64,000 nucleotides of DNA from contig NZ_CP109427.1 in assembly GCF_036250695.1 (NCBI RefSeq), forward strand, positions 682,001 to 746,000, written 5' to 3'. Positions 1 to 64,000 of the stretch are shown here, in pieces. The notes below the pieces were generated by a model. The model was not told the origin of the DNA. It saw nothing but the letters and a program-made list of their open reading frames with translations, and did not search any database. The DNA comes from Streptomyces sp. NBC_01497 (GTDB lineage: Bacteria; Actinomycetota; Actinomycetes; Streptomycetales; Streptomycetaceae). The position numbers and the translations under genes were made by a program. Numbering within the stretch: the stretch's first letter is position 1; every line of letters begins with the position of its first letter.

Positions 1-1
1 C

Positions 2-742
2 GAGGACCGGCTGGACGAGGCGCGCGAACGGCGTGAGGCGGCGGCGGACGCGATCCGCGAGGACGCCGAGATCCGGGTGGAGCTCCCGCACACCGCGGTG
101 CCCGCTGGCCGCACGGTGTTCACCCTGGACGCGCTGCGCCCCCGGCACGGCCGGCTCCGCGAGGGCACTCTCACCGTGCGCGGCCCCGAGCGCGTCGCCC
201 TCGTCGGCCGCAACGGCGCGGGCAAGACCACGCTGCTGCGCACCCTGGCGGGGGAGCTCGCCCCGCTCTCCGGCGAGGCCAGGACGCAGGTGCCGCTCCG
301 GTTCCTGCCCCAGCGCCTTGACGTCCTGGACGACGGGCTGAGCGTCGCCGCGAACGTGGCACGCTCCGCGCCCGGCGTGCCCGACAACGAGATCAGGTCG
401 CAGTTGGCGCGGTTCCTCTTCAAGGGGGCCCGTGCCGAGCAGCCGGCCGGGACGCTGTCGGGCGGGGAGCGCTTCCGCGCCGCGCTCGCGGCCACGATGC
501 TCGCGGCGCCCGCCCCCCAGCTCCTGATGCTGGACGAGCCGACGAACAACCTCGACGTGGCGAGCGTCCGGCAGCTGACGAGCGCGCTCGACGCGTATCG
601 GGGCGCCCTCCTGATCGCCGGTCACGACCTCGCGTTCCTGCGGACGCTGGGCATCACACGGTGGCTGCTGCTCGGGGAGGAGCTGGAGGAGACCACCGAG
701 GACGAGGTGGACGAGCTGCTCGCGGCCCCCGAAGCCCCCTGA
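2..742 (+). CDS. ABC-F family ATP-binding protein, C-terminal part (gene starts before the window)
   Basis: The open frame is already running at base 2 and ends at 742, so only the last ~246 residues are present. It carries one complete nucleotide-binding domain: Walker A GRNGAGKT, signature LSGGE, Walker B LLMLDEP followed by TNNLD, and the switch histidine in AGHD. The charged helix before it (EDRLDEARERREAAAD) fits the linker between the two ATPase halves of ABC-F proteins, and there is no membrane segment. ABC-F proteins act on ribosomes, in translation or in resistance to ribosome-targeting antibiotics. The acidic tail (EELEETTEDEVDELL) resembles plain housekeeping ABC-F members. Whether it is a resistance type cannot be decided from this half. 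Confidence 0.88.
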   Translation, partial: EDRLDEARERREAAADAIREDAEIRVELPHTAVPAGRTVFTLDALRPRHGRLREGTLTVRGPERVALVGRNGAGKTTLLRTLAGELAPLSGEARTQVPLRFLPQRLDVLDDGLSVAANVARSAPGVPDNEIRSQLARFLFKGARAEQPAGTLSGGERFRAALAATMLAAPAPQLLMLDEPTNNLDVASVRQLTSALDAYRGALLIAGHDLAFLRTLGITRWLLLGEELEETTEDEVDELLAAPEAP

Positions 743-849
743 CGGCCCGTCCGGCGCGGATCGGGAGCGTGCGCCGGGCATGGCCGGGGGAGCCCGCCTT
801 CGGTCGGCGCCGGCGCACCCGGGCGTGCGCCCCCGGAGTACCCGAGGGA

Positions 850-1320
850 TCAGGCGCGGGTGGCGAACCCCGCCCGCGCCGCCCGGCCGCTGACCGCGAC
901 GAGAGCTCCGGCCAGCAGGACCCCGCAGACCCCCTGGTCGATCTTCATCCAGACCGGGAATGCTCCGGGCAGAGCGATGATCACCAGGATGGCGACGATC
1001 ATCACGGCCGAGATGACCCGCAGCCTCCGATACGCCCTCCGATCGCCGCGCGCGGCCCGCAGCGCGCAGAGGAAGGTCACCAGCGCGCTGACGACCACGA
1101 TGGCCGCCCGGATCCACACGGCCTCGTTCACGGCGGCGACGTCGTGACGCAGCAACGCGACCGCCACGAGGGTGGCCGCGCTGACCGCGAGGTAGCAACC
1201 GGTCAGCAGCTTCGCGGTGCGGAATGCCGCGATGCCGCTCTCGCGGCTTCCACGATCCTGGGCGCGGGAGGTGGGGCGCGGCCCCCCGGCGTCACTCCGT
1301 GCCGTGCTCCGGGCGTTCAT
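850..1320 (-). CDS. Small four-helix membrane protein, function unknown
   Basis: This 156-residue protein has an arginine-rich cytoplasmic N-terminus (~1-30) and about four hydrophobic segments (~36-58, 69-90, 104-120, 130-147), the last pairs linked by a basic loop (RGDRRAYRRLR). The start is an ATG preceded by a strong GAGGAGAGAGGG Shine-Dalgarno. It stands alone, facing away from the small stress gene at 1558. The pattern of four helices with a basic cytoplasmic loop is common in actinobacterial hypothetical membrane proteins. I recognise no catalytic motif and assign no function. Confidence 0.7.
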   Translation of the reverse strand: MNARSTARSDAGGPRPTSRAQDRGSRESGIAAFRTAKLLTGCYLAVSAATLVAVALLRHDVAAVNEAVWIRAAIVVVSALVTFLCALRAARGDRRAYRRLRVISAVMIVAILVIIALPGAFPVWMKIDQGVCGVLLAGALVAVSGRAARAGFATRA

Positions 1321-1557
1321 GACGGTCCCTCTCTCCTCGTGTCCGCTTCCGTCCCATCGTCGGACCGGCGCCCCGTCGCGACGTCGGCCGCGTGGACGAG
1401 ACCGCCCGGCGCCGGTGTCGGGGACCGCTCGGGGCTGCCCCGTAAGGGGACCGTCCGAGACCCCGGAGGAAAACCGCCGTACCTCGTTTACGAACGCGAA
1501 GGCCGGTCAGGCGGTGGGGAGCAAGGCAGCACACACCACCACCTTCGGGAGGTACGT

Positions 1558-1743
1558 ATGAGCAAGCTGGGCGACATGGCGGACAAGGCCAAGAAGATGG
1601 CGAAGGGTCACCCGGACCAGACCGACAAGGCGGTGGAACGCGGCGAACGGATGGTCGACGAGCGCACCGGCAACCGCTACGACTCCCAGACGGACCGGGC
1701 CGCCGACTCGGTGCGCCGCACCTACCGCGACGGCGATCACTGA
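1558..1743 (+). CDS. Small charged protein of the Rv0909/MT0933 antitoxin-like family
   Basis: This 61-residue, highly charged protein begins MSKLGDMADKAKKMAKGH and ends with a second amphipathic block around YDSQTDRAADSVRR. That layout is typical of the small MT0933/Rv0909 antitoxin-like family (two helices with the pattern DKAxxxVDERTGxKYxxQ). An ATG preceded by GGGAGGT fixes the start. No toxin gene (such as an SRPBCC-type Rv0910 partner) lies next to it, so an antitoxin role is doubtful. A stress-associated, CsbD-like role is the alternative. Very short genes of this kind are easily missed in automatic annotation. Confidence 0.7.
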   Translation: MSKLGDMADKAKKMAKGHPDQTDKAVERGERMVDERTGNRYDSQTDRAADSVRRTYRDGDH

Positions 1744-1887
1744 TACGAGTGGTCCCTGTGCGGCGGAGGTCCGGCCTCCGCCGCCGGGGCCGCCGGCGCG
1801 TGGCGGGAACCTCGGGAGCGGCCTTCCCCTTCCCGCCGTGTCCCTGCGGGCCGCGGAGCCGGAACGTACGACCGACAAGGAGAGACC

Positions 1888-2310
1888 GTGTCCGAACCAC
1901 CCCTTCCCGAGGCCGCCGTGGCCATGCTGCGCAAGCCGAACCCCTCGGTCATCACCACGCTGAGGTCGGACGGACAGCCGGTCTCCACAGCGACCTGGTA
2001 CCTCTGGGAGGACGACGGACGCATCCTGATCAATATGGACGAGGGCCGGGTCCGCCTGCGCCACCTGCGCAACGACCCGCGCGTCACCCTCACGGTGCTC
2101 GACGAAGCTGACTGGTACACGCACATCAGCATCATCGGGCGGGTCGGCGAGCTCACCAGCGACACCGGACTGCGGGACATCGACCGGCTGTCGCGTCAGT
2201 ACACGGGCCATGACTACCCGAGCCGGGAGCGCGAGAGGTTCAGCGCCTGGATCGAGGTCGAGCGCTGGCACGGCTGGGGCAGCCTCAAGGACAGCAGCCA
2301 GACCGGCTGA
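1888..2310 (+). CDS. PPOX-class flavin/F420-dependent oxidoreductase
   Basis: The 140-residue protein has the split-barrel fold signature of the pyridoxamine-5'-phosphate-oxidase-like family: the opening TLRSDGQPVSTATWYLWEDD strand pair, ILINMDEGRVRLRHLRNDPRVTLTVLD, and a C-terminal IEVERWHGWG strand. Streptomyces members of this size with the R-x-R-H-L segment usually use F420 or FMN and reduce enones, biliverdin-like or xenobiotic substrates. GTG at 1888 is chosen because AAGGAGAG lies 8 bases upstream. It is a single-gene unit followed by the strong hairpin at 2454. The substrate is unknown. Confidence 0.82.
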   Translation: MSEPPLPEAAVAMLRKPNPSVITTLRSDGQPVSTATWYLWEDDGRILINMDEGRVRLRHLRNDPRVTLTVLDEADWYTHISIIGRVGELTSDTGLRDIDRLSRQYTGHDYPSRERERFSAWIEVERWHGWGSLKDSSQTG

Positions 2311-2453
2311 TCCCGGCGCCACGAAGGCCCGGAAGCGTGGCTGCGCGAAGGCCCGGACCAGGCGGTTCCGCGACAGCGGGGCGGTGTCCCGCCCTGCTCA
2401 GGCCCCGGGCGGTACACCAGCCCCTCGTCCCTGGGCGGTACGCGGCACGCCGA

Positions 2454-2493
2454 GTGAAGGAGGCGCCCACCACCGGGTGGGCGCCTCCTTCAC
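2454..2493. terminator. Bidirectional hairpin terminator between convergent genes
   Basis: A perfect 17-bp inverted repeat (arms 2454-2470 and 2477-2493) with a 6-base loop lies between the convergent oxidoreductase and nickel-permease genes. There is no U-tract, as is usual in this genus; its position and symmetry suit a terminator for both strands. Confidence 0.75.
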
Positions 2494-2533
2494 GTTCGTC
2501 CGCGTTCCGCGCCGGGCGCCGCCCGCCGTCGGC

Positions 2534-3709
2534 TCAGTCGCTGTCGGCCGTGACGAGATCCGCGGACCACTTCTCCTCGATCCGCCCGTAGCGCCACACG
2601 AGCAGAGCGACCAGCCAGGAGACGAAGAAGAGGCCGACGATGCCGTAGCCCGCGTAGTCGAGGTTGATCCCCGCGATGGCCGCGAGCGGGCCCGAGGTGA
2701 TGTTCGCCTGGTCCGCGAGGACACCGACGAGTTCGATCGTGCCGATGATGAGCGCGACGGCCACGGAGATGGACGTGATGGTGATGTTGTAGAACACCTT
2801 GCGCACCGGCTTGGCGAACGCCCAGCCGTAGGCGGCGTTCATGAAGACCCCGTCGACGGTGTCCATCAGGCACATGCCGGCCGCGAACAGGACCGGCAGC
2901 ACGAGGATGGAGTAGAAGGGGAGGCTGAAGGCGGCGGCGCCGCCCGCGAGCACGAGCAGGCCGACCTCGGTGGCCGTGTCGAACCCCAGCCCGAACAGCA
3001 CTCCGACCGGGTAGATGTGCCAGGCCTTGCGCACGGACTTGGTCAGCCCGTTCAGGAATCGGTTCATCAGGCCGCGCTTGTTGAGCTGCTCCTCCAGTTC
3101 CTGCTCGTCGAAGTGGCCGTCGCGCATCCTGCGGAAGATCTTGACGATGCCGACCAGCACGGCGAGGTTGAGGATGCCGAGGACCCACAGGAAGACACCC
3201 GACACCGAGGCCCCGATGACCCCGGTGGCCGAGTGCAGCCCCGAGTTGTCGTCCTCCACCTGCCCGACCAGCGCCTTCACGCCCACGGAGAGGAGGAAGG
3301 AGAGGGCGAAGACGATCGTCGAGTGGCCGAGGGAGAACCAGAACCCGACCGACAAGGGCCTGCGCTCGCGGGCCGCACCGCGCGCCTCGCGCTCGACGTT
3401 GTCGGCGAGGAGTTTGCGGGTCGTGTTGTCCACCGCGGCGATGTGGTCGGCGTCGAACGCGTGCCGCAGCCCGAAGGTGTACGCGAGCACCCCGACCCCG
3501 ATGTTGAAGACCGGGTGGTCACCCCCCAGGTGGTAGTGCTTGGGCGCCACGAGGCCGAACAGCACCCCGAATCCCGCCAGGTGCAGCAGCACGATGAAGC
3601 CCAGCATGCCGCCCAGCGCCCGTCGGTCACCGCGCGTCAGCGACTGACGGAACTGTCCGAGTCGCTCTCCCAGCGTCGGTTCGACACGTATGTCGCTGCT
3701 CAATGCCAT
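2534..3709 (-). CDS. NiCoT-family nickel/cobalt permease (HoxN/NixA type)
   Basis: This 391-residue protein has about eight membrane segments. The family signature in helix II, HAFDADHIAAVDN, holds the His/Asp residues that bind Ni2+ or Co2+; the second signature GLGFDTATE and a late FAAGMCLMDT motif are also present. A charged cytoplasmic loop (FRRMRDGHFDEQELEEQL) separates the halves. It takes up nickel or cobalt across the cytoplasmic membrane, probably for Ni-superoxide dismutase, urease or hydrogenase. The upstream promoter overlaps a Nur-like box, which points to nickel-dependent repression. A GGGAG lies directly against the ATG; a TTG two codons later (3703) would be better spaced and may be the true start. 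Confidence 0.92.
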   Translation of the reverse strand: MALSSDIRVEPTLGERLGQFRQSLTRGDRRALGGMLGFIVLLHLAGFGVLFGLVAPKHYHLGGDHPVFNIGVGVLAYTFGLRHAFDADHIAAVDNTTRKLLADNVEREARGAARERRPLSVGFWFSLGHSTIVFALSFLLSVGVKALVGQVEDDNSGLHSATGVIGASVSGVFLWVLGILNLAVLVGIVKIFRRMRDGHFDEQELEEQLNKRGLMNRFLNGLTKSVRKAWHIYPVGVLFGLGFDTATEVGLLVLAGGAAAFSLPFYSILVLPVLFAAGMCLMDTVDGVFMNAAYGWAFAKPVRKVFYNITITSISVAVALIIGTIELVGVLADQANITSGPLAAIAGINLDYAGYGIVGLFFVSWLVALLVWRYGRIEEKWSADLVTADSD

Positions 3710-3744
3710 CTCCCAAGCTCGGCGTGCGGGCCAAAACCGTACTG

Positions 3745-3785
3745 AGCGTAGCCGCGCACCAGTCGCTGTTGCAACCTATTCGCAA
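3745..3785 (-). promoter_or_regulatory. Promoter with Nur-like nickel operator for the nickel permease
   Basis: On the minus strand TTGCAA (3769-3774) and TACGCT (3745-3750) form a -35/-10 pair with an 18-base spacer. The -35 is also one half of TTGCGA-N5-TTGCAA (3769-3785), which closely matches the box described for the Streptomyces nickel-uptake repressor Nur (tTGCaa-N5-ttGCAA). Repressor bound there would cover the -35. Identification rests on the match and on the gene served. Confidence 0.65.
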
Positions 3786-3974
3786 GAAGCCGCACCCCGC
3801 CCTCACCCCTTCGCGAGGGCGGGCCGCCCGACTCGACCGGCCCTGCGGCGCAGGCCGGTCCGTCCCGCCCGAGGGCGCGTCCGAATCCTCCGGACGAACG
3901 GCTCTCACGAGACATGTGGCGACCGTCGGCGCCGTCTGCGTGCCCGGGACCTCCCCCTACGAGAGGATCGCTCC

Positions 3975-4376
3975 ATGTCCGCTTCGTCCCCCACCGCACG
4001 CTCCGTCGGCCTGATCCTCGGGTCCGTCGTCGCCGTCGCCGCCATCCTCTTCGCCGCCTTCACGGCCCTCACCGGCTCCGCCGGCACCACCGACGCGAAG
4101 CCGCCCCGCCCCCACACCGCGCCGAGCGCGTCGGAGGCCGCCCCCGGTCCGCCGGCGCCCGACGCCTCGCCCGTCGCGTCCTCCGCTCCGTCCTCCAACG
4201 GGCCGGCCTGCAAACTCTTCGACACCGAGTGCCAGGAGCAGAACCCCTCGGGCACCGTCTCGCAGGAGGAGGACGCCACCTCCGGGTCCCGGGCCGGCGC
4301 CACTCCCCGCCTCCCCGACCCACCGCAGGGCACGGCCGCCACCGGGGGCGGTGGCGTGCTCGGCGGAACCGAGTGA
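3975..4376 (+). CDS. Small membrane-anchored, Pro/Ser-rich secreted protein of unknown function
   Basis: The predicted 133-residue product has a short N-terminus, one hydrophobic helix (~10-33, SVGLILGSVVAVAAILFAAFTAL) and then a long low-complexity Pro/Ala/Ser tail. The tail has one cysteine pair (CKLFDTEC, ~75-82) that could form a disulphide outside the cell. The ATG is chosen because a GAGAGGA lies upstream and the hydrophobic segment starts soon after it. It is divergent from the nickel permease and followed by a hairpin at 4483. No family is recognised; a cell-envelope protein is the safest description. Confidence 0.6.
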   Translation: MSASSPTARSVGLILGSVVAVAAILFAAFTALTGSAGTTDAKPPRPHTAPSASEAAPGPPAPDASPVASSAPSSNGPACKLFDTECQEQNPSGTVSQEEDATSGSRAGATPRLPDPPQGTAATGGGGVLGGTE

Positions 4377-4916
4377 ACCCCGCCCCACGCCCGGGGGCGC
4401 GGAGCACGAACCCGCGCACCGCGCCCCTGCCCCGCACCCCCGGCCCGTAGGACCGGCAGACAATGCACCGCGACGCGCCCGTCGCGCCCCGCATCTCGGG
4501 GCGCGGCGGGCGCCGCGTCGCGGGCGGCGGAGCCGGCCGGCTCCGCACGGGACGCACCGTTCGCGCGGCGCGGCACCAGACCCTCTCAGCACTCGGGCTC
4601 ATGATCTCCCAGTCGACGCAGTCCCAATTTTTGGTAAACCGCGCCGGAAGTGCGCCGGACGGGACGGGGGCCGTCGCGTCGCCCGCGCATCGCGCCGAAT
4701 TCCAGTGACGCCAACGCCCCTGCCTACGAGCGTCGTTACTGAACCCGGGCGCACTGCCCACGTCAACACACTCCAAACCTGCCCGAGTTGTACACCGAGC
4801 GCCCCAGGCGCCTCTTGACAGCCATACCGCCCGGGTCCTTGACTTCTGCCGCGGCAGGCGGACGCCTCGACCGTCCGACGGCCGGCACATCAACCGTTCC
4901 GATCTGGGAGGTCCTC
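4377..4916. other. Intergenic region upstream of the RiPP precursor gene
   Basis: About 540 bases without a convincing gene. It holds the hairpin at 4483-4505, an A/T-richer patch near 4600-4640, and a perfect TTGACA at 4815-4820. The best -10 for the latter (TTGACT at 4839) is weak, so the promoter of the precursor gene is only tentatively placed about 75 bases before its start. Confidence 0.45.
4483..4505 (+). terminator. Hairpin terminator after the small membrane protein gene
   Basis: Perfect 9-bp stem CGCGCCCCG / CGGGGCGCG with a 5-base loop, about 105 bases downstream of the stop at 4376. It would insulate the precursor gene from upstream transcription. Confidence 0.55.
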
Positions 4917-4994
4917 ATGAAGTTCGTTCGCCTCGTGAAGAAGATGCGGTCCGAGAAGAGCCTCAAGGCCTACGCGTGGTACGGCTGGATCTGA
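4917..4994 (+). CDS. Atropopeptide-type RiPP precursor peptide, core AWYGWI
   Basis: A 25-codon gene encodes a basic leader (MKFVRLVKKMRSEKSLK) followed by AYAWYGWI at the extreme C-terminus. An ATG with a GGGAGG Shine-Dalgarno 7 bases upstream, and an equally good ribosome site for the P450 83 bases downstream, support real translation. The C-terminal aromatic hexapeptide A-W-Y-x-W-x is the pattern of tryptorubin A (AWYIWY as I recall it), made from a tiny precursor by a single P450. The predicted core is residues 20-25 with cleavage after Tyr19. Gly replaces Ile at core position 4 and Ile replaces the terminal Tyr, so the product should differ from the known ones. No protease or exporter is adjacent, as in the minimal clusters described for this class. 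It is far below the length cut-off of standard gene callers. Confidence 0.85.
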   Translation: MKFVRLVKKMRSEKSLKAYAWYGWI

Positions 4995-5003
4995 TCGGTC
5001 GTC

Positions 5004-5050
5004 CACCCGGTACACCGGGTGACGGGTCGTCAAGGGCGTCCCGTCACCCG
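5004..5050 (+). promoter_or_regulatory. Two overlapping hairpins between precursor and P450
   Basis: CACCCGG (5004-5010) pairs with CCGGGTG (5015-5021). CGGGTGACGGG (5016-5026) pairs with CCCGTCACCCG (5040-5050) in an 11-bp stem with a 13-base loop. The two share bases 5016-5021 and cannot form together. Their position in the 83-base gap suggests a partial terminator, an RNA-stability element or an attenuator that keeps precursor transcript in excess over P450 transcript. The pairing is seen directly; the role is inferred. Confidence 0.55.
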
Positions 5051-5077
5051 TCCGCCGTCCCGTTCACGGAGGTGCTC

Positions 5078-6154
5078 ATGCCCGAGCGATCGCATGGTGC
5101 GCCGCACGGCGGCCGGACCGTACGCTTCGCCCCCAGGATCGACGCGCTGCTCGCCCAGCACACCGGATCGGACCTGTTCCGGCTGGAACCGGACACGATC
5201 GGGGTCGCAGGCCCCGACCTGATGGACGCGCTGCTGCACAGCCGGCCCGCCAACGCCGAGGAACGCCCGACCTTCAAACCCGTACGGGCCAGGCGGGTCA
5301 GCAGGACCGACGCCTCCACGTTCATGCAGGCCGTCTCGACGGATGTGCGCGCGGCGCTGAAGCGCCCCCTGGAGCCCACCGTCGATCTCACCGGCTCGTG
5401 GCCGCAGGTCCCGCACGCCTACCTGCGCGATCTCGTCTTCGGCCGCGAGCGCTTCCGCTTCCGGGTGCTGGTGGACCGGCGCCTCGAACTCACACCGAAA
5501 CTGACCTGGTCCGCCGTCACGTCTGGGGCCGCCCTGCTCGGCCGGCCCGGGTCCCAGGTCCCGCTGTCGAAGCTCGCCTCCCTCGTCCTCGACTCGACGA
5601 CGTACGAGGACCGCAGGTACGCGATGTACCTCTACCGCCGTGTGGCGGCGCCGGTGTGCTTCACCGTGGCCGCGCTCGTCACCAACGCGGTGTGGCTCGG
5701 GGCCCCGTTCGACGAGGACACACCGAACCGCCACATCATCCACGAGGCGCTGCGGCTGCTGCCCGTGTCCTGGAACATCCTGCGGGTGGCGTCCCCGGAG
5801 TTCACCGCGGTGGACGGGCGCATCGGCGAGCACGACGACGTGCTGGTCCTCCCCCTGCTCAGCCATCGTGACCCGAAGCTCTGGGACGACCCCGACGCGT
5901 TCCTGCCCGAGCGCTGGAACGACCTGGACCCGGAGAGCCAGCCCGGATACCTGCCCTTCGGTCACGCCGACGAGCGGTGCTGGGGACGGCACATGGTCCT
6001 CCCGCTCGCCGAGCGGCTCCTCGACCTCGTGCGCAGGGACGGCCTGACGGTGGACCCCGGCCGGCGGGCGGGCGCGGTCGAACTCGACGGGCTGATGGAG
6101 GTGTCCGACGTCCGTGTGACACACGCGCGGGCCGGGGCCGCGCTCGCCGGGTGA
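5078..6154 (+). CDS. Cytochrome P450, predicted aromatic cross-linking enzyme of the RiPP locus
   Basis: The 358-residue protein has the P450 hallmarks: ExxR (Glu223-Ala-Leu-Arg226), the PERW region, and the haem loop FGHADERCWG with the ligand Cys301. It is shorter than the ~400 residues usual for soluble bacterial P450s. The usual I-helix (A/G)Gx(D/E)T oxygen-activation motif is not evident in the matching hydrophobic helix (~193-206, VCFTVAALVTNAVW). ATG at 5078 follows GGAGGT by 4 bases and removes an unrelated N-terminal extension. Its position directly after the 25-residue aromatic precursor makes it the likely catalyst of C-C and/or C-N bonds between Trp and Tyr side chains, as for the tryptorubin P450. 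Electron donors must come from elsewhere; no ferredoxin is adjacent. Confidence 0.9.
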   Translation: MPERSHGAPHGGRTVRFAPRIDALLAQHTGSDLFRLEPDTIGVAGPDLMDALLHSRPANAEERPTFKPVRARRVSRTDASTFMQAVSTDVRAALKRPLEPTVDLTGSWPQVPHAYLRDLVFGRERFRFRVLVDRRLELTPKLTWSAVTSGAALLGRPGSQVPLSKLASLVLDSTTYEDRRYAMYLYRRVAAPVCFTVAALVTNAVWLGAPFDEDTPNRHIIHEALRLLPVSWNILRVASPEFTAVDGRIGEHDDVLVLPLLSHRDPKLWDDPDAFLPERWNDLDPESQPGYLPFGHADERCWGRHMVLPLAERLLDLVRRDGLTVDPGRRAGAVELDGLMEVSDVRVTHARAGAALAG

Positions 6155-6212
6155 TCCCACGGACCGGTCCCCACCAGGAGGGACCGCGTCCTCGCAGCTC
6201 CCTGGTGTCAGG

Positions 6213-6227
6213 CGTCACGGTGTGACG
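6213..6227. terminator. Small hairpin between P450 and GNAT genes
   Basis: CGTCAC / GTGACG with a 3-base loop sits in the 178-base gap between two convergent genes. A near copy of its second half (TCACCGTGTGACG) follows about 12 bases later. It is a weak terminator candidate, judged mainly on position. Confidence 0.3.
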
Positions 6228-6332
6228 TCGTGGCTCCTCACCGTGTGACGCTCCCGGTGTGCGGGGACGCCGCGGCTCGCCCCTGGCGGCCGCGAGGACC
6301 GTGGTCACACCGGCGCCCGGCAGCGGCCCCGC

Positions 6333-6884
6333 TCAGCGGCCCGCGGGCATCCGTCCCTCGGCCGCGGGGGCCGCGGTCCCGGGCGAGGACTCCGCCGGCC
6401 GCAGCGGCTTCGCGTAGCAGCGGCTCAGTTCCTCGAAGCGGTAGTGCCCGAACTTGTCACAGGGCTCGTAGCCGCTGGAGACGTAGAGGGAGATCGCCTC
6501 GGGCTGCTTGGTGCCGGTCTCCAGGACCATCCGGAGGCGGCCGGCGGCCCGCGCGTCGTCCTCCAGGGCGGCCAGCACGCGGCGCGACAGTCCCTGGCCG
6601 CGCGCCTCGGGAACGACGTACATGCGCTTGATCTCCGCGTCCCCGTCCGTGTAGCCGAGGCCGTTCGCGTCCTGGATCCGCCAGCCGCCGGTGGCCACGG
6701 GTACGCCGAGGGCGTCGCGGGCGATCAGGTACAGGCCCCGCGGCGGCTCGAACATGTCCGGGTCGAGAGGGGTGATGTCACCGTCGTCGCCGTATCGCTC
6801 GGCGTACTCACGCTGCACGCGATCGTTGAGCCGGACGGCGTCGGGGTGGCCGAAGGAGACAGGGCGGATCATCACGCATTTCAT
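6333..6884 (-). CDS. GNAT-family N-acetyltransferase
   Basis: A 183-residue single-domain GNAT protein. The acetyl-CoA-binding motif A is clear: IKRMYVVPEARGQGLSRRVL (R/Q-x-x-G-x-G/A type), preceded by the GGWRIQD strand and followed by MVLETGTKQPEAISLYVSSGYEP, which is motif B. The tail (PAESSPGTAAPAAEG) is disordered. The start chosen (ATG 6884) is followed by a second possible ATG at 6872. The gene faces the P450 gene tail to tail and has its own promoter side, so I do not count it as part of the RiPP locus, although acetylation of a free amine cannot be excluded. The substrate is unknown. Confidence 0.85.
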   Translation of the reverse strand: MKCVMIRPVSFGHPDAVRLNDRVQREYAERYGDDGDITPLDPDMFEPPRGLYLIARDALGVPVATGGWRIQDANGLGYTDGDAEIKRMYVVPEARGQGLSRRVLAALEDDARAAGRLRMVLETGTKQPEAISLYVSSGYEPCDKFGHYRFEELSRCYAKPLRPAESSPGTAAPAAEGRMPAGR

Positions 6885-6971
6885 CCTACTTCCGCCCGCA
6901 CTGTGCTCCGTACGAGAGGTCCCCGGCGGTCCCCGGCGCCACGGGCCAACCGGGATCCGGTCGCTGATCGC

Positions 6972-7000
6972 TATGCTGCGTGCGAAACGTTCAAACGAAC
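6972..7000 (+). promoter_or_regulatory. Promoter/operator candidate of the sugar regulator gene
   Basis: TATGCT (6972-6977) fits a -10 hexamer, although no good -35 is seen. The inverted repeat GTTC-AAAC-GAAC (6989-7000) lies where the transcript would begin, a typical place for autoregulation. Confidence 0.3.
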
Positions 7001-7025
7001 ACGAGGGTACCCGAGGAGCGCTTTC

Positions 7026-8156
7026 ATGCGGGAGCCGGTGGACCGGAGACGTCAGCGCATCCTGGCCGTCGTGCGGGCGCGGGGCGCGGCGCGCGTCACG
7101 GACCTGGCGGCCGAGCTGCGGGTCTCCGTGGTGACCGTACGGCGGGACGTCGAGGAACTGGCGCGCGGGGGCAAGCTGGTGCGCGGGCACGGCGTCGCGC
7201 GCTCCGTCGTGCCCGTGCAGCGGGCCGCAGTCCCGGCGCACCGGACGCTCGACGGCCACACGGTCGGTCTCGTGGTACCCGAGCGCCATTCGTACCTGTC
7301 GGAGACCCTGCACGGCTCCAGGACCGTTCTGGAGGCCGCGGGGATGCGGATGTCGCTGCACATCGCCCCGCAGGCGGCGGGCGCCGAGCGGCCCATGGTG
7401 GAGGACGCGCTGGCCGCCGGGGCTTCCGGTGTGCTGATCGCGCCGCGCTGGCGCAGTGCCGCCTCGGAGGAGGCCGACTACGGCTGGCTCGCCGAACTCG
7501 GTGTGCCGACCGTGCTGATGGAACGCAGGCCCCGTCCGGGCAGCCTGCTGCATCCACTGGACTCGGTGTGCTCCGACCACTGGTACGGCGTGCACCTCGC
7601 CCTGGACCACCTCGTCTCCTTCGGCCACCGTCGCATCGTGCTCGCCGCCCGCAACGACAGCCCCACGGCGCGCGCGGTACGGGCCGCCTTCGCCGAGATC
7701 GCCTCCGGGCACCCCGCGATCGAGGACTGGTCGGTCGCACTGAGCTCTCCCGACGCCGCGGCCGACCTGTCCCTGAGCCCTCAGGCCCCGCTCGATCTCG
7801 CGGCGCTGCTGCGCGAACGCCGGGCGTCCGCAGTCCTGTTGCACGGCGACGTCGACGCGCTCATCCATGTGCAGCGTCTCGTGGGGGCCGGTGTGCGCGT
7901 GCCCGAGGACTGCTCGGTGGTGGCGTACGACGATGTCGTGGCCGCGCTGGGCAGCATCCCGCTGACGGCCGTCGCGCCGCCGAAGACGAGGGTCGGGGCG
8001 GTGGCCGCCGAACTGCTGCTCCAGCGCCTCGGAGCGGCCTCCGGCGGCCCGGACGCGGGCTCGCCCGAGGGCCCGGCAGCCGAGCCCGTACGGCGTGTCG
8101 AGTTGCTGCCCTCCCTGATGGTGCGCGGTTCGGCCGGCCCTGTGCCGGCGGCCTGA
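7026..8156 (+). CDS. Sugar-responsive regulator: DeoR-type HTH fused to LacI-type sensor
   Basis: The 376-residue protein combines a DeoR-like winged HTH (residues ~5-60, with VTDLAAELRVSVVTVRRDVEELARGGKLVRGHG) and a LacI/periplasmic-binding-protein sensor (from ~75: HTVGLVVPE… DHLVSFGHRRIVL… SVVAYDDVVAALGSIPLTAVAPP). This chimera is common in Streptomyces beside carbohydrate ABC operons. ATG 7026 places the HTH at the N-terminus with GGAGCG upstream. It precedes, in the same direction, the binding-protein/permease genes from 8509 and probably represses them until the sugar binds. Likely targets are the direct repeats near 8412 and its own promoter. Confidence 0.9.
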   Translation: MREPVDRRRQRILAVVRARGAARVTDLAAELRVSVVTVRRDVEELARGGKLVRGHGVARSVVPVQRAAVPAHRTLDGHTVGLVVPERHSYLSETLHGSRTVLEAAGMRMSLHIAPQAAGAERPMVEDALAAGASGVLIAPRWRSAASEEADYGWLAELGVPTVLMERRPRPGSLLHPLDSVCSDHWYGVHLALDHLVSFGHRRIVLAARNDSPTARAVRAAFAEIASGHPAIEDWSVALSSPDAAADLSLSPQAPLDLAALLRERRASAVLLHGDVDALIHVQRLVGAGVRVPEDCSVVAYDDVVAALGSIPLTAVAPPKTRVGAVAAELLLQRLGAASGGPDAGSPEGPAAEPVRRVELLPSLMVRGSAGPVPAA

Positions 8157-8345
8157 GCAGGCCGTTCCCCGCGCTGCCGCATAGTCCCGGCGTTTCAGGT
8201 GCACCCCGCGCCCAGCATTCCCCGTGCCCTCGGCGCGCCCCACGTTCCCCGTGCGCTCCGCCCTGCGTCCGCGCGGTCGGGTCCGTGTCCACGCCGTCCT
8301 CCCGCGCGGCCTCGGCGCGGCACGCCACCACGAGGCGTCCGTCAC

Positions 8346-8390
8346 GGGAGTTCCCCGGCCAGGGCCCCGCCGGGGAACTCCCCTGGCCGG
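8346..8390 (+). terminator. Mutually exclusive hairpins (terminator or attenuator)
   Basis: GGGAGTTCCCCGG (8346-8358) pairs perfectly with CCGGGGAACTCCC (8370-8382). CCGGCCAGGG (8355-8364) pairs perfectly with CCCTGGCCGG (8381-8390). The two stems share bases and compete. The simplest role is termination of the regulator transcript. Confidence 0.5.
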
Positions 8391-8411
8391 CCTCGCCATC
8401 TGAGTGAGCGT

Positions 8412-8452
8412 TTGACCGCTTTTATTTCTTCTGATCGATCCCTTGACCGATT
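8412..8452 (+). promoter_or_regulatory. Direct-repeat operator candidate of the sugar operon
   Basis: TTGACCGCTT (8412-8421) and TTGACCGATT (8443-8452) are repeated 31 bases apart, close to three helical turns. Directly repeated sites suit the DeoR-type DNA-binding domain of the upstream regulator. Each copy also resembles a -35 hexamer. Confidence 0.4.
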
Positions 8453-8508
8453 CCGGGCGGGTCGCTCAGGATTCCGGTGACCCCCACAGGAGCCGCAGGG
8501 AGGCGCCC

Positions 8509-9843
8509 ATGCCTGGTCGGCACAGCCGTCGCACCGTGCTCGCCGCGCTCACCGCCCTACCCGCAGCAGGCGCGCTCGGCGCCTGCTCGGGTCCGTCGGC
8601 GGCGAGTGCGCACAGCCCCGGCAGGGGCAGGACCACGATCACCTTCTGGTCGGCCCTCAGGGGCAGCCAGCAGGTGGTGGACGAGTACAACAAGACCCAC
8701 GACCGCATCCATGTGGTCTACGAGCAGGTTCCGTCGGGCGCCCAGGGCGGCGACGCGAAGCTCAACAACGCGGCGCGGGCCGGGAACGCCCCCGACATCG
8801 CCACCACCGACTACTCCACGCTGCCGAGCTTCGCCATCGACGGTGTGACCCGGGACGTCACGTCCCTGATGAGCGAAGGGTTCCGCCGCAGGCTGCTGCC
8901 CCAGGCGCTCGCACTGACCACCTTCGCGGACCGCAGCTTCGGTGTCCCCGTCGACATCGAACCGATGGTCCTGCACTACCGCAAGGACCTCTTCGACCAC
9001 TACGGCATCCACGTGCCGAGCACCTGGGACGAGTACGAGGACACGGCGAGTGCCGTGCGCCGCGCCGCTCCCGACCGCCGGCTGGGTCCCTTCTGGAGCG
9101 ACGGGTGGGCCCAGTTCATCGCGTGCGCCTGGCAGGCGGGCGCCCGGTGGTACGGGATCCACGGCGACACCTGGAACATCTCCATGGCGGACGGGCCGAC
9201 CCGGAAGGTCGCCGCGTACTGGCAGCGGCTCATCGACACCGGCCTGGTGTTCATGAACCCGGGCTCGGGACGGCAGAGCGACGCCCAGATAGCGGAGGGC
9301 CTCGTACTGACCCGGCTCAACGGGGCCTGGGACGCGGGTGCGCAGATGACCGCGCACCCCTCCCAGAAGGGCCAGTGGCGCATCGCGGCCCTGCCCCAGT
9401 GGGATCTCACCCACCCGTACACCGGGACCCAGGGCGGTTCCACGTACATGATCACCAAGGACAGCCGGAACCCGGAAGCCGCCATGGAGTTCGTCGAGTG
9501 GCTGGTCGGCAGCCCCGCCGCCCTGCGGGCCCGGCTCGCGAGCGGCGCCAGCAGCCAGTATCCCGCCGTGCCCGACCTGATGCCGGTGGCGCGAAGCGGC
9601 TTCGACCGGTCGTACTACGGGGGGCAGGACATCTACCGGCTGTTCGATGCCGAGGCGCAGAAAATCAGACAGGGCTGGATCTGGGGTCCCCGCATGTCAC
9701 CGACCACCTCGGTCCTCACCGACGGCTTCGCCCGCGTCAGCGCGGGCCGCGGCACCCTCATCGACGCGGTGCGCGCGGCCCAGAGCGGCACCATGCCCGA
9801 CCTCAGGGCGATCGGCCTGTCCACGACCCAGCACAGCGGCTGA
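8509..9843 (+). CDS. Extracellular sugar-binding lipoprotein of an ABC importer
   Basis: A 444-residue family-1 solute-binding protein. The N-terminus has twin arginines (RHSRRTVLAALTALPAAG), suggesting Tat export, and a lipobox LGAC, so the mature protein is probably lipid-anchored at Cys. Typical features are the ITFWSALRGSQQVVDEYN start of lobe I, the hinge segment GVPVDIEPMVLHYRKDLFDHYG and the EAAMEFVEWL helix. ATG 8509 follows GGGAGG. It is the first gene of a run with two permeases, a dehydrogenase and a DUF2264 protein. The ATPase is absent; Streptomyces importers of this class commonly share MsiK from another locus. The ligand is unknown, but the downstream genes suggest an acidic or unsaturated saccharide. 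Confidence 0.92.
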   Translation: MPGRHSRRTVLAALTALPAAGALGACSGPSAASAHSPGRGRTTITFWSALRGSQQVVDEYNKTHDRIHVVYEQVPSGAQGGDAKLNNAARAGNAPDIATTDYSTLPSFAIDGVTRDVTSLMSEGFRRRLLPQALALTTFADRSFGVPVDIEPMVLHYRKDLFDHYGIHVPSTWDEYEDTASAVRRAAPDRRLGPFWSDGWAQFIACAWQAGARWYGIHGDTWNISMADGPTRKVAAYWQRLIDTGLVFMNPGSGRQSDAQIAEGLVLTRLNGAWDAGAQMTAHPSQKGQWRIAALPQWDLTHPYTGTQGGSTYMITKDSRNPEAAMEFVEWLVGSPAALRARLASGASSQYPAVPDLMPVARSGFDRSYYGGQDIYRLFDAEAQKIRQGWIWGPRMSPTTSVLTDGFARVSAGRGTLIDAVRAAQSGTMPDLRAIGLSTTQHSG

Positions 9844-9888
9844 CCGTCCCCTCCCCCACCTCCGCAGAGAGGCAGGTGTGACACCGGC

Positions 9889-10872
9889 ATGACCCACACC
9901 GTCACAACACCGGCCGCGCCCCCGGGCCCGGGCCGTCCGCGTACGCCGGATCCGCGCCGGCGCCCCCGTGCCACCGCGCGGCGCCGCGAACTGGGCGCCG
10001 CCGGTGCCCTGATGACGCCCTTCTTCGCACTGCTCGTCGCCGTCTTCCTGATCCCCGTCGGCGCGGCGGTCTGGCTGAGCTTCTTCGGCGCGAACGAACC
10101 GGGCCTCGGCTTCGGCCCCGAACACACCGTCTTCGTGGGGCTGCGCGACTACGCGGCCGTCCTCACCGACCCCACGTTCCTCGGTGGGCTCGGCGTCGTC
10201 GCCCTGTACGCCGTCATCTACATCCCGGTGATCGTCGTCGCGTCGCTGGCGCTCGCGCTGCTGCTCGACTCCGGGGCGGCGAAGCTGCGTTCATGGGCGC
10301 AGCTCGGCCTGTTCCTGCCGCACGCGGTGCCCGGCATCATCGCGGCCGTCATCTGGCTCTACCTCTACACGCCCGGCATCAGCCCGGTCGTCGCGCTCTT
10401 CGCCCAGGGCGGCATCAGCGTCGACTTCCTGGGCGTCCACACGGTGGTGCCCTCGATCGTCAACATCGCGGTGTGGAGCAACCTCGGTTACAACATGGTG
10501 GTCTTCTACGCGGCGCTCCAGGCGGTGCCGAGGGAGGTCGTCGAGGCGTCCGTGATGGACGGGGCGGGCTCCGTGCGCACGGCCGTACGTATCAAGACCC
10601 CGCTGATCAGGCCGTCCATCGTGCTCGTCGCGATGTTCACCCTGATCGGCACCCTGCAGTTGTTCACCGAGCCGATGCTGATCGGCCAGAGCACACCGAC
10701 CATCAGCCACCGGTTCTCCCCCAGCATGTACATCTATGACGCGGCGTTCTCCCGCGACAACTACGGGCTGGCCGCGGCAGCCTCGGTGGTCCTGCTCGCC
10801 GTCACCATCGCGCTCTCCTACGGCGTCACCCGGTGGACCAACCGGGCCGCGGCGAGCGGGGACGCCGCATGA
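9889..10872 (+). CDS. Sugar ABC transporter permease, MalF type
   Basis: A 327-residue inner-membrane protein with a long basic N-terminus and six helices. The cytoplasmic EAA loop that contacts the ATPase reads EVVEASVMDGAGSVRTAVRIKTPLIRP (about 220-245), with the conserved glycine. It starts 46 bases after the binding-protein gene and its stop overlaps the next ATG by four bases (ATGA), so the two permeases are translationally coupled. Together they form the heterodimeric channel for the sugar delivered by the preceding lipoprotein. Confidence 0.92.
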   Translation: MTHTVTTPAAPPGPGRPRTPDPRRRPRATARRRELGAAGALMTPFFALLVAVFLIPVGAAVWLSFFGANEPGLGFGPEHTVFVGLRDYAAVLTDPTFLGGLGVVALYAVIYIPVIVVASLALALLLDSGAAKLRSWAQLGLFLPHAVPGIIAAVIWLYLYTPGISPVVALFAQGGISVDFLGVHTVVPSIVNIAVWSNLGYNMVVFYAALQAVPREVVEASVMDGAGSVRTAVRIKTPLIRPSIVLVAMFTLIGTLQLFTEPMLIGQSTPTISHRFSPSMYIYDAAFSRDNYGLAAAASVVLLAVTIALSYGVTRWTNRAAASGDAA

Positions 10873-11738
10873 GCGCCGCGGGAGCGACCTCCACCCTCGT
10901 GCGCCCCCGGGCCGCGGGCCGCGCCGTTGTCAACGTCGTCGTCGGCATCTCGGTGCTCTACACACTGCTTCCCGTGCTGTGGCTGCTGCTGGCCTCCACC
11001 AAGACCAGGGACGCCCTGTTCAGCAGCAACGTGCTCTCGCTCGGCCACTTCTCGTTCGTGAGCAACCTGCGCGACCTGTTCGCGTCCGACGGCGGCCTGT
11101 ACCTGCGCTGGTACGGCAACAGCCTGCTGTACGCCGTCCTCGGCGCGGCCATCGGCTCGATGGTCAGCATCGCCTGCGGCTACGCCTTCGACAAGTACCG
11201 CTTCCGGCACAAGGAGAAGATGTTCGGCCTGGTCCTCGCCGCCGTGATGGTGCCGCAGACCGTCCTCGCGCTGCCGCTGTACCTCATCGCGTCCGGCACC
11301 GGGATCGTCAACACCTTCTGGTCCGTGTTCATCCCCGTCCTGTTCAATCCCTTCGGTGTGTATCTCGGCCGGGTGTTCAGCCAGGGGTACGTGCCGGGCG
11401 AGGTCCTGGAGGCCGCGCGCGTCGACGGGGCGGGCGAACTGGCCACCTACTTCCGCGTCTCCCTGCGCATGCTGGGACCCGGCCTCGTCACCGTCTTCCT
11501 CTTCCAGCTGACGGCCATCTGGAACAACTTCTTCCTCCCGATGGTGATGCTCTCCAACCAGAACCTCTATCCCGTCAGCCTCGGCATCTACACGTGGAAC
11601 AGCTCCGTCGGCGTGTCGCCCGAGTACTACCCGCTGGTACTCATGGGCTCGCTGCTCGCCATCGTGCCGCTGATCCTCGCCTTCGCCCTGCTCCAGCGCT
11701 TCTGGAGGTCCGGCCTGACCGCCGGCGCCGTCAAGTGA
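10869..11738 (+). CDS. Sugar ABC transporter permease, MalG type
   Basis: A 289-residue partner permease with six helices. Its EAA loop reads EVLEAARVDGAGELATYFRVSLRMLGP, and the C-terminus ends with the AIVPLILAFALLQRFW … GAVK pattern usual for MalG-type proteins. The ATG at 10869 lies inside the stop region of the MalF gene. The short interval to the dehydrogenase gene (91 bases) suggests the operon continues. As with its partner, no ATPase gene is linked. Confidence 0.92.
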   Translation: MSAAGATSTLVRPRAAGRAVVNVVVGISVLYTLLPVLWLLLASTKTRDALFSSNVLSLGHFSFVSNLRDLFASDGGLYLRWYGNSLLYAVLGAAIGSMVSIACGYAFDKYRFRHKEKMFGLVLAAVMVPQTVLALPLYLIASGTGIVNTFWSVFIPVLFNPFGVYLGRVFSQGYVPGEVLEAARVDGAGELATYFRVSLRMLGPGLVTVFLFQLTAIWNNFFLPMVMLSNQNLYPVSLGIYTWNSSVGVSPEYYPLVLMGSLLAIVPLILAFALLQRFWRSGLTAGAVK

Positions 11739-11829
11739 GTCCGACGCCGGGCCCACCGCACCTCGCGGTGGACCCGGGCCATGCCGGCCCGCCCCGGGCC
11801 ACCGCAAACGACCAACGACCGGGAGAGAC

Positions 11830-12879
11830 ATGCCCACCGCACCACCCGCCACGCCGACCGCGACGGCGGCCGGCCGCCGGCCGCGCGTCGCGCTCGCCAT
11901 GCGGCAGGACGCCGCCTCGGCCGTCCTCGACGACGCCGCGCTGACCGCGCTCGGCGCCGTCTGCGACCTGGCACCCGGGCCCGTGCTCGACGACCTCACC
12001 ACCGGGCGGGCGCGCGCCGTGCTCGCCGGGACCGAACTCCTCGTCACCGGCTGGGGCTGCCCACCGCTCGACGAGGACGTCCTCGCGGCGGCTCCGCGGC
12101 TGCGCGCCGTCGTCCACACCGCCGGATCCGTACGGTCCCACATCACACCGGCCTGCTGGGAACGGGGCATCGAGGTGAGCTCCGCCGCCGCGGCCAACGC
12201 GCTGCCCGTGGCCGAGTACACCGTCGCGATGATCCTGCTCTCGGGAAAACACGTCCTGGAGCGCGCCCGTGCGTACCGCACCGCGCGGCTCCGCGACGAC
12301 TGGCTCGCGACCCCGCGGAATGTGGGCAACCACCGCCGCACCATCGGGCTGCTGTCCGCTTCGCTCGTCGGCCGGCGGGTGGTGGAGCTCCTGCGCCCCT
12401 ACGATTTCGACGTACAGGTGTACGACCCGTACCTCGACGACGCCGACACGGCGGACCTCGGCGTCCGAAGGGCGGCTCTGCCCGACCTCTTCGCCACCTG
12501 CGACGTGGTCAGCGTGCACACCCCGCTGCTGGACGCGACCCGCGGACTCGTTTCCCGGGAGCTGCTGCGTTCCATGCGCCCCGGCGCCACCCTCATCAAC
12601 ACCTCACGCGGCGCGGTCGTCGACCAGGCCGCGCTCACCGAGGTGCTGCGGGCCGGGCGCATCCGTGCGGTGCTCGACGTCACCGACCCCGAACAGCTCC
12701 CGGCGGACGACCCGTTGTGGGACTGCGAGAACGCGCTGATCACCCCGCACCTCGCCGGATCCCAGGGCAACGAGTGGCGCCGCCTCGCGGAGCACGCGAT
12801 CGCCGAGACCGCCCGGTGGGCCGCTGGGGAAGGCTTCGCACACGCCGTACGACCCGAAAGGCTGGCCTACCTCGCATGA
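11830..12879 (+). CDS. D-isomer-specific 2-hydroxyacid dehydrogenase with altered nucleotide loop
   Basis: The 349-residue protein has the two-domain fold of D-2-hydroxyacid dehydrogenases: catalytic Arg region NTSRGAVVDQAAL, the Glu region DVTDPEQLPADDPLW, and the catalytic His in ITPHLAGS. It should reduce a 2-keto acid or oxidise a hydroxyacid with NAD(P). In the Rossmann loop the usual GxGxxG/GASRIG is replaced by S-A-S-L-V-G (residues 176-181), so the first glycine is missing; this may weaken or alter cofactor binding. The start follows GGGAGAG. It overlaps the DUF2264 gene by four bases (ATGA). In the operon it probably converts a product of the imported sugar. Confidence 0.87.
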   Translation: MPTAPPATPTATAAGRRPRVALAMRQDAASAVLDDAALTALGAVCDLAPGPVLDDLTTGRARAVLAGTELLVTGWGCPPLDEDVLAAAPRLRAVVHTAGSVRSHITPACWERGIEVSSAAAANALPVAEYTVAMILLSGKHVLERARAYRTARLRDDWLATPRNVGNHRRTIGLLSASLVGRRVVELLRPYDFDVQVYDPYLDDADTADLGVRRAALPDLFATCDVVSVHTPLLDATRGLVSRELLRSMRPGATLINTSRGAVVDQAALTEVLRAGRIRAVLDVTDPEQLPADDPLWDCENALITPHLAGSQGNEWRRLAEHAIAETARWAAGEGFAHAVRPERLAYLA

Positions 12880-14807
12880 ACGACGACGCCGCGAAACTCC
12901 TCGCCCTCGGCTGTCCGCCCGGAGCCGGCGGGGAGCTTCCCCCCGAGGACCGGACGCTCAGCCCGTACACCGGCTTCACCCGCGCCCACTGGGAGGCCAC
13001 CGCCGACGGGCTGCTGAGCGCCGCCTGGCGCTGGGCCACTCCGCGCGGCGCACTGCTCGACCTGCCCGGGCCGCCGTCCCGTTCCGGCGTGCGTTCCGAC
13101 GGGCTCGAAGGTTACGCGCGTACGTTCCTCGCCGCCGCGTTCCGGGTGGCGGGAGCCGACGGCGGCGACCCGCACGGCTGGCTCGGCCGGTACGCGGACG
13201 GGCTCGACGCGGGCACCCGGACGCCGGGCCGTGACGACGCCGAGTCCTGGCCCGTGATCCGGCACCACGACGTCTTCGGACAGCCGATGGTCGAGTCGGC
13301 GTCCGTCGCGCTCGGCCTCAGGCTCACCCGGCCGTGGCTGTGGGACAAACTCGACAGCGCCACCCAGGACCGTGCGGAGGCGTGGCTGCGCGCCGCGCTG
13401 CACAGCAGGCCGGCCCCCAACAACTGGTACCTGTTCCCCTACACGGTCGCGGCCTTCCTGGAGTCCGTGGGACGCGGGGACGCCGCGACGGCCGCGGCCC
13501 TGACACGTGCCGAGGAACTGCTGGAGACGTGGTACGTGGGCCAGGGCTGGTACACGGACGGCGACGGGCGCGCCTTCGACCACTACAACGGCTGGGCGCT
13601 GCACCTCTATCCGGTGCTGCACGCCCACCTCGGTGGCGACGGTGAACGGGCCGCGCGGTACGGCGGACGTCTGCGCGAGCATCTGGACAGCTTCGCCCTG
13701 ATGTTCGCAAGCGACGGCGCGCCCCTGCACTACGGACGCTCCCTGACCTACCGGTTCGGCACGACGGCCGCCGTGGCGGCGGGCGCGCTCACGGGACACA
13801 CGCCGCTCACCCCGGGCGCCTCGCGCCGCGTCCTCAGCGGCTCTCTGCGGTACTTCCTGGAGCGCGGCGCGGCCGATGCGGACGGCCTGCTCACGCTCGG
13901 CTGGCACGGGCCGCACGCTGCCACCCTGCAACGCTACTCGGGCCCCTCGTCACCCTATTGGGCCTCGAAGGCCTTCGTCGCGCTCCTCGCGGGCCAGGAC
14001 CACCCGCTGTGGACAGCGGTCGAGGAGCCCGCGCCCAGCGAGGGCGCCGACCGGGCCCTCGCCCTGCCGGGCCCGGGGCTGCTGCTCCACAGCACGCGGG
14101 ACGACGGCGTCGTACGCCTCCACAACCACGGCAGCGACCGGCTGCGGCCGCACGAGGGGGAGAACCCGGGCGACGCCGACCCGCACTACGGGCGGTTCGC
14201 CTATTCGACCGCCACGGGTCCCACCTCGGCCTCGAACCCGTTCGACAACCACTTCTCCGTGGAGACCGGTGGGTTCTCCAGTGTGCGCCGCCGTATCCAT
14301 CCGCTGGGTGCGGGCAGCGGCGAGGGCTGGGGCTGGGCGGCCTCCTGGCACACCCCCGTCTTCACCGGGGGCCCAGCCGCCTACCCCGGGCTGCGGGTGG
14401 AGAGTGTCACCTTCGTCCGGGGCGCGTACGAACTGCGCGTGCACCGCGTCGTGGGCGCGCCGCCGGGATCCGTCGTGCGGCAGACCGGCTGGGCGACGGC
14501 CGCCGACGGTGCGCTCCTGTCGGAACTCCATCCGCTGCGCAACTGGGACGAACGGGACGAGGTACGGGCGCCCGAGGGCACCGCGTACACGCGCTGGGCC
14601 CTCGTGCCCCGGCTGACGGCCGCGGCCGGCGGGACGACGCTGCACGCCGCGCTCGCCCGGCTGGGTTCCGCGGCCGCGAGGCCGCAAGCCGACGTGATCA
14701 GCCGGACGTCCGCCGGCGACGACACGTTCGAGGCACTCTGGTGGGACGGCGCCACCACCCGGATCGGCTTCGCGGGAGAGGTGTCCGTCGAGCACGGCAC
14801 GCACTGA
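12876..14807 (+). CDS. DUF2264 family protein, probable saccharide-processing enzyme
   Basis: The 643-residue protein fits DUF2264: an N-terminal all-helical (alpha/alpha)-barrel-like part rich in Trp and His (WPVIRHHDVFGQPMVE, NNWYLFPYTVAAFLE, YTDGDGRAFDHYNGWALHLYP, ~120-245) and a C-terminal beta-sandwich (SVETGGFSSVRRRIHPLG… onwards). The helical part resembles unsaturated-glycuronyl-hydrolase/lyase barrels, and family members often sit in pectin or rhamnogalacturonan clusters. The start overlaps the dehydrogenase stop (ATGA). No signal peptide is present, so it acts inside the cell on the imported sugar. The reaction is not established from the sequence. The perfect hairpin at 14828 ends the operon. 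Confidence 0.85.
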   Translation: MNDDAAKLLALGCPPGAGGELPPEDRTLSPYTGFTRAHWEATADGLLSAAWRWATPRGALLDLPGPPSRSGVRSDGLEGYARTFLAAAFRVAGADGGDPHGWLGRYADGLDAGTRTPGRDDAESWPVIRHHDVFGQPMVESASVALGLRLTRPWLWDKLDSATQDRAEAWLRAALHSRPAPNNWYLFPYTVAAFLESVGRGDAATAAALTRAEELLETWYVGQGWYTDGDGRAFDHYNGWALHLYPVLHAHLGGDGERAARYGGRLREHLDSFALMFASDGAPLHYGRSLTYRFGTTAAVAAGALTGHTPLTPGASRRVLSGSLRYFLERGAADADGLLTLGWHGPHAATLQRYSGPSSPYWASKAFVALLAGQDHPLWTAVEEPAPSEGADRALALPGPGLLLHSTRDDGVVRLHNHGSDRLRPHEGENPGDADPHYGRFAYSTATGPTSASNPFDNHFSVETGGFSSVRRRIHPLGAGSGEGWGWAASWHTPVFTGGPAAYPGLRVESVTFVRGAYELRVHRVVGAPPGSVVRQTGWATAADGALLSELHPLRNWDERDEVRAPEGTAYTRWALVPRLTAAAGGTTLHAALARLGSAAARPQADVISRTSAGDDTFEALWWDGATTRIGFAGEVSVEHGTH

Positions 14808-14827
14808 CCGGCGCTGACCGCGGTGCG

Positions 14828-14868
14828 CCGTGAGGGGGGCGGGAACACGGTTCCCGCCCCCCTCACGG
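14828..14868. terminator. Strong hairpin terminator between convergent genes
   Basis: A perfect 19-bp inverted repeat with a 3-base loop (arms 14828-14846 and 14850-14868) lies between the DUF2264 gene and the convergent arabinofuranosidase gene. It should stop transcription from both sides. Confidence 0.85.
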
Positions 14869-14893
14869 ACGGTGCGCCGCTCGGCGGTGCCGC

Positions 14894-16783
14894 TCAGCTC
14901 AACGCGAACTTCTGTGCCGCCGCGCCGTTGCAGTCGTGGATCTGGAGCCGCGTGCCGTTGGCCGTCGCGCCGTTGGGCGAGTCGAGGCAGCGGCCCGACT
15001 GGGGGTTCAGCAGGGAACCGTCGGTCTGCTGCACCCACTTCTGGCCGCCGGCGCCGTCGCAGTCCCACAGCTCCAACTGGGCGCCGTCCGCGGTACCGTT
15101 GCCGACGATGTCCAGGCACCGGCCGAGCGTGCTCAGACTTCCGTCGGCATTCTGCTTCCAGTGCTGGTCCAGCGCCCAGGACTGGCAGTCCCACAGCTGC
15201 ACGGGCGTGCCGTTCACACCGGTGTCATCGGCCGCGACGTCGGCGCACTTGCCACCGGGCCCGCCGATCGGGGCGCCGCCGTTGACGGTGAACCTCTGGG
15301 CGGTCGAGCCGTTGCAGTCGTAGATCTGGACCCGGGTACCGTTCGCTGTCGCACCGCTGGGCGAGTCGAGGCACCGGCCGGACTGCGGGTTGAACAGCGA
15401 GCCGTCGGCGCGCTGGACCCACTTCTGGCCGCCGACGCCGTTGCAGTCCCACAGTTCCAACCGCGCCCCGTTCGCTGTGCCGTTGCCGACGATGTCCAGG
15501 CAGCGGCCGAGCGTGCTGAGGGATCCGTCGGCGTTGTGCGTCCAGTGCTGGTCCTCGGCGTAGGACTGGCAGTTCCACAACTGGACGGCGGTGCCGTTCA
15601 CACCGGTGTCGTCCGCGGCGACGTCGAGGCACTGCCCGCCCGGACCGGTGATCGTGCCCTGGGGGCCGTTGGGGACGTTCGTCTCCCCCGCGTAACCGGC
15701 CGACGCGATGTTCGCCTGGACCGCGTTCTCGGCCGCGTCGGTGGGATAGCCCGCGACCATGGCACCCTCGAAGAACGTGCCCATGTTCCAGTTGCTGTTG
15801 TCGCCGCCCGTGCCCAGGATGATGCCGCCCTCCTGGTGCATCGGCTGGTAGCCGCCCCGCGTGGGCAGTGCGCCGTTCCACCACGTCGACAGAGCGCCGG
15901 ACTGCGCGTTGCCGCCCTTGAGGGCGTACGTGGTCTGACCGTTGTTCTTCAGTGCGGCGGTGACGAACGGGGTGCTGTTGCCGGCGTTGGCGGTGTTCGA
16001 GCCGTTGTTGCCCTGGAACATGCCGTTCTCCATGTCGGCCTCCACCCAGGGGCCCGAGCCGGTGCACGGCGCGAAATAGCACGTCGTGGCGATGGAGACG
16101 GCGTCCATGTGACCGTTGCCGGTGTCGGCCGGTGTGCTCTCCGCGTTGCCGTAGTCGAAGCAGCAGCTGGAGCCCACGTGGGTACCGCTGGCGACCATGT
16201 AGGCGCCTTCCGGCTGGCCGTTCACGGCGACGCCGGAGGCCGCCCCGTTGGACCGGTAGCCCACGCCGGGCGAGACCCAGATGCCGTAGGCCTTGTGGCC
16301 GGCCACGGTGACCGCGAGTTCACTCGCGTCGGCCCCGCGGTCGGCGCCCATGCCCGAGGTGCCCGCCGGGCCGGGCGTGAGGTCGTTGTGGCGCGAGGTC
16401 TGGTCGTAGATCTTCGTGATGCGGCAGGTGGTGTTCCCGCAGAACGTGTCCTGCTGGGCGGCGTTGGCGTAGCCACCCGTGGTCAGCAGTCCGATGTCGG
16501 AGCCCGCGCCGTCCGAGGCGCGGGTGACCCGGTACAACGGCCCGTCGTACGAGGCGAACAGGGCCCGTACGGTGCTGTGCGCGGCCACACACGGACTGCC
16601 CGCGGCCCCGTAGATGTCGCACGGGAGCGATCCGGCGGCCTGTGACACACCGGGCAGTGCGACGAGCGCTCCGAGAACCAGTCCGAGGGTGGCGGCTGCG
16701 GACAGCAGGGCCCTGAACCGTCGCAGGACGGACCGGGCGGCGGCGCTCGGGACGGATCTCGCGGTGGTTCCCATTCTGCGCAT
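14894..16783 (-). CDS. Secreted GH54-type alpha-L-arabinofuranosidase with two ricin-type lectin modules
   Basis: A 629-residue secreted enzyme. Residues ~1-50 form a signal peptide (RRF… ALLSAAATLGLVLGALVALPGVSQAA). From ~50 to ~370 it matches the AbfB (GH54) catalytic domain: LPCDIYGAAGSPCVAAHST, YDQTSRHNDL, CCFDYGNAE, the nucleophile region HQEGGIILGTGGDNSN and the acid/base region GYPTDAAENAVQANI. Instead of the usual arabinose-binding CBM42, two ricin-B-like modules follow (~374-501 and 502-629); they are tandem copies with a 128-residue period (QxW and CLD motifs). It probably releases arabinose from arabinoxylan, arabinan or arabinogalactan. It has its own good promoter at 16863-16891. 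Confidence 0.92.
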   Translation of the reverse strand: MRRMGTTARSVPSAAARSVLRRFRALLSAAATLGLVLGALVALPGVSQAAGSLPCDIYGAAGSPCVAAHSTVRALFASYDGPLYRVTRASDGAGSDIGLLTTGGYANAAQQDTFCGNTTCRITKIYDQTSRHNDLTPGPAGTSGMGADRGADASELAVTVAGHKAYGIWVSPGVGYRSNGAASGVAVNGQPEGAYMVASGTHVGSSCCFDYGNAESTPADTGNGHMDAVSIATTCYFAPCTGSGPWVEADMENGMFQGNNGSNTANAGNSTPFVTAALKNNGQTTYALKGGNAQSGALSTWWNGALPTRGGYQPMHQEGGIILGTGGDNSNWNMGTFFEGAMVAGYPTDAAENAVQANIASAGYAGETNVPNGPQGTITGPGGQCLDVAADDTGVNGTAVQLWNCQSYAEDQHWTHNADGSLSTLGRCLDIVGNGTANGARLELWDCNGVGGQKWVQRADGSLFNPQSGRCLDSPSGATANGTRVQIYDCNGSTAQRFTVNGGAPIGGPGGKCADVAADDTGVNGTPVQLWDCQSWALDQHWKQNADGSLSTLGRCLDIVGNGTADGAQLELWDCDGAGGQKWVQQTDGSLLNPQSGRCLDSPNGATANGTRLQIHDCNGAAAQKFALS

Positions 16784-16862
16784 GTGTGCTCCTGACGAGG
16801 GGGGAGGGAGCCGAACTTCACTACGCGGAAGCCGAGTTCACGTTCCTCGGCAACTTGCTCGG

Positions 16863-16900
16863 AAGGTACGCGCGCTGGTCGATATCGTCAACATTTGTTG
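16863..16900 (-). promoter_or_regulatory. Promoter and palindrome of the arabinofuranosidase gene
   Basis: On the minus strand TTGACG (16886-16891) and TACCTT (16863-16868) are spaced by 17 bases. The palindrome CAACA-TT-TGTTG (16889-16900) overlaps the -35 and could bind a repressor. The flanking A/T-richer stretch reaches the 3' end of the YczE gene. Confidence 0.6.
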
Positions 16901-16903
16901 CTT

Positions 16904-17698
16904 TCAACCACTTGGAATTGAAGAACTGTCCGAATCTGTTGGTTTTCCGGGCGGCGTGAGGTAGCCCCGGCCCTCGACGAACGGCCCGCTCCCAGGCCCG
17001 CCCCGGTAGACGAGCCGGGGCAGGAAGAACTGCGTGATCGGGCCGACGGCGAGGGCGTACAGCACGGTGCCGACCCCGACGCTCCCGCCGAGGAGCCACC
17101 CCACGGCCAGCACCGCGATCTCGATCGAGGTGCGGACCAGCCGGACCGAGCGCCCCGTGGCGGCGGACACGCCGGTCATCAGTCCGTCCCGGGGCCCGGG
17201 TCCGAGGCGCGCTCCGACATAGACGGCCACGGAGAACGCGTTGAGGACAACTCCCCCGACCAGCAGACCGGTTCGTGCCCCCAGGCCGAGATCCCCGGGG
17301 ATGAGCGCGAGACCGAGGTCGGACCCGCAGGCCAGAACGACGATGTTCGCCACGGTGCCGACCGTCGGCCGCTGCCGCAAGGGGATCCACAAGAGGAGCA
17401 CGAGGACCCCCACGACGGCGCTGATCGTGCCGAAACTGAGCGGGGTGCGCCGTTCGAGACCCTCGTAGAGAACGCTCCAGGGGTTCACTCCCAACGAGGC
17501 CCTGACCATCGCCGACAGGCTGAGCCCGTACACCGCGAGGCCGGCGAACAGCCGCGACAACCGGGCCCACGGGTGTTCGGACAGGGGGACGTACGACAGG
17601 ACGGGAGCCAACGGGCCCGTACGTGACCTTCGTTGCGCCGGCCCACGGCCCCTCCTCGCGGACAGCGGACGGCCGGGACCCGGGCCGTCATGCCCCAT
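16904..17698 (-). CDS. YczE/YitT-family membrane protein
   Basis: A 264-residue protein with about five membrane helices (from ~45 LSRLFAGLAVYGLSLSAMV onwards) and the family motif LGVNPWSVLYEGL; a later GPGPRDGLMTGVS is typical of YczE-type proteins in actinobacteria. The function is not known in detail; family members are often linked to MocR-type regulators. ATG 17698 overlaps the racemase gene by 11 bases, so the two are probably coupled. The C-terminal end (GKPTDSDSSSIPSG) is poorly conserved in character and runs into the promoter region of the arabinofuranosidase gene. Confidence 0.85.
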   Translation of the reverse strand: MGHDGPGPGRPLSARRGRGPAQRRSRTGPLAPVLSYVPLSEHPWARLSRLFAGLAVYGLSLSAMVRASLGVNPWSVLYEGLERRTPLSFGTISAVVGVLVLLLWIPLRQRPTVGTVANIVVLACGSDLGLALIPGDLGLGARTGLLVGGVVLNAFSVAVYVGARLGPGPRDGLMTGVSAATGRSVRLVRTSIEIAVLAVGWLLGGSVGVGTVLYALAVGPITQFFLPRLVYRGGPGSGPFVEGRGYLTPPGKPTDSDSSSIPSG

Positions 17699-18590
17699 GG
17701 CCGGCCCCCGGGTGCGCCCGGTCCCGGGGCCGCAGCAGCCGTCCTTCCGCGTACACCCCCGCCCTCGCCGGTAGCTTCGCCGGACGGCCGTCGAGCAGCA
17801 CGGTCAGTGTGCCGTCGGCCGGGGCGCCGGGCTCCGGCCGACGGCCGACGCGGCGCAGGGCCTGAGCCGCGACGGCGCCGGCCGTGCCGTGCAGCGCGAG
17901 GGGCGGCCGGCCGGGGCGCCGCAGGGCCGCACGGACGCGCTCCGCCACCAGTTCGTAGTGCGTGCAGCCCAGGACCACACCGCGCACGTCGTCCGGCGTC
18001 CGGCGCGCCGCCTCCGAGATCGCGAGGTCCACGGCTGCCTCGTCGGCCGACTCGACGGCGTCCGAGAGGCCGGGACAGGCCACTTCGGTCACCGCCATGC
18101 CCGGTGCGTACGTCTCGATGAGCCCACGCAAGCAGGGGCTGCCAATGGTGGCGGGGGTCGCCCACACCGCGAACGGCCCGCCCCCGGCGGCGGCCGGCTT
18201 GATCGCCGGGACGGTGCCGATGACGGGCAGGTCCGGTTCGAACCGCGCCCGCAGGCCGGGCAGGGCGTGCACGGTGGCGGTGTTGCAGGCCACGACCAGC
18301 GCGTCCGGTGCCCACGCGGCGGCGGCTTCCGCGACGATGAGCGCGCGCGCCATGACATCCTCGGGCGACCTCGGCCCCCAGGGGATGCCACCGGGATCCG
18401 AGGACAGGACGAGATCGGCGTCCGGCCGCAGGCGGCGCAGCGCGGCAGCCGCCGCAAGCAGCCCGATGCCCGCGTCGACGAGGGCGATCCGCACGCGGTC
18501 GCGCCCTCCCGCCGTCGGTTCGGCCGCCGCGCCTTGTCCGCCGGCGCACCGATCACACTGCTCCCGCACAGCCGCGATCTCCTGGGGCAT
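17688..18590 (-). CDS. Aspartate/glutamate racemase-family protein (MurI-like)
   Basis: The 300-residue protein has the two catalytic-cysteine motifs of MurI-type racemases, VACNTATVH (Cys102) and GVVLGCTHYE (Cys209), plus IGTVPAIKPA. In the N-terminal loop the usual DSGVGG is DAGIG (Asp39-Ala40), so one residue near the active site differs from true glutamate racemases. ATG 18590 follows GGGAGGT on the minus strand. It is transcribed towards YczE and divergently from a MocR regulator 91 bases away, not next to cell-division or phosphatase genes as the essential murI usually is. A specialised amino-acid racemase is therefore more likely than the housekeeping enzyme. Confidence 0.85.
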   Translation of the reverse strand: MPQEIAAVREQCDRCAGGQGAAAEPTAGGRDRVRIALVDAGIGLLAAAAALRRLRPDADLVLSSDPGGIPWGPRSPEDVMARALIVAEAAAAWAPDALVVACNTATVHALPGLRARFEPDLPVIGTVPAIKPAAAGGGPFAVWATPATIGSPCLRGLIETYAPGMAVTEVACPGLSDAVESADEAAVDLAISEAARRTPDDVRGVVLGCTHYELVAERVRAALRRPGRPPLALHGTAGAVAAQALRRVGRRPEPGAPADGTLTVLLDGRPAKLPARAGVYAEGRLLRPRDRAHPGAGHGA

Positions 18591-18681
18591 ACCCGACCTC
18601 CCGTGTACGGATTCCCTGTTGCCGACCGCGAGTCTGTACCGTGAGCGGCCGGCACAGCATGGCCAATCACGGGAGAGTGGT

Positions 18682-20169
18682 ATGGACGATCCGACGCCTG
18701 CCCGGCTTTCGGGCCGGGGGGACTCCGTGGCGGGCTCGCTCGGCGGCCGACAGCTCGCCGCCCTGGTCACAGGCCCGTCGGGAACGAGCGCGGGCTACCG
18801 CCGACTGGCCGGGGCCATCAGCGCGTTGATCCTGGACGGACGGATCGCCGTGCGAGTCAGACTCCCGGCGGAACGGGAACTGGCCACCGCCCTGAACACC
18901 AGCCGGCCCACCGTGACCGCCGCGTACGACCTGCTGCGGGAGAGCGGTTACGCGCACAGCCGCCGCGGCTCGGGCACCTGGACGGCCCTGCCGGAGGGCC
19001 GTACCCCCAGCGGCGTCACCCGGACGATCACTCTTCCCGACTCGGCGATCGACCTGGCCAGGGCCGCCCCCGGCCTGCCGGAGAAGACCCTGGCCGACGC
19101 ATTGGACCAGATCGCACCGCGGCTGGCCCAGCACGCACGCACTCCCGGCTACCACCCGTACGGCCTGCCGGAAATGCGCGCCGCTGTCGCGGACCACTTC
19201 ACTCGGCGGGGCCTGGCCACCCTTCCCGAGCAGATCCTCGTGACCTCCGGCGCACAACACGCGCTGACCCTGGTCCTCGGCCTGCTGTCGGGCCCCGGCG
19301 ACCGGGTGATGGTGGAGAACCCGTCGTACCCCAACGCCCTGGACGCCATGCGCCGCGCGCGGCTGCGTCCGGTGCCCGTTCCGGTGACCGACACCGGCTG
19401 GGACATCGTGACCACCGAATCCACACTGCGGGAGGCCGTGCCCCGACTGGCGTATCTGATACCGGACTTCCACAATCCGACCGGCCTCCTCATGCCCGAA
19501 CGCGAACGGGTCCGCGTCCTGCGGGCCGCCGCGCGTTCGGGCACCTGGCTGGTCGTCGACGAGACGCTGGCGGAACTCGCCCTCGATGTCCCCGCCCCCG
19601 CGCCCTTCGCCTCGCACGCGCCGCCCGGCGGGGCCGGGCAGGTCATCACCATCGGTTCGATGAGCAAGACGTTCTGGGGCGGTCTGCGCGTCGGCTGGCT
19701 CCGCGCGCCGTCCGGTGTGGTGACCGAACTGGCCGCCCAGCGGATCGCCAACGACCTGGGCGGGTCGGTCCTGGACCAGCTGCTCGCCCTGGCCCTGCTG
19801 GACCGGGCGCCTGAGCTGTTCCCGTCCCGCCTGGCCGAGACGCGCGAGCGGCGCGCCGCCCTCGTCGCCGCCCTGGCCGAGTACGTCCCCCAGTGGAGCT
19901 GGAAAGTGCCGCCGGGCGGCCTTTCGCTCTGGGTCGACCTCGGCGAGCCGATCGCGTCGGCGCTGACCCGGCGCGCCCTGGACCACGGGGTACGCGTCGA
20001 GGGCGGCGGACAGTTCGCCGCCGCGCCCGGTGTCTTCGAGCAGCGTCTGCGCATCCCGTACACACAGCCGCCCGAACGGCTGCGCGAGGCCGTGCAGCGG
20101 ATGGCGACCGCGCTGGCCCGGGGCCTGCCCGCCGGCGCCGCCGTCCGGGGACCACACTTCATCGCCTGA
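18682..20169 (+). CDS. MocR-type (GntR HTH + aminotransferase-like) regulator
   Basis: The 495-residue protein starts with a GntR winged helix (residues ~30-105, LPAERELATALNTSRPTVTAAYDLLRESGYAHSRRGSGTW). It continues with a fold-type-I aminotransferase domain: YHPYGLPEMRAAVADHF, VTSGAQHALTLVL, PDFHNPTGLLMP, VVDETLAEL, and the PLP lysine in SMSKTFWGGLRVGW. Such proteins sense PLP or an amino-acid adduct and usually do not catalyse transamination. It is divergent from the racemase–YczE pair; the 91-base gap is the likely site of control. The known association of MocR regulators with YczE membrane proteins supports that pair as its target. Confidence 0.9.
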   Translation: MDDPTPARLSGRGDSVAGSLGGRQLAALVTGPSGTSAGYRRLAGAISALILDGRIAVRVRLPAERELATALNTSRPTVTAAYDLLRESGYAHSRRGSGTWTALPEGRTPSGVTRTITLPDSAIDLARAAPGLPEKTLADALDQIAPRLAQHARTPGYHPYGLPEMRAAVADHFTRRGLATLPEQILVTSGAQHALTLVLGLLSGPGDRVMVENPSYPNALDAMRRARLRPVPVPVTDTGWDIVTTESTLREAVPRLAYLIPDFHNPTGLLMPERERVRVLRAAARSGTWLVVDETLAELALDVPAPAPFASHAPPGGAGQVITIGSMSKTFWGGLRVGWLRAPSGVVTELAAQRIANDLGGSVLDQLLALALLDRAPELFPSRLAETRERRAALVAALAEYVPQWSWKVPPGGLSLWVDLGEPIASALTRRALDHGVRVEGGGQFAAAPGVFEQRLRIPYTQPPERLREAVQRMATALARGLPAGAAVRGPHFIA

Positions 20170-20264
20170 GACACGCGCTGCCCGCGCCCTTCCTCACAGC
20201 CGGGGGCAGCCGGGCATGCGGTGCGGGGAGAGGCAGCTCCATCCGTGAGTGGGGTCAGGGCCCT

Positions 20265-20645
20265 TCAGCGCGCGTGCTCCCCACGGTCCGGGCGTTCCCG
20301 CTCCCGTCCCCGTCGGGGCGGAGACGGCGTTCCGGCCGCGTCGGGGCCGCCCACCGGAGACGGCGTTCCGGCCGCGTCGGGGCCGCCCACCGGAGACGGC
20401 GTTCCGGCCGCGTCGGGGCTGCCCATCGGAGACGGCACCATGGCGGCGTCACCGCGGCCCATCGGCGACGGCACTGCGCGCACGTCCGGCCGGCCCAGGG
20501 GCGAGCGGACCCGCGGGTCGTCCGGTGCGCCCATCGGCGAGTACGTGTCGGCGCGGTCGCCCCGCCCCATCGGCGAAACACGATCTCCGCCGGCCTTCGC
20601 GCCCTCAAGGTCGCGCGCGGACCACTTCGGTGTTTTCTTCGCCAT
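20265..20645 (-). CDS. Dodecapeptide-repeat protein of unknown function
   Basis: The predicted 126-residue protein starts MAKKTPKWSARDLEGAKA and then consists of seven contiguous 12-residue repeats (residues 24-107) of the form S-P-(M/L/V)-G-x-x-D-x-x-x-x-x, followed by a degenerate eighth unit and a basic tail (RRGRERERPDRGEHAR). A GAGGAA ribosome site lies 8 bases before the ATG. The constant SPMG and D positions against variable third parts argue for selection on protein. The last two to three units are identical even at DNA level, which indicates recent duplication. No signal peptide or membrane helix is seen. I know no family; a phosphorylatable (Ser-Pro) or scaffold role is only a guess. 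Confidence 0.6.
   Translation of the reverse strand: MAKKTPKWSARDLEGAKAGGDRVSPMGRGDRADTYSPMGAPDDPRVRSPLGRPDVRAVPSPMGRGDAAMVPSPMGSPDAAGTPSPVGGPDAAGTPSPVGGPDAAGTPSPPRRGRERERPDRGEHAR
20325..20576. repeat. 36-bp tandem repeat inside the dodecapeptide-repeat gene
   Basis: Seven contiguous 36-bp units; units nearest 20325-20400 are almost identical, and the more upstream ones have diverged. There are no spacers and the period is a multiple of three. Confidence 0.8.
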
Positions 20646-21014
20646 GTCGCGTTCCTCGGGACATCGTCACGCCGGCCGCAGCCGCGAACGCGCTGTCCAC
20701 GAGCACGCTCCGGCAGGTCGCGGTTCGCGTTCGGGGCTCCAAGGGTGGTTGCTCTGCGCTTGTGCGGCACGGGGATGAACCCGGCGCCCACAGATCTTCG
20801 AGACCTTCGCTCACCCGGAACAACAACCGAGCCCACCACAACTTCCAACGTAACGCCGAATTCCGGCCTCACCAAACAGCGGAGGGGCGCCCGGCCGTCC
20901 CACCCGACCGCACCCCGAGGGGGACACGCATCCGCGGCGCCCTGAGCGGGGCGACGAGGCAGGTGGCGGACGGTTTCACGAAGTATCGGGGGGTCGAAGT
21001 GGGAGGATGTTCGA
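20646..21014. other. Intergenic region upstream of the rsbQ-like gene
   Basis: 369 bases between two divergent genes with no convincing gene. The central part (20800-20880) is less GC-rich. The only signal I can name is the SigB-like promoter at 20973. Confidence 0.4.
20973..20996 (+). promoter_or_regulatory. SigB-like promoter candidate for the rsbQ module
   Basis: GTTT (20973-20976), 14 bases, then GGGTCG (20991-20996) partly match the Streptomyces SigB-type pattern GNNT-N14-16-GGGTA(C/T). The -10 matches only four of six. Autocontrol by a stress sigma factor would suit the genes that follow. Confidence 0.3.
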
Positions 21015-21824
21015 ATGGACGTGCAGCGCAGGAACAATGTCAGGGTGACCGGCCGGCCGGACGGGCCGGTGGTCATGCTGGCGCACGGGTTCGGCTGCGA
21101 TCAGAACATGTGGCGGCTGGTGGTGCCCGCGCTGGCCGAGCAGTACCGGGTGGTGCTGTTCGACTACGTCGGCTCGGGCCGCTCCGACACGTCCTCCTGG
21201 AGCCGTGAGCGGTACGCGTCGCTGGAGGGCTACGCGCAGGACGTGCTGGAGATCTGCCGTGAGCTCGACCTGCGGGAGGTGGCGTTCGTGGGCCACTCGG
21301 TCAGCGCCATGGCCGGGGTGCTGGCCTGCGTCGCGGAGCCGGAACGCTTCGGCAGGATGGTGATGGTCTGCCCCTCCCCCCGCTACATCGACGACGGGGA
21401 GTACCGGGGCGGGTTCAGCGAAGAGGACATCGGGGAGCTGCTCGACTCACTGGACTCCAACTATCTGGGCTGGTCCGCGACGATGGCGCCCGTCATCATG
21501 GCCAATCCGGAGCGGCCGGAGCTGGGCCAGGAACTGACGAACAGTTTCTGTGCCACCGACCCGGACATGGCCCGGGTCTTCGCCCACACCACCTTCCTCT
21601 CCGACACCCGGGCGGACCTGGACAAGGTGCGGGTTCCCACCCTGGTCCTTGAGTGCTCCCACGATGTCATCGCACCGCGGGGGGTGGGAGCGTTCGTGCA
21701 GGCGTCCGTTCCCGGTAGTCGGCTGGTGACGCTGGACGCGACGGGGCACTGTCCACAACTGAGCGCGCCCGAAGCGACCCGCCAGGCGATCCTGTCCTTC
21801 CTCGGCGGCCCCCGTGATGTGTGA
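21015..21824 (+). CDS. rsbQ: RsbQ-like alpha/beta hydrolase
   Basis: A 269-residue single-domain hydrolase of the RsbQ/KAI2/D14 type. The catalytic triad is visible: Ser95 in VGHSVSAM, Asp217 in CSHDVI and His245 in ATGHCPQLS. HGFGCDQNMW, FDYVGSGRSDTS and SVSAMAGVLA are near-diagnostic for RsbQ. In Bacillus RsbQ is needed by the PAS-PP2C phosphatase RsbP to sense energy stress, presumably by supplying a small ligand. Here the next gene encodes exactly such a phosphatase and overlaps it (ATGTGTGA), so the pair is conserved. ATG follows GGGAGG. Confidence 0.92.
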   Translation: MDVQRRNNVRVTGRPDGPVVMLAHGFGCDQNMWRLVVPALAEQYRVVLFDYVGSGRSDTSSWSRERYASLEGYAQDVLEICRELDLREVAFVGHSVSAMAGVLACVAEPERFGRMVMVCPSPRYIDDGEYRGGFSEEDIGELLDSLDSNYLGWSATMAPVIMANPERPELGQELTNSFCATDPDMARVFAHTTFLSDTRADLDKVRVPTLVLECSHDVIAPRGVGAFVQASVPGSRLVTLDATGHCPQLSAPEATRQAILSFLGGPRDV

Positions 21825-23100
21825 GACCGGGCGCAGCCCGGATGACCCCGGTGCCGGTCCGGACAACGGCATGGCACTGGAGGCGTCGTTCAGCGCGCTG
21901 CTGGAGGACGACGTGGACGACCTGTACGAGAACGCCCCGTGCGGGTATCTCTCCACCTTGCTCGACGGAACGATCGCCAAGATCAACGGCACACTGCTGG
22001 CCTGGCTCGGTTACCGCCGGGAGGAGACGGTGGGCCGCAAGCGGTTCACGGACCTGCTGACCGTGGGCGGAAGGCTCTACCACGAGACACATTTCTCCCC
22101 GCTGCTGCGGATGCGGGGCGACATCAACGGCATCGCCCTGGAGCTCAAGGCGGGCGACGGCACCCGCCTGCCCGTACTGGTGACCTCCAGGGTCAAGTCC
22201 GGCACCAACGGCGAGCCGCTGCTGATCCGCACCACCCTCGTCGACGCGAGCGACCGGCGCGCCTACGAGAAGGAGCTTCTCCGGCGCCGTCAGGAGGCCG
22301 TGGCCGCTCATGAGCAGGTGGAGCGGGACCGTGCACGACTGCAGAGCGTCCTTGCGACACTGCAGCAGAGCCTGCTCCCGCCGTCCCTCCCCGCGGTGCC
22401 GGGCCTGGCGGCCGACGCGCATTACCACACCGCCTCCCCCGACAATCTGGGCGGGGATTTCTACGACCTTTTCACGCTCGGCGACGGCCGGTGGGGGTTC
22501 TTCCTCGGTGACGTCTGCGGCAAGGGCCCGGAGGCCGCGGCCGTCACCTCGCTGGCCCGCTACACCCTGCGGGCCGCGGCCCTGCGCGAACCCGATCCCG
22601 TCGCAGCACTGTCCGTCCTGAACACCGCCCTGTATGAGAAGTACAGCAGCGGCGGCGACGCGCGGTACTGCACCGTCATCCTCGGCACACTCACCCCGAA
22701 GGCCGGCGGGTTCGACATCACCCTGGCCAGCGGGGGCCACCCACCGGCCCTGGTGATGCGCGGCGACGGCGGTACCGCCTACCTGCCCACACCGGGCGGC
22801 TGCCTCGTCGGAATCCTGCCCGACGCCCCCTTCACGGCCGTCACCACGACCCTGGAACCGGGTGACACGCTGGTGCTGTACACCGACGGTCTCACCGAAG
22901 CCCGCATCGGCGCCGACCGGCAGCGCTACGGTGACGACGCCCTGCACGCCTTCGCCGCGGGCCTGGCACCCGCCACGCCCAGCGCCACGATCACTGCGCT
23001 CACCGGGCTCCTCGACGGGTTCGGTGACGGACTGGACGACGACACCGCCGTCCTCAGCCTCGGTGTTCCGCCTCTCACCCGGAGTGACGAACCCTCGTGA
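21817..23100 (+). CDS. rsbP: RsbP-like PAS–PP2C (SpoIIE-type) serine phosphatase
   Basis: The ~427-residue protein has a PAS domain (~25-150: APCGYLSTLLDGTIAKINGTLLAWLGYRREETVGR), a coiled-coil linker (RRRQEAVAAHEQVERDRARLQSV) and a C-terminal PP2C/SpoIIE domain (~185-420). The metal and phosphatase motifs LGGDFYDLF, GDVCGKGPEAA, ASGGHPPAL and YTDGLTEAR are intact, and DDDTAVL ends the domain. It should dephosphorylate an anti-anti-sigma factor in response to a PAS signal helped by the upstream RsbQ. ATG 21817 lies within the RsbQ stop; a GTG one codon earlier is possible. The adjacent STAS protein is the obvious substrate. Confidence 0.9.
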   Translation: MCETGRSPDDPGAGPDNGMALEASFSALLEDDVDDLYENAPCGYLSTLLDGTIAKINGTLLAWLGYRREETVGRKRFTDLLTVGGRLYHETHFSPLLRMRGDINGIALELKAGDGTRLPVLVTSRVKSGTNGEPLLIRTTLVDASDRRAYEKELLRRRQEAVAAHEQVERDRARLQSVLATLQQSLLPPSLPAVPGLAADAHYHTASPDNLGGDFYDLFTLGDGRWGFFLGDVCGKGPEAAAVTSLARYTLRAAALREPDPVAALSVLNTALYEKYSSGGDARYCTVILGTLTPKAGGFDITLASGGHPPALVMRGDGGTAYLPTPGGCLVGILPDAPFTAVTTTLEPGDTLVLYTDGLTEARIGADRQRYGDDALHAFAAGLAPATPSATITALTGLLDGFGDGLDDDTAVLSLGVPPLTRSDEPS

Positions 23101-23462
23101 GCGATCTTCGTATCACCACCCGCCCCGGTGCGAGCGGAGCTGTCCTCGCCCTGACCGGCGACCTCGACCACGACAGCGCGCCGGGGCTGCGCGAGGCTGT
23201 CGGCCACCTTGCCCTGCACCCGGGCGAGCAGCTGGTCCTCGACCTGTCCGGCCTGGCCTTCTGTGACTCCAGCGGCATCAGCGCCTTCATCGTCGCCCGC
23301 AACAAGGCACTCGGAGCACAGGCGGGCATCGCCCTCGCCGGCACCCCCGAACGCATTCTCCGTGTCCTGCGCATCGTCGGCCTCCAGCAGGTCTTCCGCC
23401 TGCACCCGGACGCCCGGAGGGCCGCCACGGCCTGGCCGGAACCCGCGGAGAGCACCCCGTGA
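23097..23462 (+). CDS. STAS-domain anti-anti-sigma factor
   Basis: The 121-residue protein is one STAS domain: GDLDHDSAPGLREAV, LVLDLSGLAFCDSSGISAFIVAR and the C-terminal LRIVGLQQVFRLH helix. The serine of DSSGIS is the usual phosphorylation site. Its GTG overlaps the phosphatase stop (GTGA). The expected cycle is: an anti-sigma kinase phosphorylates it, the upstream phosphatase reactivates it, and the unphosphorylated form binds the anti-sigma factor. No sigma factor or anti-sigma kinase is adjacent; the small HATPase protein at 44456 is one possible distant partner. Confidence 0.9.
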   Translation: MSDLRITTRPGASGAVLALTGDLDHDSAPGLREAVGHLALHPGEQLVLDLSGLAFCDSSGISAFIVARNKALGAQAGIALAGTPERILRVLRIVGLQQVFRLHPDARRAATAWPEPAESTP

Positions 23463-23578
23463 GCGCTGGATCCGCGGCCCACGCCGTCATCCGCTCCCCG
23501 CTGCCGGACCGTCGCGGGGAGGTCGACGCGCGGCCGCCTCACGCGTCGACGGAGAAACGGAGGACCACGGACACACGC

Positions 23579-25315
23579 CTATGACTCCTGCTGGTCACCG
23601 GGCGCCACGGTGCGAGAGGTCTCCGGCTTGTTGTGGATCGCCTCCAGGGTCCTGATCTCGGGGTGGTGCAGGTCGAACGCCGGCGATTCGGAGCGGATGC
23701 GCGGCAGCGTGAGGAAGTTGTGCCGCGGCGGCGGGCACGACGTCGCCCATTCGAGCGAACGGCCGTAGCCCCAGGGGTCGTCGACCTCGACCTTCTTGCC
23801 GTAGTTGGCGGTCTTCCAGACGTTGTACGAGAACGGCACCATCGACAGGCCCAGCAGGAACGAACTGATCGTCGAGATCGTGTTCAGCGTCGTGAAACCG
23901 TCGCTGGCGAGGTAGTCCACGTATCGCCGCGGCATGCCCTCCGCACCCAGCCAGTGCTGCACCAGGAAGGTGCCGTGGAATCCGAGGAACAACGTCCAGA
24001 AGGTGATTTTCCCCAGGCGCTCGTCCAGCATCTTGCCGGTGAACTTGGGCCACCAGAAGTGGAATCCGGCGAACATCGCGAACACCACCGTGCCGAACAC
24101 CACGTAGTGGAAGTGCGCCACCACGAAATACGAGTCGGAGACGTGGAAGTCCAGCGGCGGGGAAGCCAGGATCACACCGGTGAGTCCACCGAACGCGAAG
24201 GTGATCAGGAAGCCGATCGACCAGAGCATCGGCGTCTCGAAGGAGAGCGACCCCCGCCACATGGTGCCGATCCAGTTGAAGAACTTCACCCCGGTCGGTA
24301 CCGCGATCAGGAAGGTCATGAACGAGAAGAACGGCAGGAGCACCCCGCCCGTGACGAACATGTGGTGCGCCCAGACGGTGGCGGACAGACCGGCGATGGA
24401 AATGGTGGCCGCGACGAGGCCGATGTAGCCGAACATCGGCTTGCGGCTGAAGACCGGGATGACCTCGGAGACGATCCCGAAGAACGGGATCGCGATGATG
24501 TACACCTCCGGGTGCCCGAAGAACCAGAACAGGTGCTGCCACAGCAGCGCACCACCGTTGGCCCCCTCGAACACCCTGGCCCCGAACTTGCGGTCTGCCT
24601 CCAGCGCGAGCAGCGCGGCGGCCAGCACGGGGAAGGCCAGCAGGACCAGCACACCGGTCAGCAGCACGTTCCAGGTGAAGATCGGCATCCGGAACATCGT
24701 CATGCCGGGCGCGCGCATGCAGATGATCGTCGTGATGAAGTTGACGGAGCCGAGGATCGTGCCGAAGCCCGAGAACGCCAGGCCCATGACCCACATGTCA
24801 CCGCCGACACCCGGCGAATGCACGGCGCTGGAGAGCGGCGAGTAGGCGAACCAGCCGAAGTCGGCCGCGCCCTGCGGGGTGAGGAAGCCTCCCACGGCGA
24901 TCAGTGACCCGAAGAGGTACAGCCAGTACGCGAAGGCGTTCAGCCGGGGGAAGGCGACGTCCGGGGCGCCGATCTGCAGGGGCATGATCCAGTTCGCGAA
25001 TCCCGCGAACAAGGGCGTCGCGAACATCAGCAGCATGATCGTGCCGTGCATCGTGAATGCCTGGTTGTACTGCACGGGAGACATGATCTGCAGGCCCGGG
25101 CGGGCAAGTTCGGCGCGCATGGTCAGGGCCATCAGGCCGCCGAGGATGAAGAACACGAACGAAGTGATCAGGTAGAGGGACCCGACCGTCTTGTGATCGG
25201 TCGTCGTGACCCAGCTGACCACGACACTGCCGGGGCGCCGTCTGAGCTCGGCGGGCTGCGCCGACCCGGCCGGCTCCTCTGTCGGCGTTCGTTCCTCTGT
25301 GTCGACGGTCGCCAT
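23579..25315 (-). CDS. ctaD: Cytochrome c oxidase subunit I, solitary copy
   Basis: The 578-residue, twelve-helix protein carries all ligands of the aa3-type subunit: the haem a histidine in [10 protein letters not shown], the CuB/Tyr site [10 protein letters not shown], the His pair in VWAHHMF and the late haem ligands HFHYVVFG. It should be a functional proton-pumping oxidase subunit. Start M-A-T-V-D (25315) follows AAGGAG. In Streptomyces the main ctaD lies in a ctaCDFE/qcr cluster; here no subunit II, III, IV or bc1 gene is linked. It is therefore an extra copy that must use partners from elsewhere, perhaps under stress, given the RsbQ/RsbP module that converges on it. Confidence 0.95.
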
Positions 25316-25794
25316 CTGGGGCTCCTTCGTGCTGTGGGGGCGGGGCAAGGAAGACGGTGGCGCGCCCGGGCGGGGCATTGCCGTGAACCGGTCCGCACCG
25401 GGTGCCGCTCACCGAACGGTGCCGGTTCCACCAGGCCGCGGACGCGGTACGTCACCGGTCGGTGGGCAGGTTCACCGCGTCGGACGGGGAGGAGACGCCC
25501 TCCGGGGCCGGGTTCCCGCGCCGTTTCCGCCCGGGGCCGAGCGGTCCCCGCGGTCGCCGCGCCGTCCCTGGCGCGCACCGCGTTCGCCGTGCGTGCGCCG
25601 TCGAAGGACCGCGAGCGGTGGACGAGTTGTCATCTGCAACGTCTCCTGGGCGGGCATCGACACGACGGGGAGGGAGTCCGACGAGCAGGTTCGTACTCGG
25701 ACACATCCGCCGGGATCGTGGCCTGGTCAGGGCGGGCCCCAGCCTGCACGCTCCGGATGACTTCCGCACGGCGCCACCACGGCAAGTCGCCGAA

Positions 25795-25811
25795 TTGACA
25801 CGTACTGTCAA
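25795..25811. promoter_or_regulatory. Isolated operator-like palindrome
   Basis: TTGACA-CGTAC-TGTCAA is a perfect inverted repeat of 6-bp arms. It is the size and symmetry of a dimeric repressor site, but no regulator or start codon is adjacent. Confidence 0.35.
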
Positions 25812-26272
25812 CCGATCGGGGGGTCCGGGGCGGGGGGACATGCTGGTTCCGGGGACCGGCTGCGGCCCTCACGCGGTACCTGGAGAAACGGGAGGCGACG
25901 CGCGGATCGCCGATCGCCGTGGCACGCCCGAAGCGGGGGCCGTCACCGCGTCGTCCCCGAAGTCCGGTGAGCCGTCGTCGCCACCCCGACAGGACGGACG
26001 GGCCCCCGCCGAGCGGATCAGGCGTTTGTCGGACCTACGGCTCGCGCGCGGCATGCGATGGGTTCCGACGACCGTCATCCGATCCTGTGAACGGGATCCG
26101 GACGCCGGGCATCCCGCCGGCCACGGCACCCGCCCGGTGGCCCTCACCGCCACGCGGGCCGCCGGGGAGATCAGGCGGATGTCCTCGCGCTCCTGCGCAC
26201 ATGGGGACGGCCCGGCCCGGTACTGACATCGGGACGGCCCGCTTCAGCGGCACGGCGGTGGCAACACTCGAC

Positions 26273-26422
26273 CTACGGGGCGACGTTGCGGGCCGCTCCT
26301 GCCCAAGGGCGTTCGCCGGTCCCGCAGTGGTAGCACCTGGCGACGCGCCCGTCGTGGTGGTACCACTCGTGCGCCCCGCAGTCCTGCCTGCCTTTGCCAA
26401 GCAGACCTCGCTCGACGAGACA
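26273..26422 (-). pseudogene. Small zinc-ribbon-like protein fragment
   Basis: The minus-strand frame reads …GRQDCGAHEWYHHDGRVAR then CYHCGTGERP and ends at 26273. The C-x2-H … C-x2-C arrangement and the W-Y-H-H-D-G-x-V-A-R stretch look like a genuine small zinc-binding protein. Upstream the frame hits a stop with no ATG or GTG in between. Either translation starts at CTG, or the 5' end is lost by a frameshift; the adjacent frame does have an ATG (near 26421). Confidence 0.35.
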
Positions 26423-26628
26423 TCAGGGCGCAACCCCCCGCGGACGCGTGCGCCACCGATACCGTTCCGCCGGAGCCATCCCCGCAGGTAGCGACAACTC
26501 ACGGTCCGCGGGAGCCGATTCCCTGTCCGCCGATCCGGGCGAGCGCCGCCACCACCCGGTCCACCGGCGTTCTCGCACGCGTCCGGCGGCTCCGGGACGG
26601 CCACTTCCTCAGCAGACGGGGGGCGCGG

Positions 26629-27138
26629 TCACACCTGCCGGTTCTCCGAGCCGACCATCCACGCGTGCTCCTCCATGGTCTCGATGATCCCGTGCAGGAT
26701 GTCCGCGGTCGACGGGTCCTCGGCGTCCACACCGTCGTGCACGCGCCGGAGCGTCGCAGCCGTTGCGTACAGGCGCGTCGTGATGAGGTCCACCACGGCC
26801 GTCACACTCAGCTCCCCCTCGGGGAACGTGGGCAGCGTCGTGGTCGCGACGACGGTGTCGGAACGTCCGTCCGGAACCGCGCGCAGGCTCCTCATCCGCT
26901 CGGCGATCGTGTCGCCGCCCTCCCGCGCGTCATCGACGATGTGATCGAGCTGTTTGTGCAGGTCACGGAAGTTGAGGCCAACGAGGTTCCAGTGAGCCTG
27001 CTTGCCCTGGAGATGCAGCTCGATGAGATCGACAAGGACCGCCTGCAGGGCCCCCGCCATCTGCCGGGACGCCGTGAAGCCCACGGCTGCTTCCTGCTCG
27101 GAGAGTCGAGCCGTGGATGAGACAGTGTCCGACGTCAT
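26629..27138 (-). CDS. dps: Dps-family ferritin-like DNA-protection protein
   Basis: The 169-residue protein has the four-helix Dps fold. The inter-subunit ferroxidase residues are visible in HLQGKQAHWNLVG, FRDLHKQLDHIVDDAREGGDTIAER (His, His, Asp, Glu). It would store iron with H2O2 as oxidant and may bind DNA. ATG 27138 follows TAAGGAG by 8 bases; a longer frame upstream has no ribosome site. Streptomyces usually have several Dps proteins under SigB-type or osmotic control; a GGGTAT-like element lies upstream, but its spacing is poor. Confidence 0.92.
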   Translation of the reverse strand: MTSDTVSSTARLSEQEAAVGFTASRQMAGALQAVLVDLIELHLQGKQAHWNLVGLNFRDLHKQLDHIVDDAREGGDTIAERMRSLRAVPDGRSDTVVATTTLPTFPEGELSVTAVVDLITTRLYATAATLRRVHDGVDAEDPSTADILHGIIETMEEHAWMVGSENRQV

Positions 27139-27538
27139 GCGCCTGCTCCTTAGAAAACTCCCTTTCCCACGCACCGAGCGCAGAGGAAAGAAACCGTGTG
27201 CCCAGGTCATCTCCAGTCTGGCCGCATACCCCCGGCCTCGCAGCTCGGACCCGTTCCGCTCGGCGGGAGCCCCCGAAGCCCCCGGTCCGGCCCCGCTCCG
27301 GGGTCCGGTTCTGCGAGGTCACACCGTGCCGCCTGCCGCGCGGGACAGCTCCGGCACGCCGTACCGCCCGTACCGCCGTCGGTCGGGCAGTCGGCGTCGG
27401 GAAGGCCAGGTGGATCCAGCGCGCGACCGGCCGAGCGGTGCGCCCGGCGCGCGATGAGCGCCGCACGGTCGGCGTCCGGCGCGTGTCCCGGTCACGCGGG
27501 TCGACCCGAACGCTCCCGTCCCAGGACGGGAACGCTCA
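27139..27538. other. Intergenic region upstream of dps
   Basis: 400 bases with the promoter side of dps on the right of its start and a terminator for the aminotransferase gene near 27508-27537. No gene is supported here. Confidence 0.45.
27508..27537 (-). terminator. Imperfect hairpin after the aminotransferase gene
   Basis: Arms around 27508-27521 and 27524-27537 pair with two mismatches, one base beyond the aminotransferase stop. Likely terminator of the regulator–aminotransferase operon. Confidence 0.45.
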
Positions 27539-28669
27539 TCAGCGGGCCCGAAGCCAAGCGGCGAAGGCGTCCAGAGCGGGCTCGGGGTCACGGCGGCCGA
27601 TCCCGATGCGGAAGTGGTCCCCTGGGGTGTCGGTGAGCTCGGAGCGGTAGATGCTCGCCGGCAGCAGCAGGACCCCGGCCTCCGCGACCAGGCTCGTACA
27701 GAAGTCCTCCACCCCGTCGGAGCCCAGGTATCGCGGATAGGCCACACACCCGCCGTCCGGGGCCCGCCAGGTGAACAGGTCGCGGAACTCGGAGAAGAAG
27801 GCATCGAACAACGGCAGGTTGGCCGCGATGAGCGCCCGGTTCCGCGCCAGGATCGACGTGCGCGCCTTGAGGGCGATCCGGGCGAGAACCTCGCTGGGGG
27901 CCGCGTTGCAGATCGTGGTGTAGTGCTTCGCTCGTTCGAGCCGGGAACGCAACTGCCGGTCCCTGCAGGTGATCCAGCCGATCCGCAGGCCGGGCAGCCC
28001 CAGCGACTTCGAGGTGACGTTCAGCGAGAGTGCGCGCTCGGACAGGTCCGAGGCGTTCGGCAGGGTGCGGGAGGGATCGAGCTCCAGGCCACGGTAGACC
28101 TCGTCGCTGAACAGGTGGATGCCCCGCTCGTCGCACATCCGCGCCAGGCGGGCGAAGTCCGCCTCGGGGATGACCTTTCCCGTGGGGTTGTGGGGGAAGT
28201 TGACGGATACCACCCGGGTGTTGGGGCGGATGGCCGCGGCCACCTCGTCCAGGTCCAGGGCCCAGTCCGCACCGGGGTCCAGGGCCACACCGCTCACCTG
28301 GCACAGGGACAGCGGCACGGTCTCCGCGGACTGGTAGTCGGGGGTGACCACCACGGCGTGGTCGTCCGGGCCCAACAGGACCTGCATGGCCAGGTACAGG
28401 GCCTCTTCGGCGCCGGCGAAGCAGATCACGTCGTCCGCGTCCGCGTGGGTGTACATGTCCGCGATCGCTTCCCGCAGGGCCGGATCACCGAAGGTCTCGG
28501 TGTAGCCGAGGGACAGCGTCTCCCAGGCGTGGCGGTCCTCGTCGTCGGCCAGCGCGAGCAGTTCGGGCAGGGTCATCGTCTGCGCGTCGGAGGCCGTCAG
28601 GTGGTGGCGGGCGGTGAACTCCCAGCGCGAGAAGTAGTTCTCCAGCCGGAAATCGGGCAGCGGAGTCAC
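27539..28669 (-). CDS. PLP-dependent class I/II aminotransferase
   Basis: The 376-residue protein is a fold-type-I aminotransferase: SLGYTETFGDPALREAIA, the aspartate/Tyr region VVTPDYQSAETV, SVNFPHNPTGKVIP, LFSDEVYRGLE, the PLP lysine in NVTSKSLGLPGLRIGW and the carboxylate-binding Arg near HFRIGIGR. Its ATG overlaps the stop of the upstream regulator, so both are one unit. The regulator type (YheO/DauR-like) suggests the substrate is an amino acid, possibly a basic or D-amino acid; this is inferred from context only. No signal peptide; cytoplasmic. Confidence 0.9.
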   Translation of the reverse strand: MTPLPDFRLENYFSRWEFTARHHLTASDAQTMTLPELLALADDEDRHAWETLSLGYTETFGDPALREAIADMYTHADADDVICFAGAEEALYLAMQVLLGPDDHAVVVTPDYQSAETVPLSLCQVSGVALDPGADWALDLDEVAAAIRPNTRVVSVNFPHNPTGKVIPEADFARLARMCDERGIHLFSDEVYRGLELDPSRTLPNASDLSERALSLNVTSKSLGLPGLRIGWITCRDRQLRSRLERAKHYTTICNAAPSEVLARIALKARTSILARNRALIAANLPLFDAFFSEFRDLFTWRAPDGGCVAYPRYLGSDGVEDFCTSLVAEAGVLLLPASIYRSELTDTPGDHFRIGIGRRDPEPALDAFAAWLRAR

Positions 28670-29310
28670 GCGTTGCTCCTTCGGTCTCTGAGGTCACCGA
28701 GCAGGGCGTAGACGGTGGATCGCGACACCTTCAGTGCGCCGGCGACGACGGGGACGGCGCGCCGCACCGTGAAGACACCGGCACGGTCCAGTTCGGCGAG
28801 GACGTCGAGACGGTCGTCGCGTCCGAGGCGTTCGGCGGGCCGCCCGCGGGTGCGGACGAAGTTCCCGACGATGCGGTGCACGCTCTCGGTCCAGTCCTGC
28901 TCGAACAGCGCTTCCGGCCGTGGGGCCGAGGGCGCGGCGAACCCCGCGAGCAGCGCGGCGGCCTGCTCCCACGGCGTACGGTCGAGGTTCACGCACAGGA
29001 CAGCCGACGGCTCGCCGTCGAGGTCACGAAGGACCGCGCTGACCGAGGAGAGGCGTCGCCCGTCGGCCAGCAGTTTCGCGTAGGGCCCGTAGACGTCGCG
29101 GCCGGAGGGCTCCACGCGGTCCAGCTCGCCGAGGTAGGAGGGGTCGCCCGGCGCGCGCCCGGCCATGGGGTTCCAGATGGCCAGTACCCGGTCGCGCCCG
29201 GCATCGTGCAGGACCACCTCCGCGTACGGGCCGAGCAGCAGGGCGATCGCCCGGCAGGCCGGGGACCACATCCGCACGCGCGGGTCCGCGCCGTCCTCCA
29301 CCGTCTCCAT
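28666..29310 (-). CDS. YheO/DauR-like PAS–HTH regulator
   Basis: The 214-residue protein has a YheO-type PAS-like domain (residues ~12-125: LLGPYAEVVLHDAGRDRVLAIWNPMAGR, AVLRDLDGEPSAVLCVNLD) and a C-terminal HTH_22-type helix-turn-helix (LAELDRAGVFTVRRAVPVVAGALKVSRSTVYALL). DauR of Pseudomonas represses D-arginine catabolism; this protein probably controls itself and the overlapping aminotransferase. Its transcript is predicted to be leaderless: TAGATT ends 6 bases before the ATG, and inverted half-sites lie across the -35. Confidence 0.85.
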   Translation of the reverse strand: METVEDGADPRVRMWSPACRAIALLLGPYAEVVLHDAGRDRVLAIWNPMAGRAPGDPSYLGELDRVEPSGRDVYGPYAKLLADGRRLSSVSAVLRDLDGEPSAVLCVNLDRTPWEQAAALLAGFAAPSAPRPEALFEQDWTESVHRIVGNFVRTRGRPAERLGRDDRLDVLAELDRAGVFTVRRAVPVVAGALKVSRSTVYALLGDLRDRRSNA

Positions 29311-29316
29311 GGCTGG

Positions 29317-29346
29317 AATCTACGTCCAGAATGGACAGGAAGTCCA
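29317..29346 (-). promoter_or_regulatory. Leaderless promoter with three operator half-sites
   Basis: Minus-strand TGGACT (29341-29346) and TAGATT (29317-29322) are separated by 18 bases, and the ATG begins 6 bases after the -10. The region contains GTCCA-gaa-TGGAC-aggaa-GTCCA (29324-29346), three alternating half-sites that overlap the -35 and spacer. Binding of the YheO-like regulator would block its own promoter. Confidence 0.6.
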
Positions 29347-29511
29347 GACGCTGTCGTGGAGGGAGGCCTCCCAGCGCCGCCCCGGAGCCGACGGCCCGGG
29401 TGCCGCCCGGGTGCCGGACGCGCCGACGGCGGTGGGCAGGCATGCCGCGCGGACACCGCCGTGCCGCCCCGCAGCACAGCCGGCGACGGGGGCGGCGCGG
29501 CGGCCGGTGTG

Positions 29512-31950
29512 TCACCGCAGCACGAACAGGGCCTTCCCGGCCCTTGCCGCGTCCGGAGCGGCCCATCCCCGCACCCGCACCGTCAGGCTCTCACCCGGCA
29601 GCAAGGTGAACAGGCCCCGGTCCGCCGTGGCCGTCGGCGCGATCCGGTCCGCCTGGAGGAGCGCGTCCCGCAGCAGGGTGTGCGCGTGGATCGCGACGAG
29701 CACCTCGTCCTTCGCCTCCTCGCCGGGCGACACGCTCACGTCGTACTCGGGCACGGGGTAGGCGAACTCCTTGTCCCGTACCGGTACATGGAGAGCGCGC
29801 AGCCCTTGTGCGTCCGCGACGAGGTACTCCCTCCCCGACGTCCGATCCGGCACGAACCGCTCGGGCACGGGGACCGCCGCCACCGCGCGCCGTCCGGCCA
29901 CGAGCGGGAGGACGCCGTCGGCGAGGACCGTACCGTCCGCACTCATCCTGCGCAGCCGCACCTCGGTACGCCACTCGGCCGCCGCCTGGTTCACGGCGCA
30001 GAGCACCGGCCGGCCGTCCCGCACCTGCACGCTCAGCAGCCGGTCCGCGTACAGCCTGCGCAGTTCGTACCAGAGCGGCTTGAGGCGGCCGTCACCGTCC
30101 ACCGCCGACCAACTCGTGACCGGCCAGCAGTCGTTGAGTTGCCACACGACCGCGCCCGCGCACACCGGCCAGTGCGAGCGCCAGTGCTCCACCCCGGTGG
30201 CGACCGCACGCGCCTGGTTGACCTGCATCAGGTAGTGCCACCTGTCGAAGTCGTCCGGGACGTCGAAGTGGCGGGCCAGCCCGCGCTCCAGCTTCCCGTT
30301 GCCGTCCTCGGCCTTCTGGTGGTGCAGCACTCCGGGCGAGCCGGGGGCGAGTTCCTCGCCCGCCAGCGCACGGCGCAGGGTCGCGTACGCGGGCGGTGCC
30401 TGCCAGCCGAACTCGGAGACGAAGCGCGGGACGCTGTCGAGGTAGTCCGTGTAGTCGGTGGTGTTCCACACGTCCCAGAGGTGGGTGCAGCCGTGCGCCG
30501 GGTCCTCCGGCGCGTGCTCCCACGAGCCGGACCAGGGGCTGCCCGCCCAGTAGGCGCGCGTGGGGTCGGTCTCGGCCACGACCCGCGGGAGGAGGGCCAG
30601 GTAGTAGCCCTCGCCCCAGGAGTCCCCCGCGAGTTGCTCCTCCCAGTTCCACATGCGGTACACCCACAGGTTCTCGTTGTTGCCGTTCCACAGCACCAGG
30701 CTCGGATGCGGCATCAGCCGGGCGACGTTCTCCCTGGCCTCCGCCTCGACCTCGGAGCGCAGGGGCTGTTCCTCGGGGTAGGTGGCACAGGCGAAGAGGA
30801 AGTCCTGCCAGACCATCAGGCCGAGTTCGTCGCAGACGTCGTAGAAGTCGTCCCGTTCGAAGATGCCGCCGCCCCAGACGCGTACGAGGTCGACCCCGGC
30901 CTCCGCCGCCTGCGTGAGGCGCTCCCGGTAGCGCTCGGGGGTGACGCGTGAGGGGAAGACGTCGTCGGGAATCCAGTTGACCCCGCGCGAGAACACACGC
31001 TCGCCGTTGACGACGAACGTGAATCCCGTGCCGTGCTCGTCGGCCGTGGTGTCGAGGACGACCGTACGGAATCCCACGCGCCTCGACCAGGTGTCGAGGA
31101 CGGCACCGTCCTGGTCCCGCAGGGTTACCTCGCAGGCGTACAACGGCTGTTCGCCGTAGCCGCGCGGCCACCACAGGGAGACGTCCGGCACCTCGGCGAC
31201 CACGGTGGCGCTGTCACCGCCGAGCGGCACCGAAACGGGGTGGCCGCCCGCCACCCGTACCTCGGCGGTCAGTGCGGCGGCCGCACCCGAGGCGGTACGT
31301 GCCACGTCGAGACGCACCTCGACACGTCCGGTCGTGCCGTCGACGGTGACGAGCGGCCGCACCCGGTCCAGCCGTGCGGTCGACCAGTGTTCGAGGCGGG
31401 CGGGCTTCCAGATACCCGCGGTGGGCAGCGCGGGGCCCCAGTCCCAGCCGAAGGCGCAGGCCATCTTGCGGATGAAGGAGGACGGGTGCGGATAGGCCTC
31501 CTCCCGGGCGCCCATCCGGGTGCGCAGGCCGGCCGCCGCCGCGTAGGCGGAGGTGAAGCACACCGAGAGGGGCGTACCTGCCTCGCCCAGGCGGTCGGTG
31601 ACGTCGAAACGGTACGAACGGTGCATGTTGGCGGTGTTCCCGAGGATCTCGCCACCGAGCAGGATCTCGGCGACGGTGTCCAGGCCCTCGAAGACCAGGT
31701 CGGTGCGCTCGTGGGAGGTGTCACGGGCGCCGACAACGATGTCATAGCGCCAGTCGGCGCGACCCACCCAGTCGACGTCGAGTTCGTTGCGGCCGAGGAA
31801 CGGGTCGGGGATGCGCCGGGCGGCGAGCAGATCCGTGTGCACGCACCCCGGTACCCGCGCGGGGATGTCCTCTCCCTCGTGGCGCAGGGTCCAGCCCTGG
31901 TCCAGGGGGACGGACGTCCGGGCCCGGGTGGTGTCGTCGGTGATCGTCAT
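29512..31950 (-). CDS. Glycoside hydrolase family 2 beta-mannosidase
   Basis: The 812-residue protein has the GH2 domain order: jelly-roll sugar-binding domain (~10-190, with FIRKMACAFGWDWGPALPTAGIW), an immunoglobulin-like domain, and a TIM barrel from ~300. The barrel motif GVDLVRVWGGGIFE, the acid/base Glu in LWNGNNE and the nucleophile Glu in FVSEFGWQ are those of exo-beta-mannosidases. There is no signal peptide, so it acts in the cytoplasm on imported manno-oligosaccharides. It lies 96 bases downstream of a sugar-binding lipoprotein gene in the same direction. The permease genes that should accompany them are missing. Confidence 0.93.
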   Translation of the reverse strand: MTITDDTTRARTSVPLDQGWTLRHEGEDIPARVPGCVHTDLLAARRIPDPFLGRNELDVDWVGRADWRYDIVVGARDTSHERTDLVFEGLDTVAEILLGGEILGNTANMHRSYRFDVTDRLGEAGTPLSVCFTSAYAAAAGLRTRMGAREEAYPHPSSFIRKMACAFGWDWGPALPTAGIWKPARLEHWSTARLDRVRPLVTVDGTTGRVEVRLDVARTASGAAAALTAEVRVAGGHPVSVPLGGDSATVVAEVPDVSLWWPRGYGEQPLYACEVTLRDQDGAVLDTWSRRVGFRTVVLDTTADEHGTGFTFVVNGERVFSRGVNWIPDDVFPSRVTPERYRERLTQAAEAGVDLVRVWGGGIFERDDFYDVCDELGLMVWQDFLFACATYPEEQPLRSEVEAEARENVARLMPHPSLVLWNGNNENLWVYRMWNWEEQLAGDSWGEGYYLALLPRVVAETDPTRAYWAGSPWSGSWEHAPEDPAHGCTHLWDVWNTTDYTDYLDSVPRFVSEFGWQAPPAYATLRRALAGEELAPGSPGVLHHQKAEDGNGKLERGLARHFDVPDDFDRWHYLMQVNQARAVATGVEHWRSHWPVCAGAVVWQLNDCWPVTSWSAVDGDGRLKPLWYELRRLYADRLLSVQVRDGRPVLCAVNQAAAEWRTEVRLRRMSADGTVLADGVLPLVAGRRAVAAVPVPERFVPDRTSGREYLVADAQGLRALHVPVRDKEFAYPVPEYDVSVSPGEEAKDEVLVAIHAHTLLRDALLQADRIAPTATADRGLFTLLPGESLTVRVRGWAAPDAARAGKALFVLR

Positions 31951-32046
31951 GTGTGCGGGTTCCGTCTCTGGTTCGGGGGCGGGGTGGGGGATGCGGGTAC
32001 GAGGAGGGCCCCGGCATACGGGAAGGCCGGTCGGCCCGCACGCGGT

Positions 32047-33429
32047 TCAGTCGGTGTCGGCGAGGAGTTTCCTGCTCTCCTCGGTCATCTCGGGGAAGAC
32101 GGAGTCGCCCTTCTGATGCGCGAAGAACTGCTGCATCGAGGGGAGCAGCGCGGACTGCAGGGCCGTGCCGTTGGCGTACGGGGTGTTCGGCAGGAGCTGG
32201 TGGTTCTTCTCCTGCTCCTCGAAGACCGAGAGGTCGACCCCCTGCCGCGCCATCGCCCGGGACGACGCGTCCATCGCGGCGGGGATGGAGGGCAGGAAGG
32301 TGCCGGTCTGCGACGCCGTCGTCTGACAGGCGGCCGAGCCCATGTAGGCGACCCACTTCCAGGTCTGCTCCGGGTGCCGGGTACCGGACCAGATGGTGTT
32401 CCCGTTGGCGTTGCTGACCGTGGCCCGCCTTCCGTCCGGGCCGGCGACGAGCGGCCCCGTGCCGACCTTGACCTTGGGGAGCTTGTCGAGGGTCGCGGCC
32501 TCCCAGGAACCGCCCGCGTAGATGGCCACCTTCCCGGAACCGAGCAGGTCGCCTCCGCTGGGGGCGTTGCCCGCCGACGCGAACTCGCCCGGGGCGGGGG
32601 CGAATCCCTTGTCCGTGAGGTCGCGGAAGAAGGTGAACGTCTTGACCAGGCGGGGATCGTCGTACCTGAACTCGGTGGGCCAGCTGTCCTTGTCGCCGAT
32701 GCGCCAGCCGAGGGAGGAGGCGAAGGGGCGCCAGGTCGTGAGGCCGTTGAAGTCGTTTCCCACCGCGGTCATGCTGCTGATGCCGTACCTGGCGACGTGC
32801 TTCTTGTCGAAGCCCGGCTGATCGCCGCGCACACCGTTCCTGTCGACCGTCAGGTGCGCCACCATCTTCTCGAACGAGCCGCCGTTGTCGGGGTTCCAGC
32901 CGAGGTGGGCGACATCGTCCGGTGTGTAACCGGCCTTCGTCAGCGTGGTGGTGTTGTAGTAGAGCGCGGCGGAGGCCCAGTCCATGGGCAGTCCGTACTG
33001 CTTGCCGTCCGTGTACTTCCAGTCGTCGACGCCGACCGAGAACTTCCCGATGTCGAAGCGGGTCTTCTTCATCAGGTCGTTCAGGGGCATCAACTGCCCG
33101 AGTGACGCGTACTGCTGCAGGTACTGGACGCTGTCCATGAAGGCGTCGGGGGCGGTGTCGGCGACGAACCCGGAGAGAAGTTTGGTGAAGTAGTCAGCCG
33201 AGTCGTACTGGGTGATCTTCACCCGGATGCCGGGGTTCGCCTTCTCGAAGGCGTCCGCGCACTTCTGGTAGGCGGCGGCCTGCTTGTCGTCCCAGGTCCA
33301 CCAGTTGACGGTGGTCGTGCCCGATCCGGCGTCCGATCCGGCAGCGCAGCCGCTCAGCACGGCGGCCAGCCCCAGCGCGGCGAGCGAGGCGGTGAGCCGC
33401 CGTCCCCGTCGCACGCGACGTGTGATCAT
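32047..33429 (-). CDS. Sugar-binding lipoprotein without linked permeases
   Basis: The 460-residue family-1 binding protein has a signal peptide and lipobox LSGC (cysteine at ~28). Typical segments include VNWWTWDDKQAAAYQKCADAFE, the hinge GLPMDWASAALYYNTTTL and GGSWEAATLDKLPKVKVG. ATG follows AAGGAG by 6 bases. It precedes the beta-mannosidase gene, so the ligand is probably a manno-oligosaccharide. Neither a permease nor an ATPase is encoded nearby; only a relic of a permease end lies upstream. Transport must use permeases in trans, or the gene is a remnant. Confidence 0.9.
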   Translation of the reverse strand: MITRRVRRGRRLTASLAALGLAAVLSGCAAGSDAGSGTTTVNWWTWDDKQAAAYQKCADAFEKANPGIRVKITQYDSADYFTKLLSGFVADTAPDAFMDSVQYLQQYASLGQLMPLNDLMKKTRFDIGKFSVGVDDWKYTDGKQYGLPMDWASAALYYNTTTLTKAGYTPDDVAHLGWNPDNGGSFEKMVAHLTVDRNGVRGDQPGFDKKHVARYGISSMTAVGNDFNGLTTWRPFASSLGWRIGDKDSWPTEFRYDDPRLVKTFTFFRDLTDKGFAPAPGEFASAGNAPSGGDLLGSGKVAIYAGGSWEAATLDKLPKVKVGTGPLVAGPDGRRATVSNANGNTIWSGTRHPEQTWKWVAYMGSAACQTTASQTGTFLPSIPAAMDASSRAMARQGVDLSVFEEQEKNHQLLPNTPYANGTALQSALLPSMQQFFAHQKGDSVFPEMTEESRKLLADTD

Positions 33430-33535
33430 CAGGTCTCCTTCATGAGGGGTGAGGGCCCGCCTCGCACGGCACGGGGCCTCGACCGTTGCCGGCTCCGCAG
33501 GAGCCCCGGCCGTCCGGCTGCGCGGGCCCGTGAGG

Positions 33536-33711
33536 TCACGTGATTCCGGTGACGCCGCCGCGAGAGCCGGCGATCCGCCGGCCGAGGACCGGGAAGAGGA
33601 CGGGCCTCGGCAGCGCGGCGATCAGCGTGGCCGCCATCGGACCCGTGCGTCCGAAGCGGCCCGCGGGGAGGGCTGCTTGAGCACATCCGACGCCCGTACC
33701 AACGGGCCGAC
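33536..33711 (-). pseudogene. Relic of a MalG-type sugar permease C-terminus
   Basis: The frame ending at 33536 reads RPVGTGVGCAQ, then AGRFGRTGPMAATLIAALP, then VLFPVLGRRI…GGVTGIT. This resembles the last ~55 residues of MalG-type permeases (PV.VGLAQ…G.FGT.W..MAATV.A.LP…LF…QR…GG). No EAA loop or earlier helix is found upstream in any frame. It probably marks a deletion that removed the permease genes of the beta-mannoside operon. Confidence 0.45.
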
Positions 33712-33888
33712 GGCCGTGCGCAGCACGCTGGTCGTTCACGATCTGCGCCACGGCGCACTCCTTGGCACGTATCACCGCCTCGCGGCGGCGGCTCCGCGGA
33801 GATGACGGCACGCGCACCACACGGCTCGGGCACGCGACGCCACGGGCGGTCCGTTGTCCACGGCCGTCCTGTTGGGGGGAGCATGGCG

Positions 33889-33947
33889 ACCCTAGAAAGA
33901 GTTTCTTGCCTGGGTCAACATATTGGCGGCAGTAATTATTGGTAATT
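33889..33947 (-). promoter_or_regulatory. Promoter and operators of the beta-mannoside operon
   Basis: TTGACC (33913-33918) and TAGGGT (33889-33894) on the minus strand are spaced by 18 bases. The palindrome AGAAA-CTC-TTTCT (33894-33906) lies between them and resembles sites of Streptomyces LacI-family sugar repressors. A second inverted repeat, AATTA-TTGG-TAATT (33934-33947), lies just upstream. No regulator gene is linked. Confidence 0.55.
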
Positions 33948-34358
33948 TATGAACTCTGGGAACGAGCAGCCGCCCCAGGCTCGTCGCGCGGGGCGCTCGC
34001 GCGCCTGAAGGTCCCCGACGGCTCACCGGTGGGCCGGACGCGGTCCGCACGCAAGGTGGCGGAGGGGTCCCGGGAGTGGCGGCACGTCCGGCCGAGGAGC
34101 GGCGACGGTGGTGGACCCGGGTGCGAGCGGCAGGGGCGGTGCCCGGCCTCGCGTGGCCGCAGGTGGCAGCCCCGCAAGCCGCAGGTGGCAGGTCACAGGG
34201 CGCGGGGCGCAGGGCCCACCGGGGGCCGGATCGCGCGTGGATCACGCCGGACACCCGGCCCGGGGGTGCCGGAGGCAGGGCTGGGCTTTGTGGAATATTC
34301 AACTAATTGCTCGGGTTGACGCAGCCGACCGTGATGAGCGATCCGTGAGGAGGCCCCC

Positions 34359-34742
34359 GTGGAAGAGTCGGGCTACTACGAGTACGGCACGCCGGCGGAG
34401 CGCTGGGACCGCGCCCAGATGTTCTTCGACTCCAAGGAGTACATGACCGCCGCCCGCATCCTGCTGGGCCTGGTCGAGCTGGAGCCGGAGCAGGTGGCGA
34501 CACGGCTGCTGCTGGCGCGCGCCTACTACCACTCCGCCCGCCTGGGCAAGGCGGAGGAGCAGCTGCGGGCCGTCGTGGAGCGGGATCCCGTGGAGGCGTA
34601 CGCGCACCTCATGCTGGGCCGCACCCTGGAGCGCCAGGGCCGGGCCGCCGAGGCGGCCACGCACCTGCGGATCGCCGCCGCTTTCGACGGCGACCCGTTC
34701 GAGGAGACGGCGCCGCCGCGGCTGGGGACGCCGAAGCGCTGA
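34359..34742 (+). CDS. Small tetratricopeptide-repeat protein
   Basis: The 127-residue protein contains about three TPR units (residues ~15-110: AQMFFDSKEYMTAARILLGLVELEPE, LLLARAYYHSARLGKAEEQLRAVVERDPV, AHLMLGRTLERQGRAAEAATHLRIAA). It is soluble and probably mediates protein contacts; the partner is unknown. GTG 34359 follows GAGGAGG by 7 bases. Its stop TGA abuts the convergent LigD stop TCA, with no base between. Confidence 0.85.
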   Translation: MEESGYYEYGTPAERWDRAQMFFDSKEYMTAARILLGLVELEPEQVATRLLLARAYYHSARLGKAEEQLRAVVERDPVEAYAHLMLGRTLERQGRAAEAATHLRIAAAFDGDPFEETAPPRLGTPKR

Positions 34743-35672
34743 TCAGTGAAGGGCCCGGAGGCGGCGCGCCGCCGGGCCCAGTCCCCTCCCCCTGGCCGGC
34801 AGCTCTGACCAGGGGTTCTTCCGTGCCTGGGGCAGCACCGTGCCGACGCCCCAGCGCTGTGCGTGCAGGTCCGGGTCGTCCAGCTGGTCCCAGCTGATCG
34901 GCGTCGCGACGGGCGCGCCCGGCTTCGCGCGCACCGAGTACGGCGCCACCGACGTCTGCGCGTACGCGTTGCGCTGGAGGTCCAGGTAGAGCCGGCCGCC
35001 GCGCGCGTTCGTCCGTACCTCCGTCGTGAGGTGGTCCGGGTCGCGCGCCGCCAGCAGGGCCGCCACCTCGCCCGCGAAGTTGCGTACGTCGTCGAAGCCG
35101 GCCGCCCGGTCCAGCGGCACGATCACGTGCAGACCGCGTGATCCCGTTGTCATCAGGGCGGCCGGCAGGCGCAGTTGGGCCAGCAGTTCACCCAGCCGGC
35201 GGGCCGCGGAACGGACCCGCTCGAAGTCGTCGTCCGCCGGGTCGAGGTCGAAGACGAGCCGGTCCGGGTTGTCCGGCCGGTCCGCACGGGACTGCCAGCG
35301 GTGGAAGGTCAAGGACGCCTGGTCGGCGAGGTAGAGCAGGGTGGGTTCGTCGTCGCACACCGCGTGCGTGACGGTTCCGCCCTTCTTCGCCAGCTCGGCC
35401 CGGTGGATCCAGGCCGGGTAGGAATCCGGGGTGTTCTTCTGCATGAAGCGCGGCCCCGCAAGGCCGTCGGGGTGGCGCTCCAGCATCAGCGGCCGGCCCT
35501 TCAGCTCCGGCAGCAGGTACGGGGCGAGGTCGTGGTAGTGGCCGACCAGGTCCGCCTTGGTGAGCGGCGGCTCGCTCTCCGGGAAGAGGACCTTTCCGGG
35601 CCGGTGCACCTGGATCGTCCTGCGACCCGCCCGTACCGTACGGACGTCGTCGTCCTTGCTCCCGCCGCTCAT
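34743..35672 (-). CDS. LigD-type polymerase/primase domain protein (NHEJ)
   Basis: The 309-residue protein is a stand-alone polymerase domain of the LigD family (archaeo-eukaryotic primase fold). The metal site RLVFDLDPAD, the nucleotide-binding TTGSRGLHVIVPL, and the C-terminal APYSVRAKPGAPVATPISWDQL are all present. It fills gaps with (ribo)nucleotides during non-homologous end joining. No ligase, nuclease or Ku gene is adjacent; in Streptomyces these activities are often on separate proteins. ATG 35672 follows GGGAGGGGAG. Confidence 0.92.
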   Translation of the reverse strand: MSGGSKDDDVRTVRAGRRTIQVHRPGKVLFPESEPPLTKADLVGHYHDLAPYLLPELKGRPLMLERHPDGLAGPRFMQKNTPDSYPAWIHRAELAKKGGTVTHAVCDDEPTLLYLADQASLTFHRWQSRADRPDNPDRLVFDLDPADDDFERVRSAARRLGELLAQLRLPAALMTTGSRGLHVIVPLDRAAGFDDVRNFAGEVAALLAARDPDHLTTEVRTNARGGRLYLDLQRNAYAQTSVAPYSVRAKPGAPVATPISWDQLDDPDLHAQRWGVGTVLPQARKNPWSELPARGRGLGPAARRLRALH

Positions 35673-35721
35673 CCGCGTCTCCCCTCCCGGCAGGTCCCAC
35701 CCCGTGCGCGGTTCCTCACCG

Positions 35722-38103
35722 TCAGCCCCTCCAGGTCCACTCCGCGACCTCGGGCAGGTCCGTGCCGTGCTCGCGGATCCACGCCTGGTGCCGGGTGCGC
35801 ACGTCGGACATCGCCTGGCGCAGCGCGACGGACCGTACGCCGAGGCCGGGGACCCGGTCCAGCACGTCCATCACCAGCCGGTAGCGGTCCAGGTCGTTCC
35901 TGACGACCATGTCGAAGGGCGTGGTGGTGGTGCCCTCCTCCTTGTACCCGCGGACGTGCAGGTTCGCGTGGCCGAATCGACGGTAGGTCAGCCGGTGGAT
36001 CAGCCACGGGTAGCCGTGGTAGGCGAAGATGACGGGCTTGTCGCGGGTGAAGAGCGCGTCGTACTCGGACTCGGTCATGCCGTGCGGGTGCTCCTCGTTC
36101 GGCATCAGCCGGGCCATGTCGACCACGTTCACGACGCGCACCGACAGCGCGGGCAGGTGCCGCCGCAGCAGGTCGGCCGCCGCCAGCGTCTCCTGCGTGG
36201 GGACGTCGCCGGCGCAGGCGAGAACCACGTCAGGTTCGCGGGTGCCGTCCTCGGTGCCCGCCCAGTCCCAGGCGCCCGCGCCCCTGGTGCAGTGGGCGAT
36301 CGCCTCCTCCATCGTGAGCCAGTCGAAGGTGGGCTGCTTGCCTGCCACGATGACGTTGACGTAGTCACGGCTGCGCAGCGAGTGATCGGCCACGGAGAGC
36401 AGGGTGTTGGTGTCAGGCGGCAGGTACACCCGCACCACCTCGGGGCTCTTGTTGAGGACGTGGTCGACGAAGCCCGGGTCCTGGTGCGAGAAGCCGTTGT
36501 GGTCCTGGCGCCACACGTGCGAGGTCAGCAGGTAGTTGAGCGAGGCGATGGGGCGGCGCCAGGCCAGCCTGCGCGAGGTCCGCAGCCACTTGATGTGCTG
36601 GTTGACCATCGAGTCCACGATGTGCGCGAACGCCTCGTAGCTGGAGAACAGGCCATGACGGCCCGTCAGGAGATAGCCTTCGAGCCAGCCCTGGCAGAGG
36701 TGTTCGGAGAGGACCTCCATCACCCGGCCGCCCCGGGCGAGGTGTTCGTCGGTGGGCCGGGTCAGCCCCTCCCACGCCTTGCCGGTCGCCTCGTAGAGCG
36801 CTTCGAGGCGGTTGGACGCGGTCTCGTCGGCCCCCACGACACGGAAGTCGCGGCGGCCCTCGGTCGCCGCCATCACGTCCTCCAGCAGCGCGCCGAGCAC
36901 CCTGGTGGGTTCGTGCAGGACCGTGCCCGGCTTGTCGACGGCCACCGCGTACTTCGTCAGCGGCGGAAGCGGCAGCTCGCGCAGCATCAGCCCGCCGTTG
37001 GCGTACGGCGTGGCGCCGAGCCGGCGCGTGCCCTCCGGTACGAAGCGCAGCAGCTCGGGCAGGGGCGCGCCGGTCGCGTCGAAGAGCTCCTCCGGCCGGT
37101 ACGAGCGCAGCCACGCCTCCAGCTGGCGCAGGTGGTCGGGGTTGGTGCGGACCCCGCTGAGCGGCACCTGGTGGGCCCGCCACGTCCCTTCCACCGGGAG
37201 GCCGTCCACCTCGGCGGGGCCGGTCCAGCCCTTCGGGGTGCGCAGGACGATCATGGGCCAGCGGGGGCGCTCGGTCGCACCTTCGTCGCGGGCGGCGCGC
37301 TGGATCGCGGCGATGGTGTCCACCGCGCGGTCCATGGCCTCGGCCATCGCCCGGTGCACGGCGAGCGGCTGGTCGCCGGTGACGTGGATCGGCTCGTGGC
37401 CGTATCCGCGCAGCAGGCCGTCGAGTTCGGCCTCGGGCAGGCGTGCCAGGACCGTCGGGTTCGCGATCTTGTACCCGTTGAGGTGGAGGACGGGCAGCAC
37501 CGCCCCGTCGTGGACCGGATCGAGGAACTTGTTGGCGTGCCAGGACGCCGCGAGCGGCCCCGTCTCCGCCTCGCCGTCACCGACGACGCAGGCGACCAGC
37601 AGGCCGGGGTTGTCCAGCGCGGCGCCGTACGCGTGGGCCAGCGAGTACCCGAGTTCGCCGCCCTCGTGGATGGAGCCCGGCGTCTCGGGTGCGACGTGGC
37701 TCGGCACACCGCCTGGGAAGGAGAACTGGCGAAACAGCCGCTCCATGCCCGCGGCGTCCCGGCCGATGCCCGGATACGTCTCCGAATACGAGCCCTCCAG
37801 CCAGGAGTTGGCGAGGACGGCGGGCCCGCCATGGCCGGGGCCCCAGACGGCCAGCGCGTCGATCCCGCGCTCCTTGACGATCCGGTTCACGTGCGTGTGC
37901 ACCAGGTTGAGCCCGGGCGACGTGCCCCAGTGCCCGAGCAGCCGCGGCTTGATGTGCTCGGGCGCCAGGGGCTCGCGGAGCAGCGGGTTGGCCATCAGGT
38001 AGATCTGGCCGACGGCCAGGTAGTTGGCGGCACGCCAGTGTGCGTCCAGAGTCGCCAGGTCGGCCTCGGTCAGCTGCCCTGCCGCGGTCTTCGCCTTGCG
38101 CAT
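35722..38103 (-). CDS. xfp: Xylulose-5-phosphate/fructose-6-phosphate phosphoketolase
   Basis: The 793-residue protein has the phosphoketolase N-terminus ([42 protein letters not shown]), the thiamine-diphosphate site [22 protein letters not shown], the glycine-rich [10 protein letters not shown] and the C-terminal [15 protein letters not shown]. It cleaves xylulose-5-P or fructose-6-P with phosphate, giving acetyl-P. The start follows GGGAG; an aldehyde dehydrogenase gene lies upstream in the same direction (98 bases away), and a transketolase further upstream. Together they would redirect sugar phosphates to acetyl units, a bypass of lower glycolysis. Confidence 0.94.
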
Positions 38104-38135
38104 GTGGGTCTCCCTGCTCGTTGCCCGGCACTCGC

Positions 38136-38197
38136 CGGCACGCCCGGGCCGGACAGCACGCCCGGGCCGGCCGGCACGCCCGGACGGCACGCCCGCG
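38136..38197. repeat. Short GC-rich tandem repeat between aldehyde dehydrogenase and phosphoketolase
   Basis: Four copies of a (C)GGCACGCCCGG-like unit (starts near 38136, 38154, 38172 and 38185) fill the 98-base gap. The inverted GCCCGGGC cores could form hairpins and so affect readthrough to the phosphoketolase gene. Confidence 0.55.
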
Positions 38198-38201
38198 GCG
38201 G

Positions 38202-39599
38202 TCAGTCGGTCGGGCCGTACCAGACGGTGGTGATGTTGCAGAACTCGCGGATGCCATGGCCCGCGAGTTCGCGGCCGTAACCGGAGCGCTTGACACCGCC
38301 GAACGGGAAGGCGGGGTGCGACGCCGTCATGCCGTTGAAGAACACACCGCCCGCCTCCAGGTCGCGTGCGAAGCGCCGCATCTCGTTCTCGTCCCGGGTC
38401 CACACGTTCGAACTGAGCCCGAACGGCGTGTCGTTGGCGACGGCGACGGCCTCGTCGAGGTCCGCCACCCGGTAGAGGGTGGCGACCGGACCGAAGGTCT
38501 CCTCCTGGTGGATGCGCATCGCGTCCGTGATACCGCTGATCACGGTCGGCTCGTAGAACCAGCCCGCCCCGCCCCCGCCCGGACGCCTGCCGCCGCACAG
38601 CACGGTCGCGCCCTTCTCGCGGGCGTCGTCGACGAGTTCCTCGATGTCGGCGCGGCCCTGCTCGCTGGAGAGCGGGCCGACATCGGTGTCCTCGTCCAGC
38701 GGGTCGCCGACACTCAGGTCCCGCATCGTGGCCGTGAACAGTGCGGCGAACGCGTCGTAGACGTCGGTGTGGACGATGAACCGCTTCGCGGCGATGCACG
38801 ACTGCCCGGTGTTCTGGACCCGCGCGGTCACGGCCGTCCTGGCCGCCTTGGTCACATCGGCGGACGGCATCACGACGAACGGGTCGCTGCCACCGAGCTC
38901 CATCACGGTCTTCTTGATCTCGTCGCCGGCGGCCGAGGCCACGGCCCGCCCGGCGGGCTCGCTCCCCGTCAGGGTCGCGGCGGCGACGCGACGGTCGCGC
39001 ACGACGTTCTCGACGGCGCCGGAACCGATCAGCAGGGTCTGGAAGCAGCCCTCGGGGAAGCCCGCACGGCGGAAGAGGTCCTCCAGGTAGAGGGCGGTCT
39101 GCGGAACGTTCGAGGCGTGCTTGAGCAGGCCGACGTTGCCCGCCATGAGCGCCGGGGCGGCGAACCGTACGACCTGCCAGAGCGGGAAGTTCCACGGCAT
39201 CACGGCGAGCACCACACCCAGCGGCCGGTACGCCACGTGCGCCCGCGCGCCGCCGGAGTCCTTCACGTCCGCCTCCGCCGGGTGCTCGTCGGCCAGCAGG
39301 TCCTCGGCGTGCGCCGCGTACCAGCGCATGGACCTGGCGCACTTCGCGGCCTCGGCCCTGGCCTGCCCGACCGGTTTGCCCATCTCGGTGGCGATGGTGC
39401 GGCCGATGCCGGGGGCGTCCTGTTCCAGCAGGTCGGCGGCCCGGTTCAGGAGATGCGCGCGTTCCTGGAACGACGTGGTGCGGTAGGTACGGAACGTGCT
39501 GTCCGCCGTGCTGATCCTGCGCTCGATCTCCTCGGGCCCCATCGGGTCGAAAGTTTTGAGCGTCTCCCCCGTGGCGGGGTTCACCGTTGCGATCGGCAT
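38202..39599 (-). CDS. NAD(P)-dependent aldehyde (succinate-semialdehyde-type) dehydrogenase
   Basis: The 465-residue protein is an aldehyde dehydrogenase: MPWNFPLWQ, the general base Glu in [11 protein letters not shown], the catalytic Cys in [23 protein letters not shown] and the C-terminal [22 protein letters not shown]. The short N-terminus ([17 protein letters not shown]) and overall length fit the succinate-semialdehyde dehydrogenase group. The start ATG 39599 follows AGGAGGAAT. It is the first gene before phosphoketolase on the minus strand. The true substrate could be another C3–C5 semialdehyde. Confidence 0.92.
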
Positions 39600-40006
39600 G
39601 GCCGATTCCTCCTGGAGTCGTTGGTAGAAGCCTGAGGTGACCCGGGGGGCCGCGCAACACGGGCGCGCAGCGCTCAAGTCCGCCGCCCACCGGCGCGAGC
39701 CGACGGACGGCGGAGCGGGGAGCTCACTGCCGAACCCTCCCGGGAGGGGTTGGGAGACGCGCCCTCGACTGACGGGTAACCAATCGGGAGCGTTCATGCA
39801 GCGCGCACCCGGCTGCCCGGCCCGATCAGCCGCGCGCGAACGGCCGTACGCCGGACGGCATCCGGCGTACGGCCCTGCGGCATCCGTGTCCGACGCGGGG
39901 CCCGCCCGCATCCGCCGGCCGCGGTCCCGGATGAGGGTCCGGGACCGAAACCGAGGTTCGGGACCGCAGTGCGGGACCGCGGTGCGGGACCTGGATCGGG
40001 GCCGGG
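39600..40006. other. Intergenic region between transketolase and aldehyde dehydrogenase
   Basis: 407 bases with no supported gene. It contains the transketolase terminator (39842-39874) and, to its left, the presumed promoter of the dehydrogenase–phosphoketolase unit, for which I see no clear hexamers. Confidence 0.4.
39842..39874. terminator. Perfect hairpin terminator after the transketolase gene
   Basis: GGCCGTACGCCGGA / TCCGGCGTACGGCC, a 14-bp perfect stem with a 5-base loop, about 130 bases past the transketolase stop. Confidence 0.7.
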
Positions 40007-41851
40007 TCAGCGGATGATCTTCTCTACGAGCAGCCGCACGCCCGCGCCGATCGACTCCGCGTCGATGCCCGCGGCCCGGCGCTGCTCCTCGCCGGTGGCG
40101 GACCCCGGCATCGTCTTCACCGCGAGCCGCACCAGGCGCCGCGGCGCGGGCCTGCCGTCCGCGAACGTCTCGGCCACGGCGTCGCCGAGACCGCCCTGCG
40201 GATGGTGGTCCTCGACGGTGACCAGGCAGTCGGTGTCCTCGGCCGCGGCCGAGAGGGTGTTCTCGTCCACGGGCTTGAGCGAGTACATGTCGATCACGCG
40301 CGCCGCGATGCCCTGCTGGGCGAGCGTGTCGGCGGCCGCCAGGCACTCGTGCACCGTGACCCCGGTGCCGATGAGGGTGACACGGTCCGCGTCGGACTGC
40401 CGCAGGATCTTGCTGCCGCCGATCGGGAACTCCTCGTCCGGCCCGTAGATGACCGGGGTGCCGCCGCGCATCGTGCGCAGGTAGCGGATGCCCTCCAGAT
40501 CGTGCGTCGCCGCGACGAGGCGGGCGGTCTGGTTGGCGTCACAGGGCTGGAGCACCGTGGAGCCGTGGATCGCGCGGAACATCGCGAGATCCTCGACACC
40601 CATCTGGGACGGGCCGTCCTCACCGATCGAGACACCCGCGTGCGAACCGACCACGTTGAGCGAGGCGCGGCTGACGGCCGCCATGCGCAGGAAGTCATGG
40701 GCGCGGGTCAGGAAGGCCGCGAAGGTGACCGCGTACGGGACGCGCCCGAGGGCCTGCATGCCGACGGCGGCAGCCACCATCTGCTGCTCCGCGATGTAGC
40801 ACTCGAAGTAGCGCTGCGGGTGCTCCTTCGCGAAGTACTCCGCCCGGGTGGAGTCGCCGACCTCGCCGTCGAGCACGACGACGTTCTCGTACGCGTGGCC
40901 GAGTGCGGTGAGCGCCTCGCCGAAGGCGTCACGGGTGGGCACCGTCCCACCGATCTCGTAGCGCGGCAGCGCCAGCGGCCTGGGGCGCGGCGCGGCTTCC
41001 TCGGGGGCGGCCGGCGGCGGCGCGACGGAAACGCGGATCGAGCGCCGGCCACCGAGCTCCTCGATGGCCTCCTCGGCGTCCTTGAGCGGCTTGCCGTGCA
41101 TGCCCTCGCGGTCCTCGACGGCGTGCACACCCCGGCCCTTGCGGGTGCCCGCGATGATGGCGGTGGGCTTTCCCGCGGTCGACTCGGCATCCTTGAAGGC
41201 ACGCTCGACGGCGTCGACGTCATGGCCGTCGATCTCGACGGTGTGCCAGTCGAAGGCGCGCAGGCGCCTGCCGTAGGCGTCGAGATCGCGCTGGTGACGC
41301 GTGGGCCCGCGCTGTCCGAGCCGGTTGACGTCGATGATCAGCGTCAGGTCGTCCAGGTGCTGGTTGCCCGCGTGCTCGGCGGCCTCCCAGATGGAACCCT
41401 CCGCCATCTCGCTGTCGCCGCAGAGCACCCACATCCGGTCCGACGTGTGGTCGAGGCGCTGGTCGGCGAGCGCCATGCCCACAGCGATGGGCAGGCCCTG
41501 GCCGAGGGAGCCGGTCGCGACGTCGACCCACGGCAGCCGGGGCGTGGGGTGCCCCTCAAGCCGGCTGCCGTGGGTGCGGTAGGTGAGGAACTCGTCCTCG
41601 TCGATCGCGCCTGCCGCGAGGTACATCGAGTACAGCAGCGGGGAGGCGTGTCCCTTGGAGAAGATCATCCGGTCGTTGCCGGGGTGGTCCGGGTGGTCGA
41701 AGTCGTAGCGGAGGTGGTTGGCCAGCAGCACGGCCATCAGGTCGGCGGCCGACATCGAGGAGGTCGGGTGCCCCGAGCCCGCCCGGTCGGCGACCCGTAC
41801 CGAGTCGACCCTCAACTGTTGTGCGAGTTCTGTCAGTTCACGGGTGTCCAT
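40007..41851 (-). CDS. tkt: Transketolase
   Basis: The 614-residue protein has the thiamine-diphosphate-dependent transketolase domains in one chain: GSGHPTSSMSAADLMAVL, GDSEMAEGSIWEAAEHAG (ThDP/Mg site), the pyrimidine domain with EQQMVAAAVGMQALG and EDGPSQMGVED, and the C-terminal Rossmann-like domain. It links pentose and hexose phosphates and so shares substrates with the nearby phosphoketolase. The length is slightly below the ~660-700 usual for classic enzymes and it resembles the shorter TktA/B-fused archaeal-like type. The main housekeeping tkt is normally beside tal and zwf, so this is probably a second, conditional copy. Confidence 0.92.
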   Translation of the reverse strand: MDTRELTELAQQLRVDSVRVADRAGSGHPTSSMSAADLMAVLLANHLRYDFDHPDHPGNDRMIFSKGHASPLLYSMYLAAGAIDEDEFLTYRTHGSRLEGHPTPRLPWVDVATGSLGQGLPIAVGMALADQRLDHTSDRMWVLCGDSEMAEGSIWEAAEHAGNQHLDDLTLIIDVNRLGQRGPTRHQRDLDAYGRRLRAFDWHTVEIDGHDVDAVERAFKDAESTAGKPTAIIAGTRKGRGVHAVEDREGMHGKPLKDAEEAIEELGGRRSIRVSVAPPPAAPEEAAPRPRPLALPRYEIGGTVPTRDAFGEALTALGHAYENVVVLDGEVGDSTRAEYFAKEHPQRYFECYIAEQQMVAAAVGMQALGRVPYAVTFAAFLTRAHDFLRMAAVSRASLNVVGSHAGVSIGEDGPSQMGVEDLAMFRAIHGSTVLQPCDANQTARLVAATHDLEGIRYLRTMRGGTPVIYGPDEEFPIGGSKILRQSDADRVTLIGTGVTVHECLAAADTLAQQGIAARVIDMYSLKPVDENTLSAAAEDTDCLVTVEDHHPQGGLGDAVAETFADGRPAPRRLVRLAVKTMPGSATGEEQRRAAGIDAESIGAGVRLLVEKIIR

Positions 41852-42078
41852 GTCACTCCTTGGCTGATCCGCCGGGCTGCCGGCCGGATGTCAGGGGTCG
41901 GGCGTCACGCGCCGCCGGGCGGAGGCGGCACGCGGCGCTGTGGCGTCTGCGTCGGTTGCGCTCTCTTCGTGTCACGGGGGCCGGCGGTGCCGTCCGCGCT
42001 CCTCGTTGGCCGGGGGCGCCCCATGCCGTCCGGGCCCGGGGCGCCGACCGGGCCGGCGCGGTCCGGTCCGGGGCGTCA

Positions 42079-42109
42079 GGCCCGCCCGGGCCCGGTCGCG
42101 GGGCGGGCC
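42079..42109 (-). terminator. Hairpin after the NADH dehydrogenase gene
   Basis: GGCCCGCCC (42079-42087) pairs with GGGCGGGCC (42101-42109) around a 13-base GC-rich loop, 12 bases past the stop of the dehydrogenase gene. Confidence 0.4.
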
Positions 42110-42120
42110 GCCGGGGCCGC

Positions 42121-43440
42121 TCACCTCCTGCCCGCTCCCGTGATGGCGCCGGCGGCCGGTGACGACGACTCCAGCGGTACCGCGCCCGAGCGGACCAGGC
42201 CGAGCTGGACCGCCTGCCGGGGCAGCGCGGCGTCCAGCAGCCAGTCCGCGGCGACCCGCACCCGGTTGCCGGGCATGGCGGCCAGGTGGTAGCCGCGCGT
42301 CACCGCACCGGCGAGGGGCCCGGACAGCGGCACACCGAGCGGATTGGCGGCCGCCTGGGCGCCGCCGAGATCCACGACGAATCCGAGGTCGCTGTGCTTG
42401 TACAGCTCGCGATGACCGTCCCCGAGCGAGGCCGCGACGTTGCGGCCCGCCACCTTGCCCTGCCGGGACGAGTGCTGTGCGGTCATCGGGGTGTACTGGC
42501 CCGGCCGCGTCAGATCCGGCACGGCGGCGGCGTCGCCGCACGCGAACACTTCGGGCCGGCCCGGTACGTTCAGCGCCGCGTCGACCACGAGCCTGCCGTG
42601 TTCGACCGGCAGCCCGAGTTCGGAGACCAGCGGGTCGGGCCGTACCCCCACGCACCACACGAGGGTGCGGGTGCAGATGTGGTCACCGTCGTCGAGCGTG
42701 ATGCCGTCGTGGGTGGCCTCCGCGACGGAGGTACCCGTGCGCACCTCGACCCCCCGCCGCCGCAGAACCTGGTCCGCGGTCTCGGACAGGCGGTGGTCGA
42801 GCTCCGGCAGGACCCGCGACGCGATGTCCAGCAGGAGCCAGCGCGGCTTGCCGCCCTGGCGCCACACGCGCTGCTTGCGTACGAGCGCGTCGGTGAACAT
42901 CTTTCCCTGGGCGGCCACCTCGGTGCCGGTGTACCCGGCGCCCACCACGACGAATGTGGAACGGGCCGCGCACTCGCGCCGGTCGTCGGTGGCGGCGGCC
43001 AGTTCGATCTGCCGGGTCACGTGGTCCCGCAGGTACAGGGCCTCGGCGAGACCGCGGAAACCGTGCGCGTGCTCGGCCACACCGGGGATCGGCAGCAGCT
43101 TGTTGACGCTGCCGACGGTCAGCACCAGCCGGTCGTAGGACAGAGTGCCGCGCCGGCCCTCGGGGTCCGTGTAGCCGACGCGGCCCGCCTCCAGGTCGAT
43201 GTCGTCGGCCAGGCCGAGCACGAGCCGTACGCGCGGCAGGGTCCCCGGCAGGGAGACCGTGACCCGGCGGGGCTCCAGGACGCCCGCGGCCACCTGGGGC
43301 AGCAGCGGCAGATAGAGGAAGTAGTCGGTCGGGTTGAGCAGGACGATCTCCACCCGGTCCCCCATCCGGTGGCTGAGGGTCCGCGCCGTCTCGTACCCGG
43401 CGAATCCCGCTCCGACGATGACGATTCGTTGTCGGCTCAC
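42121..43440 (-). CDS. ndh: Type II NADH dehydrogenase (NDH-2)-like FAD oxidoreductase
   Basis: The 439-residue protein has two dinucleotide-binding motifs, IVIVGAGFAGYE (FAD, N-terminal) and VVVGAGYTGTE (NADH, ~170), plus VFACGDAAAVPD and a C-terminal helix suited for membrane association. NDH-2 oxidises NADH and reduces menaquinone without pumping protons. The start is GTG with GGAG 6 bases before it. The gene lies upstream of, and in line with, transketolase (269 bases apart). Together with the phosphoketolase genes it suggests a redox-balancing role. Other quinone-reducing FAD enzymes of this family are an alternative. Confidence 0.9.
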   Translation of the reverse strand: MSRQRIVIVGAGFAGYETARTLSHRMGDRVEIVLLNPTDYFLYLPLLPQVAAGVLEPRRVTVSLPGTLPRVRLVLGLADDIDLEAGRVGYTDPEGRRGTLSYDRLVLTVGSVNKLLPIPGVAEHAHGFRGLAEALYLRDHVTRQIELAAATDDRRECAARSTFVVVGAGYTGTEVAAQGKMFTDALVRKQRVWRQGGKPRWLLLDIASRVLPELDHRLSETADQVLRRRGVEVRTGTSVAEATHDGITLDDGDHICTRTLVWCVGVRPDPLVSELGLPVEHGRLVVDAALNVPGRPEVFACGDAAAVPDLTRPGQYTPMTAQHSSRQGKVAGRNVAASLGDGHRELYKHSDLGFVVDLGGAQAAANPLGVPLSGPLAGAVTRGYHLAAMPGNRVRVAADWLLDAALPRQAVQLGLVRSGAVPLESSSPAAGAITGAGRR

Positions 43441-43788
43441 GCTCGGCTCCGGTCGTTGCTTCCGGTCGCTGGCATTCCCGCCGGCGCTCCGTGCCGGCGC
43501 TCCTGGGCGGCGTCAGTCGCCGGCTTCCCGGTCCGCGCCGGGGACAGTCCGCGACGTTCACTGACGGAACCACCGCGTGCCCAAGGCGGCGGGGGGCAAA
43601 CACCCGGGGCACCCGACCTGCGGTTTGACAGCACCCGGTTTGGTGGCAGCGTTGTTCTAGGGACAGTCGTCGGCGATCACGGAAACCTGCCGCCGATCGC
43701 CGCCGAGCGGCCGCCGGACAGCTGCGGATAGGACCGGCCGCGCCGGGTAGTGGGGCTGAACGCAATCGGACTCGACGAGGTGATCCAC
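43441..43788. other. Divergent promoter region (NDH-2 / DUF5709)
   Basis: 348 bases between divergent genes. A perfect TTGACA (43625-43630) faces the DUF5709 gene but lacks a well-spaced -10; TAGGGA at 43658 is 27 bases away. Nothing else is recognised. Confidence 0.4.
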
Positions 43789-44262
43789 GTGACCGGGGAG
43801 AACAGTGACCCCATGGCCGACGACGTCTACCAGCCCGACGGTGACGCCGACGTGACGGAGGACGAGGGCATCCTCGATCCGGAGGACACCCTGAGCGACC
43901 GCGGCTCGGACCCGTACGACGAGGGCTTCTCGCCGCCCGAGCGTCCACTCGGCCTCGATGAGGGCACGACGGCCGAGGAGCAGCACGAGGGCGAGAGCCT
44001 GGACGAGCGGCTGGCCGAGGAGGTACCGGACACGCCCGTGCCACAGGGCGACGGCGTCGGCGACCTGGACGGCGGGGACGGCGAGGTGCGCGACGACGAG
44101 GTCGGCGGCCCCCGCTCGGGACGCCTGGTGGCCCCTGACGAGGGAGCGCACACGGACGCCGAGAAGGACATGATCGCGGAGGACGTCGGCATCGACGGAG
44201 CGGCGGCCTCCGCCGAGGAGGCGGCCGTTCACCTGGTGGACGAGGGGGACGACGCGACCTGA
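43789..44262 (+). CDS. DUF5709 family acidic protein
   Basis: The 157-residue, strongly acidic protein matches DUF5709: VYQPDGDADVTEDEGILDPEDTL, PPERPLGLDEGTTAEEQHEGESLDERLAEEVPD, GRLVAPDEG, and the end block EDVGIDGAAASAEEAAVHLV. No membrane segment or enzyme motif is seen; the function is unknown. GTG 43789 is preferred over an upstream ATG (no ribosome site) and a later ATG at 43813 (spacing too long), because GAGG lies 9 bases upstream of it. Proteins of this family occur near stress genes in Streptomyces. Confidence 0.8.
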   Translation: MTGENSDPMADDVYQPDGDADVTEDEGILDPEDTLSDRGSDPYDEGFSPPERPLGLDEGTTAEEQHEGESLDERLAEEVPDTPVPQGDGVGDLDGGDGEVRDDEVGGPRSGRLVAPDEGAHTDAEKDMIAEDVGIDGAAASAEEAAVHLVDEGDDAT

Positions 44263-44455
44263 CGCGGCCTCTTGTGCGCTCCCGCGTGCGGCGCTGACGG
44301 TCTTCCGTCCCGCTGCGTACTGCCGTCCCGCTGCATGACGCGCCGACGCCGCGGTGCCCCGTACCCTGCGGATTCCCGGGAGACCCGGAGCCGTGCGAGG
44401 AGGTGCGGGGCATCGCTGCGCGAGGTGCGCTGCTCGCTGTGCGAGGTGCGCCGTG

Positions 44456-45001
44456 TCAGGCCGGCGTGGGGACGCGGGTGTGGGAAGGGGCGTCGGGAGC
44501 GGCATCGTCGGCCGGGTGCGTGTCGGCGACCGCCACGGGCGTCGGGCCGGCGAGGGACGGGTGACGCAGGGCCGCGTCGATCAGAGTGAGCGGGAGGGAC
44601 GGGACCCGCGGAACGGACACCGGCGCCTCGACGCTGCGCGTGAACCACACCACTTTGCCGTCGGTGGTCGCACAGCTGCCCCAGCTGTCGCTGAGTGCCG
44701 CGACCCGGGCGAGCCCGCCGCCCCCCGCGGCGAGCGGGCGGGGCATGCGCTCTCCGCCGTCCTCCACGGACGCCGTCAGCAGGCGCCCGCTCCAGCGGAG
44801 TTGGAGGACACACGGAGTGCCCTCCCCGACATGACGGTGGACATTGGTCAGCAGTTCGTCGATTCCCCTGCACACGGCCCCGACGTGCAGGTCGAGCCTC
44901 CAGTGCCGGAGGTGGGCGGCGACGATGCGGCAGATCTGGGGTACGCGCTCCTCGGAGGCGTGCAATTCCAGCTCGTAGTGACGGTCGAGTGGAACTGTCA
45001 T
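44456..45001 (-). CDS. Small HATPase-type regulatory kinase (anti-sigma-like)
   Basis: The 181-residue protein has a HATPase_c core of the anti-sigma/SpoIIAB-like group found in large numbers in Streptomyces: GIDELLTNVHRHVG (N-box), VEDGGERMPRP in place of the usual DxGxG (G1), and GGGGLARVAALSDSWG (G2), then a long Pro/Ala-rich tail. The second motif is altered, so ATP binding may be weak. Such proteins bind or phosphorylate anti-anti-sigma STAS proteins. ATG 45001 follows GAGGAG. The STAS protein at 23097 is a possible but unproven partner. Confidence 0.82.
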   Translation of the reverse strand: MTVPLDRHYELELHASEERVPQICRIVAAHLRHWRLDLHVGAVCRGIDELLTNVHRHVGEGTPCVLQLRWSGRLLTASVEDGGERMPRPLAAGGGGLARVAALSDSWGSCATTDGKVVWFTRSVEAPVSVPRVPSLPLTLIDAALRHPSLAGPTPVAVADTHPADDAAPDAPSHTRVPTPA

Positions 45002-45308
45002 GTTTCAGGCTCCTCACAGAGAGGCCCACGTGCTTCACATCGTCAAAAACCAACGACCCCCGAGCACGAAACGTGAGCAACAGCCACTTCTGGGTCACTC
45101 TCAGCGTCACCCTGCTGGGCCGAATGCGCAACACGATCATCCGCGCACCCTCGGTCACCGGGTCCCGGGACCACCTGTCCCGGCGCGCGGGCGGAGCGCC
45201 CTTCCGGCGTGTGCGGACGCCCCGCTCACCCTCCCCGGTTGAGGGGCCCGCGGGCCCGGGGCCCGCCGCACGCGTCCTGCCGTGCGGTGCCCGGGCCCTC
45301 CGCCATTT
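45002..45308. other. Intergenic region with GC palindrome
   Basis: 307 bases between two minus-strand genes. The palindrome GGGCCCGCGGGCCC (45244-45257) lies 52 bases past the stop of the upstream gene and could act as a terminator. The right-hand part, less GC-rich near 45045-45075, is the likely promoter side of the HATPase gene. Confidence 0.4.
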
Positions 45309-45689
45309 TCACCTGCTCGCGAGCCGCAGCTGCACTTCCTGCTCCTGGTCGCCGGACGAGGTGCCCACGACGCGCACGGCGAAGGCCGACGACAGGGTCC
45401 CGCACAGTCCTTCGACGGCCTGGTAGCCCCCTTGCAGGACCGCGGTGACCGGTGCGCCCAGCTCCACGGGGCGCGGCTCCTCGCGCCGGTCCGTGGTGTC
45501 GAACGTGGCGCTCCAGACCGTCGTCCTGCCGCCGCTGTCCGGCGCCTGAGGGGTGTCGCCGCGGTCGCGGTCGGAAGCGTAGGCCGTGTGCAGCACGCCG
45601 AAGACGGCGTGGGCGTCCGCCGGCGCGGAACCGGTGAGTTCCACCGCCACCTCCGCCGCCGTGTGCGCGGAGGGTTCCGTGCTGGTCAT
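45309..45689 (-). CDS. Conserved hypothetical protein
   Basis: The 126-residue protein starts AEVAVELTGSAPADAHAVFGVL and ends with SSGDQEQEVQLRLASR; the centre has PVTAVLQGGYQAVEGL. It is soluble with an alpha/beta pattern (two strand–helix units). It resembles hypothetical proteins I have seen in other streptomycetes, but I cannot name a family or function. An AAGGAG ribosome site precedes the ATG. It is a single-gene unit divergent from the VOC gene. Confidence 0.7.
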   Translation of the reverse strand: MTSTEPSAHTAAEVAVELTGSAPADAHAVFGVLHTAYASDRDRGDTPQAPDSGGRTTVWSATFDTTDRREEPRPVELGAPVTAVLQGGYQAVEGLCGTLSSAFAVRVVGTSSGDQEQEVQLRLASR

Positions 45690-45799
45690 GGCTGTCTCCT
45701 TCCGTTCGCCGGCCGGGGTGAGTCCCCCGGCCCGGGGCGAGTACCCGGGCCGGGGCCCCGCAACCGTGTCCCCGTACGGGCCGGGGGTAGACGGACTCC

Positions 45800-46177
45800 A
45801 TGACCGTCACGAAGACCACCGTGCTCGTACTGGACGCCGCGGAGCCCGCGGAGCTGGCCGACTTCTACGCCGCTTTCCTCGGCGGCCGCACGAAGCCGGG
45901 CGAGGACCCCGACTTCATCGAGGTCCTCGGCGACGGCGTGCGCCTCGCCGTACGCAAGGACCACGGCTACGCGCCGCCGAGCTGGCCGCGCCCCGAGACG
46001 TCGCAGCAGGCGCATCTGCGTGTCCTGGTGGAGCGGGCCGACATCGACGAGGCGGAGCGTGAGCTGATCGCGCTGGGCGCCCGGCCGCTGGACACCAAGG
46101 ACAACGGCGGGCCCCGGGACACCCGGATCTACTCCGACCCGGCGGGGCACTCGTTCACCCTGGCCGTGCATATGTGA
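45800..46177 (+). CDS. VOC-family (glyoxalase/dioxygenase fold) protein
   Basis: The 125-residue protein has two beta-alpha-beta-beta-beta units: VLVLDAAEPAELADFYAAFLGGR and LRVLVERADIDEAERELIALGARPLD… RIYSDPAGHSFTLAV. The glutamate/His pattern needed for metal binding is incomplete, as in many Streptomyces VOC proteins of this 'DxxxPxxLAxFY' subgroup. Their roles range from resistance to unknown; no partner gene indicates which. The ribosome site before the ATG is weak. Confidence 0.85.
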   Translation: MTVTKTTVLVLDAAEPAELADFYAAFLGGRTKPGEDPDFIEVLGDGVRLAVRKDHGYAPPSWPRPETSQQAHLRVLVERADIDEAERELIALGARPLDTKDNGGPRDTRIYSDPAGHSFTLAVHM

Positions 46178-46497
46178 GGCCATGGCCGTCGCGTGGATGA
46201 GCCCGCAGCGGCACCTGCGCGGCCCGTGACCGCGCCGTACGCTCCCGTGCGGCCGTGCGGCCGTGAACACGCCTGCGGCACCTGGGCGGGGCCCAAGACG
46301 GCTCCGGGAGGTCCGGACGGGCGCGGGGTGAGCGCGTGAGGCGGCTCCGCACCCCGACGAGGTGTCCGCAGGAGATGCGTCGGCGCCGTCCTCGCTCCGC
46401 GGCCCGGGTCGGTCGGGCGGGACGCGGGGACGGCGCCGGTGCCGCGTGCGGCAGATGACGAAGGCCGCCGTGCGGGGGCCTTACGGGGCTTCGGCGC
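46178..46497. other. Convergent intergenic region
   Basis: 320 bases between the VOC and DJ-1/PfpI genes. Apart from the AAGGCC/GGCCTT hairpin near its right end, and short repeats of GTGCGGCC, nothing is recognised. Confidence 0.4.
46461..46482 (-). terminator. Hairpin after the DJ-1/PfpI gene
   Basis: AAGGCC (46461-46466) and GGCCTT (46477-46482) pair around a 10-base loop, 15 bases past the stop; a moderate terminator candidate. Confidence 0.35.
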
Positions 46498-47031
46498 TCA
46501 GCCGCCGAACTGGATGATGAAGGCCTCGCAGAACGCCTTCAGATCCCCGGGGTTGCGGCTCGTGACGAGCGGACTCGGCGCGGCGGTGCAGACCTTGACC
46601 TGTTCGTCCACCCACGTGCCGCCCGCGTTGGTGATGTCGGTCCGCAGGCTCGGGTAGGACGTGAGCGTCCTGCCGCGCACCCGGTCGGCCTCGACGAGCG
46701 TCCACGGCGCGTGGCAGATCGCGGCGACGGGCTTGCCCGCCTCGAAGAAGGCGTCCACGAACCCGACGGCGGCCTTGTCCGTGCGCAGCGCGTCGGGGTT
46801 GGCGACACCGCCGGGCAGCACGAGGCCGTCGTAGTCACCGACGGACGCCTCGGCGACCGTGCGGTCGACCGCGAACGTGCGGGCCTTGTCGAGATGGTCG
46901 AACGCCTGGATGCGGCCGGGCTCCGTCGAGATCAGGTGGCACTCGCCGCCCACGTCGCCGACCGCCCGCCAGGGCTCGGTCAGCTCGACCTGTTCCACGC
47001 CCTCGGGAGCCATGAGAAAAGCGACTCGCAT
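46498..47031 (-). CDS. DJ-1/PfpI-family glutamine amidotransferase-like protein
   Basis: The 177-residue protein has the DJ-1/PfpI fold: RVAFLMAPEGVEQVEL with its N-terminal Glu, the strand YDGLVLPGGVANPDAL, and the nucleophile elbow VAAICHAPWTL with the reactive Cys. It ends with a C-terminal helix (LKAFCEAFIIQF). Members act as glyoxalase III/deglycases, chaperones or proteases towards damaged proteins. ATG 47031 is chosen over an in-frame GTG three codons upstream because AAAGGA is then well spaced. It is a monocistronic gene and probably part of the stress response. Confidence 0.88.
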   Translation of the reverse strand: MRVAFLMAPEGVEQVELTEPWRAVGDVGGECHLISTEPGRIQAFDHLDKARTFAVDRTVAEASVGDYDGLVLPGGVANPDALRTDKAAVGFVDAFFEAGKPVAAICHAPWTLVEADRVRGRTLTSYPSLRTDITNAGGTWVDEQVKVCTAAPSPLVTSRNPGDLKAFCEAFIIQFGG

Positions 47032-47132
47032 GTGATCCACGTCCTTTCCGCTCGCACGGATCGTGTGCGTGCAATGCCCGACCGTTCCGTGTGCCCAGCG
47101 CTGCCGGGCTCACACGGGGGACGGGCGTCGCC

Positions 47133-47594
47133 TCACGCGGAGCGGCCGGGCCCGACCAGCAGGATTCTCCCGGCTGAGCGGCTCGCCGTCGCGTCGAGGG
47201 CCGCCGCTGAGTGCCGCTCTGAGGGCGCGGACGGGGAGGCGGACGGCGCCGGGGCCGCCGACGGGGACTGTCGGGGGACGCCGGGAGCGGCGGGGACGAC
47301 GGGAGCAGGGCGCGGCGCGACCAGCTGCGGGTCGACGGTGAGGGTGGAGGCACCGAGGGGCTCGGCGAGGGCCCGCAGCGCGGACTCGGCGAGCCTGATC
47401 CACGGCTGGTCGGCGCCGAGAGTGGCTTCGAGCAACCGGACAGAGGTGAAAGCGACCGCCGTACGCCCGCCGAGGGGCGTACGGAAGAGACGGACGCAGA
47501 ATCCTTCGGCGCCCGGCCGGACCGGTACGCACAGGGTCCCGGCCGGGGCCCGATGTGAGGGCTCGGCGTCTTCGGCGCTGGCAAGCTCCGACAT
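47133..47594 (-). CDS. SAV_915-family (SseB-like) protein
   Basis: The 153-residue protein has the short domain typical of the SAV_915/SseB-like group: TLCVPVRPGAEGFCVRLFRTPLGGRTAVAFTSVRLLEATLG followed by IRLAESALRALAEPLGASTLTVDPQLVAP. After that comes a Pro/Ala/Ser-rich, probably disordered tail. ATG 47594 follows AGGAG by 8 bases; the longer upstream frame lacks a ribosome site. Family members are frequent in Streptomyces, sometimes next to type VII or regulatory genes; the function is unknown. Confidence 0.78.
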   Translation of the reverse strand: MSELASAEDAEPSHRAPAGTLCVPVRPGAEGFCVRLFRTPLGGRTAVAFTSVRLLEATLGADQPWIRLAESALRALAEPLGASTLTVDPQLVAPRPAPVVPAAPGVPRQSPSAAPAPSASPSAPSERHSAAALDATASRSAGRILLVGPGRSA

Positions 47595-47822
47595 GGTGTC
47601 ACTCCTGATGACGGACGGAAGGCCCCGCTCCACGTGCGTGGTGGCGAGACGCAGTGACCACGATATGCCCCTGCCGCGGCACCGGATGCCACCCCCTGAT
47701 ACGGCCTTGACCCGTGCGGGTCCGTCCATGACGCGGTGTTGACGACGTCAGGCGCGCGTCAAGTCCGGGGCCGCCAACGTCAACCCTCCGTCAACGGCGG
47801 GCCCACGGGGACCACGGGTGTC

Positions 47823-47828
47823 TAAGGT
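47823..47828 (+). promoter_or_regulatory. -10 element of a probable leaderless transcript
   Basis: TAAGGT lies 7 bases before the ATG at 47836, the spacing typical of leaderless Streptomyces mRNAs, and no Shine-Dalgarno is present. A good -35 is not seen. Confidence 0.4.
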
Positions 47829-47835
47829 CACGCCC

Positions 47836-48444
47836 ATGGAGAAGGAGCACGCCGCACGGCGCCGGCGCATCCGCCCGCTGCGGGCCGTGCCGGTGGGCGA
47901 CGCCACCCGCGACGCGCCCGGTGTACCGGGCGGCCGGGCGGAGGCGACGCCGGTACGGGACGACAGGTGGTTCTCCGACGCCCGGACGGCCGTGGTCTGC
48001 GGGACCCTGCTGAGCGCGCTCCTGCTGGTGGTCGACGCGGCGACGGGTGGGCTTTCGACGGCCCATGCGGTGGCCTGGTGCGGCCTGGGTCTGCTGCTGT
48101 TCGTAGTGCTGGTGCCCCGCCGGGTACGGGCGGGCGCGGGCTGGGTGTCCTCCCGCGGGCTGCTGCGGGAGCAGCGGGTGAGGACGGACCGGCTGGTGTC
48201 GGTGCTCCTGGCCGGCGGGGTGGCGCAGCGGCTGGTGCTGCGGGACACGGACGGCGGGCGGATCGAGCTCGATCCCCGCAGGCTGCTGGCGGCGCCGCAG
48301 GTGTGGCACCGGGTGGAGGTGGACGCGCTCGGCTCACTGGAACGCGGCACTCTGTGCCAGGGCGGGGAGACGCTCCGGCGTGTCGGCCGGCATCTGGACG
48401 AGGAGACGGCCCGTACGGTCTTCCGCACGTCAGGGCTGCGCTGA
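47836..48444 (+). CDS. Membrane protein with PH-like C-terminal part
   Basis: The 202-residue protein has a basic N-terminus, two membrane helices (about residues 50-70, AVVCGTLLSALLLVVDAAT, and 78-95, AVAWCGLGLLLFVVLVP) and a C-terminal beta-rich part (~100-195: WVSSRGLLREQRVRTDRLVSVLLAGG … RLVLRDTDGGRIELDPRRL). This layout resembles small bacterial PH-like proteins. The function is unknown. The ATG is chosen from the leaderless arrangement (TAAGGT 7 bases before it); an in-frame GTG at 47818 lies inside the promoter. Confidence 0.7.
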   Translation: MEKEHAARRRRIRPLRAVPVGDATRDAPGVPGGRAEATPVRDDRWFSDARTAVVCGTLLSALLLVVDAATGGLSTAHAVAWCGLGLLLFVVLVPRRVRAGAGWVSSRGLLREQRVRTDRLVSVLLAGGVAQRLVLRDTDGGRIELDPRRLLAAPQVWHRVEVDALGSLERGTLCQGGETLRRVGRHLDEETARTVFRTSGLR

Positions 48445-49004
48445 TCGCCGGACGAGCCGCGGGCCCGTGCCCCGTCCGTCCCTTCTTCCTTTCTTCCTTT
48501 CTTCTGCCTTCGCGGCTCCTGGCCTCCCTATCCTCGCGCTTCCCAGCCCCTGCCGCGTGTCAGGCCCGCCCCCGGGCGGGTCCCGCGCGACGTCTGGCGA
48601 GGCCGAGGCGCCCGGCAGCCGCACGGTGCTCCCTCTCGCCCCGGCCCCTCTACGCACCGGTCGCCCGGGGACGACCGCCACGGATCGCGCCTCTCCTCGC
48701 GTCCTCGCGCTTGCGCTGTCACGGGGAATCGCCACCGTCATGCCCGTCCCTGGCTCCCCGTCAGCGTCGCCGCCCCCGCGTGGAAGCGGCCGGTCCGACG
48801 CCGGACGGGCCCCTGTACGACCGGCGCCGGGGCCCGGGGCCGGGCCGGCGCCTGTCCGTCCGCGGCCGGCGCCTGCGCGCAGCAGCCGCCCGCGCCGCGT
48901 GCCGAGACCTGACGGCTCGGAACGGATGCCCCGCTCGGAACGGATACCCCGCTCGCACGGAGCCGCGACGGGCCCCGGGGCCCGTAACGCAGGCGTGCGG
49001 GCGA
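48445..49004. other. 560-bp gap where a kdpE gene might be expected
   Basis: There is no convincing gene here. A pyrimidine-rich stretch (48480-48510, repeats of CTTCCTTT) and direct repeats around 48900-48960 (GGAACGGAT) are the only structure seen. The response regulator usually found beside kdpD is absent. Confidence 0.5.
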
Positions 49005-51524
49005 TCAGCCCTCCACGGGCTCCTGTTCCACGGGCAGGGCCGGCGACGCGGTCCCCACCGGCTCGCCCGACGGCAGGGACAGCACCATCGTCAGGCCCCC
49101 GCCCGGAGTGTCCTCGGGGGCGAGCGTTCCGTCCATCGCCTCCGTGAGCCCCCGGGACAGGGCGAGGCCGAGCCCGACGCCCGTGCGGTTGTCCGTGTCG
49201 CCGAGTCGCTGGAACGCCTCGAAGGCCCGTTCGCGGTCCTCGGCGGGCAGGCCTGGGCCCCGGTCGATCACCCGGAGCTCGACCCGGCCGACGTGGGTGC
49301 TCGCGTTGAGTACGACCGTGGCGCCGCGCGGGGTGAACCGCGCCGCGTTCCCGACGAGGTTCGCGACGACCCGCTCCAGCAGCGGCGGGTCGGCGATGAC
49401 GGGGGGTGCGTCTTCGAGGCCGCGCGTCTCGACGCGGGGCGATCCCGTCGGCAGCGAGTCCAGCGCCGGTGCCACGACCTCCTCGAACAGGGTGGCCCGC
49501 AGGTGCGGCACGAGCGCGCCGGCCTGCAGGCGGCTCATGTCGAGGAGGTTCTCCACGAGCCTGCTGAGTTTCGCCATCGACTCGTCGGCGGTGGCGAGCA
49601 GTTCCTCCCGGTCCTCGGCGGAGAAGTCGACGTCGCGGCTGCGCAGGGAGCTGACGGCCGCCCAGCCGCCGGCGAGCGGGGTGCGCAGGTCGTGGCTGAC
49701 GGCAGTGAGCAGCGCGGTGCGCATCCGGTCGGCGGCCCGTACCGGCTCGACCTCGGCGGCGGCCTCGGCGAGCCGGGCGCGCTCGATCGCGGCGGCGACA
49801 TGCGCGGCGAAGGCAGCGAGCACGCGGCTCTCGGTGGCGGGCAGGGTGCGTCCACGCAGCACCAGGTAGCGGTCGTCCCCGACCGGGACGCGCACCGCGG
49901 TGCCGTCGTCGTCGGGTCCCTTGACGAGAGCGGCGCTCTCCATGCCGAACGTCTCCCTGGCGCGCTCCAGCAGGTCGGGCACGGCCTGGTCGCCGCGGAC
50001 GATGTCACCGGCGAGCGACGAGAGGGTCTCCGCCTCGGCGGTGGCTCTGGCGGCCCTGCGGGTCAGGCGCAGGGACCGGTCGACGACGGCGGCCACGGTC
50101 CAGGCGACGACCACGAACACGGCGAGCGCCAGGATGTTGTTCGTACTCATCACGGTGAACCGGCCACGGGGCACGATGAAGAAGTAGTTGAGCAGCAGCG
50201 ACGCGGTCACCGAGGCGACGACGGCGGAGGCCACGCCGCCCACGCACGCCACCGCCACCACCGTCAGCAGGAACAGCAGCGCCTCGCTCGTGAGGTTGAG
50301 CCTGCCGCCGGTGTGGGCGAGCAGGAACGTCAGCCCCACCGGCAGGACGAGCCCCGCGACGGGTCCCGCGACCAGCCGCCCCGTGGGCAGGGTGCGCCGC
50401 CGTGAGGGCAGCAGCCGTCCACCGCCCGCCCGTTCGTGGGCGACGATGTGGACGTCGATGTGCCCGGACATGGCGGCGATGGTCTCGCCGATGCCCTTGC
50501 CGGTCAGGAAGCGTTCGAGCCGGCCGCGCCTGCTGGTCCCGAGGACGAGCTGGGTGGCGTTCTGGGCGTGTGCGAACTCGGCGAGCGCGCAGGGCACGTC
50601 GTCGCCGACGAGCGTGTGGGAGCTGCCGCCCAGGCTCTCCACCAGGTGCCGCTGCTCGGCGAGCGCCACCGCCGAGGTGCCGCCGCTCAGCCCGTCGCTG
50701 CGGGCCACGTGCGCGGCCAGCAGGTCGCCGCCCGCGCTCCTGGCCGCGATCCTGGCCGCGCGGCGGATGAGCGTCGCGCCCTCGGGGCCGCCGGTGAGGG
50801 CGACGACGACCCGCTCCCTGGTCTCCCAGACACCCCCTATGCCGTGTTCGGTCCGGTAGCGCTGGAGGGCTTCGTCGACCCGGTCGGCGGTCCACATCAT
50901 GGCGAGTTCGCGCAGGGCGGTCAGGTTGCCGACGCGGAAGTAGTCGGCGAGGGCCGCGTTGATGTTCTCCGGCCCGTAGACGTCTCCGTGGGCGAGCCTG
51001 CGCCGCAGCGCCTCGGGCGGCATGTCGACGAGTTCGATCTGCTGGGCCCTGCGGACCACCTCGTCGGGGACGGTCTCGCGCTGCGGCACCTTGGTGATCT
51101 TCTCGACCACGTCGTTGAGGGACTCCAGGTGCTGGATGTTGACCGTCGTGACGACGTCGATGCCGGCCGCGAGGAGTTCCCCCACGTCCTGCCAGCGCTT
51201 GGTGTTGCGGCCGCCGGGGACGTTGGTGTGGGCGAGTTCGTCCACGAGGGCGACACCCGGAGAGCGGGCGAGGACCGCGTCGAGGTCCATCTCCTGGTGC
51301 GCGCCGCCCCCGTAGGAGCGTGGTGCGCGCGGCAGCACCTCAAGACCGGCAAGCCGCTCCTCGGTACGGGGGCGGCGGTGGCACTCGGCGAGTGCGACGA
51401 CGACGTCGGTGCCGCGGGCCTGCCTCCGCCTGCCCTCGTCCAGCATCCGGTACGTCTTGCCGACGCCGGGCGCGGCTCCGAGGAAGACCTTCAGCCGCCC
51501 CGCCCGCGCGCTCTCAGCGTTCAC
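49005..51524 (-). CDS. kdpD: KdpD-type osmosensitive K+ sensor histidine kinase, orphan
   Basis: The 839-residue protein has the complete KdpD layout. Residues ~10-215 form the KdpD domain (Walker A GAAPGVGKT, residues 16-24, and VDELAHTNVPG). A Usp-like domain follows (~235-360, VVVALTGGPEGATLIRRAARIA). Four membrane helices (~385-485), a GAF-like region, the phospho-acceptor VSHDLRTPLAG and the HATPase (VVANLVGNAARF, DRGPGLP, GVGLGLALSRG) complete it. It normally phosphorylates KdpE to activate kdpFABC when K+ is low. None of kdpE, kdpA, kdpB or kdpC is adjacent in this window. Start GTG has GGAG 6 bases upstream. It may work with a distant KdpE, or signal through another regulator. Confidence 0.92.
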   Translation of the reverse strand: MNAESARAGRLKVFLGAAPGVGKTYRMLDEGRRRQARGTDVVVALAECHRRPRTEERLAGLEVLPRAPRSYGGGAHQEMDLDAVLARSPGVALVDELAHTNVPGGRNTKRWQDVGELLAAGIDVVTTVNIQHLESLNDVVEKITKVPQRETVPDEVVRRAQQIELVDMPPEALRRRLAHGDVYGPENINAALADYFRVGNLTALRELAMMWTADRVDEALQRYRTEHGIGGVWETRERVVVALTGGPEGATLIRRAARIAARSAGGDLLAAHVARSDGLSGGTSAVALAEQRHLVESLGGSSHTLVGDDVPCALAEFAHAQNATQLVLGTSRRGRLERFLTGKGIGETIAAMSGHIDVHIVAHERAGGGRLLPSRRRTLPTGRLVAGPVAGLVLPVGLTFLLAHTGGRLNLTSEALLFLLTVVAVACVGGVASAVVASVTASLLLNYFFIVPRGRFTVMSTNNILALAVFVVVAWTVAAVVDRSLRLTRRAARATAEAETLSSLAGDIVRGDQAVPDLLERARETFGMESAALVKGPDDDGTAVRVPVGDDRYLVLRGRTLPATESRVLAAFAAHVAAAIERARLAEAAAEVEPVRAADRMRTALLTAVSHDLRTPLAGGWAAVSSLRSRDVDFSAEDREELLATADESMAKLSRLVENLLDMSRLQAGALVPHLRATLFEEVVAPALDSLPTGSPRVETRGLEDAPPVIADPPLLERVVANLVGNAARFTPRGATVVLNASTHVGRVELRVIDRGPGLPAEDRERAFEAFQRLGDTDNRTGVGLGLALSRGLTEAMDGTLAPEDTPGGGLTMVLSLPSGEPVGTASPALPVEQEPVEG

Positions 51525-51763
51525 CCGTCACTCCGTTCCCGGCCGAAGGCCGACAGGTGACCCCGGCACCGCGTGTCCGACCGTAGATCGTGGCGGGCGG
51601 CGGGGCGTGGACCGCGCCGCTACCGTTACGCCGCCTTGACGCCGAGCGGCCCGCGGGGCCCGGGGAACGGCTCCGCGGACGAGGCCGGGCGCCGGGCGCA
51701 CGCCCTGCGGTCGTACGATCCCCGATGCGCCCGGACCGGGCCGATCCGAGAACGGAGTCCCCG

Positions 51764-53137
51764 ATGCACGACCGCCTCGCCCGTGACCTGGACCGGCTGC
51801 CCGACCTGCTGGAAGCCGTGGCCGAGCAGGCCTGGGGCCTGCTCGGCGACGTGGCGGCACGGCCCGTGGCCGGCCGCGGCGCGCCGCCGACCGAACGCCC
51901 GCTGCCCGACGCGGGCGACGGCGCGGAGCGGGCCCTCGCGGAGTTCGCGGAGCGGTGGCTGCCACTGTTCTCGGCGAGCGCGGGCCCCCGCTACCTCGGG
52001 TTCGTCACCGGCGGCGCCACTCCGGCGGCGCTGGCGGGCGACTGGCTGGCCGCCGCCGTGGACCACAACACGATGTCCTCCCTCGACGGCGCGGGCCATC
52101 TGCTGGAGCGGGCGACGGTCGCCTGGCTGCGGGACCTGTTCGGCCTGCCGACGGCGCACGAGGGTGCTTTCGTCAGCGGGGCCACCATGTCGAACACGGT
52201 CGGTCTCGCCGTCGCCCGCGAGTGGCTCGGCGAGCAGCGGGGTGTCCTGGTCGCGCAGGAGGGCGTGGCCGCGCTCGGGCCCGTCCGGGTCCTGTCCGCC
52301 ACACCGCACTCCAGTGTGTCCAAGGCCCTGTCGGTGCTGGGGTTCGGGCGGGCGGCGCTGCGGACGGTGCCGACGCTGCCGGGGCGGGAGGCCGTGGACC
52401 CGGCCGCGCTGGAGCGCGCGCTCGCCGCGTCGGACGATCCGTGCGTGGTGGTGGCGAACGCCGGGACGGTCAACACCGCGGACTTCGACGACCTGCGCGC
52501 GGTGGCGGCGCTCAAGGAGCGGCACCGTTTCTGGCTGCACGTGGACGGCGCGTTCGGTGGCTTCGCGTCGCTCTCGCCCCGGTTCGCCGCGCTGACGGCG
52601 GGCCTGGATGCGGCGGACTCGGTCTGCGTCGACCTGCACAAGTGGCTGAACGTGCCGTACGACAGCGCGGTGCAGTTCACCCGGCGCCGGGATCTTCAGG
52701 CGCGGGTGTTCCAGAACGCGGCCGCCTATCTGGGCCCGCTCGGTGACACCCCGGACTTCTCGCACCTGACCCCGGAGAACTCCCGCCGGCTGCGGGCCCT
52801 CCCGGCCTGGTTCACACTGCGCGCGTACGGCCGGGAGGGCTATCGGGAGATCGTGGAGCGGTGCGCGGACAGCGCGGCGGCACTCGGCGCGGCCGTCGAG
52901 GCGCTGCCGGGGCTGCGACTGCTCGCCCCGGTGCGGCTGAACGTGGTGTGTTTCACGCTCACCGAGGATCCGACGGCACGCCGCCTCGCGGAGCTCGCGG
53001 AGGCGCTCTCCCCGGACGCGTTCGTCACCCCGACCGTGCTGGACGGTGTGCCCGCTCTGCGGGCCGCCTTCAGCAACTGGCGTACGACGGCGGCCGACGT
53101 ACGCCACATCGCCGACGCGCTGGCCCGGCTGGTGTGA
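51764..53137 (+). CDS. PLP-dependent group II decarboxylase / aspartate aminotransferase-superfamily enzyme
   Basis: The 457-residue protein belongs to the group II amino-acid decarboxylase family: FVTGGATPAALAGDWLAAAVDHN, GAFVSGATMSNTVGLAVARE, VVVANAGTVNTADFDDL, HVDGAFGGFASLSP, and the PLP lysine in VDLHKWLNVPYDS. The substrate may be an aromatic or acidic amino acid (such as Trp, Tyr, Asp or Glu); the sequence does not decide. ATG 51764 is the first start consistent with the domain. It is a single gene, convergent with the SBP gene after it (51-base gap). Confidence 0.9.
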   Translation: MHDRLARDLDRLPDLLEAVAEQAWGLLGDVAARPVAGRGAPPTERPLPDAGDGAERALAEFAERWLPLFSASAGPRYLGFVTGGATPAALAGDWLAAAVDHNTMSSLDGAGHLLERATVAWLRDLFGLPTAHEGAFVSGATMSNTVGLAVAREWLGEQRGVLVAQEGVAALGPVRVLSATPHSSVSKALSVLGFGRAALRTVPTLPGREAVDPAALERALAASDDPCVVVANAGTVNTADFDDLRAVAALKERHRFWLHVDGAFGGFASLSPRFAALTAGLDAADSVCVDLHKWLNVPYDSAVQFTRRRDLQARVFQNAAAYLGPLGDTPDFSHLTPENSRRLRALPAWFTLRAYGREGYREIVERCADSAAALGAAVEALPGLRLLAPVRLNVVCFTLTEDPTARRLAELAEALSPDAFVTPTVLDGVPALRAAFSNWRTTAADVRHIADALARLV

Positions 53138-53188
53138 CGTCGTCGGCGTCCCGCCCGGGCCCGACGACGGCACACCGCGGCGGCGCGT

Positions 53189-54268
53189 TCAGTCGGAGTC
53201 GGGCGAGGCGACCGTGTCCTTCACGAACTCCGTCGTGAAGGTCTTTTCCATGTCGACGTCCACGTCCCGCAGGTTCGGGTCGAACGTGGACAGGACGCGC
53301 TCGACGGTCATGGGGCCGTCGGGCGGCATCACACCGTCCGTGGTGAACATCGGCAGGGTGTTCTTGATGGACTGCGCGTACAGCTTCGCACCGCCGCCCT
53401 GCTGGTAGTCCGCCGGCATCTTGGCGGCGATCGCCTCCGGAGTGTGCGAGGACATCCAGCGCAGGGTCCGCACGAACGCGCGGGCCAGCCTGCGCACGGT
53501 GTCCTTGTGGCCGTTGACCCAGGCGGTGTTCATGTAGAGGCTCGACGACGGGTAGAGACCGCCGAGCGCGGCCCGGGAGCCGTCGGGGGTGCGCATGTCG
53601 ACGAGGACCGATCCGGCCTTCTTCTGCAGGAGGGTGGAGACGGTCGGCTCGGTCGTCATCCCGCCCTGGATGGAGCCCTGCTGGAGCGCGGAGATGAACG
53701 TCTGGCCGGCGCCGACCGCGACCGGGGTGAAATCGCTCGTCTTCAGACCCTCGTGCACGGCGAGGTACTTGGTCAGGAAGTCCGTCGACGAGCCGAGCCC
53801 GGTGACGCCCAGCTTCTTGCCCTTGAAGTCCTCGGGACCCTTCACCCCGGCGGCGGCCTTGTTCGAGACGACCTCCACCTCGCCCGGTGCCTGCGCCAGC
53901 TGCACCACCGACTCGACGTGCTTGCCCTTGGCCTGGAGGTCGAGGGTGTGGTCGTAGAAACCGACGGTGCCCTGGACGTCGCCGGAGACCAGCGCCGTCT
54001 CGGCCTGCACTCCCGCCGACTCCGTCAGCAACTGGACGTCGACGCCCTCGGCCTTGAAGTAGCCGAGCCGCTGCGTGAGCATCGCGGGCAGATAGATGAC
54101 CTTGTCCAGGCCACCCACCATGATCTTGACCTTGCCGCCGCCACCCGCGGAGTCCGCCCCGCCGGACGAGTCGTCGGCGCACGCGGAGAGGGCGGTGAGG
54201 GCGAGTACGCCGGTGACGGCGACGGCGGCCCTGGCCGCGCGGCCGGTGGGGATCAGGGAACTGCGCAT
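53189..54268 (-). CDS. NitT/TauT-type ABC substrate-binding lipoprotein
   Basis: The 359-residue protein has a signal peptide with lipobox LSAC (~27-30). It has the SsuA/THI5-like fold: VKIMVGGLDKVIYLPAMLTQRLGYFKAEGVDVQLL, LVSGDVQGTVGFYDHTLDLQAKGK, LGVTGLGSSTDFLTKYLAV, and QQGSIQGGMTTEPT. Such proteins carry sulfonates, nitrate, pyrimidine precursors or related small anions. It is the last gene of a three-gene importer operon (ATPase, permease, then this; 145 bases from the permease). The divergent DcuS/CitA-type two-component system suggests that the ligand is a small carboxylate- or sulfonate-like compound. Confidence 0.9.
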   Translation of the reverse strand: MRSSLIPTGRAARAAVAVTGVLALTALSACADDSSGGADSAGGGGKVKIMVGGLDKVIYLPAMLTQRLGYFKAEGVDVQLLTESAGVQAETALVSGDVQGTVGFYDHTLDLQAKGKHVESVVQLAQAPGEVEVVSNKAAAGVKGPEDFKGKKLGVTGLGSSTDFLTKYLAVHEGLKTSDFTPVAVGAGQTFISALQQGSIQGGMTTEPTVSTLLQKKAGSVLVDMRTPDGSRAALGGLYPSSSLYMNTAWVNGHKDTVRRLARAFVRTLRWMSSHTPEAIAAKMPADYQQGGGAKLYAQSIKNTLPMFTTDGVMPPDGPMTVERVLSTFDPNLRDVDVDMEKTFTTEFVKDTVASPDSD

Positions 54269-54413
54269 GGGGGGTCACGTCCTTGTGAAGTGCGAAGTCT
54301 GAAGTGTGCGGCCCTCGAATGGGGGGTCTGTGAGGATCACGCGGGAGGTGTGCGGCGGGGGTGTGCGGGTGTGGCGGAATCGTCCCGGCCCACCACCGCT
54401 CCGGCCGCTGTGC

Positions 54414-55295
54414 TCAGCGCCCGTCGCCCGCGACCGGGGCCTTCCAGCGGAACAACCGCCGCTCCAGGAAGGTCAGCAGCCCCTCGGCAAGCAACGCGAC
54501 GACCGCGAGGATGACCATCGCCGCGTACACACCCGCCGCGTTGAAGCTGCCCTGGGCGGCCGACACCAGCAGGCCGAGCCCCTTGGTCGCCCCGATGTAC
54601 TCGCCGACGATCGCGCCGATCAGCGCGAACCCGAAACTGACGTGCAGGCTGGTGAAGATCCACGAAGTGGCCGAGGGGATGACGACCTGGTACGTGACCT
54701 GCCGGTTGCTCGCACCGAGGATCCGCGCACCGTCGACGAGCCGCCGGTCCACCTCCCGGGCGCCCTGGAAGGCGTTGAAGAACACCGGGAAGAAGACGAG
54801 TACGACCGCGGAGGCGACCTTCGAGGCCGGTCCGAGGCCGAACCAGATCAGGAAGATCGGCGCGAGCACGATCCGCGGCAGCGCGTTGAGGACCTTGATG
54901 TACGGTCCGAGCACATCGGCGAGGAACCGGACCCGGCCGAGCGCGATGCCGAGCACCACGCCGCCGAACACTCCGGCGAGCCAGCCGAGCAGCGCCTCGT
55001 ACAGCGTGTACCAGACCTGCTGCGCCAGGGAACCCTGCGCGGTGCCCTCGGTGATCCACGTCCAGATCTGCGACCAGATCCTCGACGGCATCGAGAAGTT
55101 GAACGGATCGATGATCCCGGCGCGGGCGAAGGCCTCCCACAGTGAGACGACGGCGACCAGCACCAGGACCCGGGTGCCCTGCACCAGCCAGGAGCGGCGG
55201 CGTGCGGCGCGGGCCCTGGCACGCGTGCGGCGGTCCGCCGGGACGGCCGCACCCTTCGCGAGGACGGCCTCCGCACGCGGTGTGTCAGGCGGCAT
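54414..55295 (-). CDS. NitT/TauT-type ABC permease
   Basis: A 293-residue permease with about six helices and the family EAA loop EVDRRLVDGARILGASNRQVTYQVVIPSATSW. It starts inside the end of the ATPase gene (11-base overlap), so the two are translationally coupled. ATG 55295 follows GAGGGGAG; a GTG six codons upstream overlaps even more and is less likely. Its N-terminus is basic and Ala-rich. Together with the ATPase and binding protein it forms a complete importer. Confidence 0.9.
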   Translation of the reverse strand: MPPDTPRAEAVLAKGAAVPADRRTRARARAARRRSWLVQGTRVLVLVAVVSLWEAFARAGIIDPFNFSMPSRIWSQIWTWITEGTAQGSLAQQVWYTLYEALLGWLAGVFGGVVLGIALGRVRFLADVLGPYIKVLNALPRIVLAPIFLIWFGLGPASKVASAVVLVFFPVFFNAFQGAREVDRRLVDGARILGASNRQVTYQVVIPSATSWIFTSLHVSFGFALIGAIVGEYIGATKGLGLLVSAAQGSFNAAGVYAAMVILAVVALLAEGLLTFLERRLFRWKAPVAGDGR

Positions 55296-56100
55296 GTCCC
55301 GCTCCCCTCTCACGCGTGATGCGGACCTCTTCGCCGAGCGAGGCCCAGATCTCCCGGTAGATGTCGGTGAACTCCCTTTCGAGCCTGACGGCTTCGACCC
55401 GGCGGGGGCGCGGCAGTCCGATCTCGAAGACCTCCTTGACGGTGGCGGGGCCCGCCGTCATCACGACCACCTTGTCGGCGAGGGCGATGGACTCCTCCAG
55501 GTCGTGGGTGACGAAGACGACGGACGCGCCGGTGCCCGACCACAACTGAAGGAGTTCGTCCGACATCAGCGCGCGGGTCTGTACGTCGAGGGCGGAGAAC
55601 GGCTCGTCCATCAGGAGGATCTCCGGGTCGCACACGAGGGTCGCCGCGAGCGCCACGCGCTTGCGCTGGCCGCCGGAGAGCTGGTGCGGATAGCGGTCCT
55701 CGAACGCGCCGAGGCCGACGCGGTCCAGCCACTGCCGGGCCCGGTCCCGCGCCTCCGCCTTCGCCACGCCCCGAAAGCGCGGCCCGGCCATCACGTTCGA
55801 CAGGGCGGTGCGCCAGGGGAACACCGCGTCCTGCTGGAAGACGAAACCGACCTCGGCCGCGATGCCCGTCACCGGTTCACCGCCGATCAGCACCTCGCCC
55901 TCGGTGGGTTCCTCCAGTCCGCTGACCAGGGTCAGCGTGGTCGACTTCCCACAGCCCGTGGGGCCGACCACGGCGACGAACTCGCCGCGGCCGACGGTCA
56001 GGTCAAGGTCGCGTACGGCGGTGTGCGGCTCACCCGAGGGGGTGCTGAACACCTTGCTGGCCGCCCGCAGTTCGATGGCGGGGCTCGTCCGACTGTTCAT
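55285..56100 (-). CDS. NitT/TauT-type ABC ATPase
   Basis: The 271-residue protein has Walker [10 protein letters not shown], the family-typical Q-loop [18 protein letters not shown], signature [12 protein letters not shown], Walker [14 protein letters not shown] and the switch His in FVTHDLEES. It energises the permease that overlaps it. Start ATG 56100 has no Shine-Dalgarno but a TAGCGT -10 lies 7 bases upstream, so the transcript is probably leaderless. The palindromic operator at 56144-56170 is well placed for activation by the response regulator encoded divergently. Confidence 0.92.
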
Positions 56101-56107
56101 GGCGGCG

Positions 56108-56170
56108 ACGCTAGGGGGCGGGGGTTGCGCCCGGGAGTCTTGAGCGCACAACCAGCGTTGTGCGCACAAC
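56108..56170 (-). promoter_or_regulatory. Leaderless promoter and three-half-site operator between ABC operon and two-component genes
   Basis: TAGCGT (minus strand, 56108-56113) precedes the ATPase start by 7 bases, with no good -35, as expected for activator-dependent promoters. Half-sites GCGCACAAC (56144-56152), GTTGTGCGC (56157-56165) and GCGCACAAC (56162-56170) alternate in orientation; GTTGTGC/GCACAAC is a perfect 14-bp palindrome. The operator is centred about 57 bases upstream of the start codon. The response regulator at 58089 is the obvious ligand. Confidence 0.65.
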
Positions 56171-56319
56171 TCGGCGTTCTGCGCGTTCTGCTCACCGCCC
56201 GCCCGGGAAAACCGGGACCGGGGCTGGGCAGGGCCCCCGGCTACGGTCTACGGTGCGGCGACGCGGGCGGGCGGCCGCCCCGACGGCGACGACGCCGGCA
56301 CGACGGACGGAGGGTTCGC

Positions 56320-58092
56320 ATGCGCGTGCGCTGGCCCCGCCGGGTCTTCGCCCAGGTGCTGCTGGTGCAGCTGGCCACCACCACCGGTGTGCTCATGCTG
56401 GTCACCGCTCTGTTCCTGGCGCCGCTGAGCAGCCAGCTGGACGACGGGTCGATGCGGCAGGCCCTGTCCATCGCCCAGACGACGGCCGCCGACCCGGCGC
56501 TCACGCGCGAACTGGTCACCACGCGCCCGAGCCCGGGCGGCCCGGTACAGGCGGAGGCGGACCGGATCAGGCGCTCCACCGGCGCCCTGTACATCGTCGT
56601 GATGGACCGGCGCGGTGTCCGCTGGTCGCACACGGACACCGACCGGATCGGTGAGCGCGTGTCCACCGACCCCAGCGGCGCGCTCGCCGGGCGGGACGTC
56701 ATGGACATCGAGCGCGGCACGCTCGGCCTCTCGGCCCGCGGCAAGGCGCCGCTGCGCGACGCGCACGGCCGGGTCGTCGGGGCGGTGTCGGTCGGGATGG
56801 CGTACGACAGTGTGCGGGGCCGGCTGATGAGCGCGCTGCGCGGACTGCTCCTGTACGCGGGGGCCGCCCTGGCGGCAGGCGCGCTGGCCGCGTACGCCGT
56901 GTCGCGACGGCTGCAACGCCGCACGCACGGGCTGGCGTTCGCGGACATCTCGGCGCTGCTGGACGAGCGTGAGGCCATGCTGCACGGCATCCGCGAGGGG
57001 GTGGTGGCGCTGGACGGGCACGGCAGGGTGCGGCTCGTCAACGACGAGGCGCAGCGGCTGCTCGGGATCGGCCCCGACACGGCCGGCCGGGGCCTCGACG
57101 AGGTACTGCCGCCGGGCCGTACCGCCGACGTGCTGACGGGCCGGGTCGGCGGTGCGGACCTGCTGACGGTGTCCGGCGAGCGGGTGCTGGTCGCCAACCG
57201 GATGCCGGTAGGGGACGGCGGGGCCGTCGCCACCCTGCGGGACCGCACCGAACTGGAGCTGCTGGGAAGGGAGCTGGACAGCACGCACGGCCTGCTCGAC
57301 GCGCTGCGGGCCCAGGACCACGAGCACGCCAACCGGCTGCACACCCTGCTCGGGCTGCTGGAGCTCGGGCTGTACGAGGAGGCGGCGCAGTTCGTGGCCG
57401 ACGTGTCCCGGGCGCACCGGGCGTCGGCGGAACAGGTCGCGGAGCGGGTGCGCGACCCGCTGCTCGCGGCGCTGCTGGTGGGCAAGTCCGCGGTCGCGGC
57501 GGAGCGCGGCGCCGTCCTGCGGATCGCCGCGGGCACCCGCCTCCGGGAGCGGGTGGTGGACCCGCGCGATCTGGTCACCGTGCTGGGCAACCTGATCGAC
57601 AACGCGCTGGACGTGGCGCGGACGGTGGAGGTGGAGATGCGGGCGGAAAGCGGGGGAAGGACGGCCCTGGTGCGGGTGAGCGACGACGGGCCCGGGGTGC
57701 CGCCCGCGCTGCGCGAAGCGATCTTCGCGGAGGGCTGGACGACGAAGCGCTCCCCCGCGCACCGGGGGCGCGGGCTCGGCCTCGCGCTGGTGCGGCGGCT
57801 CGCCGAGCGGTACGGCGGGATGGCCCGCGTCACGGCACGTGCGGGCGGCGGCGCGGTCTTCACGGTGGTGCTGCCGGAGGCGCTCCTACCGGAGGCGCCC
57901 GGATCGGACGCGCGGGGTGCGCGGGAGCTCGTACCGGACGCGGTAGCGGACGGGCGAGGCGGGGACGTGCGGGAGCCGCGGTATCCGGAGGGAACAGGAG
58001 CACCGCGCACGCGTGACGGAACGACCACCGGTCGCGCCGCTTGTTCCGGCCCGGCCGATTCCGCTCCCGCCGGCCGGGAGGCTCGGCGGTGA
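56320..58092 (+). CDS. DcuS/CitA-type sensor histidine kinase
   Basis: The 590-residue protein has an N-terminal helix (~12-35), an extracytoplasmic PAS/PDC domain (~40-165, with IERGTLGLSARGKAPLRDAHGRVVGAVSVGMAYD), a second helix (~170-190), a cytoplasmic PAS (LLDEREAMLHGIREGVVALDGHGRVRLVNDEAQRLLG) and the HisKA typical of the family (HEHANRLHTLLGLLELG). Then the HATPase (VLGNLIDNALDVA, DDGPGVP, GRGLGLALVRRLAERYGG) and a disordered tail of about 70 residues follow. It senses a small carboxylate outside the cell. The GTG of the response regulator overlaps its stop. ATG follows GGAGGG. Confidence 0.92.
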   Translation: MRVRWPRRVFAQVLLVQLATTTGVLMLVTALFLAPLSSQLDDGSMRQALSIAQTTAADPALTRELVTTRPSPGGPVQAEADRIRRSTGALYIVVMDRRGVRWSHTDTDRIGERVSTDPSGALAGRDVMDIERGTLGLSARGKAPLRDAHGRVVGAVSVGMAYDSVRGRLMSALRGLLLYAGAALAAGALAAYAVSRRLQRRTHGLAFADISALLDEREAMLHGIREGVVALDGHGRVRLVNDEAQRLLGIGPDTAGRGLDEVLPPGRTADVLTGRVGGADLLTVSGERVLVANRMPVGDGGAVATLRDRTELELLGRELDSTHGLLDALRAQDHEHANRLHTLLGLLELGLYEEAAQFVADVSRAHRASAEQVAERVRDPLLAALLVGKSAVAAERGAVLRIAAGTRLRERVVDPRDLVTVLGNLIDNALDVARTVEVEMRAESGGRTALVRVSDDGPGVPPALREAIFAEGWTTKRSPAHRGRGLGLALVRRLAERYGGMARVTARAGGGAVFTVVLPEALLPEAPGSDARGARELVPDAVADGRGGDVREPRYPEGTGAPRTRDGTTTGRAACSGPADSAPAGREARR

Positions 58093-58784
58093 TCGACGTA
58101 CTGGTCGTGGACGACGACTTCCGGGTGGCGGAGATCAACGCCGCCTATGTGGGCCGGGTGCCGGGCTTCCGCGTCGCCGCCCGCGCGCACACCGCGGCGC
58201 AGGCTCTGCTGACGCTGGAGCGGAACCGGATCGACCTGGTGCTGCTGGACCACTACCTGCCCGACGAGCCGGGCCTCGCACTGATCCGCCGGATGCGGCA
58301 GGCGGGGCACCACGCCGACGTCATCATGGTCACGGCGGCGCGCGACGTGGCGACGGTGAGCGCCGCGATGCGGCACGGCGCCCTGCAGTACCTGGTGAAA
58401 CCGTTCAGCTTCAGCGGGCTGCGGGCCAAGCTGGAGAACTACGCGGCGCTGAACCGGACGCTGAACGCCGTGGGCGGGCACGGCGGCGAAGCGGGCCAGG
58501 AGCAGGTGGACCGGATCTTCGGGGCCCTTCGGCCGCCGCAGGGGCCGGCCTCGGCGCTGCCCAAGGGGCACTCGGCGCCCACCGCCGACCTCGTACGGCG
58601 GGTCCTGACAGGAGCGCCCGCGCCGCTGTCGGCCCACGAGGTGGCGGAGCGCGCGGGGATCAGCCGTTCGACGGCGCAGCGCTATCTCAAGGTCCTGGAG
58701 CGCGCTGGCCGGGTCGTCCTGACACTGCGTTACGGCGACACGGGCCGCCCGGAGCACCGCTACGGCTGGGCGCCGCGGGACTGA
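58089..58784 (+). CDS. CitB/DcuR-type response regulator
   Basis: The 231-residue protein has a receiver domain (DVLVVDDDFRVAEINAAYV, phospho-Asp in LVLLDHYLPDEPG, then MVTAARDVATV and LVKPF) and a C-terminal winged helix (LSAHEVAERAGISRSTAQRYLKVLERAGRVVLTLRYG), the usual DcuR/CitB form. It overlaps the kinase gene by four bases (GTGA). It probably activates the divergent ABC importer through the palindromic sites near 56144-56170. Confidence 0.92.
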   Translation: MIDVLVVDDDFRVAEINAAYVGRVPGFRVAARAHTAAQALLTLERNRIDLVLLDHYLPDEPGLALIRRMRQAGHHADVIMVTAARDVATVSAAMRHGALQYLVKPFSFSGLRAKLENYAALNRTLNAVGGHGGEAGQEQVDRIFGALRPPQGPASALPKGHSAPTADLVRRVLTGAPAPLSAHEVAERAGISRSTAQRYLKVLERAGRVVLTLRYGDTGRPEHRYGWAPRD

Positions 58785-58817
58785 GTCCGGGCACCCTCCG
58801 CCGTGGCGGGGCGGGGC

Positions 58818-60737
58818 TCACCGCGCCGGGGGCGCGCCGTGGTCCAGGGCCCGGTTCAGGTTGATCGCCGCGCTGATCAGCGCGAGGTGGGTGAACGCCT
58901 GCGGGAAGTTGCCCAGATGCTCCCCGCTGAGCCCGATCTGCTCCGCGTACAGGCCGACGTGGCTGGAGTACGTGAACATCTTCTCCAGGGCCAGCCGCGC
59001 CTCCTCCAGCTGCCCCGAGCGGGTCAGGGCCTCCACCCACCAGAACGAGCAGATGGAGAAGGTGCCCTCGGTGCCCTCCAGTCCGTCGGGCGCCTGCCCG
59101 GGGTCGTAGCGGAAGACCAGGCTGTCCACCACCAGCCGCTCCCTGATGGCCTCGATCAGGCCGAGGAAGCGCGGGTCCGTGGGGGCGACGAACTTGACCA
59201 TCGGCATCAGCAGCAGCGACGCGTCGAGGACCGGCGCGGCCGGGACGGGGGTGTCCTCCGCGATCGTCCGGGTGAAGGTGCCGGCGCCCTCGTGCCATCC
59301 GCGGTCCATGATCTGGTGGTAGATGCTGTCGCGCGCGGAGATCCAGCGGCCCAGGTCGCCGGGCAGGCCCCGCTGCCTGGCCATTCTGACCATGCGTTCC
59401 ATGGCGACCCAGGACATCAGCCGCGAGTAGGTGTGGTTCACACGGCCCGCCCTGGTCTCCCAGATGCCCGCGTCGGGGGTGTCCCAGTGGTCGATGAGCC
59501 ATTCCAGGATGGTGCACAGGTCGCTCCACGCCTCATGCGAGATGCCGGCCCCGTACTTGTTGAACAGGTAGACGGAGTCGATGAGTTCGCCGTAGATGTC
59601 GAGTTGTACCTGACCCGATGCGGCGTTGCCGACCCGGATGGGCGCCGAGCCCAGGTAACCCTCCCAGTGATCCAGCACCTCCTCGGGGAGGTCCGCGTGC
59701 CCGTCGATGGAGTACATGACGCGCAGGGGACCGCCCTCCAGATTTCCGCAGGCGCTCCGGAGCATGCGGGTCAGCCAGCCGACGAACGCGTCGGCTTCGT
59801 CCGTGAAGCCGAGGCGCAGGAGCGCGTAGAGGGAGAACGCGGCGTCCCTGACCCACACGTAACGGTAGTCCCAGTTGCGCGGGCCGCCGATGCGCTCGGG
59901 CAGGCCGAGCGTCGGCGCGGCGACGATGGCCCCGGTCGGTTCGTGGGTGAGGAGCTTGAGGGTGAGGGCGGAGCGGTGCACCATCTCCCGCCAACGCCCC
60001 GTGTACATGGACTGCTTGAGCCACCCGCGCCAGAAATGCACGGTCTGCTCGAAGAGTTCGTGGACGACGGACGGCTCGGGGCAGGGTACGGGGTCCCGTC
60101 CCGCGTCGGACGCGGGCCCGGGCTCCAGCACGAACAGCGCCGTCCCGCCCTTCTCCAGGGTGAAATCGGCGGTGACGTCGACGCCGTCCACGCCGAGCGG
60201 CACCGTCGAGCGCAGCGCCAGAGAAAGCGCGTTGCCGGTGAAGCGCACCCCCTCCGGGTAGCGCTCGACACGGTGCCTCTCCCGCCCGTAGTCGAAGCGC
60301 GGGGCGACCCGCACGGCGAGATCGACCGAGCCGCGCACATTCACCACCCGCCGGGTCAGGCGCTGTACGTGGTCCGGATCGTGCGCGCGCACGATCGGCA
60401 TGAAGTCGTGGATCTCGACGATGCCGGTGTCCGTGTGCATGCGGGTGATCAGGATGTTGGTGTCGGGGAAGTAGAACTGCCGGCGCCTGATGTGGCCGGC
60501 GGAGACCGCGGTGATCTCCCAGTGACCCCCGCGTCGCGCGTCGAGGAGCGAGCCGAAGACGCTCGGTGAGTCGAACCGCGGTGCGCAGAACCAGTCGATA
60601 CATCCACCGGTCGTGACCAGGGCGGCCGTCCGCAGATCCCCGATCAGGCCGTGCTCACTGATCCGCGGGTAGCCGGGTGCCGCCGGTTCCCCGTCGGCAC
60701 CCGCCTGCCCGAGGGGCCCCCGGTCTGTCGGCTCCAT
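58818..60737 (-). CDS. GH15 family glucoamylase/trehalase-like protein
   Basis: The 639-residue protein has the GH15 (alpha/alpha)6 barrel with its N-terminal beta-sandwich: ISEHGLIGDLRTAALVTTGGCIDWFCAPRFDSPSVFGSLLD, GGPRNWDYRYVWVRDAAFSLYALLRLG (general acid/base region) and EGTFSICSFWWVEALTRSGQLEEARLALEKM near the C-terminus. Actinobacterial members of this group hydrolyse trehalose or maltose-type glucosides; the substrate is not certain. No signal peptide. ATG 60737 is a plausible start although its ribosome site is weak; an upstream ATG adds 12 atypical residues. It is convergent with the response regulator, 33 bases apart. Confidence 0.88.
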   Translation of the reverse strand: MEPTDRGPLGQAGADGEPAAPGYPRISEHGLIGDLRTAALVTTGGCIDWFCAPRFDSPSVFGSLLDARRGGHWEITAVSAGHIRRRQFYFPDTNILITRMHTDTGIVEIHDFMPIVRAHDPDHVQRLTRRVVNVRGSVDLAVRVAPRFDYGRERHRVERYPEGVRFTGNALSLALRSTVPLGVDGVDVTADFTLEKGGTALFVLEPGPASDAGRDPVPCPEPSVVHELFEQTVHFWRGWLKQSMYTGRWREMVHRSALTLKLLTHEPTGAIVAAPTLGLPERIGGPRNWDYRYVWVRDAAFSLYALLRLGFTDEADAFVGWLTRMLRSACGNLEGGPLRVMYSIDGHADLPEEVLDHWEGYLGSAPIRVGNAASGQVQLDIYGELIDSVYLFNKYGAGISHEAWSDLCTILEWLIDHWDTPDAGIWETRAGRVNHTYSRLMSWVAMERMVRMARQRGLPGDLGRWISARDSIYHQIMDRGWHEGAGTFTRTIAEDTPVPAAPVLDASLLLMPMVKFVAPTDPRFLGLIEAIRERLVVDSLVFRYDPGQAPDGLEGTEGTFSICSFWWVEALTRSGQLEEARLALEKMFTYSSHVGLYAEQIGLSGEHLGNFPQAFTHLALISAAINLNRALDHGAPPAR

Positions 60738-60865
60738 CTTTCGGAGTCTGCCCCAGTTCACGGCGGCACGCATCCGCTGCGGTGGCGGCGAGCGGCCCGA
60801 CGTGGAGCGGATAGGGCCGTCCCTCCCACGCCGGTCGGGTACGGCCGTCCCCGGGCTGGAGAGCC

Positions 60866-60888
60866 GGGCCCCGCCCCCCGCGGGGCCC
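60866..60888 (-). terminator. Hairpin after the M20 peptidase operon
   Basis: GGGCCCCG (60866-60873) pairs with CGGGGCCC (60881-60888), loop of 7 bases, about 20 bases past the stop of the peptidase gene. It is a good terminator candidate. Confidence 0.5.
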
Positions 60889-60908
60889 CGCCCCGTCCGG
60901 TGGCCGGG

Positions 60909-62195
60909 TCAGCCGGCGGCCCCCGGCGCCGCCGCGTCCGTGACCGTCCCGGCGGCCACCGCGGGGTCGGCGAGGGCGGACAGGACCGCCGCGGCGAGCG
61001 CCGTGCGCTCTGTCATGCCGTCGAGGCTGATGTACTCGTCCCGGGCGTGGGCGCCCGCGCCGACCGCACCGAAACCGTCGAGCACGGGCACGCCGAGCGC
61101 CGCGACGAAGTTGCCGTCACTGGCACCGCCGACGGCGCACTCGCGCAGGGTGAGACCCAGCGCTGCGGCGTGGTCGCGGGCGAGCGAGAACAGCCGGGCG
61201 TTGCCGGGCGTGCGGGACATGACGGGCCTGTTCCATCCGCCGCTCGTCTCCAGCCGGGCCCGGGCGTCGTGCGGACGCAGCGCGGCGAGCGCCCGGTCGA
61301 TCCGGTCGGCCTCCGCGTCGTCCGACACGCGTACGTCGAGGTGGGCGACGGCCTGGCCCGCCGACACGTTGGCCCGGGTACCGCCCGTGACGATGCCCAC
61401 GTTGACGGTGGTCCCGGCGTCGGCATCGCTCAGCGCGTGCAGGGACAGCACCGCTCGGGCGATCTCATCGACGGCGCTGACGCCCTTGGCGGGGTCGAGC
61501 CCGGCGTGTGCCTCCACGCCGGTCGCCGTGACCTGGAAGAGGCCGACGCCCTTGCGCGCGGTCTTGATGGCGCCGTCCGCCGACGCCTCGAAGACGAGGG
61601 CGGCCGGCACGCCCGCGGCGGCCGCCTCGATCACGGGGCGGGAGCCGGGGCTGCCGAGTTCCTCGTCCCCGTTGAGCACGAGCCGCAGGGGCGGACGCGG
61701 CAGGCCGAACGCGTCGAGTGCCCGCACCGCCCACAGGACCTGTACGAGGCCCGCCTTCATGTCGAAGACGCCGGGGCCCGTGGCCCGGTCACCGTCGACG
61801 GCGAACGGGCGCTCCGCGACGGTACCGCGGCTCCACACCGTGTCGTAGTGGCACAGCAGGAGGATCGGCGCGGCATCCTCGCCCGAGGGCGCGCCCTCGC
61901 CGGTCCTGGCGCCGGGCCAGTCCAGGACGAGGGTGTCGCCGTACGCGCCGCCGTCGGCGCGGTGCCGGGCGCTCGGAGTGCCGAGCACCTGCTCCAGCCA
62001 CTGTTCGAGACCCGGCAGGGCCGCGTCCAGGCAGGCCTTGTCGTCGCTCGGGGTCTCGGTGTCGACGTAACGGGACAGTTCACCGAGCATGTCGGCGCGG
62101 TGCCCGGCGACCCAGGCGGTGATCTCCTCGGGCGCGACGGGCCGGGCGGGGGCCGTGGTGGGGGTGGGGGCCGTGGGGCGGGGTGTGGTGTTCAA
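60909..62195 (-). CDS. M20-family metallopeptidase (glutamate carboxypeptidase-like)
   Basis: The 428-residue protein has the M20 active-site motifs: LLCHYDTVWSRGTV (His/Asp), GPGVFDMKAG (bridging Asp) and LVLNGDEELGSPGSRP (Glu pair), and a dimerisation domain with EAHAGLDP. It resembles carboxypeptidase G2-like or ArgE/DapE-type hydrolases of N-acyl amino acids. The start appears to be TTG at 62195, overlapping the PanE-like stop by four bases (TTGA), with GGAAG upstream. It is the third gene of an SDR–PanE–M20 operon. No signal peptide. Confidence 0.9.
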   Translation of the reverse strand: MNTTPRPTAPTPTTAPARPVAPEEITAWVAGHRADMLGELSRYVDTETPSDDKACLDAALPGLEQWLEQVLGTPSARHRADGGAYGDTLVLDWPGARTGEGAPSGEDAAPILLLCHYDTVWSRGTVAERPFAVDGDRATGPGVFDMKAGLVQVLWAVRALDAFGLPRPPLRLVLNGDEELGSPGSRPVIEAAAAGVPAALVFEASADGAIKTARKGVGLFQVTATGVEAHAGLDPAKGVSAVDEIARAVLSLHALSDADAGTTVNVGIVTGGTRANVSAGQAVAHLDVRVSDDAEADRIDRALAALRPHDARARLETSGGWNRPVMSRTPGNARLFSLARDHAAALGLTLRECAVGGASDGNFVAALGVPVLDGFGAVGAGAHARDEYISLDGMTERTALAAAVLSALADPAVAAGTVTDAAAPGAAG

Positions 62196-63241
62196 CGGTC
62201 ACTTCCGGGTGTGGCGTGGCGGTACAGGTCTTCGAGGTTCTTCTCGTCCATGCGGCGCTCCCCCGACTCGACCTCGGCGAGCATCGTGAGCAGGCGGCTG
62301 AGTACCGGTACCGGGGTACCGAGGCGCTCCGCCGTCTCCCGGACGGGCCGGTAATGGTGGTGGACCTCCACCGGACGGTGGCGCACGGCGATGTCGCGCC
62401 AGATGCCGCTGCGGTCCTTGGCCTGCCCGGCGAGCCAGCCGACCAGGGTGTCGGTGGCCGCCTCCCGCTCGGCGGGCGGGACGCCGGGGAGATAGGGGGC
62501 GGGATCGAACGCGTCGAAGGCCTCAAGGCTCAGTCCGGCCGCCGTCGCGACGCCTTCGACCTCGGCCGCGAGCGCGTACATGAGGGGCCGGTGGGTGTCG
62601 ATGATCCGTGCCATCGGGGCGTCCACCAGCGCCGTCGCGGTGAGCATCGCGCCGAAGGCGAGCTTGGACCAGAGGTAGCCCTCGACGTTGCCCGTCGCAC
62701 GAGCGGGGCCCCAGGCCCCGAGGTCGCGGACGAGCGTGTGGACGCGCTCGCTCGGTGTGCCGTCGAGTTCGCCGACGACGAGCGCGCCGGCGCCGCCGTC
62801 GCGTACGACGCCGGGTGCGACGGCGTCCGCGAACAGGTTGACGAAGGCGCCGACGGTACGGTGCTCGCCGACGCGCCGCGCGATGGTCCGCTCGTTGAGG
62901 CCGTTCTGCAGGGACACGACGTAGCCGTCGGCTGCCAGCAGGGGCGCGAGCCAGTCGGCCGCCGTCTCGGTGGCCTGGGCCTTGACGCACAGCAGCACAT
63001 GACGGGGTACGTGGTCCACGGCGTCGGGCGCGCAGGCCAGGACCGGCACGGTCCGCTCACCGTCCGGGCCCTGGAGCGTCAGTCCGTGCTCGCGCAGCGC
63101 CGCCACATGCGCGGGGTCCGTGTCGACGATGTGGACGGTGTGACCGGCCTCGGCCAGGTGGAAGGCGAGGGTCCCGCCGATGGCGCCGCCGCCCACGACG
63201 GTGTAGGTGGCGGGCGCTGTGTTGTCGTCGTCGGCCGTCAC
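62192..63241 (-). CDS. Ketopantoate reductase-family (PanE/ApbA) oxidoreductase
   Basis: The 349-residue protein has the N-terminal Rossmann motif TVVGGGAIGGTLAFHLA, LLCVKAQATETAADWL, VVSLQNGLNERTIA, and an all-helical C-terminal domain with SKLAFGAMLTATALV. It probably reduces or oxidises a keto/hydroxy acid; the real panE for coenzyme A is more often linked to panB/C. GTG 63241 overlaps the SDR stop (GTGA). It sits between an SDR and an M20 peptidase with the same overlaps, so all three act in one pathway, possibly degradation of an N-acylated or hydroxylated compound. Confidence 0.85.
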   Translation of the reverse strand: MTADDDNTAPATYTVVGGGAIGGTLAFHLAEAGHTVHIVDTDPAHVAALREHGLTLQGPDGERTVPVLACAPDAVDHVPRHVLLCVKAQATETAADWLAPLLAADGYVVSLQNGLNERTIARRVGEHRTVGAFVNLFADAVAPGVVRDGGAGALVVGELDGTPSERVHTLVRDLGAWGPARATGNVEGYLWSKLAFGAMLTATALVDAPMARIIDTHRPLMYALAAEVEGVATAAGLSLEAFDAFDPAPYLPGVPPAEREAATDTLVGWLAGQAKDRSGIWRDIAVRHRPVEVHHHYRPVRETAERLGTPVPVLSRLLTMLAEVESGERRMDEKNLEDLYRHATPGSDR

Positions 63242-64000
63242 CGGGTGACCTCCTCGTGGGGCGTTCCGGCCTGGGTGCCCGACAGTTCGGGCCAGTGGCG
63301 CGGGAGTGTGGTGGTACCGGCCGAGGCGCCGCCGTCCAGACGCACGACGGACCCGGTCATCCAGGACGCCTCGGGGCCCGCGACCCACCGCACGGCCCGT
63401 GCGATGTCGTCGGGTTCGCCCGGGCGGCCGAGCGGGTTGACCGAGACCGCCGCCGCGTAGGCGTCGGTGACGGGGTTGACGGCGCTGTCCACGGTGACGA
63501 AACCGGGCGAGACGGCGTTGACACGGATCCCGTGCGGACCGAACTCCACGGCGCACGAGCGCGTCAGCATCTCCAGGGCGGCCTTCGACGCACTGTAGTG
63601 CGCGGCCCCGTAGCGGGCCCTGAGGGCGGCGCCCGAGGTGATGTTGACGATGTTCCCCGCGACGCCCGCCGCGGTCAGGACGCGGGCGAAGGCGGCGCTC
63701 GTGAGCATCGCCGCGCGGACGTTGACGTTCATGACGCGGTCCCAGATGTCCGCCGTCATCTCGGTCAGGGGCGTGGCCGGGTAGATACCGGCGGCGTTGA
63801 CGAGGACGTCGGGCGGACCCGCGAGCTCACTCGCGCGGTCGACGAGTGCGCCCGCGGCCTGCGGATCCGCCAGGTCGGCGGCGAGCGCGCGGGCCGACGC
63901 GCCGGCACCCGCGAGCCGCTCCACCAGGGCGCTGAGGGCGCCGGAGGGCAGGTCGCTCGCGGTGACGGCGCACCCCTCCTGGGCGAACGCGGCACACACG
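63238..64000 (-). CDS. Short-chain dehydrogenase/reductase, N-terminus outside the window
   Basis: The visible ~253 residues of this minus-strand gene show the classical SDR features: NAAGIYPATPLTEM (NAG-like), the catalytic IVNITSGAA, the YSASK tetrad and PLGRPGEPDDIARAVRWV. The glycine-rich cofactor loop (TGxxxGxG) lies upstream of base 64000, so the gene is incomplete here. It is the first visible gene of the operon with the PanE-like and M20 proteins. The substrate is unknown. Confidence 0.9.
   Translation of the reverse strand, partial: VCAAFAQEGCAVTASDLPSGALSALVERLAGAGASARALAADLADPQAAGALVDRASELAGPPDVLVNAAGIYPATPLTEMTADIWDRVMNVNVRAAMLTSAAFARVLTAAGVAGNIVNITSGAALRARYGAAHYSASKAALEMLTRSCAVEFGPHGIRVNAVSPGFVTVDSAVNPVTDAYAAAVSVNPLGRPGEPDDIARAVRWVAGPEASWMTGSVVRLDGGASAGTTTLPRHWPELSGTQAGTPHEEVTR

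Follow-up and report, generated by a model that had tools for sequence, protein, structure and literature searches.

The locus consists of two genes on the forward strand of contig NZ_CP109427.1 of Streptomyces sp. NBC_01497, within a stretch of 64,000 nucleotides that was analyzed in full (the window). A 25-codon gene for a precursor peptide is followed after 83 bases by a single cytochrome P450 gene, each with a ribosome site five bases before its ATG (Table 1). An earlier note on this DNA had described both this layout and the two ribosome sites, and the open reading frames and the upstream sequences confirm them. GGAGG is also found in all 13 aligned upstream regions of precursor genes from the clade discussed below.

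Table 1. Features of the locus and its surroundings (positions in the window).
Feature	Position	Strand	Details	Basis
NicO-type nickel permease	2537-3709	-		
Probable promoter	4815-4844	+	TTGACA (-35), TTGACT (-10 position)	Comparison with relatives
Ribosome site of precursor gene	4906-4911	+	GGGAGG, 5 bases before ATG	Read from sequence
Precursor peptide gene	4917-4994	+	25 aa, 25 codons and stop, MKFVRLVKKMRSEKSLKAYAWYGWI	ORF translation
Ribosome site of P450 gene	5068-5072	+	GGAGG	Read from sequence
Cytochrome P450, atropopeptide class	5078-6154	+	358 aa, ATG at 5078	
GNAT acetyltransferase	6336-6872	-		
DeoR-type regulator with sugar-binding domain	7026-8153	+		
Solute-binding protein, ABC transporter	8503-9840	+		
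Permease, ABC transporter	9889-10869	+		

The precursor carries the motif KSLK in its leader (residues 14-17) and ends in AWYGWI (residues 20-25), the presumed core if it comprises the last six residues. All 25 residues are spanned by the NCBIfam model NF038372.1, “tryptorubin family RiPP precursor”, with 53.1 bits against a curated cut-off of 33. When the whole 9.08-Mb genome was scanned, the precursor locus was the one match to this model, and 14 control genomes gave none. A Pfam search with the peptide, at E-values up to 1, returned no match. Short reading frames are abundant here, 134 of at least 20 amino acids overlapping the first 14 kb of the window, and the gene might in principle be a fortuitous frame next to a P450 that has nothing to do with it. 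We rejected this reading, the probability of which is negligible. A pattern that requires [KREP][SP][LR]K and then W..[WY] close to a stop, applied ORF by ORF, occurs in one frame of the window and in none from 100 dinucleotide shuffles of it. The match to a curated model unique in the genome and absent from the controls argues against chance as well, as does the recurrence of leader motif and core beside a P450 in 82 of 82 related loci.

The P450 contains an ExxR motif at residues 223-226 and a presumed heme ligand, Cys301, within FGHADERCWG. The Pfam P450 model covers residues 220-306 only, and Foldseek comparison with solved P450s gave moderate TM scores (0.46-0.59 by query length, among the 50 matches listed). 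None of the 50 VIA-align and 50 Foldseek matches listed is named as a RiPP cross-linker, which does not count as evidence against such a role. Separately, Val201 appears to replace the usual acid of the acid-alcohol pair in 80 of 83 aligned P450s, the position of the pair within residues 192-207 being our own placing. This substitution is possibly a mark of these cross-linking P450s.

Atropopeptides were defined in 2024 by a class-defining P450, KSLK in the leader and Trp at core position 2 (PMC11450843, main text). The class-defining P450 is present here, as judged by a clade with support of 100/99 that it shares with the varsorubin enzyme, and Trp21 at core position 2 is kept in 21 of 21 rows of that clade. 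The same main text gives KSLK as residues 17-20 for the family, compared with residues 14-17 in this precursor, and describes the bitryptides as a subfamily combining KSLK with an xWxxWx core. Because AWYGWI has Trp at core positions 2 and 5, it shows the bitryptide pattern, and the locus is, by its sequence, a further atropopeptide of this pattern and no new kind. Biarylitides differ in having a five-residue precursor, according to the available text of PMC13417212, against the 25 residues found here. As a whole, the two genes are best explained as a minimal atropopeptide biosynthetic cluster, an assignment we regard as highly probable. The short stretch covered by the Pfam P450 model, the moderate TM scores and the shifted position of KSLK speak against it. 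The earlier note had proposed an atropopeptide-type locus, and this is supported by the NF038372.1 match, by KSLK, by Trp as the second core residue and by the clade in which the P450 falls. Comparison of both genes with atropopeptide families, as the note had suggested, places the P450 with the varsorubin enzyme and finds precursor partners in 82 of 82 loci. Its statement that automatic annotation would miss the precursor, so that the locus might be undescribed, is out of date, as the NCBIfam precursor model and an atropopeptide rule in antiSMASH 8 exist. More than 650 clusters have been published, and AtropoFinder gave 683 putative BGCs in 2024 (PMC11450843, main text).

Related loci were collected by a scan of genome contigs, from which the best 80 of 125 were kept and to which two plasmid loci were added. 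The precursor gene adjoins the P450 gene in all 82; a motif filter caught 81 of them, and the remaining one (L033) has a KNLK motif outside that filter. In a tree of 83 P450s, comprising that of the window and its 82 relatives, the window enzyme pairs with that of Streptomyces sp. 8L (L004; support 99/93) inside the 21-row clade. The cores in this clade are AWYGWI (18), AWYGWV (1), AWYGWL (1) and SWYQWL (1), so that 20 of its 21 precursors end in AWYGW[I/V/L]. The SWYQWL row (L018) lies on NZ_JOBF01000044.1, the contig of the published varsorubin cluster. Neither Gly at core position 4 nor an aliphatic last residue occurs in any of the 62 rows outside the clade. Ser15, Leu16, Lys17, Tyr19, Trp21, Tyr22 and Trp24 are invariant across the 21 clade precursors, whereas silent changes occur in codons for Ala, Gly, Val, Leu and Tyr, and this codon pattern points to purifying selection on the precursor. 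One relative, L081 from Xanthomonas cucurbitae, has a P450 frame that ends after 105 residues beside a precursor gene that looks intact; from its sequence, this P450 is a broken or mis-sequenced copy.

The precursor family is patchy and occurs in roughly one in ten genomes sampled from the genus. It was matched in 30 of 295 genomes of a sample of the same genus (the present one included), with 29 above the cut-off of the model, and in 8 of 41 genomes of a sample of relatives. All 30 matching genomes of the genus sample, L105 among them, have a P450 beside the precursor. Their cores are AWYLWY (9), AWYIWY (8), AWYGWI (5, including the present one), AWYHWY (5), AWYFWY (2) and AWYIWF (1). Two of the eight positive relatives (L091, L092) belong to another family of the order and have KSMK precursors, with a P450 present too.

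When about 3 kb on each side was compared for most of the 82 loci, homologues of the NicO permease and the GNAT acetyltransferase flanked the locus in the sister L004 only. As its homologue (E 1e-8) was confined to L004 in this comparison, the acetyltransferase was considered as a tailoring gene, rejected and treated as a neighbor. The nickel permease, the DeoR-type regulator and the sugar transporter genes are likewise ordinary neighbors rather than parts of the cluster.

The promoter was visible by comparison alone, as a sigma-70 consensus scan of positions 4400-6350 was empty; a terminator scan of the same interval and an Rfam search over 4300-6400 also gave nothing. TTGAC and TTCACT-like boxes emerged from the alignment of 13 clade upstream regions. 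The resulting pattern, TTGAC-N17..20-TT[CGT]ACT within 300 bases upstream, was found in 31 of 83 upstream stretches (spacers of 18 or 19) and in none of 4100 control windows taken elsewhere in these loci, a count to be read with the pattern having been defined post hoc on part of the tested data. It is missing from the other 52 stretches. A second sample of 29 upstream regions (the window, 13 earlier loci and 15 new ones) contained it in 12 regions with spacers of 18-19, including 6 of the 15 new ones.

In some relatives, a palindrome adjoins the -35 box. The palindrome, GTGA-N6-YCAC, occurs in 17 of 82 upstream stretches compared with 17 of 4050 control windows, and lies 0-2 bases before TTGAC in 16 of the 82 loci (L003, L005-L014, L018, L023, L024, L026 and L065; L012 is Streptomyces noursei). 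The combination with TTGAC occurs nowhere else in 550,068 bases of these loci on both strands. It was found in 7 of 29 regions of the second sample, five of them among the 15 new ones. A Streptomyces Crp motif, GTG(N)6GNCAC, has been described (Gao 2012, as quoted in PMC10033298), and 13 of the 16 sites fit it by eye; on its own, this looser motif matches 15 of the 83 upstream stretches and 157 of the 4100 controls. These candidate Crp-type sites suggest that a global regulator may control the clusters in some relatives. The words promoter and Crp appear in the main text of neither PMC11450843 nor PMC12352619. The promoter pattern and Crp-like site offer a starting point for asking when such clusters are expressed. 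A Crp-type regulon in the present genome was rejected: the combined pattern matches once, at window position 61387 inside a peptidase-like frame, and this was taken as chance because a reversed control also gave one match.

Within the clade, the palindrome is kept by 11 of 13 Streptomycetaceae rows and by none of the eight others. The two exceptions are L004 and the window itself, where it is absent from positions 4617-4916, and this absence would fit a locus that is silent or decaying in this strain, with genes retained but unexpressed. We consider such silence improbable, given that both frames are intact, the ribosome sites and promoter core are retained, Cys301 and ExxR are present in the P450, and the palindrome is missing from 66 of the 82 family loci too.

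Among characterized atropopeptides, the varsorubins of Streptomyces varsoviensis (sva BGC) most inform the expected product. Like the window locus, their cluster has two genes, a 25-residue KSLK precursor and an aliphatic C-terminal residue; varsorubin B1 has a Trp-Trp C-C bond and two C-N bonds, and B2a a single C-C bond (PMC11450843, main text). The varsorubin P450 is 68% identical to that of the window, while the cores differ (SWYQWL and AWYGWI). To our knowledge, this is the only solved cluster in the clade. Tryptorubin A/B and amyxirubin/clavorubin share the precursor architecture and P450 family, but the last residue of their cores is aromatic where that of the window is Ile. The tryptorubin core is AWYIWY; AWYIWW is found in S. 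clavuligerus (L002) and in Amycolatopsis xylanica (L065), which we take to be the amyxirubin locus and whose P450 is 60% identical to the present one. P450s with these two cores fall outside the clade of the window. Scabrirubin (sca, Embleya scabrispora) resembles the window locus in its KSLK leader, Trp-x-x-Trp core and single P450 (PMC12352619, main text), and differs in its core, TWFIWYS, with one C-N bond (PMC11450843, main text). An Embleya relative (L003) forms a long branch outside the clade.

In the published model, the leader recruits the P450, KSLK threads the peptide, the P450 installs the cross-links, and trimming is left to a ubiquitous protease (PMC11450843, main text). By analogy with tryptorubin, the ribosome would make the 25-residue precursor, the basic leader and KSLK would dock it on the P450, and the enzyme would oxidatively link the aromatic residues of AWYGWI, most likely Trp2 to Trp5. 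As in varsorubin B1, Trp2 may also be bonded to Tyr3 and to a backbone nitrogen, and an unspecific protease would then remove the leader and probably Ala1. The P450 very probably closes the aromatic end of the peptide into a ring or cage that is small and rigid. Because the solved cluster of the clade makes B1 and B2a, our best guess for the product is a Trp-Trp cross-linked penta- or hexapeptide of the varsorubin type, likely with bonds beyond the Trp-Trp bridge. The enzyme may instead stop at this bridge, giving a monocyclic WYGW-type peptide without the cage of B1 or tryptorubin. A single bond is present in scabrirubin and in varsorubin B2a (PMC11450843, main text), ScaB installs one Trp-Trp C-N bond in WxxW cores (PMC12352619, main text), and AWYGWI matches the xWxxWx bitryptide pattern. 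We lean against this outcome while giving it appreciable weight, as the P450 falls in the clade of an enzyme that makes the three-bond B1, most characterized atropopeptides have a complex shape (PMC11450843, main text) and Tyr at core position 3 is invariant in the clade (21 of 21 rows). For the varsorubin-type product, the cross-link pattern could differ, as the core has Gly at position 4, unlike the solved cores compared here, and ends in Ile.

With two genes only, the locus is a clean source of a cross-linked and probably rigid peptide, the core of which was not found characterized. AWYGWI, WYGWI and YAWYGW were absent from the main texts searched, few of which are from subscription papers, and AWYGW was found there in one paper, on fly peptides; the product may be known elsewhere. 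Conservation of the sub-branch over three bacterial families hints at a real biological role. More tentatively, the AWYGW[I/V/L] branch could be a distinct atropopeptide subgroup conserved in Streptomycetaceae, Pseudonocardiaceae and Nocardiaceae, with a 25-residue precursor, Gly at core position 4, an aliphatic end, an unreported cross-linked product and an ancestral Crp-type control lost here, although we consider this full combination doubtful.

Predicted masses call for care in dereplication. Linear AWYGWI and WYQWL are isobaric (calculated [M+H]+ 795.3824), so the products might share their masses with varsorubins; after loss of four hydrogens, AWYGWI has a calculated m/z of 791.3511, as does varsorubin B1. 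The calculated [M+H]+ values of the other forms are 793.3668 for AWYGWI minus 2H, 724.3453 for linear WYGWI, 722.3297 and 720.3140 for WYGWI minus 2H and minus 4H, and 609.2456 for WYGW minus 2H. The loss of 2.016 Da per cross-link given in the earlier note is not general, as the three new bonds of B1 cost four hydrogens (PMC11450843, main text). Kitasatides 1019 and 1017 (kst) are termed P450-made atropopeptides in published work. They were rejected as AWYGWI products; no AWYGWI form in our mass table fits 1019 or 1017, and their core is therefore probably another. At a guess, the numbers in their names fit SAWYFWY minus 2H and minus 4H.
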